This document shows, in pieces, positions 1 to 35,607 of a stretch of 35,607 nucleotides of DNA. The stretch is from a virus. Position 1 is the first letter of the stretch, and every line of letters begins with the position of its first letter. The stretch lies in IMG/VR virus record IMGVR_UViG_3300021197_000746, positions 1 to 35,607 of that record, one strand, 5' to 3'. The notes under the pieces were generated by a model that worked only from the letters and a program-made list of their open reading frames with translations, was not told the DNA's origin and did no database searches. Position numbers and translations under genes: made by a program.

Positions 1-80
1 TTGTCTGTTACTGGACGATCTTGCATCGCCCTGCTCGTGCGGTTACTTCCAGAGGTTTTCTTAATTCGTTCGTCTGACAT
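1..80 (-). CDS. N-terminal fragment of an unidentified virion-region protein (cut by window edge)
   Basis: An ATG at 80-78 is preceded by a strong AAAGGAG ribosome site, and the frame stays open for 26 codons to the window edge. The visible N-terminus begins MSDERIKKTS and is polar and serine/threonine-rich. It lies directly downstream of the scaffold-like gene in the same leftward block, where marine podoviruses carry a small conserved protein or the major capsid protein. The start resembles, from memory, a short conserved protein with a '..DRPVTD..' N-terminus found there. Too little is visible to assign a function; that it is a gene is well supported by the ribosome site. Confidence 0.6.
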   Translation of the reverse strand, partial: MSDERIKKTSGSNRTSRAMQDRPVTD

Positions 81-146
81 TAAATGTCGCTCCTTTTACA
101 GCGATTTTTGAAATATAAATCTAATTTAAAAAAAACACAAGCCTGT

Positions 147-1136
147 TTAAGTTTTGTTAGCTCGATCCCATTCCATGTAGCGTTTGACATATTTCTGTCT
201 AAGCACTGGATCATCCCAAACACCGTGATCCATCATGGCTTGTTTACGCTCAGGACTGATGTAAACTTCTTTACGAGTAGAGGCTGGTGCGTGTTCTTTT
301 CCAGAACCAACAGCAGGCCCACCACGAGCTACACGTTTCTTTTTAACTGGGGTTGGTTCTTCGTGATCTCCAACCTCATCAACGAAATCTTCAAACTTTT
401 CAGGGAGCCTTTTCGCCGCTCTTTCTGTAAGCTCATCCCAATATTCGTCAGTTGCTGGATCAAACCCCTCTTTTGTTAGGGATGCATCAATTGCATTGAC
501 AATACTCGATTCCTCGTTCCCACCGTTGATGTCATACCACGGATTATCATCAATAAACTCTTGGGCATGGGCCATCACCCTGTCATCTACAGGTGTTTGT
601 GGTTGTTGCTGTTGCTGTTGTTGAATATTAGCTTGCTGTTTTTGACGCTCTAATTGGGCAATTTTTTTCTGAGCTTGATCTCGATATTGCAAGGCTTTTT
701 GTACATCTTGCCCACTTTGATTTTCAACGCCTTTAGCGATAACTTGATCGGCAAGATTTAATTCTTTCTGAGCCACCGCTAGATGTTGATCTAAATTTCC
801 CATTTCAATGTTTTGAGATTTTTTTTCTTGTACAGAAACTCTACGCTCAAGGTCTTCATTACGTTTTCTGAGAAAATTAAGCTCGACTTTATCGCGTTTG
901 ATTGCTGTATCTCTACGTTGTTTACGATCTTGTTTTTCTTTCCTTCTACGTTCACGAATGCTTTCACGTTCATCCGGTGCCTCAGAAGTGGTTGCAACCT
1001 TTTCTGTCTCTTCCGGTGCAGTCTCAATAATTTTTACATCTTCTGGATTTTCTTTTGATGGTGCTTCATCTTCAACAATGACAACTTTATCATCATCAAC
1101 AATATCGTCACCGTCTTCTTTTCCTAGTTCTGCCAT
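147..1136 (-). CDS. Scaffolding-like protein
   Basis: A 329-residue, highly charged and probably mostly helical protein. It has an acidic N-terminus (residues 1-50, rich in D/E), then a basic arginine/lysine stretch and a coiled-coil-like central region (about 55-170). A run of seven glutamines sits near residue 175, encoded by a CAA/CAG-type repeat. The C-terminal part is basic, with a KKKR run. Charge distribution, absence of enzymatic motifs and position after the portal and beside the capsid end of the morphogenesis block are typical of phage scaffold (capsid assembly) proteins that act inside the procapsid and are then lost. The start is supported by AAGGAG 8 bases upstream. The family cannot be named by motif, so the role is inferred from composition and context. 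Confidence 0.68.
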   Translation of the reverse strand: MAELGKEDGDDIVDDDKVVIVEDEAPSKENPEDVKIIETAPEETEKVATTSEAPDERESIRERRRKEKQDRKQRRDTAIKRDKVELNFLRKRNEDLERRVSVQEKKSQNIEMGNLDQHLAVAQKELNLADQVIAKGVENQSGQDVQKALQYRDQAQKKIAQLERQKQQANIQQQQQQQPQTPVDDRVMAHAQEFIDDNPWYDINGGNEESSIVNAIDASLTKEGFDPATDEYWDELTERAAKRLPEKFEDFVDEVGDHEEPTPVKKKRVARGGPAVGSGKEHAPASTRKEVYISPERKQAMMDHGVWDDPVLRQKYVKRYMEWDRANKT

Positions 1137-1150
1137 TTTCTATCTCCTTG

Positions 1151-1567
1151 TCAGATAAATGCTTTCATTTGCAGTGGGTCACCTGTCACTTTTCCAATGA
1201 TGTCTAGGTCATTGAAAATGACAAACATAGCTTTTTCGCCATTTGGATCTTTATCTAATGGCACTTCCCATCGGTCACCACCGTATTTTGGAACTCTTAC
1301 AAAATCACCATCGGCACACCAACTACCTTCAGGCCATAGTTCCATTGTGTTTCTGTTTTTAAAAGCTAAAGGACCGACATACATAACCTTACCGATTTGT
1401 GTATTCCATTTTTCGGTATCTTTAGTGTCTGTAGTCAGGATTATACCACCTGCTGTTTTCTTTTTAGCTGTTCTTATTTGTACCAGAACACGGCTACCAA
1501 AAGGCTGTATACCTGCGTCAATCGCTGGGAATGCCTCTTTCATTGCGTTCTCATATGTTTTTGTCAC
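1151..1567 (-). CDS. GroES-like co-chaperonin
   Basis: A protein of about 138 residues with GroES-fold features: an N-terminal strand 'FGSRVLVQI', a mobile-loop-like 'KKTAGGIIL', then 'GKVMYVGPLA' and a C-terminal 'DLDIIGKV'. GroES homologues cap the GroEL chamber; phage versions are thought to help fold capsid or other virion proteins with host GroEL. It lies between portal-proximal genes and the scaffold, which fits capsid folding. It is longer than bacterial GroES (about 95 residues), with an insertion around 'KNRNTMELWPEGSW'. I chose the GTG start because GAGGAAAAATTTG precedes it; an in-frame ATG at 1582 lacks a ribosome site. It overlaps the upstream gene by 17 bases. Confidence 0.82.
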   Translation of the reverse strand: MTKTYENAMKEAFPAIDAGIQPFGSRVLVQIRTAKKKTAGGIILTTDTKDTEKWNTQIGKVMYVGPLAFKNRNTMELWPEGSWCADGDFVRVPKYGGDRWEVPLDKDPNGEKAMFVIFNDLDIIGKVTGDPLQMKAFI

Positions 1568-1748
1568 CAAATTTTTCCTCATCTAAAAGTTGCAATAGTA
1601 CGTTAATTGATGCCTCATAACCAGCCATCATTCCGCAACGATGCCCGTACTCGAAAGCATCACGGTCTTGTGGATGTCTCAAAGCCTCATCAGCAAACTC
1701 AAACTGTTTGGCTTTGAGAGCATTCAACAATTTTGTTTCTAAGTTCAT
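1551..1748 (-). CDS. Small conserved phage protein, unknown function
   Basis: A 65-residue, probably all-helical protein with an 'FEYGHRCGMMAGYE' core followed by a leucine-rich helix and 'LLDEEKFG'. Small proteins of this shape (arginine and glycines in an FxYGxxxG pattern, then a helix) often sit next to GroES-like genes in marine phage structural blocks, from my recollection; no function is known to me. It overlaps the GroES-like gene's start, so the two are probably translationally coupled, and its own ATG lies 2 bases downstream of the previous gene's stop. No membrane segment or catalytic motif is visible. Confidence 0.7.
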   Translation of the reverse strand: MNLETKLLNALKAKQFEFADEALRHPQDRDAFEYGHRCGMMAGYEASINVLLQLLDEEKFGDKNI

Positions 1749-1750
1749 GC

Positions 1751-1903
1751 TTACATAAAATCGGTCGCATTACCTGTTAGCTTATACTTATGTCGAGGTG
1801 AAGTGCCAGCCGCTTTTCCAGTTGATTCTTTTCGTGGCCCCTCAGATTTTTTTCTTGGGTTCTGCGCTTCCTTCATGTTGTCCATGTTCCGTTTGTAACC
1901 CAT
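1751..1903 (-). CDS. Small basic protein, unknown function
   Basis: A 50-residue, very basic, low-hydrophobicity peptide beginning MGYKRNMDN. It carries two RKKS/RKES stretches and 'GTSPRHKYKLTGNATDFM' at the C-terminus. The start is fixed by AAGGAG 7-8 bases before the ATG at 1903-1901. The frame overlaps the 3' end of the upstream gene by 62 bases in another frame, which is long but has good ribosome-site support. Composition suggests a disordered nucleic-acid-binding or capsid-associated peptide, but nothing proves it. I do not recognise the family. Confidence 0.55.
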   Translation of the reverse strand: MGYKRNMDNMKEAQNPRKKSEGPRKESTGKAAGTSPRHKYKLTGNATDFM

Positions 1904-2579
1904 CAGGATTCTCCTTATAAAGATTGTCAAAAACACGATTCACATCCAGAGTATAATCCAAGTCAGATTTGCTATAATGTATCCATTGAGAAGGACGAAA
2001 CTCCGGTGCTCCTTCCCCTGCTTCAAACCATGCAGGGTGCGTAACTCTCACACGATTATTTGGTAGAGCCACAATATTTCCTGTCCACTCACCTGCATCC
2101 AGAAGTTCAAGAACATGAGACTGCTTATGTTGAGCAGGGTCATCTCCTATTTCTGAATCTGTATAGTCAACAGTGAAATAATACTTTGCGGGGAATAACT
2201 CCCCATCAATTTTTGCTAACCAAGGACACGGTGTACATCGGTCCAAGACATAAACACTATGCGTTCTAGATGAACAATCCCACGGTTGAGCATCGTGAGT
2301 TGCCATCGGTGTAGGCCAATCATCTAATGGTGTATCGCCAACCAAGGCTGTAATAGGCATTCTAGCCCACATTGCACCACCATGAACATTCGGTTCATCG
2401 GTATCGTATGTTTCTGCACCCGTAAAAATTAACTGAAAGCTGAGACTCCGACATGGTATTGTTGTCACGGCTATTGCCATAGCATGGATAAATTCACCGT
2501 GAAACTGCTCGTGATTGTAGGTGTACTCTCTTCGCACCCAACATTTGAAGTGCGGAATATTACTCTGCAAAAACGCCAT
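1842..2579 (-). CDS. Conserved phage protein between portal and capsid genes, unknown function
   Basis: A 245-residue soluble protein with no transmembrane segment. It has conserved-looking tracts rich in W, H and C: 'MAFLQSNIPHFKCWVRREY', 'GGAMWARMPITALVGDTP', 'AQPWDCSS', 'DPAQHKQSHVLELLDAGEW' and 'VALPNNRVRVTHPAWF'. I recall near-identical tracts in uncultured marine phages in the same slot downstream of the portal, where it is annotated as hypothetical. Its position between portal and scaffold suggests a virion or assembly role (inference). Histidines and cysteines could bind metal, but no standard motif is present. The C-terminal tail is polar and overlaps the next small gene. Confidence 0.8.
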   Translation of the reverse strand: MAFLQSNIPHFKCWVRREYTYNHEQFHGEFIHAMAIAVTTIPCRSLSFQLIFTGAETYDTDEPNVHGGAMWARMPITALVGDTPLDDWPTPMATHDAQPWDCSSRTHSVYVLDRCTPCPWLAKIDGELFPAKYYFTVDYTDSEIGDDPAQHKQSHVLELLDAGEWTGNIVALPNNRVRVTHPAWFEAGEGAPEFRPSQWIHYSKSDLDYTLDVNRVFDNLYKENPDGLQTEHGQHEGSAEPKKKI

Positions 2580-2603
2580 GTTTTAAGTTCTATTCTTTGT
2601 CAG

Positions 2604-5141
2604 TTATGGTGTTGGGTTTGGATTAATTCCTGTTCCGGTGGATACTGCCACCTTTTCACCCGTAGCCATTTCAGCAGCTGCGAGTAATTTAGCTGTCTCG
2701 TTATCTGACGTATTCATTCTTTCTCTGGCTGCTAGATCCTCAGCCTTTCTTCTGTTTTCGTTTTCTTGTTTGATAGCCTCTAGATCAAATTTAGCCTGAC
2801 GATCTGCTATGTCATTCTCTATTTTAGCTGCTTCAAGTTGGTCTTCGTTTGCCATTTCGGTAGTTTTTAGTTGTATTTTCTGATTTTCGAGCTCCATTTT
2901 GGCCTGTAGCTCTATTTGATCCTGTTGAATCTTGGCTCGATCTGTTTCTGCACGTTGTTGTAACGTCATTTGTGCAATTTCAAGCGATTTGTCTTGGGCC
3001 ATTGGTGGTTGTGGAGCATATTTCTGTGCTTCGGCAGTTATTTTAGTTAAATCTTGCCCAAAATCACCTAATTGTTGCTCAATAAACTGTTGAACTTGAT
3101 TAATTACCGTAACTTCTTCCCTTGCTTCGTCTTTAATTAAGTTCTGAGACTGTGCCATTTGCACTGCCGTATGAGCTTCCACCAAATAATAGTTTAAAAG
3201 GTGATCTCTCAAGTGAATTGCCATTGGATAAAGAAAAGTTGGCTGTATTGCAGGGTTTGCACCAAACAAAGGAGATTTTAGAAACGGCATATGCGTCAAC
3301 ATATGTGCCATATGGTCCTGTTCGGGCAGTACATACACGGGTCTACCCAATGCAGCAGCAACATTTTCACTTACTGGGTCAAGATTTTCAGTTCCGGGAG
3401 GGTCAATTAAGACCTCTGAGTCTGGAACCTTCATAACTCTTAGGAACATTTCCTCAACTTTGCGTGCATCATACATCTGAGGCATCAAACGAGCACGTTC
3501 CATGATAGCTTGGATTTGTGCGAACCGTTGTGTTTCACTAAAAATTGCAGGATCACTAACCGGAACGACATCCATTGGACCGTCAAAGTCCACTGGTTCT
3601 ATTTCGAGTCCAGCATCGTTACTTTGTAAGTCTTCTTCTACCATGTAAGCACTGTTGATTCGGTGTAGAATCTTGAAACAACGCTCCATAGATGAATGTA
3701 AACGTGAATGGATAGAACTAAACACAACCATGCCCTGTTCAATCAGGGCCATTGTGGTGCCAACTGGCATATTTGGATTGGTGTCACTTAGCTTTTCAAA
3801 TGATGTTTGAACCACACTTTGGCCAGCATCAACTAAAAACCCTAGTAATTGAAACAACGTAGGACTTGGTCCACCAAATGGCAGTGGCATTGCTATCTTT
3901 CGGATGTCATCAACCATTGCACCACCTTCGATTTCAGCAATCTCGGTAGGTTGCAAGCTAATTGTTTGTCCACTAGGACCGCCCTTTAGCTTTAACATTG
4001 TGGGAATGTTTTGAATATGAGCACTATCCATCAATGCCCTCAGTGCTCCGGTAGCTGCCCCACTTAGACCACCGATCATCTGAGTTAATCCGATAGGATA
4101 GGCTCCTCGCCATGGGACGAAAGGAAACTCAACAATCCAATCCAACTCGTTTTTCATTTCATCGTCTGCTTCCCAGTTACGATACAATGACAACGCTTTG
4201 TTGGTTGTTTTATCTACTGTTAGAATGTATGGCTCTAATCCATCATCGAAATCCATAAACGTATAGATTTCAAATATAGTTCTCAAACCATCTTCGTTAT
4301 AACTCGTTTCACTTTTACCTTCTATCTTGTCGTTAGCAGTAGTTGCCTTGCTGTACTCTGGCTCATTCGGATAACCCAGATCGACATCAATATACATACC
4401 AGACGTAATTCGTCTTTCGTATTCCATCTTGGTAATATACTGCACATGGGTCTTACGTTCTGCCGTATAAAAGTTCGTAGCAGCAAACGGCAAGTAGACA
4501 TCATCAATTGGGATAAACTCAGATTGTGGTTTACGATGCAAACTATCCCACATAAATTTCATATATTGCCCACCACCAAGTGGCAATTGCGTGCTCAATT
4601 GTTCTAGTTCGGCACGGAACTCAGGCATTTGTTGTGTAGTCTGCCAGTTCATAAACTCAGTTTTGCGTCTAGCTTTTTCTAATTTATCTGGTGTTTGTTC
4701 ACCTTGAACCTTGCTCTTTATTGGTCCATTTGAAGGAAACGCTTCTTTCATAAATCGTGCGGAAAAATCAACGCACGCTTGGATTAACATTGGATGTACG
4801 ACACGGTTCGCACCCTCAAACTGCGCTCCACCCGGAGCATCATCACCGAGGCCAGTGCGTTGTAATCCTAGTTCATACTGTTTATCACGTTTTTCTCTAG
4901 ACTCTTTATCCTTGGAGATTTTGTCTACAAGATCAACGATGGCAGTATTAAGTTTATTCTGGTCTACTTCTTCAACAATGTTAGCAAAATGTGCAAGCCT
5001 TTGCTCTTGGCTCAACTCCATTTCATCAAGACGAATGAGAGCACCACCATCATCTGTGTCTTCTACCTCAGCTAACTCGTTCGGAATAGCAACAGTTTCA
5101 CCCTGTTGTTCTTCGTCCATCATAGTTTCGTCAGACATCAT
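2604..5141 (-). CDS. Portal protein (head-tail connector)
   Basis: An 845-residue portal of podovirus type. The acidic N-terminus is followed by the portal core from about residue 50, with 'RDKQYELGLQRTGLGDDAPGG', 'VVHPMLIQACVDFSARFMKEAFP', 'FVPWRGAYPIGLTQMIGGLSGAATGALRALMDSA' (split across two segments) and 'MPVGTTMALIEQG'. The last 200 residues form a long Q/E/K-rich coiled coil. Portals form the dodecameric DNA channel and docking site for the terminase. It is longer than the usual 500-700 residues because of the coiled-coil tail. It overlaps the upstream gene by 11 bases; GGAG lies just before tandem ATG codons (5141 and 5138), so the true start could be the second. Confidence 0.88.
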   Translation of the reverse strand: MMSDETMMDEEQQGETVAIPNELAEVEDTDDGGALIRLDEMELSQEQRLAHFANIVEEVDQNKLNTAIVDLVDKISKDKESREKRDKQYELGLQRTGLGDDAPGGAQFEGANRVVHPMLIQACVDFSARFMKEAFPSNGPIKSKVQGEQTPDKLEKARRKTEFMNWQTTQQMPEFRAELEQLSTQLPLGGGQYMKFMWDSLHRKPQSEFIPIDDVYLPFAATNFYTAERKTHVQYITKMEYERRITSGMYIDVDLGYPNEPEYSKATTANDKIEGKSETSYNEDGLRTIFEIYTFMDFDDGLEPYILTVDKTTNKALSLYRNWEADDEMKNELDWIVEFPFVPWRGAYPIGLTQMIGGLSGAATGALRALMDSAHIQNIPTMLKLKGGPSGQTISLQPTEIAEIEGGAMVDDIRKIAMPLPFGGPSPTLFQLLGFLVDAGQSVVQTSFEKLSDTNPNMPVGTTMALIEQGMVVFSSIHSRLHSSMERCFKILHRINSAYMVEEDLQSNDAGLEIEPVDFDGPMDVVPVSDPAIFSETQRFAQIQAIMERARLMPQMYDARKVEEMFLRVMKVPDSEVLIDPPGTENLDPVSENVAAALGRPVYVLPEQDHMAHMLTHMPFLKSPLFGANPAIQPTFLYPMAIHLRDHLLNYYLVEAHTAVQMAQSQNLIKDEAREEVTVINQVQQFIEQQLGDFGQDLTKITAEAQKYAPQPPMAQDKSLEIAQMTLQQRAETDRAKIQQDQIELQAKMELENQKIQLKTTEMANEDQLEAAKIENDIADRQAKFDLEAIKQENENRRKAEDLAARERMNTSDNETAKLLAAAEMATGEKVAVSTGTGINPNPTP

Positions 5142-8100
5142 ATGACTCCAGTATCTGATCAGACATCATGTCGATTTTTTTGGCGTTGTAAACCCCACCT
5201 TTGGCAAAATTTAATCTTCCCTGCAATCCAAAGTTATAATTGTTTGAGTCTTTATCGTAACTTCCACCAAATCCTATTTTTCCCATAGGGGTTTCATAAC
5301 TTAATTCACCTTCGATTGGTCCACCACTCGGACGATATGTTCCACGGGCTTGAATACTATCTAAACCTTCATTAACTGGAATTGTTATACCACCTGTAAT
5401 TGGCCCCGGTTGCATTTTACCTTGGAATGAATTATCCCCTATTCTACTAGCACCACCTTCAACACTCACTGATCCATCAATAATTGCACCAATACCGGGA
5501 ACTTCTTTGATCGCACCTATTGAGGCAAGGCCATTAATTCTATCTTCATTAATTAATTCCACGGTTATTTCTTCGGTTTCTGGATTAAAGTACGGTATTT
5601 TTATCATGTCCCTACCAGCATTTATATCCAATCTCCCAGTGGCCTGTGCTCCAAGAAATTTTCCAAACAAGTCATTAAAGAAACTTGTACCTACCTGACC
5701 ACCTTCGTTGTAACCACGCTTTTTCATTTCTTCAATTGACGCTGAAATTGTGTCAACAACTTCTGGTGTAATTTCCTGTCCGGGTACTTGAGTTCGTATT
5801 GTTGCCGATTTATTTGCCTCTGTCTCAGGTTTGCCTTTGACCAGTGTTCCTTCGCGTTCTTTGTATAACTTTTGAAACAATTGACTTTGTGGAACATCAC
5901 GCTCAAGAGCACCCAAATATTCGCCAGCCATTTGTGTATCATAAGTTGAATGCGGAATTAATGGATCAGTGATGGCATCGGCATCAAGATCAATTTTTCC
6001 AATCGCACCCCCAAACATTCCGGGTGGTGTATATATCTGAGATTCGTCTGTAGTAGCAACCCTTGCTTTACCCGGAGATGGGAATCCAGCTTTCTGTGCA
6101 TCTGCTTTTTCCATTATTCGCATGAATTTTTTACGAACTCTTGGTGCTGCTTTGGATATATAATCCCGAAGGTCCGGTGAATCTATTCCGGGCCAATCTT
6201 CTACTGGCCTGAAATCTTTGTCCTTCGTAATTTGCGTTTTCATCAATTCATCAAATCTTGCCATATCTTTTTTCTTCATACCACCACGAGCAATTGTTAC
6301 CGCAGTCATTTCTGCTAACAACTCTGGCGTGAAGTTATTGAAATCTAGTGCTTTGGGAGACATTGTTCCGGTTATACCAACAACTTCTTTACCTGTAGCA
6401 TCTGCTTCTTCTCTTGCACGGTTGATTAATCGACTGATTATATTCTGACCAGATGCCCAAATATTTGTTTCCGGATTGTTGGGAATACGTTTGGAATCAC
6501 CCACTATCCCAGCATCGCCACGCATAAAGTCTCTACCACCTTCCGTAAGAACAGGTCTTTCAAGTTTTATATCATCAACCTGTTTAATGTTTTTACCAAG
6601 ACCTGCTCGATCTCCATAGAGAGGAATAGCAATCTTACCTTCCAAATCTTCTATTTTTATTATTTTCTTTGGTGGTAATTGAACTACTGATTCCGATTCA
6701 ACATCAACTTGATCTGGTGGTTTATCCATCTTGGTTGCCTGATACCCAAGAGGATCAATCTCTTCTTTTCTAAGTTTGGAATAATCAACTTCATCTTGAC
6801 CAGATTTTAACTCTGGACCTCTACCACCGCGACCCTCTACACCTTTAACAATATCCTCGGCTCGGTTCTCGACAATATTTGGATCGTATTCTTTCATAAC
6901 ACTTCGTGTCATATCACGCCTCGGACCAGCAGTAGCAGCGCGACCAAGACCAACAAGACTTACACCCATCATTGCAGCCATAGTTGTTGCCTTGGCAATC
7001 TCATCATCGCTCAATAATTTTATAATGGTTTGACCCATTTCCTGTAATTCTTGCGGAGCAGTCGGACGTAATGCTTCAACCAAGTCAACATAGTTGACAA
7101 CACCGTCATCATTTAAATCTGCAATGCTTGATGTCTCTTTGGTAACTGCTCGTTGGTAATCTCTTTCATCCATACCCAAGTCAAGCTCGACTGCTCCACC
7201 CTCGGCATAGGTCACATCTAACATAAAATCTTCACGCATTTCTGGCGTGATGTCCATTCGCCAATCTCCTTCAGGTAATTGATAAGGTTCAACCCCATAC
7301 TTCTTACCTAGCTTCTTGGCTTCTTTTACCATCACGGTGTCGTATAACGTTCTCGCACCCTCGGCTAAATTTTTTTCTTTAGATGCCGATGTTTCAGGCA
7401 AAACCACATCTCGAACGATAGGTTTATTAAAAGCAACTTGCGTTACTTCGGTTGATGGCGCTGCTTCGATTATTTTTTTTATTTCCTCACCATATCGCAT
7501 ACCTATAATCTCTGGAATTTTTTCTGGACTGAAATCTCCTCCGAGATCATCTACAATTTCTCTGCCCCTGACAGGGTCCATATATGTGAATAAACCAGTT
7601 GATGGGTCATACTCAAAAGCCTCAATATGTCTGGTAGCATTCCGCACCGCTGCCGATTGATTACCACTGATCCACCCAATAGCATCGGAACTATCACCAA
7701 CCCCCTCGTTAACTAACCTTTGCATTGCTAACTTGGGCCACTCTTTAAGAAACGGAAAGTTCTTGGGAACACCCTCTGGCGTGTTAACATTATTTAATAA
7801 TCTTCTTTGTGCATCTAATCTTTGAAGTTTATATTTTATTTCTTCGATAACATACGGATCATCTTGTTGTCTCCGTGCCGTTTCGTATACCGTTCCTTGT
7901 GACGATTGAAATGGAACCTGAACTGTAGGTGGATCAAGGTATAAAGCATTTTCTAACTTTTCTTTGGTTTCCTCAATTTCATCGGCTATTTTCTTTTGAA
8001 GTTTTACTTTGTCCTCACGAGAAATTTTTTCAGGTAGTTCTTTAAAACCTCTTTCGATATTTTCAGTTCCTGTTGGCAAACCAGATAATTTTAATGATGA

Positions 8101-9528
8101 CTTAGACGTATTGAAAGGATCTTCTTTCAACATTTGCTCAGTGATGTCTAGTTTAAGTCCTTCGATTCTGCTAGTGGGGTTTGATGAACTTAACGTTAGT
8201 GGAGTAAATTGATCGTACTCACCTTCTTTTGCCACTTTTATCGCAGTGTCATTTTGAAACTCTTCCGAAAAAGTAACGTATTTATAATTTCCGTCTGGTA
8301 GCTTATCGCGTATTTGGTCCACTCGCATATGAAAAACAGCATTGGGATAATCTGCATAGTGAACGTTTTCAACATCTACAGCGTCCATTCCCGCTTTCTG
8401 CAATTCTCTTTGATACTGACGTTTCATTTCTGGTGTGAGTGTTACAACAATCTCTTTATACTCATCCGAGTAAGGAGCATCATCCCCAAATACACCCTCT
8501 GGCCTTCGCATTGTGTTGTAGTAAGGGGCTTCGTATGCAGGAAACTCCTTCTCTTGTAGAACTGTGGGATAACGTTCAACCGCACCTGATCTTGTCACAT
8601 AACTTCTACCCGGCTCGGTCTTATCCAATACCTTTTCTAGATACTCGGTGGTTACCGTGTCATCGGGTTTTTCACCAGCCATCTCCTGAAGTTTGGCGTT
8701 GTATCTTATGTTCTCAAGCTCTGGGTCAAGAAAGCGTTTCTCCGTTTGACTAACACCCTCAAGTTGTTTCTTTACTTGTGGTATAGTCATCGTCTTCTGT
8801 TTACTGCCACGAAGTGCATCACGAAGTCGGCCCTTGTAACTCGCAGCTTCTAACACCGAAGTGTCTGGTAAGTTCCCCGCAACGTCCTGTAAGAAATTCT
8901 TGATTGGTCTACCTATTGTGCTCGTAGCCAACTTCGCACCCGGAATGTAGTCAGCAGCCATCAGGCCACTTAACCCTAACATCGCCGCGCCTTTAGCAAT
9001 GTCACCCTGACTGATGTTACTCCCCGCTTGCTTCAAGGCTCCCCCGATTTCACTCGGATAGGACGGACGCACCGCCTCGTACCCATCATAGAAATCTATC
9101 CGACCATCTTCGTTTAAATCAGCTAGAAGACTTGTTTCTTGTGTGACAGTTCGAGGGTCACGGTCCTGTGTCGTTCTGAATTGACCTAACGTTCCGGTCA
9201 TCGCCTCAGTTAGTGGATCATCTCCGGTGACACCCAACACACGACCACCCTCATTCCACTTGACTTTGTTCGCCCAGTACGCCGCCGATGTCGGACCCTT
9301 TTTAATATTCTTAGCGTGCCTCGCCTTGAATGACTTCCGTCTGTTCTTCTGGGTCTGTGACTCACCAGACTTAGGCTTGCCCGCCGTAGTCACACCCTGT
9401 TGTCCAAACCGGATGAGCCTCTCAGTTCCACCGTCATTGACTTTGACAACATGAGACTTGGTCTTGTGGTCAGGCGTGCGTCTTGGTTTGTTTAATTGCA
9501 AGCTATCTTTGAGGGATTTCTTGCTCAT
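5131..9528 (-). CDS. Giant multidomain (polyvalent-type) virion-region protein with duplicated EF-hand/dockerin-like units
   Basis: A 1465-residue protein between the 390-residue gene and the portal. Residues about 25-92 form a basic unit with 'RLIRFGQQG', 'FKARHAKNI' and 'AAYWANKVKW', resembling a small phage domain of unknown role. Two units follow with calcium-loop sequences DLNEDGRIDFYD (from residue 137) and DLNDDGVVNYVD (near 803), each followed by 'E(A)LRP'-type text and a hydrophobic helix. Residues about 330-720 resemble domains of phage polyvalent proteins ('NAVFHMRV', 'FSEEFQND', 'AIGWISGNQSA'). The last 190 residues are glycine-rich with alternating beta-strand pattern, ending 'YNFGLQGRLNFAKGG'. 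Linkers carry repeated (E/K)GG motifs. Such proteins are often packaged and delivered to the cell; role here is inference. No catalytic motif is certain. It overlaps its neighbours by 4 and 11 bases. Confidence 0.75.
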   Translation of the reverse strand: MSKKSLKDSLQLNKPRRTPDHKTKSHVVKVNDGGTERLIRFGQQGVTTAGKPKSGESQTQKNRRKSFKARHAKNIKKGPTSAAYWANKVKWNEGGRVLGVTGDDPLTEAMTGTLGQFRTTQDRDPRTVTQETSLLADLNEDGRIDFYDGYEAVRPSYPSEIGGALKQAGSNISQGDIAKGAAMLGLSGLMAADYIPGAKLATSTIGRPIKNFLQDVAGNLPDTSVLEAASYKGRLRDALRGSKQKTMTIPQVKKQLEGVSQTEKRFLDPELENIRYNAKLQEMAGEKPDDTVTTEYLEKVLDKTEPGRSYVTRSGAVERYPTVLQEKEFPAYEAPYYNTMRRPEGVFGDDAPYSDEYKEIVVTLTPEMKRQYQRELQKAGMDAVDVENVHYADYPNAVFHMRVDQIRDKLPDGNYKYVTFSEEFQNDTAIKVAKEGEYDQFTPLTLSSSNPTSRIEGLKLDITEQMLKEDPFNTSKSSLKLSGLPTGTENIERGFKELPEKISREDKVKLQKKIADEIEETKEKLENALYLDPPTVQVPFQSSQGTVYETARRQQDDPYVIEEIKYKLQRLDAQRRLLNNVNTPEGVPKNFPFLKEWPKLAMQRLVNEGVGDSSDAIGWISGNQSAAVRNATRHIEAFEYDPSTGLFTYMDPVRGREIVDDLGGDFSPEKIPEIIGMRYGEEIKKIIEAAPSTEVTQVAFNKPIVRDVVLPETSASKEKNLAEGARTLYDTVMVKEAKKLGKKYGVEPYQLPEGDWRMDITPEMREDFMLDVTYAEGGAVELDLGMDERDYQRAVTKETSSIADLNDDGVVNYVDLVEALRPTAPQELQEMGQTIIKLLSDDEIAKATTMAAMMGVSLVGLGRAATAGPRRDMTRSVMKEYDPNIVENRAEDIVKGVEGRGGRGPELKSGQDEVDYSKLRKEEIDPLGYQATKMDKPPDQVDVESESVVQLPPKKIIKIEDLEGKIAIPLYGDRAGLGKNIKQVDDIKLERPVLTEGGRDFMRGDAGIVGDSKRIPNNPETNIWASGQNIISRLINRAREEADATGKEVVGITGTMSPKALDFNNFTPELLAEMTAVTIARGGMKKKDMARFDELMKTQITKDKDFRPVEDWPGIDSPDLRDYISKAAPRVRKKFMRIMEKADAQKAGFPSPGKARVATTDESQIYTPPGMFGGAIGKIDLDADAITDPLIPHSTYDTQMAGEYLGALERDVPQSQLFQKLYKEREGTLVKGKPETEANKSATIRTQVPGQEITPEVVDTISASIEEMKKRGYNEGGQVGTSFFNDLFGKFLGAQATGRLDINAGRDMIKIPYFNPETEEITVELINEDRINGLASIGAIKEVPGIGAIIDGSVSVEGGASRIGDNSFQGKMQPGPITGGITIPVNEGLDSIQARGTYRPSGGPIEGELSYETPMGKIGFGGSYDKDSNNYNFGLQGRLNFAKGGVYNAKKIDMMSDQILESYDV

Positions 9529-10697
9529 TCTGCGTCACTTCCGTCTGGTCCGAAATCACCAAACCCAACAGGTGGTGTATAGGTATTCCCTTCAGGACCA
9601 TAACCAAAAGCATCATCTAACGCTTGATCAAAACTCATGTCATTAACCATCATATTGTAAAGCGTTGTACCACCCAACATTGCTAGTCCGGGTAGGCCAG
9701 TTGGTGGCACTCCTTTAAAAGCATTCATAACATTGCCAACAGAAAAGTTTCCTATGTCTGCGGTTCCAACAGCACCCCTCATTGCATCTGCACCACCCGT
9801 GCCATCCATGTTCAAAGATGAATCATACTCAGACAACAATTTCATAATGTCTCTTACCTGTTTGTCAGCGTAACTGTCACCCTCACCCGTAACACCCAGA
9901 ATGTCATAAGCCCTAGCCAGTTCACTCACACCACCAAGGTCTTCTAACATAGAAGGACCACCCAAGTTAGTGCTCGGAGCAAATACATTACGCAAGAACC
10001 TAGACATATCATTACCTGCCTTGTCTTCATTCATACCACCGCCTGCACCACTGCCAAGTAGGTTAATTTTAAAATTTTGACCTATGTCACCATAGAGATC
10101 ACTCAATGCAATCGGATTATCTATTTCCTCGTTAAAAATATAAGTGGGCCTAGACATATCATTATTATCGTCACCCTCGTAATTTCTGTCCTCAACATTC
10201 ATTAGTATCTTGGCAATGTTCATCAAGTTAGAATTAACATTCGGTAACTCCATACCAAAGCTATATCGGTTATCCTCTATCCCAAAGTCTGGGGTAAATG
10301 GCGTGCCATGATAATGCTGTCTCGCAAAGTTTTCCTCAAACTCTGACGTTGGTTGGTTATTACCAAACCTATTCTGATAGTCTGTAGTTGCCTGTGCAAG
10401 TACATCAGGGTAAACAGTCAGGTATTGCCTCTCAGGACTTTGAACAGCAAAGTCTTCTACCTGTGCTTGAAATTCAGCACCCGGTGCCACACCCTGTGAT
10501 GCAACATACGCTGTAGCCTGATTCAATAATTCAGGGTTGGCCTGTAATGTTTGCAATGCTCCGCTAAGTTGAGGAGGATTAGCCCTCATGTTTGCTAACG
10601 ATGCTGCTTGCTGATCAGCATATTGCTGAAACAAATCCATGTTTACCTTACCCGTATTGGGGTCTAGTGCTATCGCTTCTTCATAGGTAATAGCCAT
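9525..10697 (-). CDS. Virion-region protein with a YPDV module, unknown function
   Basis: A 390-residue acidic protein. Residues 92-130 contain 'YLTVYPDV' followed about 30 residues later by 'FARQHYH', the pattern of short repeats of the 'Y..(N/Y)PDV ... A..HY...G' type. The 796-residue virion protein near the other end of the window has two similar units. The N-terminal half is helical and rich in Q/A; the C-terminal half is glycine/aspartate/methionine-rich, with a hydrophobic stretch near 340-355. The start follows AGGAG with good spacing, and the gene overlaps the giant protein by ATGA. Immediate context after terL suggests a minor virion or ejected protein (inference). Confidence 0.7.
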   Translation of the reverse strand: MAITYEEAIALDPNTGKVNMDLFQQYADQQAASLANMRANPPQLSGALQTLQANPELLNQATAYVASQGVAPGAEFQAQVEDFAVQSPERQYLTVYPDVLAQATTDYQNRFGNNQPTSEFEENFARQHYHGTPFTPDFGIEDNRYSFGMELPNVNSNLMNIAKILMNVEDRNYEGDDNNDMSRPTYIFNEEIDNPIALSDLYGDIGQNFKINLLGSGAGGGMNEDKAGNDMSRFLRNVFAPSTNLGGPSMLEDLGGVSELARAYDILGVTGEGDSYADKQVRDIMKLLSEYDSSLNMDGTGGADAMRGAVGTADIGNFSVGNVMNAFKGVPPTGLPGLAMLGGTTLYNMMVNDMSFDQALDDAFGYGPEGNTYTPPVGFGDFGPDGSDAE

Positions 10698-10705
10698 ACT
10701 AACTC

Positions 10706-12292
10706 CTACACCGCATAAGGATTGATCCGTGGCTTGTCGGGCTTGATAGGCTCGTCAATATCCATAGCCTGCGGTAGCTCAAACCATCGATCATTTTTCA
10801 GATATATCATAGCTTGAGTAAATGTGTCCACATAATCATCGTGTGCTGCAACCGGAAACTTCGTCAACTCGCTATAAAACTCATTGGCCCAACTCACCCT
10901 GTGGCCCGGATTCTTTTTACTCTCCGGTATCCATACCATGCCCAGTTCCAAGATCGGTGCAGCCTGATGTGCTCGACTGACTTTGTCAGCGTTGTGTGGG
11001 TTGTACCCTACGGCCGGTACCTTCGCTAATCGCAAATCCTGTAGGAGTGATTGCCCACTCGCCTTGGCCTCGACCAATATACGATCCGGTCTGCGTGGTC
11101 GGCTGTATGGGCTGTCCTTACTCAATCCCCCATACTCGGTGTTCCAATCCTTGATCGCTCTGGCCCTTAGGTCTGGGTAGGTCAGATGTTCGGACCAAGC
11201 GTCAATCAACATCACGCCCCTCTCGCCCTCGTGGGTGAACATTGCCCAGACAGTACAGGCTGTTGGGTCACCCGTTGTCTTTTCCGTGAAGGCACAATCG
11301 TAGCTCTGGAGAATATACTCGAATGGGGGTAGCCCCTGATCGTGAGGCCACAACTCAAAGAACTGGGTGCGTAGTATACCGCCCTCGCTCGGTGTCGGGT
11401 CTTGTTGCAACTGGCCAGCCGTGCCATACGTTCCCAACAACTGCTTGAGTTCGGTGATCTCCTTCTTGCCGAATCGCTCAGGACAAATCAGTTCGCCCTC
11501 TACTTCCCGTGGGTCATACACTCCGAGTACCGACTGCCTCTCCACACCATCCCACTCAGCTGGTATCATCAGATGTTCCCAGCCCCCGATGTCATCCAAG
11601 ATGTGGCCCGATATGTCTCGGTCATGTAGCCGTTGCATGATGGTGACCATTGCGTCATTGCGTGGATCGTTCAGTCGGGTGGACCACACCATGTCGAACC
11701 AATCCAGTGCGCTCTCTCTGATTGTATCGGACTGCGCTTCCTGTGCCGAGTGGGGATCGTCAAGGATCAGCCTCGATCCACCTTCACCCGTTGCAGTACC
11801 ACCAACCGATGTGGCAAGTCGGTATCCGGTCTTGTCGTTCTCGAATCTTTGCTTGGCATTCTGATCACCGGATAGCGAGAACATATGACCCCACTGTTCC
11901 TGATACCACGGCGATTGGATCAGCCGTCTGGCTTTCAGGTTGTCTCGTATTGATAGGTTACCTGAGTAGGACGCACAGAGAAACTTTTGCTCCGGTTGAG
12001 TCAGCCATTCCCACATAGGCCACATCACACTGACGATAGTACTCTTGCTATGTCTCGGTGGGATATTGATCAATAGCTTTCTGATCTCGCCATCGGTCAC
12101 TGCCTGTAGGTGTTCGCATATCTCTTCGATGTGCCAACCTGCAATGAACTTTATTCCGGGTTCCACAACGTGCCATGACTGTTTGACAAACTCATAGAGT
12201 GAAGCACTCGCCGCTCGTCTTTCTTTTTCCCTCTTGAGAAGATCGCGCAGTACAGCAGGACTCGTTGTATTTATATTCTCAGCTAGACTCAT
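10706..12292 (-). CDS. terL: Terminase large subunit (packaging ATPase-nuclease)
   Basis: A 528-residue TerL. The ATPase domain shows a Walker A variant 'PPRHSKST' (residues 78-85), Walker B 'LILDD' (175-179) and adenine-binding region near 'WHIEEICEHLQ'. The RNase H-like nuclease shows 'SYDCAFTEKTTGDPTA' with Asp332, and a late acidic motif 'HDDYVDTFTQA'. It translocates DNA into the procapsid at the portal and cuts it. The annotated start is the ATG at 12292-12290, which overlaps the small-subunit stop by 14 bases; a longer frame upstream would run deep inside terS. GC is about 50-53%, clearly above most virion genes, suggesting a distinct origin of this block. Confidence 0.95.
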   Translation of the reverse strand: MSLAENINTTSPAVLRDLLKREKERRAASASLYEFVKQSWHVVEPGIKFIAGWHIEEICEHLQAVTDGEIRKLLINIPPRHSKSTIVSVMWPMWEWLTQPEQKFLCASYSGNLSIRDNLKARRLIQSPWYQEQWGHMFSLSGDQNAKQRFENDKTGYRLATSVGGTATGEGGSRLILDDPHSAQEAQSDTIRESALDWFDMVWSTRLNDPRNDAMVTIMQRLHDRDISGHILDDIGGWEHLMIPAEWDGVERQSVLGVYDPREVEGELICPERFGKKEITELKQLLGTYGTAGQLQQDPTPSEGGILRTQFFELWPHDQGLPPFEYILQSYDCAFTEKTTGDPTACTVWAMFTHEGERGVMLIDAWSEHLTYPDLRARAIKDWNTEYGGLSKDSPYSRPRRPDRILVEAKASGQSLLQDLRLAKVPAVGYNPHNADKVSRAHQAAPILELGMVWIPESKKNPGHRVSWANEFYSELTKFPVAAHDDYVDTFTQAMIYLKNDRWFELPQAMDIDEPIKPDKPRINPYAV

Positions 12293-12902
12293 CACTCCCC
12301 ACCTTGTCGAGCAGTTTCTGCATATCATCAAGTTCGGAGTCTGACAAGTTCCGGAGATCGACCGCCGCCAGTTGGATTGGACCACCACCCTTGCCTGTCA
12401 CCTCTTGGGTTAGCTTTTCACCATACACTTTGGGAAGCATCTTACTGAGCATCCACTTCCTTGTGTCAACACGGAGTCGGTTACGTTGGATCGCCTCGGA
12501 GCTTAGACGCTCCTTCACACCGTGCTCATCGGTGGTGTAGTTCTCGTCTGCTATCGCCACGATCTCATCAGCCAGTAGCTCGTAGGCCATCTGCCTCGCG
12601 TGCGCGTACTGTTCTGCTAAATCAGAGCTGGCCCCCATCCAATCGAGGAAAGTTGAAGACGAAGGAAGATCGTCATCACCATCAAGAATTGATCGAAGAG
12701 ACTTGCCCTGAGCAATTTGATAGCATACGAAGCCTGTTATTTTTTCCCTATCATATTGTCTAGCATTAGGACGTTGTGAGTTCTTCTTATATGTTCGGAT
12801 TTTATTTTTCGAATCCGAACGATCACTTGTTTTAATCAGTTTCAGGTCAGGTTTTTTTGTATTATTTTTTGTCTTATTTTTGTCATTCTTTTTGTCCACC
12901 AT
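12279..12902 (-). CDS. terS: Terminase small subunit
   Basis: A 207-residue protein with a lysine/asparagine-rich N-terminal tail (1-50). Then comes a helical DNA-binding core: 'ITGFVCYQIAQGKSLRSIL', 'STFLDWM', 'YAHARQMAYELLADEIVAIAD' and 'RLRVDTRKWMLSKMLPKVYGEKL', a signature of Sf6-type small terminases. It ends with an acidic TerL/portal-contact tail ('DSELDDMQKLLDKVG'). Small terminases bind the packaging site and regulate TerL, directly downstream here. The start has GGAG 8 bases upstream. Base composition changes within the gene: about 28% GC over the N-terminal tail and about 58% over the core, so the tail may have been acquired separately. Confidence 0.92.
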   Translation of the reverse strand: MVDKKNDKNKTKNNTKKPDLKLIKTSDRSDSKNKIRTYKKNSQRPNARQYDREKITGFVCYQIAQGKSLRSILDGDDDLPSSSTFLDWMGASSDLAEQYAHARQMAYELLADEIVAIADENYTTDEHGVKERLSSEAIQRNRLRVDTRKWMLSKMLPKVYGEKLTQEVTGKGGGPIQLAAVDLRNLSDSELDDMQKLLDKVGSDESS

Positions 12903-13099
12903 TTTTAGGCTCCAAATAGCTGTTTAATCGTTCTGTTTTCCCTATAGTAAAAACGAACAGAACGAACGTATCTAATCATCGGCGTGAGAGGGCTATAAAA
13001 TAGCCCCTCTCTCTGACGATTGATGACTTCAGATTTACCACTAATTTTGATCGTTCGGAATTTGTTTTTTAAAAACCGAACATTTAGAACATTTAGAAC
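12793..13099. repeat. Cluster of GTTC/GAAC repeats with three inverted repeats beside terS
   Basis: About ten GTTC or GAAC tetramers lie in 307 bases. Perfect inverted repeats: GTTCGGATT (12793-12801) with AATCCGAAC (12812-12820), inside the terS 5' end; CGTTCTGTT (12929-12937) with AACAGAACG (12956-12964); and GTTCGG (13053-13058) with CCGAAC (13076-13081). The last also contains an A/T hairpin. Directly after it are two tandem copies of ATTTAGAAC (13082-13090, 13091-13099), giving GAAC every 9 bases. The location at the start of terS suits a packaging-initiation (pac) or TerS-binding region, or a regulatory site; function is inference. Confidence 0.5.
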
Positions 13100-13108
13100 A
13101 CATAGCAT
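12905..13108 (-). CDS. Possible small protein between the wall hydrolase and terS (uncertain)
   Basis: A 67-codon open frame whose ATG overlaps the stop of the SleB-type gene as TAATG (13110-13106) and whose stop lies 2 bases before the terS ATG. Start-stop overlaps of exactly this type occur at several other junctions here, which favours coding. Against it, the translation is basic with internal echoes (VLNVLNV, VRSVRF) produced by the underlying DNA repeats, it resembles no family I know, and base composition is AT-rich like non-coding DNA. It carries no clear ribosome site of its own. It may be a chance frame through a DNA-level signal. Confidence 0.35.
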   Translation of the reverse strand: MLCVLNVLNVRFLKNKFRTIKISGKSEVINRQREGLFYSPLTPMIRYVRSVRFYYRENRTIKQLFGA

Positions 13109-13542
13109 TATTTATAGAACTTATGGTTGTTGATAGTTGTTATATATGTATAGGGCCAATTAGGATTAATGGACGTTGCGTGATAGAAGGTACTACCCTC
13201 AGTTATGTCAACACTCAGGTTGTAGCTGTACCATGCATCCTCGGCTATCCTGACGGCTTTAGAGAATGCTTTCTGGTTAGTTGGTATGTCGGACTTGCCG
13301 TCACAATAGAACGAGAACTGGCATTTGTTTCTGAGTGGAGCGTTTACATCCCACTTTAAAGTTGGTCCTTGTGATACGACCTCGCAGAGTGTATCGGGCC
13401 ATCGTGGGTCATGCATTCTATTGATGACAACGTTAGCCACCCCTAGCATACCTGCGTTACCTTCGCCTCTGGCTTCGTGGTACAGGGTCACTGCGAGACA
13501 GGTCAGTTGCATTCCTACACTTAACACTGCTGCTTCTAACAT
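13108..13542 (-). CDS. SleB-type cell wall hydrolase
   Basis: A 144-residue protein matching the Hydrolase_2/SleB family: 'AVTLYHEARGEGNAGMLGVANVVINRM' split around the catalytic glutamate region (HEARGE, Glu23), then 'CQFSFYCDG' and a C-terminal 'TFYHATSINPNW'. SleB-like enzymes are lytic transglycosylases cutting peptidoglycan glycan strands. The N-terminus is short and hydrophobic but lacks a convincing signal peptide, so export would need a holin or virion location. It sits far from the GH24 lysozyme and next to terS, so the phage carries two unrelated wall-degrading enzymes. This one could serve lysis or wall penetration. GGAGAT precedes the ATG at 13542. Confidence 0.85.
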   Translation of the reverse strand: MLEAAVLSVGMQLTCLAVTLYHEARGEGNAGMLGVANVVINRMHDPRWPDTLCEVVSQGPTLKWDVNAPLRNKCQFSFYCDGKSDIPTNQKAFSKAVRIAEDAWYSYNLSVDITEGSTFYHATSINPNWPYTYITTINNHKFYK

Positions 13543-13879
13543 ATTTAATCTCCATTCTCAGTTATATTTATCTTGCAGTTAACATTTGCTTTTGTTATTG
13601 AGGGGATGTAATCCTCCTCGATTACGAACAAAACATCCTTCATCGAGAGCCATCGTATTCCTAAAGTACGGTGGTTCTTTTTTTATACGAGTATGTCCAC
13701 CTTGATACCCCGTGGTGGATTTGGTGGTGACAGGTGATCAGCGTGATCGTGTAATGGTAGGATTTGATCTGTCTGATGTTTGTGTCGTTCAACGTGTTTA
13801 GGTTCAAGTCCCGTTTGTTGTCCGGTTGAATTAAATATTGGGTGCCACATAAGGCTTGAGTTGATGCTATCTATTCCCA
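13543..13879. other. 337-base gene-poor stretch
   Basis: No recognisable gene fills this stretch. Contents: the ribosome site of the SleB-type gene at its left end; a GTAATC/GATTAC inverted repeat around 13608-13625 whose minus-strand loop reads GAGGAG; a five-codon minus-strand frame (ATG at 13585, MLTAR then stop) that could be a leader; and, on the plus strand around 13750-13830, tRNA-like text with TGTAATGGTAGG and GGTTCAAGTCC. A minus-strand frame at 13683-13880 is listed separately. No good promoter was found. Confidence 0.45.
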
Positions 13880-13880
13880 T
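13683..13880 (-). CDS. Possible small histidine-rich protein (uncertain)
   Basis: A 65-codon open frame whose ATG overlaps the stop of the preceding small gene as TAATG (13882-13878), the same coupling seen at accepted gene junctions in this genome. The translation is rich in H, P, Q and D ('HVERHKHQTDQILPLHDHADH') and matches nothing I know. It runs antisense through the tRNA-like text on the plus strand, so its composition may be an accident of that DNA. No independent ribosome site is visible. I list it because of the junction, not because of the protein. Confidence 0.3.
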   Translation of the reverse strand: MGIDSINSSLMWHPIFNSTGQQTGLEPKHVERHKHQTDQILPLHDHADHLSPPNPPRGIKVDILV

Positions 13881-14074
13881 TACATATCCACTTCATTGGT
13901 TGTTGTACCTTGAGCGTGTTCATCCAGTTCTTTTTTTACTTGATCCTTTCGGTTTTTAATTTCCTGTCTCCTGAGTTTTTCCATTTCTGACATTGGCTTG
14001 TGTGGTTGACTGTCGATTATCTTGTCGAACTGGTCTTGGATTCGGCGCATAAATTCTTCATCTGGCTCTGACAT
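13880..14074 (-). CDS. Small charged helical protein, unknown function
   Basis: A 64-residue, highly charged protein beginning MSEPDEEFMRR, with a predicted long helix 'MEKLRRQEIKNRKDQVKKELDEH' and a polar tail. The start is set by AAAGGAG followed by ATAACAAT and ATG; an upstream in-frame ATG at 14107 would overlap the primase end and lacks a ribosome site. It lies 13 bases downstream of the primase stop and so is probably co-transcribed with replication genes. No domain is recognised; coiled-coil character suggests a partner-binding role, which is inference. Confidence 0.6.
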   Translation of the reverse strand: MSEPDEEFMRRIQDQFDKIIDSQPHKPMSEMEKLRRQEIKNRKDQVKKELDEHAQGTTTNEVDM

Positions 14075-14087
14075 ATTGTTATCTCCT

Positions 14088-16205
14088 TTAAAATGGTAAG
14101 TCTTCACCGTCTAATACATCGTTAGTAATCTTTTGCTCATTTAAAAACAAACCATGTGTTTGCCTACCTCTTTGATCAGGCAACGGTACATTGTTCACCA
14201 CGCCATCCCCAATCAAGTGATCTATTGCCTCGGTCTTTCGAGCCTGACTACCCGCGACCCCACCCTTCGCAGTAGACAGTCGTTCGTAGTGGGAACGAGA
14301 TTGACCGGGATCTTTTCTAATCAAACGAACCAATGCATCACATAGCTCCTGAAGTTTCTCGTTTGCCTTGGTTTGTTTCACTCTTTCTTTTGAGCTTTTG
14401 CGTTCACCATCTTTAAGAGGCCGAGCGTAAGCGTGGGTGAAGTAAAGTATGTCATCGTAACCCAACACATCCTTATGGTGTTCTGAATTAGATACCAGTG
14501 TGAACGTCAGTTCATTGTAGTCTGTTGGAAACCGAACCTTGGTTGTCTGTAGGATACGATCCTCAGTAATGTCATCCCGGAACATAGTATACACGCCCTG
14601 CGCATCCCCGGTCCATGCACTAGCTCCCCGTGGCGATAACATATCTGATTCACCGGAGCCTAAAGCCTTAGCTGTATGACTTATAATAATAACAGGGAAG
14701 CCATCAAACTTTTCTTTGAGCATTGCCATTACTTTGCCTACCTCACTGTTATCATTCTCCGACTCCACATCGAAAATTGAATTAGCTGTATCTAACAACA
14801 GTAGCGGCAAGGCATGGAAGGTACCACCGTCAGCCATTTCGTTTGGATATGTCCACTCTCGGTATTCGTCTGCCACTTGTGCCACGATGTCAGCCTTGAG
14901 CCTACGAGCTGGAATAACTTTCACTGAATCAAAGTCTTCTTCTCGTGCTCCGGTGTTACCAAACGTGGCTACCGAGTAAATGATACGTTGGACCTGAACC
15001 ACTGACTCGGTAATGATGATTACATTTCTCCGAATGGTAGGTATCAGTTCGTAGTCAACCGGATAGATATGGGCAACACTCAGGGCAAGTGGGATAGCGA
15101 GTGTCGTTTTACCTACACCCGGAGCACCTGCTAGGACGTTGATGCCAGTGCTCATAAAATCGTCCATGATATATTCGAACGATGTGACAGAGTGACTACC
15201 TGATCCCTGATCGTTCTTCAAAGATAACGGATGGATTTCATCAACAGACTTAGGAGTGATACCAACTCTGGAAACCCACCCGTTATCAATCGCACTACGA
15301 AAGATGGACTTAAACGTTATTGAATGGGGTTCATCCAACATATCCCATTTTCGGCGCGAAACTGTAGCATCAAACTTTGGAGACTTCGAGGACCAATCCA
15401 TCCAGACTGAGTATCCGTTTTCCCCATATGGTTTGAGTGCCATTCCCACTTGTACCCAAGTGTTATATTCATCGCTAGAAATATAAGTTAAGGCATCACG
15501 AAGATCATCAAACGTTTGAGCCGTAGCTACTGGTACCCCAGACTTCTCAACCACCTCGTAAGCCTCACTCTTGGCCCGTGTCCTATCGGTAATAAACTTT
15601 GGTAGCTCAGATGGCACCACAGGGTTTACCTTCGCTATGGGCGATTTATTATCGTGCCATCGATACGGACCTAGTTCACCAAGACTTGGAGCAACTACGA
15701 TGTAACCGTTGTGCTTCATGTCTAAGCCAGTGCCTATGCTACTTGGATAGGATGTGTTCTCCTCAGCCCTGAACAATCGATGTTCACCACCTGACTGAGT
15801 GACTGCAACACAATCAGAATACAAGACCCCATGTTGGCTTTCTATTTTTGCAAGGGTTTCATCTCCACCGTTGCGTGGGTCTATATCGAGGGCAACCAAC
15901 CCACTTTGAGCTAGGCTGATACCTATGCCAGCATCAGGATCAGTGGCCCACCAATCGCGTGCAATGTCTGGGTTATTGGTTGCGTCTAGGTGACCTCTTG
16001 GTGCTAGGTTCGCCTGTGGGTGCTTTCCGGGTTTGTGTCCCGGAGCATCATTTGGCAGTCCACAACGGCACGAGCCATCGTCATTAACACCCCAGACAGG
16101 CAACACATACCAGCCTAACTCCTCGATGTATTGCAGAGCATAATCTAATGTAGTGGGTGCTTTTTCAACGACCTCAAAAATATGTTTCTTCGGTGGTCTA
16201 CTCAT
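14088..16205 (-). CDS. Bifunctional primase-polymerase fused to a RepA/RecA-type ATPase
   Basis: A 705-residue replication protein. Residues about 20-200 form an archaeo-eukaryotic primase-polymerase domain: 'CRCGLPNDAPGHKPGKHP' (possible metal ligands C46, C48, H57, H62), catalytic 'LVALDIDPRNGG' (D107, D109) and 'SGGEHRLF' (138-145). A PriCT-2-like segment (about 233-310, 'TFDDLRDALTYI', 'WVQVGMALK') follows. The ATPase domain has Walker A 'GAPGVGKTT' (360-368) and Walker B 'LLLLD' (468-472), then 'IIISHTAKALG'. The tail (640-690) looks like a winged helix. It likely makes primers and unwinds or loads at the fork, working with the B-family polymerase in the divergent operon. It overlaps the helicase stop by 8 bases. 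Confidence 0.9.
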   Translation of the reverse strand: MSRPPKKHIFEVVEKAPTTLDYALQYIEELGWYVLPVWGVNDDGSCRCGLPNDAPGHKPGKHPQANLAPRGHLDATNNPDIARDWWATDPDAGIGISLAQSGLVALDIDPRNGGDETLAKIESQHGVLYSDCVAVTQSGGEHRLFRAEENTSYPSSIGTGLDMKHNGYIVVAPSLGELGPYRWHDNKSPIAKVNPVVPSELPKFITDRTRAKSEAYEVVEKSGVPVATAQTFDDLRDALTYISSDEYNTWVQVGMALKPYGENGYSVWMDWSSKSPKFDATVSRRKWDMLDEPHSITFKSIFRSAIDNGWVSRVGITPKSVDEIHPLSLKNDQGSGSHSVTSFEYIMDDFMSTGINVLAGAPGVGKTTLAIPLALSVAHIYPVDYELIPTIRRNVIIITESVVQVQRIIYSVATFGNTGAREEDFDSVKVIPARRLKADIVAQVADEYREWTYPNEMADGGTFHALPLLLLDTANSIFDVESENDNSEVGKVMAMLKEKFDGFPVIIISHTAKALGSGESDMLSPRGASAWTGDAQGVYTMFRDDITEDRILQTTKVRFPTDYNELTFTLVSNSEHHKDVLGYDDILYFTHAYARPLKDGERKSSKERVKQTKANEKLQELCDALVRLIRKDPGQSRSHYERLSTAKGGVAGSQARKTEAIDHLIGDGVVNNVPLPDQRGRQTHGLFLNEQKITNDVLDGEDLPF

Positions 16206-17841
16206 CCCAAATCTCCTTCACAACATTCCACCACTTATTATTTTTTGGGTTACGTTTGAGTAAAACATAAGACGGCATCCTTGCCTCTTTAATTTGCATA
16301 GAGGCAATCCTCGGATTTGACCACGGTATCCGAGTTATTATTTTTCGTCTACGAAAAAACTCTATCGCTTTTTGTGTCTGTGATAAATTGCCTATGCCAA
16401 TGAATTGTGTAGCATCAATTCGAGCACCGTTGTTGGTAGTACATATATATTTGACAGTTATGTAACTGTTTGCACCTTTCACCCAACCGGAGCAGTCATG
16501 TACTTTTGCTTCGATGACTGAACTATCTGTCACACCCTTCCCAGTTAATGGGTCAATGATTTCCAGAGTTTTCACACCGGGGAACAATCGCCGTTCCTGT
16601 TTGACCCGTGGCTTCACCGGAGTCTCAGCCTGAACATCTTCCTCGGATGTAGCGTTCTTGTAAGTGTCCATCATCTGCACACCACCCAAACGTTGAAAGT
16701 TGCCAACGTAATCAAGCACCAGACAATCATCCTTGCCCTCAGCCAACCGTGTTCCTCGGCCCATGATCTGCACCCATAGACTGCTTGAAAGTGTTGGACG
16801 TAGGCACACGATGCAATCAAGGTGTGGTAAGTCAAATCCGGTAGTGAGCATATCCACCGATACCAAAGCGTTGCACCTACCTGACCTGACAGTCTCAAAA
16901 ATTTGTTCACGTTGGTCTTTTTTGTGGTGACCATAAACCTGACAGGTCTTCCGGTTGGTTAGTTCCCACAGGAATGATGCAAACCGTGTAGCTATTTTTA
17001 CTGACGTACAATAGACAGCAATAAACTTCCGGTCACTAAAATGGTTGAGGGATATAGCTACGGCCTTTAACCAATTGTCATACTCGGCCTGATGCATGAG
17101 GCGGTCCAGTTCTGATTTACTGAAATCACCTTTGCCTGTTATGGGTACTTCATCGAGGTTCAGTTGTAGCTCCTCATGTACCCCAACCAACGGAGCGAGG
17201 TAACCTTGCTCAACCCCTGCCTTTACATCATACCTGAAACAATCTCGATCAAACCACCCACTGCTAGTGCTATCGTGTATGTTGCCATCATTGCTAGTTC
17301 GAACATCGTCTTTCTCCTCAATAAATATTGGTCCGTCATCCATTCTCCATGGCGTAGCTGTAAAGGCTACACGTTGGGCGTTGGGATAACATTTAAAAAT
17401 ACGTTCATACTGTGACTTACCGGATGCCGTCATTGGTACACGATGAGCCTCGTCTATAATTATGACGTCCGGCTCTGGTATCGAAAAGTTATGTATTGTG
17501 TTTCGATAAACGTGGCTCTGGACAGTTTGGATAGTGCCAAACATCACGGGGTCCGTGAAGTCCCATTGCCTCGGTGATCTGACACTTGAACAAACCACAC
17601 CTGCCCTACAGGCGTGACTAAAATTCTTTTCCCATGTGGCATGGTTCTGCTGAGTCAGAGTTACATTGTGGGTTAAAATCCAAACTCTTTTCTTATACGT
17701 TGAACTGAGCTTGGCGGCTAAATCACAAATGACAACTGACTTGCCTGTTCCAGTTGCCATCGTGATACATGGGTTAAACCCTTGCTTGAGGTCTTCGATA
17801 CAGGCTCGTGTCGCTTCAAGCTGATAGTCGCGGAGCCTCAC
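16198..17841 (-). CDS. SF2 DEAH-box DNA helicase
   Basis: A 547-residue superfamily 2 helicase. Motif I 'ATGTGKS' (29-35), Ia 'WILTHNVTLTQQ', motif II 'DEAH' (130-133), motif III 'TATP' (161-164), a C-terminal RecA domain with 'LVSVDMLTTGFDLPHLD' and motif VI 'QIMGRGTR' (358-365). Residues 440-547 are an extra accessory region. The N-terminal Q-motif-like 'RLRDYQLEA' begins immediately, as in phage and RadD/UvsW-like helicases that remodel forks or recombination intermediates. The start is a GTG at 17841-17839 overlapping the upstream stop (GTGA). It sits directly upstream of the primase gene, supporting a replication/recombination role. Confidence 0.9.
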   Translation of the reverse strand: MRLRDYQLEATRACIEDLKQGFNPCITMATGTGKSVVICDLAAKLSSTYKKRVWILTHNVTLTQQNHATWEKNFSHACRAGVVCSSVRSPRQWDFTDPVMFGTIQTVQSHVYRNTIHNFSIPEPDVIIIDEAHRVPMTASGKSQYERIFKCYPNAQRVAFTATPWRMDDGPIFIEEKDDVRTSNDGNIHDSTSSGWFDRDCFRYDVKAGVEQGYLAPLVGVHEELQLNLDEVPITGKGDFSKSELDRLMHQAEYDNWLKAVAISLNHFSDRKFIAVYCTSVKIATRFASFLWELTNRKTCQVYGHHKKDQREQIFETVRSGRCNALVSVDMLTTGFDLPHLDCIVCLRPTLSSSLWVQIMGRGTRLAEGKDDCLVLDYVGNFQRLGGVQMMDTYKNATSEEDVQAETPVKPRVKQERRLFPGVKTLEIIDPLTGKGVTDSSVIEAKVHDCSGWVKGANSYITVKYICTTNNGARIDATQFIGIGNLSQTQKAIEFFRRRKIITRIPWSNPRIASMQIKEARMPSYVLLKRNPKNNKWWNVVKEIWDE

Positions 17842-18032
17842 TCGGTTGACCCATCTCGGAGCGAGGGTATCGGTTTCTTAACTATGGGGTTCTTAAATTC
17901 TTCCCGAAGTTTTCGGGCAAGCTCTAACACTTGCCCTCTACTCTGTGAAGGTACTACGACCTCTACCCTGATAAGGCCACTTGTCTTGGTCTTGGCCCTG
18001 TAACTAGAATTGTAACCAGATTGCTTTTCCAT
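17838..18032 (-). CDS. Small protein, unknown function
   Basis: A 64-residue protein with a disordered polar start (MEKQSGYNSS), a beta-like stretch 'SGLIRVEVVVP', then a helix 'RGQVLELARKLREEFKNP' and a proline-rich tail. The beta-alpha layout recalls ribbon-helix or small nucleic-acid-binding proteins, but no family is recognised. It begins 1 base after the preceding stop and overlaps the helicase start as GTGA, so it is embedded in the leftward early operon and probably translationally coupled to the helicase. Confidence 0.6.
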   Translation of the reverse strand: MEKQSGYNSSYRAKTKTSGLIRVEVVVPSQSRGQVLELARKLREEFKNPIVKKPIPSLRDGSTE

Positions 18033-18353
18033 TTAAAATTCCCTTTTCGCTAGTGCGTGCCATAATGTAGTTCCGTAGTCTTCACCCAACCGTTCTTCCA
18101 ACGCATCGTGGAACTGGTTGCCTGACTCTTGTTTGCTGATTGTTAAATAGTCACTGAGTTCTTCAACGAGGCCATAGTCACCTTTAATCGTCTTCCTCAG
18201 TCCTTCAGCAATTAGATGATCCATAATCTCGTGCCTCGGTATTTTGTAAGCCGAACAGAAGTCATGGATAATGGGTAGAAGGTTGGGGCTGATGTGATTG
18301 AACACATCAGCCTGAACGGTTACTGCCGAGGTAACTTTTGCTGACTTACCCAT
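18033..18353 (-). CDS. Small helical protein, unknown function
   Basis: A 106-residue protein starting MGKSAKVTSAVTV, then a helical region with 'DVFNHISPNLLPIIHDFC', 'KIPRHEIMDHLIAEGLRKTIKGDYGLVEEL' and 'TTLWHALAKREF'. Its 'IPRHEIMDHLIAEGLR' segment resembles a ribbon-helix-helix or short helix-turn-helix arrangement, making it the nearest thing to a DNA-binding candidate among the early genes, but this is weak. I took the ATG at 18353-18351, which overlaps the upstream stop as TAATG; a longer frame would run into the upstream gene. It lies second under the operator-bearing promoter at 18705-18733. Confidence 0.65.
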   Translation of the reverse strand: MGKSAKVTSAVTVQADVFNHISPNLLPIIHDFCSAYKIPRHEIMDHLIAEGLRKTIKGDYGLVEELSDYLTISKQESGNQFHDALEERLGEDYGTTLWHALAKREF

Positions 18354-18667
18354 TATGCAGCTCCCTTCAATGCTAGAGTGGTTGAAGCTGCGTAAGACTT
18401 GAGACACACCGTGGTGATTTCTTTCTCAGTGGTGTGAGCCTGAAGAAACTGCCGTGACACTTTTGCCTTGAGGGCTGCAACATCCACATTTTTACGAGTG
18501 TGTGTGCGAACCTGAACCGTGCAACCGTGACCAGCAACATCAAAGTTCTTACCATAACTTTTGAGTTGAGCGTGGATCTCTTTCTTGCGTGCAGTAAGAG
18601 ATGCAATTTTAGCTTCGATGGCTACGAGGTCTTGAACAGTTTGGTAGTGGTTGATGAAAGTTTCCAT
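18353..18667 (-). CDS. Small protein with coiled-coil N-terminus, first gene of a leftward early operon
   Basis: A 104-residue protein. Residues 1-40 form a helix ('VQDLVAIEAKIASLTARKKEIHAQLKSYG') of coiled-coil type. They are followed by 'HGCTVQVRTHTRKNVDVAALKAKV', similar in feel to small phage proteins that pair a helix with a beta hairpin; no function is known to me. It is the first gene after the promoter at 18705-18733 and uses the conserved ACGGAG leader ribosome site (ACGGAGATAACGAC then ATG). It couples to the next gene by TAATG. Confidence 0.68.
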   Translation of the reverse strand: METFINHYQTVQDLVAIEAKIASLTARKKEIHAQLKSYGKNFDVAGHGCTVQVRTHTRKNVDVAALKAKVSRQFLQAHTTEKEITTVCLKSYAASTTLALKGAA

Positions 18668-18704
18668 GTCGTTATCTCCGTTTTAAGTTCTAAGTTATAC
18701 AAGT

Positions 18705-18733
18705 GTTATACCATCTACTCCGGAAAGGGTCAA
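18705..18733 (-). promoter_or_regulatory. Leftward early promoter A with half operator
   Basis: On the minus strand: TTGACC (18733-18728), a 17-base spacer CTTTCCGGAGTAGATGG, then TATAAC (18710-18705) with an extended TG. The spacer carries the half-site CCGGAGTA of the palindrome TACTCCGGAGTA; the other half is altered to CTTT. The leader then reads AACTTAGAACTTAAAACGGAG before the ATG at 18667. It drives the gene block from 18667 leftwards, probably through the helicase and primase. Confidence 0.82.
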
Positions 18734-18737
18734 CACT

Positions 18738-18758
18738 AAAAAAGGGGCCGAAGCCCCT
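18738..18758 (-). terminator. Rho-independent terminator (leftward)
   Basis: On the minus strand AGGGGC (18758-18753), loop TTCG, GCCCCT (18748-18743), then a T run (18743-18738). The six-pair GC-rich stem with a UUCG tetraloop and T tract is a textbook intrinsic terminator. It ends the transcript of the 122-residue gene just upstream, only 4 bases before the -35 of promoter A, insulating that promoter's operon. Confidence 0.88.
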
Positions 18759-18763
18759 CTTTG

Positions 18764-19132
18764 TTAAAAATTGTAGTCATAGTGTTTTCTGGGTATATCC
18801 GAAAGACAATGTTTACCCCGTGGCCCCTTCCAGACACCGTTTTTGTGTCTGCGAATTTTGAAGACCGTGTTCTTTGGGTTAGAAGAAATTTCCCACTTTT
18901 GTCCCTGTTCATTATTGGTTGCAATAAAGGAAAACCCACCCTTTACCCAACCAAGGTCTTCAGGTGTATGAAGCTGTTCTGCATCCATGTATCGTATTTC
19001 TAAACACTTGTCGCTGACCACCCTCACAATTTCACAAGGCTCTATGTCTGACCAACCGTGGAAGTTAGCAAACCCACATTCTTGACCTTTAAAATCTGGG
19101 TGGGTTTCGTTGGGATCTACAAATTTAATCAT
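18764..19132 (-). CDS. Conserved small phage protein, unknown function
   Basis: A 122-residue soluble protein with no membrane segments. It begins MIKFVDPNETHPDF and has 'CEIVRVVSDKCLEIRYMDAEQL', 'GWVKGGFSFIATN' and a charged C-terminus 'FKIRRHKNGVWKG' ending 'IPRKHYDYNF'. The C-terminal FKIRRHKxGxW and YDYNF text is familiar from small phage proteins of unknown role. The leader TTAGAACGGAGAACTTGAA then ATG is a copy of the genome's conserved leader, but I see no -10/-35 directly in front. It may therefore be read from promoter B. It is followed at once by the terminator at 18738-18758. Confidence 0.7.
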   Translation of the reverse strand: MIKFVDPNETHPDFKGQECGFANFHGWSDIEPCEIVRVVSDKCLEIRYMDAEQLHTPEDLGWVKGGFSFIATNNEQGQKWEISSNPKNTVFKIRRHKNGVWKGPRGKHCLSDIPRKHYDYNF

Positions 19133-19147
19133 TTCAAGTTCTCCGTT

Positions 19148-19402
19148 CTAATATTCTTTTTTGTGGCCTAGTTCCTCATTGGAACGATAGCCCTCGTAAT
19201 ATTCATTCACCTCAAAGTTGGTCATATCAACTCGGAGCACCGTGGTACATTTCCCGTCTTCCCACACGTTGTAGTGTGGGCTAAACGGTCTGTCGTAATA
19301 GCTATCGGCACTGCCTCTATCGTAAGGTGAACCGTAACCTCTTGGATGGTTCCAAGTTCTTTTGTAGTTCCGGATCAATAGAGCTTTTTTATCGTCACTC
19401 AT
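19148..19402 (-). CDS. Small tyrosine-rich protein, unknown function
   Basis: An 84-residue protein beginning MSDDKKALLIRNYKRTW, rich in Y, R, G and P ('HPRGYGSPYDRGSADSYYDR'), with a C-terminal 'LRVDMTNFEVNEYYEGYRS'. No domain is recognised. The ATG at 19402-19400 follows AGGAG by 8 bases; an in-frame GTG 9 bases upstream is less likely. It overlaps the previous gene's end by 8 bases and is probably the second gene under promoter B. Confidence 0.62.
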   Translation of the reverse strand: MSDDKKALLIRNYKRTWNHPRGYGSPYDRGSADSYYDRPFSPHYNVWEDGKCTTVLRVDMTNFEVNEYYEGYRSNEELGHKKEY

Positions 19403-19631
19403 ACCGAGCACTCCTAGTTAATTGGTTGAACCGGATAGTCGGTAGCTTCGCCCTGTTACCCATCGAGTCACAGACATAAGTCCACTTTCGACTGACCTTG
19501 GCCCAGACTGTTCGGTAACCTGAACCAACACGGGGGATCTCATCTTGAAGTTGAAGGGTCATCTTGACCGCATCTTTCAAAGCCTTTGGGGGCTTTTTGC
19601 TGAAAGGGTGTTTTGGCATTTTGAATTTCAT
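19395..19631 (-). CDS. Small basic protein, unknown function, first gene after promoter B
   Basis: A 78-residue basic protein beginning MKFKMPKHPFSKKPPKAL, then 'AVKMTLQLQDEIPRVGSGYRTVWAKVSRKW' and a basic tail 'IRFNQLTRSARYE'. The start is fixed by the conserved leader (ACGGAGAACGAAT then ATG) directly downstream of promoter B; an upstream in-frame ATG at 19712 would start before the promoter and can be dismissed. Positive charge suggests nucleic-acid or membrane contact, which is inference. I do not recognise a family. Confidence 0.65.
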   Translation of the reverse strand: MKFKMPKHPFSKKPPKALKDAVKMTLQLQDEIPRVGSGYRTVWAKVSRKWTYVCDSMGNRAKLPTIRFNQLTRSARYE

Positions 19632-19659
19632 ATTCGTTCTCCGTTCTAAGTTATTACTA

Positions 19660-19688
19660 TTTATACCATTACTCCGGAGTAGAGTCAA
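19660..19688 (-). promoter_or_regulatory. Leftward early promoter B with complete palindromic operator
   Basis: On the minus strand: TTGACT (19688-19683), 17-base spacer CTACTCCGGAGTAATGG, TATAAA (19665-19660), extended TG. The spacer contains the perfect 12-base palindrome TACTCCGGAGTA (19681-19670), a classic placement for a repressor site. The upstream gene's last codons (D-S-T-P-E-stop) are written through the operator. A leader AACTTAGAACGGAG follows before the ATG at 19631. Confidence 0.88.
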
Positions 19689-19983
19689 ACGTATAGTCAC
19701 CCAGATTAACAACTTTTAATTTTGCTACCTGTTTGTTTGACCCTAAACTCCGGACCGTTCGGATCACACCGTCTATGGTGTAGTCACCGTTAATAAAATT
19801 TTTGACGGTCTGTATCAGGTTACCTTTATCTCCGATGGTCAACTCTTGGACCACGGAGTCGAGTGGCATCCCCAACTCCAATGCCTCGGCCCGTGCCTCG
19901 GCAATCGTGTCAAACCACTGGGTGTCATTCTTCATGTCAAACCTACTCCGCATTTTGTTTTCGATTACCCTATACATTCTCAT
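19669..19983 (-). CDS. Small protein, unknown function, 3' end doubles as operator
   Basis: A 104-residue protein beginning MRMYRVIENKMRSRF. A helical 'TIAEARAEALELGMPLDSVVQELTIGDKG' follows, then a mixed 'IQTVKNFINGDYTIDGVIRTVRSLG' and 'VAKLKVVNLGDYTFDSTPE'. The early text resembles small phage proteins with an 'A.A..EA..L' helix and a beta C-terminus. The start is supported by GGGAG 8 bases upstream of the ATG at 19983. Its terminal codons GAC TCT ACT CCG GAG TAA lie on top of the promoter B -35 and operator, so its 3' end is constrained by DNA signals. Confidence 0.65.
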   Translation of the reverse strand: MRMYRVIENKMRSRFDMKNDTQWFDTIAEARAEALELGMPLDSVVQELTIGDKGNLIQTVKNFINGDYTIDGVIRTVRSLGSNKQVAKLKVVNLGDYTFDSTPE

Positions 19984-20167
19984 TTTTTGACTCCCAAATT
20001 GCTTCAACGGTTTCCCCACAATGAACCATCTCTTCGGTTATATCTCTGTCTACAATAAACCCATTGGCTCGATCCAACTGATAACACTCAGCTACAACCT
20101 CTTGTGTTTTGATTTGCAACCCATGCCAACGGTCAGCTACACTGTTTCTTTCTATTCGATAACTCAT
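19970..20167 (-). CDS. Small protein, unknown function
   Basis: A 65-residue protein beginning MSYRIERNSVADRWHG, with 'EVVAECYQLDRANGFIVDRDI' and an acidic tail ending 'ESKNENV'. No recognisable domain or membrane segment. Its start overlaps the SprT-like gene's stop (20164-20167), so it is translated in the same message from promoter C. It overlaps the next gene's start by 14 bases. Confidence 0.6.
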   Translation of the reverse strand: MSYRIERNSVADRWHGLQIKTQEVVAECYQLDRANGFIVDRDITEEMVHCGETVEAIWESKNENV

Positions 20168-20661
20168 GCTGCAATCCTCGCTACGTTTTTGTTGACTAAT
20201 TCTCTTCGAAGAATCCGGTAAATCTTTTGCCAGTTCTTTCCGTGAGGTGTGTTGTCACCGTCACGCAACCACCGTGTATAGATGAAGTAGTTGTAGTGGA
20301 TGAGGTGTGCTACCTCATGGGCAACGATAAGCATCAGAGCGTCCTCTGGGGTTGCAAACGTACCTTCCCCAATAATCGGATCGTTTTTAATTCGGGCGTA
20401 CTCATGTTGAAAAGTTCTACCCTTGCGATATTGACTTACATCAATACACATATAATTTTTACCGCCAGATGAACTTTGACCTCGACACTTAACTTTAAGG
20501 TATAGCTTATCCCAAACTTTTGAGACAGTCAGTTTCTCAGAGTTTGGCCCCGTGATTTCCCATTTGGATTTCACGATCTCTTTCAGGCATTGTCTAGTAA
20601 GACGCTTCACCAAGTCGCGCTCGGCAGTGGTGACGTTTTTGGACTTTCTGATAATTCCCAT
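20164..20661 (-). CDS. SprT-like zinc metallopeptidase
   Basis: A 165-residue protein with the zincin signature 'VAHEVAHLIHYN' (HExxH at 115-119) and a third ligand candidate 'HGKNW' (His140), followed by a basic helical tail. SprT/SprT-like proteins are related to Spartan/Wss1 DNA-protein-crosslink proteases. Phage copies are common near replication genes, but their substrates are not established. The N-terminal 40 residues are helical, and the beta region 'LYLKVKCRGQ' is consistent with the SprT fold. It is the first leftward gene at the divergent control region, and the leader ACGGAGGCCCGC then ATG provides the ribosome site. Confidence 0.84.
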   Translation of the reverse strand: MGIIRKSKNVTTAERDLVKRLTRQCLKEIVKSKWEITGPNSEKLTVSKVWDKLYLKVKCRGQSSSGGKNYMCIDVSQYRKGRTFQHEYARIKNDPIIGEGTFATPEDALMLIVAHEVAHLIHYNYFIYTRWLRDGDNTPHGKNWQKIYRILRRELVNKNVARIAA

Positions 20662-20701
20662 GCGGGCCTCCGTTACAGTTATAAGTTATCGTTATTCTTA
20701 T

Positions 20702-20730
20702 AGTATTACATTTTCCGGAGTAGGTGTCAA
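20702..20730 (-). promoter_or_regulatory. Leftward early promoter C with half operator
   Basis: On the minus strand: TTGACA (20730-20725), 17-base spacer CCTACTCCGGAAAATGT, AATACT (20707-20702) with extended TG. The spacer retains CTACTCCGGA, one half of the shared palindrome; the other half is lost. A TAATAC at 16-base spacing is an alternative -10. It drives the SprT-like gene and the block behind it, divergent from the rightward replication promoter. Confidence 0.8.
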
Positions 20731-20754
20731 TAGCTGCGTTAAGTCATTGATTTT

Positions 20755-20807
20755 AAACACTTTTTTTGGGCCCAAAAATAGGTGTTGACAATAAATGCAA
20801 AGTGTTT
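20755..20807. promoter_or_regulatory. Nested palindromes in the divergent control region
   Basis: A 16-base perfect palindrome TTTTTGGGCCCAAAAA (20763-20778) lies 6 bases upstream of the rightward -35. It is flanked by a 9-base inverted repeat: AAACACTTT (20755-20763) and AAAGTGTTT (20799-20807). The right arm falls in the promoter spacer. Placement between two divergent promoters suggests an operator or looping site. It is different in sequence from the TACTCCGGAGTA operators. Confidence 0.6.
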
Positions 20808-20814
20808 CTATTTT
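20785..20814 (+). promoter_or_regulatory. Rightward promoter for the polymerase/recombination operon
   Basis: TTGACA (20785-20790) is a perfect -35, followed by an 18-base spacer and TATTTT (20809-20814). The next gene starts at 20851, leaving a leader of about 30 bases. No TACTCCGGAGTA site is present, so this promoter is probably controlled differently from the four leftward ones. Confidence 0.75.
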
Positions 20815-20850
20815 TACTGAGGGTTTTATCCCAATAACTGAGAACTAAAA

Positions 20851-21036
20851 ATGAATAATATGTATGCAACGATTTTCATATCTTTGATGTTGGTTTTGGT
20901 TTATCTAACCATCAACTCATATTTTTTTGAGCAAGATCAGGATTTCCTCAAATGGGAGTTAAAACACTATTGTTATATGGTGGACCAAAAAGCGTGGCCT
21001 GATTACAAAGACCTAGCTTCGGAGTGCAATAGATGA
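20851..21036 (+). CDS. Small single-pass membrane protein
   Basis: A 61-residue protein with an N-terminal transmembrane helix (about residues 4-25, 'YATIFISLMLVLVYLTINSYFF'). A polar cytoplasmic or periplasmic tail follows with 'FLKWELKHYCYMV' and 'WPDYKDLASECNR'. It is the first gene of the rightward operon, so it is made earliest; small membrane proteins in this position may act on the host, but no role is known. The ribosome site is weak (GAGAACTAAAA before the ATG). Its stop overlaps the polymerase start as ATGA. Confidence 0.6.
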   Translation: MNNMYATIFISLMLVLVYLTINSYFFEQDQDFLKWELKHYCYMVDQKAWPDYKDLASECNR

Positions 21037-22847
21037 GCACTTGGATTTTCGATGTTGAGGTGTACCCAAACTGCACATTGTTTTGTAGCCAGTGTGTTGA
21101 GACAGATGAACGTCAATCGTTTTGGCATAGCGAATCAGGGTCAGCGACTAGACTCAGGATGTTTGTTGCAGACAAGAGAAAAACGTTCGTTGGATTTAAT
21201 AGCAATTATTATGACAGTATTATTGTCTCAGCTTGGTGCCAAGGTTTTGACACGAAAACCATTAAACACATTAGTGACACAATGATAGTGGACGGTGGAT
21301 TATCGTATCAAATTAAAAATGAATACAAATTGACCGATGTCCTAAACGATCACATTGATTTGATTGAGGTAGCACCAAGTTTTGTAGGTTTAAAAGCCTA
21401 CGGAGCAAGGATGAATATGCCTATGCTTCAGGACTTGCCCTATGATCCACACGAGACTCTCTCAGATGAGCAACAAAGTAAGTTGGAGTTGTACTGTCAA
21501 AACGATATTGATACGACTGCTGAGTTGTTTAAAAGGCTTGAATCAGAGTTAGAGCTACGGTTACAAATTTCCAAGCAATATGGAATTGACCTACGAAGCA
21601 AATCAGATAGCCAAATGGCAGAACACGGGTTTAAAAAAAATCTCAACCTCAAATCGTTTGATGTGCCAATTCCGGATACAATATCTTACAACCCACCTGA
21701 CTATTTAGATTTGCATTATGATGGAACTCAGGCTGTTCTTGATGACATTGCCAAAATGAAATTCAATGTCGATCCAAAATCTGGTCACATTAAAATGCCT
21801 GACAGTTTAGACAAAATGGAAGTGTATAGTCGGACAGGACGTTACAAGCTCGGCATTGGGGGATTGCATTCAACCCATGATAAACGTGTTACCCATGTGG
21901 CAGGGGATGAGTTAATCTTTGAAATTGATGCTGCAAGTTTCTATCCAACGATTATTTTAAACGGCAATTTATCACCGTCACACATCGGAGATAGATTTAT
22001 AAACGAGTACAGACGTATTTACGATGAACGTTTGAGGGCCAAAAGCCAAGGCGATAAGGTTACGGCAGATACACTAAAAATTAGTTTAAACGGCACGTTT
22101 GGAAAGTTGGCAAGCCGACACAGTATTCTCTATGCACCGGATTTAATGTTGGCAGTGACAATGACCGGACAATTTACATTGCTTATGTTGATTGAATTAT
22201 TAGAGCAAGAAGGTGCTACGATTCTGTCTGCAAATACAGACGGTATTGTTATCCGTGTTGCTGATTATAATGAACAAAACGTGCGTTGGTGCGTGCAACA
22301 ATTTGAGGAATTGAGTGGGTTTAATTTTGAATACACGCCCTATGAAAAACTCGCAATGAAAGATGTAAATAATTATATTGCGGTCAAAAAAGATGGCACC
22401 ACCAAGTCTAAAGGTATTTACAGTCCGGTATCACTTCGCAAGAATCCTACAGCCCCAGTGTGTGCTTATGCTGTCGGGCAGTGGCTTGCCCACGGTTCCA
22501 GTTTTGATAACACAATCAACAACGCATCTTTTGATATGTTTATTACTGCCAGAAACGTAGCTGGTGGTGGTGTGCAAAACGGTAAATATCTTGGCAAGGT
22601 TGTCCGGTGGTATCAGTCAACAAAAGCCACTGAACCAATTTTGTATGCAAACAATAACAATAAAGTTCCCAAGTCGGACGGAGCACAAGCCTGTATGCAA
22701 GTCGATGATTGGTCCGTCAAACCGGATGATTTGGATACTCAGTGGTACATCAATGAATGCATAGATATTGCACACAACATTGGTGCCGAGCACTTTTTAG
22801 ATGTCACAGAAATTTTCATGGCAAATTTTGGAGTTAAAAATGACTAA
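21033..22847 (+). CDS. Compact family B DNA polymerase with 3'-5' exonuclease
   Basis: A 604-residue replicative polymerase. Exonuclease motifs: Exo I 'FDVEVYP' (D7, E9), Exo II 'FNSNYYDS' (N56, D61), Exo III 'YCQNDIDT' (Y154, D158). Polymerase motifs: A 'DAASFYPT' (D299), B 'KISLNGTFGKL' (K349, N353, G357), C 'ANTDG' (D403), then a 'MKDVNNYIAV' strand like the KxY region. Motif C has Asn in place of the first Asp of DTD; the second Asp remains. The A-to-B gap is only about 45 residues, and the whole protein is much smaller than T4/E. coli PolB. Length resembles protein-primed polymerases, but a primase is present and no terminal protein is seen. It is translated from ATGA overlap with GGAG upstream. 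Confidence 0.93.
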   Translation: MSTWIFDVEVYPNCTLFCSQCVETDERQSFWHSESGSATRLRMFVADKRKTFVGFNSNYYDSIIVSAWCQGFDTKTIKHISDTMIVDGGLSYQIKNEYKLTDVLNDHIDLIEVAPSFVGLKAYGARMNMPMLQDLPYDPHETLSDEQQSKLELYCQNDIDTTAELFKRLESELELRLQISKQYGIDLRSKSDSQMAEHGFKKNLNLKSFDVPIPDTISYNPPDYLDLHYDGTQAVLDDIAKMKFNVDPKSGHIKMPDSLDKMEVYSRTGRYKLGIGGLHSTHDKRVTHVAGDELIFEIDAASFYPTIILNGNLSPSHIGDRFINEYRRIYDERLRAKSQGDKVTADTLKISLNGTFGKLASRHSILYAPDLMLAVTMTGQFTLLMLIELLEQEGATILSANTDGIVIRVADYNEQNVRWCVQQFEELSGFNFEYTPYEKLAMKDVNNYIAVKKDGTTKSKGIYSPVSLRKNPTAPVCAYAVGQWLAHGSSFDNTINNASFDMFITARNVAGGGVQNGKYLGKVVRWYQSTKATEPILYANNNNKVPKSDGAQACMQVDDWSVKPDDLDTQWYINECIDIAHNIGAEHFLDVTEIFMANFGVKND

Positions 22848-23154
22848 GGTTTATATTGTCCAAGCTCACAACAACAAAGATATGTCAGACGCTAGGCGGC
22901 ACGGGGAATTACACGTTCTGTATCCCAGTCATATACAGCGACCTTATGACACAGATTACTTGACAGGTGTGGCTCACACACAATTAAGAGATTTTTGTGA
23001 AGATGATTTTTTACTGTTACTCGGTGATCCTGCGATATGTGGAATGGTTACCAAAGTGGCATCCGAATATTCAGAGATTGTCAGGATGCTTAGTTGGAAC
23101 CGGATAAAGCAAGAGTATCACGAAGTGACATGGGATTTTGCAGATGCGGAATGA
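22840..23154 (+). CDS. Small protein, unknown function, beside DNA polymerase
   Basis: A 104-residue soluble protein: MTKVYIVQAHNNKDMSDARR, then 'GELHVLYPSHIQRP', 'CEDDFLLLLGDPAICGMVTKVASEY' and 'VRMLSWNRIKQEYHEVTWDF'. Alternating strands and helices suggest a small Rossmann-like or alpha/beta fold ('FLLLLGDPAI' as a beta strand and turn), but no family is recognised. I recall similar short proteins directly downstream of polymerase genes in marine phages. GGAG and a start that overlaps the polymerase stop (ATG 5 bases before the TAA) support coupling. Confidence 0.72.
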   Translation: MTKVYIVQAHNNKDMSDARRHGELHVLYPSHIQRPYDTDYLTGVAHTQLRDFCEDDFLLLLGDPAICGMVTKVASEYSEIVRMLSWNRIKQEYHEVTWDFADAE

Positions 23155-23183
23155 CAACCGCTAATTTCATAAAGGAGAAAAAA

Positions 23184-23936
23184 ATGTCAAAAAAGAAGGC
23201 TGACTTTGAAAGTCAATTAAGACGGGGTAAACAAAAAAAACCACCCCGAATTTGTATCTATGGAGATCACGGTATTGGTAAGTCTACATTGGCAAGTCAA
23301 TTTCCTGATCCCATCTTCATTAGCACTGAGGATGGTCTTGATACGTTAGACGTTGTGTCATTTGATCGGGCAGAGTCTGCGACAACAGTTGCTGAAAATA
23401 TTCAGACATTATTGTCCGGTGAACACACTTTCAAAACTTGTGTAATCGACTCCGTGGATTGGCTAGTTGAGCCTCTAATTGTAAAATCTGTCGAAGATAC
23501 CTATGACGCAAAAGAGTTGTCATACGGTAGAGATAAGGTAAAAGTCTGTGAAGAGTTTCGTGAAATTTTACAGGGTTTAGATTATCTTCGGGAGCATCGT
23601 GGGATGAACGTAGTATTGATAGCTCACAGTGCGGTCAACAAATTTGAAGACCCACGCACGGAGCCATTTGATAAATACGAACCAAAACTTCCTAAATATT
23701 GTAACTCATTGTTACAAGAGTGGGTTGATGCATTGTGCTTTGCAGCTTTTGACGTTGTGATCCGCAAGGCTGATACGGGTTTCAATACCACAAAAAATCG
23801 TGGTGTATCCAGTGGAGATCGTTTTTTGCATTTCCAACCCAATCCCGCTTTCGCCGCCAAAAATCGTTTCGATTGTCCTGAAAAAATTGAAATGAGTTTT
23901 GAAAATTTATCTGAAGTCATCCCAGTATTTAGTTAA
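23184..23936 (+). CDS. RecA-like AAA ATPase (Sak4-like, ssDNA annealing/recombination)
   Basis: A 250-residue P-loop protein of the AAA_24/Sak4 type: Walker A 'GDHGIGKS' (27-34), Walker B 'TCVIDSVDW' (85-93), a conserved 'NVVLIAHSAV' strand and 'LPKYCNSLLQEWVDAL'. Sak4 proteins are RecA-core ATPases that promote single-strand annealing and phage recombination, usually beside an SSB-like partner, as here. The start at 23184 has AAAGGAG; the longer frame from 23094 runs inside the previous gene. It is followed after 10 bases by the DUF669-type gene. Confidence 0.85.
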   Translation: MSKKKADFESQLRRGKQKKPPRICIYGDHGIGKSTLASQFPDPIFISTEDGLDTLDVVSFDRAESATTVAENIQTLLSGEHTFKTCVIDSVDWLVEPLIVKSVEDTYDAKELSYGRDKVKVCEEFREILQGLDYLREHRGMNVVLIAHSAVNKFEDPRTEPFDKYEPKLPKYCNSLLQEWVDALCFAAFDVVIRKADTGFNTTKNRGVSSGDRFLHFQPNPAFAAKNRFDCPEKIEMSFENLSEVIPVFS

Positions 23937-23946
23937 GGAGATCATT

Positions 23947-24423
23947 ATGCCTAAATTCGGATTTAATCCAAGTGAAGTTGCACCACAAGAACCTATGAGT
24001 TTTGAACTAATGCCTAAAGGAGAATATACCTTGAGGGCAACCGATGCCGAAGAGCGTCCAACAAGTTCAGGTGGAGAAATGATTGCTGTCACATTTGAAG
24101 TGGCAGATGGTTCTCATCAAGGACGAAAAATTTGGTTTCAGTTTAACACCAAAAATAATTCTGAAACTGCCGAGAGAATTGGTCATCAACAATTAGTTGC
24201 ATGGGCTACGGCTTGTGGAAGACCTGATGCAGACGATACGGATGAATTATTAGAACGTCCGTTCCAAGCTAATGTGGTTGTTGAAAAAGGCACTAATGGC
24301 TATGCTGATAAAAATAAGATAGCTTCGTTTTTGTTTTCCAAGGCAAAAGCCAAGGCTCCGGTTAAGCATTCTGAACCACCAAAGAAAAGTTCTAACGGTG
24401 GAAGTAAGTGGAACCTTGATTAA
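23947..24423 (+). CDS. DUF669-type ssDNA-binding-like protein
   Basis: A 158-residue protein with the DUF669 pattern: 'LMPKGEYTLRATDAEERPTSSGG', 'AVTFEVADGSHQGRKIWFQFN' and 'IGHQQLVAWATACG'. Members sit next to Sak4-like ATPases and are thought to act as single-stranded DNA-binding partners. The C-terminus is a lysine-rich low-complexity tail ending in 'SKWNLD', an acidic tip like the tails of SSBs. Ribosome site AAGGAG before ATG at 23947. The strong terminator and hairpin begin just 6 bases after the stop. Confidence 0.85.
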   Translation: MPKFGFNPSEVAPQEPMSFELMPKGEYTLRATDAEERPTSSGGEMIAVTFEVADGSHQGRKIWFQFNTKNNSETAERIGHQQLVAWATACGRPDADDTDELLERPFQANVVVEKGTNGYADKNKIASFLFSKAKAKAPVKHSEPPKKSSNGGSKWNLD

Positions 24424-24428
24424 GAGTT

Positions 24429-24503
24429 AACCACAATGGTGTGGTTATACCCCCAGACACAGGATTTACTAACCCTACAGCCTCCCTGTCTGGGGGTTTT
24501 TTT
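24429..24503 (+). terminator. Rho-independent terminator (rightward) with an extra hairpin
   Basis: First hairpin: AACCAC (24429-24434) with GTGGTT (24441-24446). Main terminator: CCCCCAGACA (24450-24459) with TGTCTGGGGG (24487-24496), then seven Ts (24497-24503). The 10-base stem and T run are strong; the 27-base loop is long. It separates the Sak4/DUF669 genes from the nuclease/resolvase pair, so expression of the latter must rely on read-through or an unseen promoter. Confidence 0.85.
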
Positions 24504-24524
24504 AAAAAATTATTGGATTGAATA

Positions 24525-25352
24525 ATGGTTGCTATACCACTTTCAGTTGAAAAACAAATTATCAAAAATATCTATCAGTCCTACCAGAAGAATCAGGCTT
24601 TGTATTTTCACAGGCTTGGAGCGTCTAATATTGGGACCGAGTGTGTTAGAAAAATATATTTTCAATGGAGAGTCTTTGCTAGGAAGCCCATAGACGGACG
24701 CATATTGCGTCTATTTGCAACTGGACACAACCAAGAGGACCGGATCATCAAAGACCTTCAACAGTCAGGATTAGAGGTCTGGGCAGTAAATGAATATGGA
24801 TCTCAGTTTGAGTTTCCTGATTCTACTGGTCATTTTGTCTGCCGTGCAGATGGTGTTGTTAAAAATGTTCCTCGTAGTTCAGAATCTCATTTGCTTGAAA
24901 TAAAGACACATAACAAAAAAAGTTTTAGTGCGTTACAGCGACACGGTGTGAAAGAATCTAAACCGGAACACTATGCACAAGTACAAATCAGTATGGCATT
25001 GGGTAATTTTAAACGTGGGTTATATGTTGCTGTCTGTAAAGACGATGAAAACTTTTATGTCGAACGTATTCAACCAAGTATTAAAGATCAAAAGAACCTT
25101 CAGAAACGTATTACATCGCTCGTAAACGCTCGTATGAGGCCAACAGGCATAAGTGATGATGGAAGTGCCTTTCAATGCAAATGGTGCGATATGCGTAGCG
25201 TATGCGTCAAAGAAGAAAAACCGTTATTTCATTGTAGAACTTGCCAAAATTCTGTACCGAGTCATAATGGGGAATGGCGTTGCACGTTACATAACGTAAC
25301 TTTAACTCCACAAAATCAACTTGTTGGTTGTGAGGATTACACAGGATTATGA
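24525..25352 (+). CDS. Cas4/RecB-like PD-(D/E)XK exonuclease with Fe-S cysteines
   Basis: A 275-residue nuclease. The active site is 'FVCRADGV' (D109) and 'LLEIKTHNKK' (E125, K127), a PD-(D/E)XK core. A 'YAQVQISMALG' QxxxY-like helix follows. Four cysteines, C40, then C218, C221 and C227, match the split Cys-(long gap)-Cys-x2-Cys-x5-Cys pattern of the Cas4/AddB iron-sulfur staple. A second pair of CxxC-like cysteines (C237, C240, C253, C269) forms an added zinc-type tail. It likely processes DNA ends for recombination. No CRISPR locus is present. The ribosome site is weak. It overlaps the resolvase by ATGA. Confidence 0.85.
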   Translation: MVAIPLSVEKQIIKNIYQSYQKNQALYFHRLGASNIGTECVRKIYFQWRVFARKPIDGRILRLFATGHNQEDRIIKDLQQSGLEVWAVNEYGSQFEFPDSTGHFVCRADGVVKNVPRSSESHLLEIKTHNKKSFSALQRHGVKESKPEHYAQVQISMALGNFKRGLYVAVCKDDENFYVERIQPSIKDQKNLQKRITSLVNARMRPTGISDDGSAFQCKWCDMRSVCVKEEKPLFHCRTCQNSVPSHNGEWRCTLHNVTLTPQNQLVGCEDYTGL

Positions 25353-25843
25353 CTATAACTGTCGGAATTGATCCGGGTTTAACCGGAGCCATTGGTATTT
25401 TGGAAAATGGGCAGTTTCAATCCGTACACGATATGCCAGTAATGAATAAAGGTGGTGGTAAAGTTAAATGGGAAGTTGATGTAACGGCTACGATAAATTT
25501 ATTGCGACAAAAAACTCGTAAGGAAGGTGAACCTGAAGATTTTGTTTCGTGCGTTATTGAGAGAGTTCACGCTCACCCGCAACAAGGGGTTAGTTCAGTA
25601 TTTAGCTTGGGTGACTCTTTCGGCAGTGCTCGTGCTTGCGTGGCAAGTGTCAGTAAGATCGAACTGCGGTATGTAACGCCTCAAGTATGGAAAAAATATT
25701 TTGGACTCACGGCAGATAAAGAACAGGCCAGAGCATTAGCCCTGACCATGTTTCCAGATGCTCCAATCAATTTGAAGAAACACTCAGACCGATCTGAGGC
25801 TTTGTTGATGTCTCGGTGGTTGTGGGAGACTGAGTATCAATAG
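25349..25843 (+). CDS. RuvC-like Holliday junction resolvase
   Basis: A 164-residue RNase H-fold nuclease with 'GIDPGLTGAIG' (D8), 'VIERV' (E71) and 'HSDRSEALLMSRWL' (H145, D147, E150), the standard acidic cluster. Phage RuvC-like enzymes resolve branched DNA before packaging. It is coupled to the nuclease by ATGA and is the last gene of the rightward block. Its last 25 codons overlap antiparallel to the Mom-like gene. A weak AGATTC/GAATCT hairpin with a T-rich tail (25842-25870) directly after its stop could be a poor terminator. Confidence 0.9.
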   Translation: MTITVGIDPGLTGAIGILENGQFQSVHDMPVMNKGGGKVKWEVDVTATINLLRQKTRKEGEPEDFVSCVIERVHAHPQQGVSSVFSLGDSFGSARACVASVSKIELRYVTPQVWKKYFGLTADKEQARALALTMFPDAPINLKKHSDRSEALLMSRWLWETEYQ

Positions 25844-26480
25844 ATTCTTTTGGATATGAATCTTTGATTTTATATCGCAGAGCCTGTTTCAATTCTTTCT
25901 TTTCACGTTTATTACCTAAAAAATAAATGTATCGATGTTTCTGGGATCGATCTACGACCTCATATTTTTCTGGGTTGGCTATGCGTTCTTCCAATGTACT
26001 CTGCGATACAATGGTCTTAGAGTGTAGATTAGAGCCACGGACAACCCACTCAGTTCTTTTAGCACTCATACCAGTGTAAACGAAGTTGAGAGCCTGATAG
26101 ATAACCCCAGTGTGGTCCTGAGCCGTGTCAGCGTAGGAAACAACCACCTTTGGTTTGGGCAATAGTTTTAAGGCACGGCTTACTAGGAAGGATGCTTCGT
26201 TTTTTAAATTGTCACGAAGTACAAGTCGATTAAGCTCAATAACATTTTCTTTGTGTTCAACGCCACAAACACCCTCGCATAATGAAGGTGATGGTGGAGT
26301 ACCAAACGAAACAATCCCCACCAGTGGCCCAATGCGGAACAGATCGTGAGGATTGTCACCTTTTTTAAATAACCCGAATGCCCAACTTATCGAGGGTACT
26401 CGCCTCGCATAGTGAATATCCAATATGAAAGGCAAGCAATCTTGATAGTTGATAGGCTCTACGTTGTATTCATTCTCCAT
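25767..26480 (-). CDS. mom-like: Mom-like DNA adenine modification acyltransferase
   Basis: A 237-residue protein with the Mom family signature: 'DIHYARRVPS' (H23, Y24), 'GIVSFGTPPSPSLCEGVCG', 'VIELNRLVLRD', 'FLVSRALKLLPKP', 'VVVSYADTAQDHTGVIYQALNFVYTG' (split over 112-137) and 'HRYIYFLGNKREKKELK'. Mom is a GNAT-fold, iron-containing enzyme that converts adenine in phage Mu DNA to a methylcarbamoylated form, blocking many restriction enzymes. Here it would protect phage DNA (inference). The ribosome site is weak: GGAG falls after the start codon, and the ATG lies 2 bases from the upstream stop, so translation may be coupled. The C-terminal 27 residues, polar and repetitive, are encoded antisense to the resolvase. 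Confidence 0.85.
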   Translation of the reverse strand: MENEYNVEPINYQDCLPFILDIHYARRVPSISWAFGLFKKGDNPHDLFRIGPLVGIVSFGTPPSPSLCEGVCGVEHKENVIELNRLVLRDNLKNEASFLVSRALKLLPKPKVVVSYADTAQDHTGVIYQALNFVYTGMSAKRTEWVVRGSNLHSKTIVSQSTLEERIANPEKYEVVDRSQKHRYIYFLGNKREKKELKQALRYKIKDSYPKESIDTQSPTTTETSTKPQIGLSVSSN

Positions 26481-26482
26481 TC

Positions 26483-27385
26483 TTAATTGCTCACTTTAGA
26501 AATGACAGCTTTTCTAGGTCTTTTGAAAAACCCAAACTTAGCATCTTTGTCAGACGGTGTTACAGTTGCTGTAAAACTAATATGATCACCTTTACCAACG
26601 AAAACAGCTACACCCTCATCATCATAAATGCTTGGTACAGAACCCCAAACTACAAAACCGTTTCGGTGATCTTTAACTGTCATTTTTAAAACTTCACCAA
26701 ATCGAGTTTCTTTCAAATCAACTTTGAGCACTTCACCCCAAATTCTAACTGTTCCCGTTGGTACATCTTGAGCCTTAGCTTTTTCTTCGGCCCATTGTGC
26801 TTTGATCTGTGCTTCTTTTTCTGCAAAAGTAAGACCACCGTAAATTGTACGCTGTCTAGCTAACTCATTTTCTATACGGAGAGCTTCTTTTTCATTTCTT
26901 TTGATTTGTGCTGTAGCCCGTCTTTTTGCACGAGTCTCAGGGGAAGTTTTGAAGGCACGTTTTTTTGCACCGCCACAAGACCAACATACTTTGTCTTCTG
27001 AACCCCATGCAACCCAACCCTTACCTTCGCACTTGTGACAATCTTCGTACCAAACTTTTTTGACTTTTTCACCAAAACCAGAGCCTTTGCATGGCTCACA
27101 AAAACGAACATATCCTATGGCGTTTTCATCTGCAAAAACGTGTTCTAAGTTACGGTGCTTTAAATGCATTCGACCATACCCACGCCTACGAGATGCTCGT
27201 TCTTCCTTAGACATTTTGTTGTAATTGCTGTATCGATCTCGTTTTTGCAACACGACTTCAATCCCATCATTCCAATAATTGGGATGGGTGCTTGATGTAA
27301 AACCAACACCCTTACAATTTATGCATTTTTCGATGTCGAGTCCGTCTTGGATGTTGTCTGAAAGATCGTGTTTTGTGCAAGCCAT
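26483..27385 (-). CDS. DnaJ-type zinc-finger protein with C-terminal OB-like domain
   Basis: A 300-residue protein without a J domain. Four zinc-cysteine pairs: C21xxC24 (KGVG), C96xxC99 (KGSG), C116xxC119 (EGKG) and C134xxC137 (GGAK), a DnaJ-like cysteine-rich unit with a 70-residue basic insertion. A charged helix spans 145-208, and then 'GTVRIWGEVLKVD' to 'KRPRKAVISKV' (about 211-298) is an OB-fold-like beta domain. It might be an SSB or RNA-binding protein. It is the first gene after promoter D, with the conserved ACGGAGAACTTAA leader, and lies 2 bases upstream of the Mom-like gene. In phage Mu, a small zinc-finger protein (Com) encoded just before mom activates its translation; whether this one does is unknown. 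Confidence 0.72.
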   Translation of the reverse strand: MACTKHDLSDNIQDGLDIEKCINCKGVGFTSSTHPNYWNDGIEVVLQKRDRYSNYNKMSKEERASRRRGYGRMHLKHRNLEHVFADENAIGYVRFCEPCKGSGFGEKVKKVWYEDCHKCEGKGWVAWGSEDKVCWSCGGAKKRAFKTSPETRAKRRATAQIKRNEKEALRIENELARQRTIYGGLTFAEKEAQIKAQWAEEKAKAQDVPTGTVRIWGEVLKVDLKETRFGEVLKMTVKDHRNGFVVWGSVPSIYDDEGVAVFVGKGDHISFTATVTPSDKDAKFGFFKRPRKAVISKVSN

Positions 27386-27413
27386 TTAAGTTCTCCGTTT
27401 TAAGTTATTCTTA

Positions 27414-27442
27414 TTTATAACCGTTTCCGGAGTAGATTGCAA
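27414..27442 (-). promoter_or_regulatory. Leftward promoter D with half operator
   Basis: On the minus strand: TTGCAA (27442-27437), 17-base spacer TCTACTCCGGAAACGGT, TATAAA (27419-27414), then AATAACTTAAAACGGAG. The spacer keeps CTACTCCGGA, one half of the palindrome TACTCCGGAGTA. The -35 is weaker than in the other three. It drives the zinc-finger gene and the Mom-like gene. The sequence is just past the end of the lysozyme gene, so it may also take read-through. Confidence 0.8.
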
Positions 27443-27446
27443 GTGT

Positions 27447-27911
27447 TTAACTTGACAAAAATAAATTTCTTTCTGCCATGCGTCTACGGTGTAAGCCACG
27501 AATAAATTTACCGCTGGCATAGGACCAACGGGGGAACTCATCCGGTGCAGTAGGATCACCCTTTATCACTTTCTTACGAAGTGTGCTTGCTCGGAGTGAA
27601 CCGGAGCCAAGATTATAAGCGAAACTTACAAGACTATCGAATTGGTTTTGCGTTAAATGGCTACAAGGCACGAGCCTGAGCACTGCTTGCTCGTATGACA
27701 CTAATTGTTTCCTAAGCAGGCTTTCTGCCTCATCTCTGGACATCTCAGGGGTATTCTGTGTTACCCTACTGCCATCGGCTAGTCGCGTGCTACCCCAACC
27801 TATGGTCCAGACCTTGGCAGAACATTGATAAGGTTTTGATCTAAATCCCTCAAACGTCTTTAATAGATCAATGCCACGGTCAGATGTTTTAGTTACTTTC
27901 TGGACATCCAT
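27447..27911 (-). CDS. GH24 lysozyme (endolysin)
   Basis: A 154-residue endolysin of T4/P1/phage-21 type. The E-8X-(D/C)-5X-T triad is E21 ('KTFEGF'), C30 ('PYQCSA') and T36 ('VWTIGWG'). Downstream markers are 'TQNQFDSLVSFAYNLGSGSLRASTL' and 'GLHRRRMAERNLFLSS', typical of the family. It hydrolyses the peptidoglycan glycan chain at lysis. No signal peptide or SAR helix is visible at the N-terminus, so it needs a holin. It overlaps the EF-hand holin candidate by 19 bases and is a lysis-module member. Confidence 0.93.
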   Translation of the reverse strand: MDVQKVTKTSDRGIDLLKTFEGFRSKPYQCSAKVWTIGWGSTRLADGSRVTQNTPEMSRDEAESLLRKQLVSYEQAVLRLVPCSHLTQNQFDSLVSFAYNLGSGSLRASTLRKKVIKGDPTAPDEFPRWSYASGKFIRGLHRRRMAERNLFLSS

Positions 27912-28177
27912 GCTTGCATACCGTAATAGGCACCAATAATACCAGCCAACGCCACAAACAGGGTTGATATGAGGCCCGACAAGGCTGTAATCCTACTGTC
28001 CGGAACCAACCCTGATAACAACACACAAGACAATAAAACCATAACTATAAAACTAGCAACGGTAATCCTGCTTTGGATGGTAGCCTTTTGATGTTGATCA
28101 GCGACCTGCACTTCTTCGGCACTAATAATTCCGTCACCATCACGGTCCATTTCTTTTTCAAACTTGATTGCGTTCAT
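27893..28177 (-). CDS. Holin candidate with N-terminal EF-hand
   Basis: A 94-residue membrane protein. Residues 11-22 form a perfect 12-residue EF-hand loop, DRDGDGIISAEE (positions 1, 3, 5 and 12 are D, D, D, E). Two transmembrane helices follow (about 38-58 and 65-88), then a short basic tail 'MSRK'. Size, two TM helices and direct overlap with the lysozyme gene fit a class II holin. The calcium-binding loop is an extra that I do not associate with standard holins. The ATG overlaps the next gene's stop (ATGA). Confidence 0.78.
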   Translation of the reverse strand: MNAIKFEKEMDRDGDGIISAEEVQVADQHQKATIQSRITVASFIVMVLLSCVLLSGLVPDSRITALSGLISTLFVALAGIIGAYYGMQAWMSRK

Positions 28178-28437
28178 GCTTTTGTCTTTCTATATTGTCT
28201 GGTTTTGCTTGCAACTTTTGCTGGTTGCTTAGAAAACTGTTTACCCGTTTTAGTTGCCTGACGTTTGGCACGGGTTGTAGCCGCGTATTCTTGGCTACTC
28301 AGACGCTTTATAGCTTTCTCCGGTAGGTAACGTTCACCAGTTGCCTTGGCACCCTGAGTGGACGGATTACCGCTTTTAGTACGCCATTTCTGTTTGCCCC
28401 AGTTGGTAAGGCTTTTTTGTCTAGGTGTTTTTCCCAT
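28174..28437 (-). CDS. Small basic conserved phage protein (DUF5872-like)
   Basis: An 87-residue, very basic protein. It begins MGKTPRQKSLTNWGKQKW, contains 'KSGNPSTQGAKATGERYLPEKAIKRLSSQEYAATTRAKR', and ends 'SKTRQYRKTKA'. The 'W.KQKWRTKSG.PS.QG..ATGERYLP' text is a conserved small phage protein family found near lysis and structural genes in marine and cyanophages, function unknown to me. High positive charge suggests DNA binding or capsid packing. It is coupled to its neighbours by ATGA (3' end) and TAATG (5' end). Confidence 0.75.
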   Translation of the reverse strand: MGKTPRQKSLTNWGKQKWRTKSGNPSTQGAKATGERYLPEKAIKRLSSQEYAATTRAKRQATKTGKQFSKQPAKVASKTRQYRKTKA

Positions 28438-28622
28438 TAGGATTTGTATCCCCCACCTGCATCTTTATATTTCTTGGCAACCATTTGAGCCTTGCGGGCA
28501 CTCCATTGACCGGGCTTCGCCCCTTTTCCACTAGCTTTAACCGAATTGAATATTTTTTTTCTAAGTCCGGGTTTTGTATAATTTTTGGACGCATTGACTG
28601 TGCTCTTTTTTGTAGGAGCCAT
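28437..28622 (-). CDS. Small basic phage protein, related to its neighbour
   Basis: A 61-residue, lysine/glycine-rich protein: 'MAPTKKSTVNASKNYTKPGLRKKIF', 'KASGKGAKPGQWSARKAQMVAKKYKDAGGGY'. The pattern 'NYTKP..RK..F...K..GKG.KPGQWSARKAQ..A..Y' is a conserved phage family of unknown function that often sits beside the neighbouring 87-residue protein. Both have the 'basic, tryptophan at one site, alternating KAxG' style and may be paralogous or co-functioning. Its start overlaps the upstream stop as TAATG, and its stop the next start in the same way. Confidence 0.75.
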   Translation of the reverse strand: MAPTKKSTVNASKNYTKPGLRKKIFNSVKASGKGAKPGQWSARKAQMVAKKYKDAGGGYKS

Positions 28623-28807
28623 TACTTATCCCTTCCATTGTTTATACGATCTCGTAAAGAATTGACCAGCTCAAATAACACCTCTATTTTCTTCTGAGCT
28701 TCCGCTAATAAAACGTGGTTCCTGACTAGGGCAAAAACGATTGATCCTAACACAGCGAAAACTCCAAGGAAAACATTGATCCATTCAGTGATGCTTACCT
28801 CGTCCAT
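28622..28807 (-). CDS. Small membrane protein with coiled coil
   Basis: A 61-residue protein with one transmembrane helix (about residues 9-28, 'INVFLGVFAVLGSIVFALV') followed by a charged helix ('AQKKIEVLFELVNSLRDRINNGRDK') of coiled-coil type. In a lysis block this arrangement is reminiscent of small spanin- or holin-antagonist-type proteins, but no lipobox or cysteine is present, so the label is tentative. The N-terminus is outside-first or inside by an unclear topology. It lies between the GTA-type holin and the small basic proteins. Confidence 0.62.
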   Translation of the reverse strand: MDEVSITEWINVFLGVFAVLGSIVFALVRNHVLLAEAQKKIEVLFELVNSLRDRINNGRDK

Positions 28808-28808
28808 T

Positions 28809-29255
28809 TTACTTCCTGAACATCCTACTGCCGAAATAGAAACTAATGATACTGGCTAAAATGGGACTATCAACTTCATCATTCCAAATGAGAGGCAAAG
28901 CATCTGCCACGACAACACCTTGAGACATAGCATTCCACAAACAAACACCTTTAATTCCTAAATAAGTAAGTAAAAATAAATAGCTTATTGTCGGCCTTAC
29001 ACTAGCCCGATACGCACCAACCCATCCATCGTTTTTCTCAGTGCTTGCCTGTTGATAGAGGGCAACTGTCTCAGCCGATAGAGCTTGCACCTCTGCCTTG
29101 TCACGTTCAAACTCAGCCGTAATTCTGGTCAATTCGGCTTGCTTGTCCATCAAAGCCAACTCGTGCCGATTACTTTCTTTCTCTTTAAAGAAGTCCAAAA
29201 TAGACGGCAGGAAACTAGTTCCGAACCCAATTAGGCTTCCGATAATAGTTAACAC
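28809..29255 (-). CDS. GTA-type 3TM holin
   Basis: A 148-residue membrane protein of the 'holin of 3 TMs' family seen in gene transfer agents and phages. There is an N-terminal hydrophobic helix (1-21), a charged coiled coil (22-75, 'HELALMDKQAELTRITAEFE'), then 'AYRASVRPTISYLFLLTYLGIK', a loop with W, and a C-terminal 'SIISFYFGSRMFRK'. Such proteins form membrane pores or release lesions at lysis. It is the second holin-like gene of the cassette. The start is a GTG at 29255-29253, with GGAG 8 bases upstream. Confidence 0.82.
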   Translation of the reverse strand: MLTIIGSLIGFGTSFLPSILDFFKEKESNRHELALMDKQAELTRITAEFERDKAEVQALSAETVALYQQASTEKNDGWVGAYRASVRPTISYLFLLTYLGIKGVCLWNAMSQGVVVADALPLIWNDEVDSPILASIISFYFGSRMFRK

Positions 29256-29257
29256 CG

Positions 29258-29386
29258 TTACGCTCCGTTAAAAGCAGAAATTAGTAAAGCAATTACAATA
29301 AACGTACTAACAAAAAGTATACCTAGTTGAACGATGATAGGTTGTTTTCCTACCCACGTTTGAATTTTATCTAATAATTTAGGCAT
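29258..29386 (-). CDS. 42-residue single-pass membrane peptide
   Basis: A short gene seen only by reading the gap: ATG at 29386-29384, stop TAA at 29260-29258. The peptide is MPKLLDKIQTWVGKQP followed by a transmembrane helix (about 18-37) and a tail 'FNGA'. GAGGAATAACGTC precedes the start, and its stop lies 2 bases before the GTG of the GTA-type holin, whose GGAG is inside this gene's last codons. Position in the lysis cassette suggests an accessory or regulatory lysis peptide (inference). Gap filling and ribosome-site spacing support it as a real gene. Confidence 0.6.
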   Translation of the reverse strand: MPKLLDKIQTWVGKQPIIVQLGILFVSTFIVIALLISAFNGA

Positions 29387-29390
29387 GACG

Positions 29391-31415
29391 TTATTCCTCG
29401 TATTCTAAATATCGATAGCTTGGAGCCTCTGCTACGTTTGCAGTTGCAGCTCCAACTCCAAAAGGTTGGATCATATCTTGGGCAACTTTCCTACCTATTT
29501 TTTCTGACGCTTTATCAACTAATTTAACTACAGTAGCTATGCTTTCTGGTGATCCATCAGTTAAAAGCTCTGAAATTTTTAAAGATACTTGATCCTGAAA
29601 CTCATCGGATTCAGTGCTCCCCATAAAAAGTCTAGCCATTTTTCTTACTAAACCGTCATCACCAAAAATAATACCACCAGCACTGGAATTAGAAGCGGTT
29701 CGTTTGTCGTATTGCACAGTGGCCTCTTTACTTTCGTTCATTGCCTTACTTAATCCATTTATTCTACGATAAAGTTCAGTTTCGAGCATCATTGCTTTTT
29801 CGAAATTATCAGCTTTGATAAAATCATTACCAAAAAGCATACGAATTTTACTTCTTATATTTGCACCGCCTTTTTCATTGCCACCTAACATTTGTGCAAA
29901 GTCACGCCCAGCTACAGGGTCTAAAATTTTGTTTTGCAAAATATCAATCGCGGCCATTTTAGCAGTATCTCTTTCAGCCTCGCTTTTCAAACCATCAAGA
30001 AATTTTTGTACCTCTTCAGGTTTCATCTTGTTCCATTTTTTTTGCATTTCTTCGCCAGCATTTAGCATTGCGCTTTTGTCGCTGTATATTTTTCTTGCAT
30101 TGCCATATTCAGGAAACAAATTATCTAAACTATCTAGAAACTTATTTTTTTCTTCTCGGATAACTCTGGTAAGGTCTGTGGGTTTGCCGTCTTTATAGGA
30201 ACGTAGAACTACATCGTCTACTCCTCTTTTTATTTTATTTAAAAGAGCTAAAGAAATCGGAGGGGTTTCCCCTTGGCTTAATCTAGTAAGCAATGTCGTT
30301 AAATCACCGACCTCGTTATCTAAACCTTTTTCTTTTGCTATTTTTATTGCGTTTCTTAAACCGTTTTGAAAAGCAGGACGTTGCAAATATCCTGTAATTT
30401 CTTCATATCCTTCTTGCCCATCGGTTAGCATAATCTCTTTTTTGCGACCATTCACCATTACTGGATTGCCTTGAACATCTAACTCATAAAACGCTTTTTC
30501 ATATATTGGCCCTGACTGCGCTGTTCGTGAGTCAGCAATTGCATCAACGGTTTGTATATATGTCTGTCCAGAATAAGGTGATGCCTCGCCTACCTTACCC
30601 TCAATTCGTTTTTGTGAACCCCCAGTAATAGATTCTGCACTTTCTTGTATGCGTCTACCGGGTTCTCCACCTTTTCCTTTAACTACCTCAGCTAAAGTTA
30701 GTAAATCTGGATTTACTCCCATTGGCACCATAGGAATATCTAACTCTTGTGCTTCTACAATGTCATCCCTTGCAGCTCTGGCACCTTCTGGCCCACCTGT
30801 CGCAATGGATAATTCATCTCCAACTGCTTCGTCTACTGTTTTTCCAGAACCAAATTTGCGTTTTAAAAATTTTCCAATTCCCCTTAAAGCAGGTTCAAAA
30901 ATGGGTGCTGTAATTCCACCAAATAATGCACCTGTTTCTCTTGCTTTTTTCCTATCTGCTTCATATTTAGGGCTTCTGTACGGTGCCTCTGAATAACCAC
31001 CACCGGCTATGTCACCACCGATGTATCCACCACTAGTGCCTAATGCTGCTCGCTTTCCAGTTCTCATTACTTTACCACCGAAACCACCCGGACCTCGGAG
31101 TACCCGTTGCAATGTGCCTACGTTTTTTAAAGTGTTAACCGCAGCAGGGCCAGCACCGACACCTGTTAATGCTAACAAAACAGATGGAGTTAAAGCACCC
31201 CCAAGTTCAGCCGTAGCAGCTGTTGCGGGATATTGCTTTTGATAATTAGCCATTTCTCTTCTTATTCTGTCTAACGATTCTTCGTAAGGCCGACCACTTA
31301 TCTTAGATCGTAAGTAAGCCTCAGCTTCATCACCTTGACCAAAACCTATACCTTGCCCTAAAGCGTATCGGTAAAATCCTTTATCAAATTGCGAACGTTC
31401 AGGTTGTCTAGCCAT
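29391..31415 (-). CDS. Large internal/ejection-type virion protein
   Basis: A 674-residue protein. The N-terminal part ('YALGQGIGFGQGDEAEAYLRSKISGRPYEES', 'AELGGALTPSVLLALTGVGAGPAAV') resembles N-termini of big phage internal proteins, with glycine-rich, weakly hydrophobic segments that could insert into membrane. Residues 130-190 are glycine-rich. From about 190 on it is a long, mostly helical, charged region, ending with a short acidic tail. No enzymatic motif is certain. Position next to three other large virion genes and after a lysis cassette fits a podovirus internal/ejection protein; the exact role is inferred. Confidence 0.72.
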   Translation of the reverse strand: MARQPERSQFDKGFYRYALGQGIGFGQGDEAEAYLRSKISGRPYEESLDRIRREMANYQKQYPATAATAELGGALTPSVLLALTGVGAGPAAVNTLKNVGTLQRVLRGPGGFGGKVMRTGKRAALGTSGGYIGGDIAGGGYSEAPYRSPKYEADRKKARETGALFGGITAPIFEPALRGIGKFLKRKFGSGKTVDEAVGDELSIATGGPEGARAARDDIVEAQELDIPMVPMGVNPDLLTLAEVVKGKGGEPGRRIQESAESITGGSQKRIEGKVGEASPYSGQTYIQTVDAIADSRTAQSGPIYEKAFYELDVQGNPVMVNGRKKEIMLTDGQEGYEEITGYLQRPAFQNGLRNAIKIAKEKGLDNEVGDLTTLLTRLSQGETPPISLALLNKIKRGVDDVVLRSYKDGKPTDLTRVIREEKNKFLDSLDNLFPEYGNARKIYSDKSAMLNAGEEMQKKWNKMKPEEVQKFLDGLKSEAERDTAKMAAIDILQNKILDPVAGRDFAQMLGGNEKGGANIRSKIRMLFGNDFIKADNFEKAMMLETELYRRINGLSKAMNESKEATVQYDKRTASNSSAGGIIFGDDGLVRKMARLFMGSTESDEFQDQVSLKISELLTDGSPESIATVVKLVDKASEKIGRKVAQDMIQPFGVGAATANVAEAPSYRYLEYEE

Positions 31416-31417
31416 AA

Positions 31418-33808
31418 TTAATCCACCGATAAAATTTGTTGTTCTTCTTCTGTTAGTTCCGCACCCCGACCGAGAGTTAAATCATCAGCAGTAGTTTGAT
31501 AAGTGCCCGCATTAATCCGTTCTAAACGCTTTCTTTTTTGATTGATAGTTTTGATGGTTTGATTAATAAGTCTACCAATAATCATTTCTCGCATTTTAGC
31601 GTCCGGATATTCGCCAGCTCCCATCAAAGAGAAAAATGCTTTACGTTCACCATCTGACAATTGCGCTCCGAAAGTATTCTTTAATTGTTTGACCGCAAAC
31701 GCCCCAATGATATTCATAACTACTAGGGTGTTTCTTTGTTCAGGTGTTAATGTTCCAACTGCTTCGCGTCCTCTGATATCAAACATAGTTGCTGTGTCAG
31801 ACGGACCAGCGTTTTTGTTAACTTTTAAACCTTTTCGTAGTTCGCTTAAACCCTCGGTTAAATCTTTTAAACCTTCTTCATCAGCCTTTTTAATTTTTAT
31901 GATTTCTGGTGGTAAAGTCTTTTTCTCAAACTCAAATTTTTGTCGTTGTAAAAGTCTATCAGCTGCTTCTTTATCTTTTTCAGCGATAATTTTATAAAGG
32001 TCCATGATGTATTTTCGATAGTTTTCGCCTTGTGTCGTTCGTTTATTTTGCAACGTGTCATACTTTGCTTTCGCCTGTGCTAATTTAGACTTTGCCAAAG
32101 TTATTTCCATCTGTTGCCCTTTGTTCCTTGCATTACGAGTATCTTTTGCAAAGTCAGCCAATACGGTTGGAACATTTTCTAAAAACCCAAAACTTTTAGT
32201 TTTGGTTGGTTGTGCAAATGCAGCAGCTAATTTAAAATATAATTCTGCTTTGTCCGGACCTTCTTTATTTGTAGATATGATGTCTTCAACTGTTGTATTA
32301 AAACTCAGTTCAGCGTCACTAAATGCTTTTGACGCGGCCATAGTTTGAGGGTATAGGTTCTCAACTGTTGGGGCTGCAGCAAGCATCGTGTTAATCATTG
32401 TATCTTGTAAATCAAGATTACTTGTTTGTTGTTGATTATTGTTTGTACCACCAATACCAGCTGTTGATGTTTCTCCCATAGCTTGTGCTGAGGTCTGTGG
32501 CCCCCCACCTACTTGTTGTTGTATTATTAATTCACTAAGGCCCGTAGTATCTCCACCGCCTTGTTCAAAACCTTTAACTGAACCACCCTTCTTATACCAA
32601 CTACGTCCTTCACCTTGACCTAATTGATATAAGAAATGGTCTTTCGCTGCGTTATTCATAAAAGCAACACGTTCTGGACTTGGAGCAAGTCCTGCCGCAT
32701 CTGCTTGAGCATTAACGAGATCCATAACATCATCATTTTGAGTTAAATAAGTGAACCCAGAAGGAAGGCTATTACTTGCAAGAGCAAAAGGATCTATATT
32801 ATACGCCTCTTCTAAAGTGTACCCAGTAATTGGAACTGGATTGTTGATATTAGCAAAATTTTGATTTTGTTGATCAATAAAATTTAAAAATGTGTCTGAA
32901 GTTTCATAAGTAGGAGCAGGAGCTAAATTTAAACTTGCTTGAGTCATTATAGATGCACCTAAATCGGGAAGGCTTGGAATTCCTCTACCCTCTTCTTGTC
33001 CATATTCGTTCCAATGAGTTTTTGCTGCATTTTCCACAATTCTAGTAAATTCAACTGTTCCGGGAGTAAGTCCCATAGATAAAGCAGTTCTTTCGCCATG
33101 TTCTTTAACATCTGGGTAGGCATCAAGATACATATTAACTACCTCTTCAGATTCATATGGATCACTTGTCATATTTACAGCGTTAGCATATGCATCGTCT
33201 GTCGTTATAACTGGGCCAGCATACGGTGGATTAGGATTAATAGCACTAGGGTTTCTTTCCTCAAATGGTGCTGATGGATCAACAGGGTTTGTGGGAGTGG
33301 GTAAGTTATTGTTACTATTAAAATCTGGATTTCTTAAAATATTACCGTAATAGTTGCCGATTTGATCCATAACCAATTGATTACCAGTATTGTTTATTCC
33401 TAAGTCGGCAAATTCGGGTTCATAAATTCTTAAAAATTCATTTCTTTGGGCATCGCTAAGACCAGTCGTTGACGGAAATCTATTTCGTTCTCCATCTCCC
33501 ATTGGTCTACCTAAATACATTGTAAACATATCCTCATAAGTTTGAGGTTGCTGTTGCGCAGGTCTTGTACGGTATTGTGAGCCTGCGTACATTGGAGCGT
33601 TATTCAAACGGAATTGGTACTCTTTCTGATATTGATCGAATGCAGCTTGTTTGGCGGGGTCAAAAGTAATCTCACCCGGAGTTGTCGTTACTTCTCCGGT
33701 TTCTTCGTTGATGGTTTCTACATCAGGACCACGTTCTCCATCATAGGAAAGCATCGTAGGTGTAGCCAACCCATATTGTGTCATTAGTTTATTAAGTTCG
33801 TAACCCAT
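31418..33808 (-). CDS. Large virion protein with two YPDV-type modules
   Basis: A 796-residue protein. Residues 1-200 are polar and low-complexity. Two tandem-related units follow: 'MYLDAYPDV ... NAAKTHWNEYGQEEGR' (226-275) and 'TYLTQNDDV ... NAAKDHFLYQLGQGEGR' (353-402). These belong to the 'Y...PDV...A..HY...G..EGR' repeat type known from secreted and phage structural proteins. Directly after them is the linker 'YKKGGSVKGFEQGG'. Residues 480-796 are helical, with 'KSKLAQAKAKYDTLQNKRTTQGENYRKY' and a heavily charged tail. Likely an internal or tail-associated virion protein ejected or exposed at infection (inference). Confidence 0.75.
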   Translation of the reverse strand: MGYELNKLMTQYGLATPTMLSYDGERGPDVETINEETGEVTTTPGEITFDPAKQAAFDQYQKEYQFRLNNAPMYAGSQYRTRPAQQQPQTYEDMFTMYLGRPMGDGERNRFPSTTGLSDAQRNEFLRIYEPEFADLGINNTGNQLVMDQIGNYYGNILRNPDFNSNNNLPTPTNPVDPSAPFEERNPSAINPNPPYAGPVITTDDAYANAVNMTSDPYESEEVVNMYLDAYPDVKEHGERTALSMGLTPGTVEFTRIVENAAKTHWNEYGQEEGRGIPSLPDLGASIMTQASLNLAPAPTYETSDTFLNFIDQQNQNFANINNPVPITGYTLEEAYNIDPFALASNSLPSGFTYLTQNDDVMDLVNAQADAAGLAPSPERVAFMNNAAKDHFLYQLGQGEGRSWYKKGGSVKGFEQGGGDTTGLSELIIQQQVGGGPQTSAQAMGETSTAGIGGTNNNQQQTSNLDLQDTMINTMLAAAPTVENLYPQTMAASKAFSDAELSFNTTVEDIISTNKEGPDKAELYFKLAAAFAQPTKTKSFGFLENVPTVLADFAKDTRNARNKGQQMEITLAKSKLAQAKAKYDTLQNKRTTQGENYRKYIMDLYKIIAEKDKEAADRLLQRQKFEFEKKTLPPEIIKIKKADEEGLKDLTEGLSELRKGLKVNKNAGPSDTATMFDIRGREAVGTLTPEQRNTLVVMNIIGAFAVKQLKNTFGAQLSDGERKAFFSLMGAGEYPDAKMREMIIGRLINQTIKTINQKRKRLERINAGTYQTTADDLTLGRGAELTEEEQQILSVD

Positions 33809-33820
33809 GTTTGACTACCC

Positions 33821-34861
33821 TTAATTTGTATTACCAGCTAAATTTTGTAGACCTTTATAAGTAGCAAGACCTGCGGCTATCTGTGACAGTGGTGACGGTG
33901 AATATGTTTGCCCCTGTGATTGCCCCATAGATGTTGTTCGCTTAGGTGCAACCGGAGCCAACCCTCTAATTTGACTAGATAGAAAATCAGCTTGCTCTCG
34001 TGCAAAATTTTGTTGATCTAAAAATTGTTTTTCAGCTGCTGTAAGTTCACGTTGCATTTGCTGTTGTTGACCTGCACCTGCTGCCTCAAGTGCTGCGGTA
34101 TCTGTATATCCTAATGCCTGACGTTGTGCTCCTAAGTTAGCGAGGTCACTCAATGCTCCCATTTGGCGTGCGACATCGGCTTGTTGAATACCGGCAACTG
34201 TCTGCCCTAAATTAGCTTGCCTAGTCAAATCAGTCGCTCTATTTGCCATTGCCTGAGCATAGCCTGTGTTGGCTAGTTCTGCTTGTTGGGCTAATATAGC
34301 TTCTTGTGTATCTCTTACAGCCCTACTTCCAAAATCACCCATACGACTTGAGCCAAATTGACCTGCTCTAATAAACGAATCACTCACGGCTGGAAGTAAG
34401 TTTTCTTGTAAGTTTCGAGCACCTCGTTTGGCAAGTTGGTCCATAACTTGTTGTTGATATGGGTTGTAATAACTTGATACGTTTGTTGGAGTGTCTTCCG
34501 CAGCTTTGGTAAAATAAGTTTGTGCTTTTGACAAACCAGTTCCAGTATTAGTTGGTACGATATTAGGGTCTGTACCTTCCAGTGGACTCAACCCCGCTAA
34601 TGCGCGAATACCAGCTGCCGATGCATTAAGGTCTGGTTGATAAGCACCTTGTGCAGTTTGCACTTGCTGATAAGCTTGTTGTTGGAGTGGTGATAACTGA
34701 GCAATCGTTGGTAAGTCATAACTTTCGAACGGACGATTTGCTAAATTTGTTGATAGCTGTATCTGATTAAAAATAGCATCTTGCATCCACCTCGGTGTCT
34801 CTGTGGTAGATTCTGTGTAAGACGTTGCAGACTGTGGTGCTCCCTGAAATAAACTTGTCAT
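33821..34861 (-). CDS. Glutamine/alanine-rich virion protein (ejection or tail-hub type)
   Basis: A 346-residue protein beginning MTSLFQGAPQSATSY, then 'QAYQQVQTAQGAYQPDL', 'YYNPYQQQVMDQLAKRGARNL' and long alanine/glutamine-rich helices ('AILAQQAELANTGYAQAMANRATDL'). It ends 'SPSPLSQIAAGLATYKGLQNLAGNTN'. The pattern 'YxNPY...V......' and the C-terminal 'SPLSQIAG...Y' are familiar from conserved phage virion proteins of this neighbourhood; function is not known to me. AAGGAG lies 8 bases before the ATG at 34861, so I prefer it over the upstream GTG at 34870. It begins 1 base after the preceding stop. Confidence 0.72.
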   Translation of the reverse strand: MTSLFQGAPQSATSYTESTTETPRWMQDAIFNQIQLSTNLANRPFESYDLPTIAQLSPLQQQAYQQVQTAQGAYQPDLNASAAGIRALAGLSPLEGTDPNIVPTNTGTGLSKAQTYFTKAAEDTPTNVSSYYNPYQQQVMDQLAKRGARNLQENLLPAVSDSFIRAGQFGSSRMGDFGSRAVRDTQEAILAQQAELANTGYAQAMANRATDLTRQANLGQTVAGIQQADVARQMGALSDLANLGAQRQALGYTDTAALEAAGAGQQQQMQRELTAAEKQFLDQQNFAREQADFLSSQIRGLAPVAPKRTTSMGQSQGQTYSPSPLSQIAAGLATYKGLQNLAGNTN

Positions 34862-34862
34862 G

Positions 34863-35607
34863 TTAAGCACTCCTTCTCATGTATTCTAAGGGTGATTTTG
34901 CATCCGGACTGAACTCGCCTTTTGCTAATACTTTACCCTTATGCATTCTAAGTTTTTTACGCATATCGTCTAACATCTCGGCTCCTGCGGTATTACTTCC
35001 ATCTCCCAACATTGCAACTGACTCTGCATCTATAACATATTCTCCATTAGACAACCTAGCATTTATCACATCATCCCTTCCATTACCGGGACCATTGACG
35101 TAACCCGGAGCATCCATAATGCCCCCTCGTGCCGCCATCATTGTGTCATTTAAATAATATTTACTTTGATCATTTCTAAAGAATGGACTTCCTAAAAACT
35201 GCGTCAGAGTCATGCCACGTTGATTGGCCTCGCCTCTCATTTTTACAAAGTCATATTGACTCGTAGTTTGGTCAAATATTCCACTGGATTCTGCTCTGGA
35301 AATAGCCATTTGGTCTTGTTCACTGAGTCCACTAAGTGCAGCTAAACCTAACGCCCCTATTCCTAGTTCTGTCATAGATAAGTCTGGTAGTAACTTTGCA
35401 ACTCCCTCTGGTAACAAGTTACTTAACATTCCTTGGTTATTTGCTAATTGTGCATCGGTGTTATACGGATCAACGTTGCTGCCAACATCAACAGGCATCT
35501 TCGGTTCAGTAGCTAACTTAGGTATATTGGTAAAATCCTCTGCAATTGTTGCTTTATCATAAAGTCCTGTTCTAATTAACGCTTGATCTAAAGCTGGTAA
35601 ATCAGTT
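34863..35607 (-). CDS. Virion-associated protein, 5' end cut by window edge
   Basis: The frame is open to the window edge, so the N-terminus lies outside. An internal ATG at 35498 should not be taken as the start, because 36 further sense codons precede it (ending 'NIPKLATEPK'). Visible features are a weakly hydrophobic region near 'SMTELGIGALGLAALSGLS', then a conserved C-terminal unit: 'AARGGIMDAPGYVNG', 'GRDDVINARLSNGEYVIDAESVAMLGDGS', 'LRMHKG' and 'GEFSPDAKSPLEYMRR'. The 'LSNGEYV(I/L)dAE(S/T)V...GdGS' pattern is a conserved phage virion motif of unknown role in my recollection. Sits at the start of the large virion-protein block. Confidence 0.75.
   Translation of the reverse strand, partial: TDLPALDQALIRTGLYDKATIAEDFTNIPKLATEPKMPVDVGSNVDPYNTDAQLANNQGMLSNLLPEGVAKLLPDLSMTELGIGALGLAALSGLSEQDQMAISRAESSGIFDQTTSQYDFVKMRGEANQRGMTLTQFLGSPFFRNDQSKYYLNDTMMAARGGIMDAPGYVNGPGNGRDDVINARLSNGEYVIDAESVAMLGDGSNTAGAEMLDDMRKKLRMHKGKVLAKGEFSPDAKSPLEYMRRSA

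Follow-up and report, generated by a model that had tools for sequence, protein, structure and literature searches.

The closest described system to the locus considered here is the com-mom gene pair of phage Mu, in which the zinc-finger protein Com (NP_050656; Pfam PF10122) is encoded directly before mom, the two genes sharing 80 nt. Com acts by opening a hairpin that covers the start of mom (PMC6483171), and Mom itself (NP_050657) is represented by the crystal chain PDB 8bv8, an inactive mutant in which S124 is the residue changed. Mom-like genes are also present in Listeria, Proteus, Acinetobacter (JeffCo) and Roseobacter (CRP-902) phages, whose products are Mom-family proteins 39-43% identical to the one described here; most of these genes lie tight against small, unrelated genes upstream, and they differ from the present locus in their neighbours, and none of the four records has a zinc-OB gene of the kind described below annotated beside mom. 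A literature search for zinc partners of Mom-like genes yielded one relevant paper, that on Mu Com.

The window, by which is meant the whole 35.6-kb virus record analysed here, carries matches to head, packaging and DNA-ejection proteins. Its terminase is nearest to those of Roseobacter phages CRP-901 and CRP-902, at 46% identity, and no near-identical DNA was found among named phages in a search with positions 15000-35607. A first-pass annotation had singled out a mom-like gene that follows a zinc-protein gene and had read the two as a possible com-mom-like unit. On the minus strand, the order is an endolysin gene, a promoter-like sequence, a leader, a 300-codon gene, two bases, and a 237-codon gene. 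The endolysin gene (27447-27911, minus strand; PF00959, 5e-39) forms one border of this region, and the other is a ruvC-like resolvase gene (25349-25843, plus strand; phrog_1770, 2.5e-25), which is convergent and shares a 77-bp antisense overlap (25767-25843) with the 3' end of the 237-codon gene. The promoter-like sequence TTGCAA-17-TATAAA (27414-27442, minus strand) is early-type and sigma-70-like, and is kept in relatives that carry other genes between the same borders; a single-copy palindrome, CAAGTTAAACACTTG (27440-27454), overlaps its -35 element, and an operator-like half-palindrome with the consensus CTACTCCGGAGTAG lies in its spacer (27422-27435). Operator-like palindromic sites of the latter type number four in the window, where 0.62 are expected, and all of them (18715-18728, 19669-19682, 20710-20723 and 27422-27435) lie in or near the spacers of promoter-like sequences. 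The ribosome-site leader of the first gene, AACGGAGAAC (27390-27399, minus strand), scores -6.6 kcal/mol.

The 237-codon gene (25767-26480, minus strand) encodes a genuine member of the Mom family, as the first-pass annotation had claimed. The profile search that it had proposed gives matches far above the cut-offs: Pfam Mom (PF25680) is matched at E=2e-35 with 122.7 bits (curated cut-off 27.1) and phrog_1384 at E=7e-56, while the Mu Mom crystal chain 8bv8 is recovered by sequence at 4.3e-10. The structure model (mean pLDDT 85) has the GNAT-related fold of Mom, and 8bv8 is its top PDB match (E 2.3e-11, TM 0.65-0.68), followed by GNAT acetyltransferases. In an alignment of the window Mom, Mu Mom and 66 homologues the core elements HY..R, E-L-N-R, S97, S-Y-A-D118, YQ, H153 and RY are kept; residues H23-Y24, R27, E82, R85, S115, D118, Y128-Q129, H153 and R183-Y184 are invariant across 34 Moms including that of Mu, and S97 is nearly so (67/68 sequences). 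S97 and D118 align with S124 and D149 of Mu Mom, to which the window protein is about 33% identical, with a differing segment between YTG and RYI. The last 24 residues (214-237) are read antisense to ruvC and predicted to be disordered, and relatives vary in this tail, their Moms being 216, 222 or 237 residues long. The most likely activity of the window Mom is the addition of a methylcarbamoyl-type group to adenines of the phage DNA, which would shield that DNA from host restriction.

A related contig, L037, carries a mosaic version of the gene (L037:144-776), in which an unrelated segment takes the place of residues ~97-180, most sharply ~136-180. At the DNA level, residues 1-90 and 181-230 are 87-100% identical to the window mom, residues 91-140 are 57-83% identical, and identity then falls to 20-53% up to residue 180; the right-hand border is sharp. 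The Moms of the Listeria, Proteus and Acinetobacter phages have a segment of the incoming type. This Mom is a clear recombinant; that Mom enzymes in general possess an exchangeable specificity module, possibly one for target recognition, is a tentative and somewhat doubtful extension of the sequence pattern. If the segment does read the target sequence, exchanging it would let phages redirect Mom, in a manner resembling the target-recognition domains of restriction-modification systems.

The gene that precedes mom in the window (26483-27385, minus strand) encodes a protein of 300 residues that has four CxxC motifs (C21/24, C96/99, C116/119 and C134/137), and its stop lies 2 bases before the mom ATG, both as first described. 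Its C-terminal 87 residues (211-297; 26492-26755, minus strand) are predicted to form an OB barrel, which agrees with the OB-like domain noted earlier; the corresponding block of the model has a pLDDT of 67-90 and beta-barrel strands, and is the only usable part of a poor whole-protein model (mean pLDDT 57); the weak PDB matches of this part are mostly OB-fold proteins such as SSB, RPA, PriB and tRNA synthetases. A sequence search of the family against the PDB returned implausible weak matches only. The CxxC motifs resemble the DnaJ zinc repeats (CXXCXGXG-like; PF00684, E 3e-4, below the curated cut-off), with a weak similarity to the zinc motifs of anti-TRAP (E 5.7e-4, NCBIfam). The protein matches phrog_18425, phrog_4265 and phrog_4750, and an Arthrobacter phage relative, Liebe gp23, which also matches part of the zinc region, carries an ssDNA-binding annotation. 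These phage proteins share the C-terminal OB domain, with its SDKDAKFGFFKRP-type end; unlike the window protein they have no mom nearby, and their N-termini mostly lack CxxC motifs. In many phages the OB domain is joined to quite different N-termini that lack the zinc motifs, away from mom. Metagenomic contigs L004-L025 also carry it on non-zinc N-termini, the L004-L023 family joining an unrelated zinc-free N-terminus to the same OB-fold end, SDKDAKFGFFKRP.

The position of this zinc-type CxxC protein directly before mom recalls Com, and it could be supposed that it is a Com-like translational activator of mom. It precedes mom immediately in seven contigs including the window, and in one more with an 85-residue gene in between; its OB fold and zinc motifs suggest nucleic-acid binding, and the weak anti-TRAP similarity points the same way. 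However, Mu Com is recognized by the Com profile PF10122 at 2.7e-9 in the same scan in which the zinc-OB protein gives no match at E<=1, and no Com family match is present across the whole window record; the protein was consequently rejected as a Com homologue. With four CxxC motifs and an OB domain it also has neither the size (62 aa for Mu Com) nor the architecture of Com, a protein of about 62 residues with one zinc finger and a disordered tail, and its gene, unlike com in Mu, does not overlap mom. No strong hairpin of the kind that Com targets in Mu (PMC6483171) is seen: the 80-nt fold at the window mom start reaches -5.4 kcal/mol, as opposed to -20.5 in Mu, and a 100-nt fold shows no excess over shuffled sequences (z=+0.5), in a soft test in which Mu itself scores -0.5. 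The Com target motif CC(N)2-3GAG does not occur from -150 to +60 of the window mom, and occurs twice near the Mu start. Finally, the mom of a related contig (L030) is 97% identical to that of the window and has no zinc gene. Taken with these observations, a Com-like activator is highly improbable.

Zinc proteins are not a general neighbour of mom either. A survey of 152 mom loci gave 11 matches to an ORF that has at least two CxxC motifs and lies near the mom start, of which five are the zinc-OB protein of the window's own genus and the rest are unrelated. In two unrelated contigs, CxxC proteins of 75 residues (L170:2217-2444) and 65 residues (L104:4801-4998) lie directly before mom; the latter gives no match to the Com profile, and both are possible independent Com-like pairs.

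The relatives of the locus are metagenomic viral contigs, and scans with the zinc-OB, Mom, RuvC and endolysin proteins all returned the same genus. The zinc-OB gene and mom are found together in eight contigs (the window, L001/L029, L002/L027, L024/L026, which is at a contig edge, L033, L034, L035 and L003/L028), the last of which has the 85-residue gene mentioned above between the two. In four contigs mom is present and the zinc gene absent. The gene before mom is then of 61 residues (L030) or 82 residues (L031), or a pair of 75 and 82 residues (L032); in the fourth, L036, mom (L036:5001-5651) is inverted into the ruvC operon and other cargo is absent, an arrangement seen in this single contig. 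In L037, mom stands behind a non-zinc ORF at the contig edge. The converse also occurs: L148 has the zinc gene without mom. Between the same borders, L135 and L136 hold only a 60-residue gene, L113 is empty, and L119 holds the 60-residue gene together with an N6/N4 DNA methyltransferase (PF01555, 7e-32). This methyltransferase (L119:2155-2757) occupies the place of mom, and relatives of it, 82-91% identical, are found in other viral contigs (L238-L240).

The promoter and leader persist across these cargo types, and the region is best read as a cargo slot that is anchored by its promoter, bordered by the endolysin gene and ruvC, and closed by a DNA-protection gene; flanking repeats, sought as a signature of transposition, gave nothing convincing. 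The earlier proposal of one promoter for both genes is supported, the two lying behind a single conserved promoter and leader with an operator-like palindrome, whereas the com-mom-like unit is not supported, there being no Com domain, no hairpin and no CC(N)2-3GAG motif, and mom and the zinc gene each being found alone. An activator kept together with mom is not what the contigs display, with four cases of mom lacking the zinc gene and one of the reverse. The zinc gene is nevertheless present in 8 of the 13 mom-bearing contigs, and the association is not significant (Fisher p=0.29); with such small counts, this co-occurrence leaves some room for a functional link between the two genes. Such a link could lie at the DNA level, the zinc-OB protein acting as a partner of Mom that exposes or marks target DNA, for example, and having no translational role. 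The eight shared contigs, the OB fold of single-strand-binding type and the ssDNA-binding annotation of the Arthrobacter phage relative are consistent with this; but each gene occurs without the other, the association is not significant, and the OB domain is also common at sites away from mom, on N-termini of other kinds, all of which makes a DNA-level partnership unlikely.

Comparison of the sequence upstream of mom in 12 sister contigs places the junction exactly at the mom ATG (26478-26480, minus strand), downstream of which relatives are conserved and upstream of which they are unrelated. Across differing contexts, identity is 20-52% over positions -60 to -1 and 83-98% over positions +1 to +60, and in every context the upstream stop lies no more than about 11 nt from the ATG. 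Since the upstream sequences are unrelated up to the ATG, any translational control would have to reside within the mom sequence or depend on coupling to the stop that precedes it. The ribosome site of mom had been described as poor, a judgement that the rest of the genome does not bear out: the Shine-Dalgarno-like AAAGTGAGC (26489-26497, minus strand; spacing 8) is weak at -4.1 kcal/mol, but not unusual against a genome median of -4.75 kcal/mol. The GGAG that follows the start codon is coding sequence, because the ATG is kept in 13/13 genus members and the GGAG is lost in one of them, L032 (ATGGAAAGC).

The first codons of mom also resemble a leader elsewhere in the genome, AGAACGGAGAACGAATATG (19629-19647, minus strand), at 15/18 bases (16/18 in L035). 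At three mismatches or fewer, the window contains three matches, the mom start itself included, where 0.02-0.04 are expected, and with three against 0.04 the resemblance is more than chance. This raises the alternative that mom lost a leader of its own, the first codons ATGGAGAATGAATAC being the former leader; its start codon would have degenerated and a new ATG would have formed upstream, as first suggested. The resemblance on which that suggestion was built is real; against it, all 13 genus members already have the ATG and none shows an intermediate leader, the GGAG is dispensable (L032), N-terminal length varies freely among Moms, and the match is short and purine-rich. A lost leader is thus a serious possibility, though on balance not the probable one, and it is compatible with the reading preferred here; it is plausible as history, and not as a present-day regulatory device.

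The reading that we favour, and consider probable, is that Mom is the protective last gene of the cargo slot and is translated by coupling to whichever gene precedes it. In this scheme, a genuine Mom would add the methylcarbamoyl-type group to phage adenines and so block host restriction; mom closes a small slot that has the endolysin gene on one side and the convergent ruvC on the other, and whose single promoter and ribosome-site leader are both conserved; and, as its own ribosome site is not strong, mom would be translated by ribosomes finishing the upstream gene, through coupling or re-initiation. The preceding gene in the window simply happens to encode a zinc-OB protein of nucleic-acid-binding type, other genes serving in sister phages. 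Overlapping and closely spaced genes are frequent in phages, which counts against the coupling part of this reading.

What remains of interest is that the slot is exchangeable and that one Mom is mosaic. In a marine phage genus, a Mom enzyme appears to be usable with no Com to regulate it, and the mom start codon stays as the gene in front of it varies freely. If the mosaic segment does determine the target, its swapping would take place within a slot in which a methyltransferase can replace Mom itself. The interchange of Mom and methyltransferase, together with the recombinant Mom, provides natural variants with which to probe recognition by the variable segment of Mom, and the manner in which mom is restrained when Com is absent.
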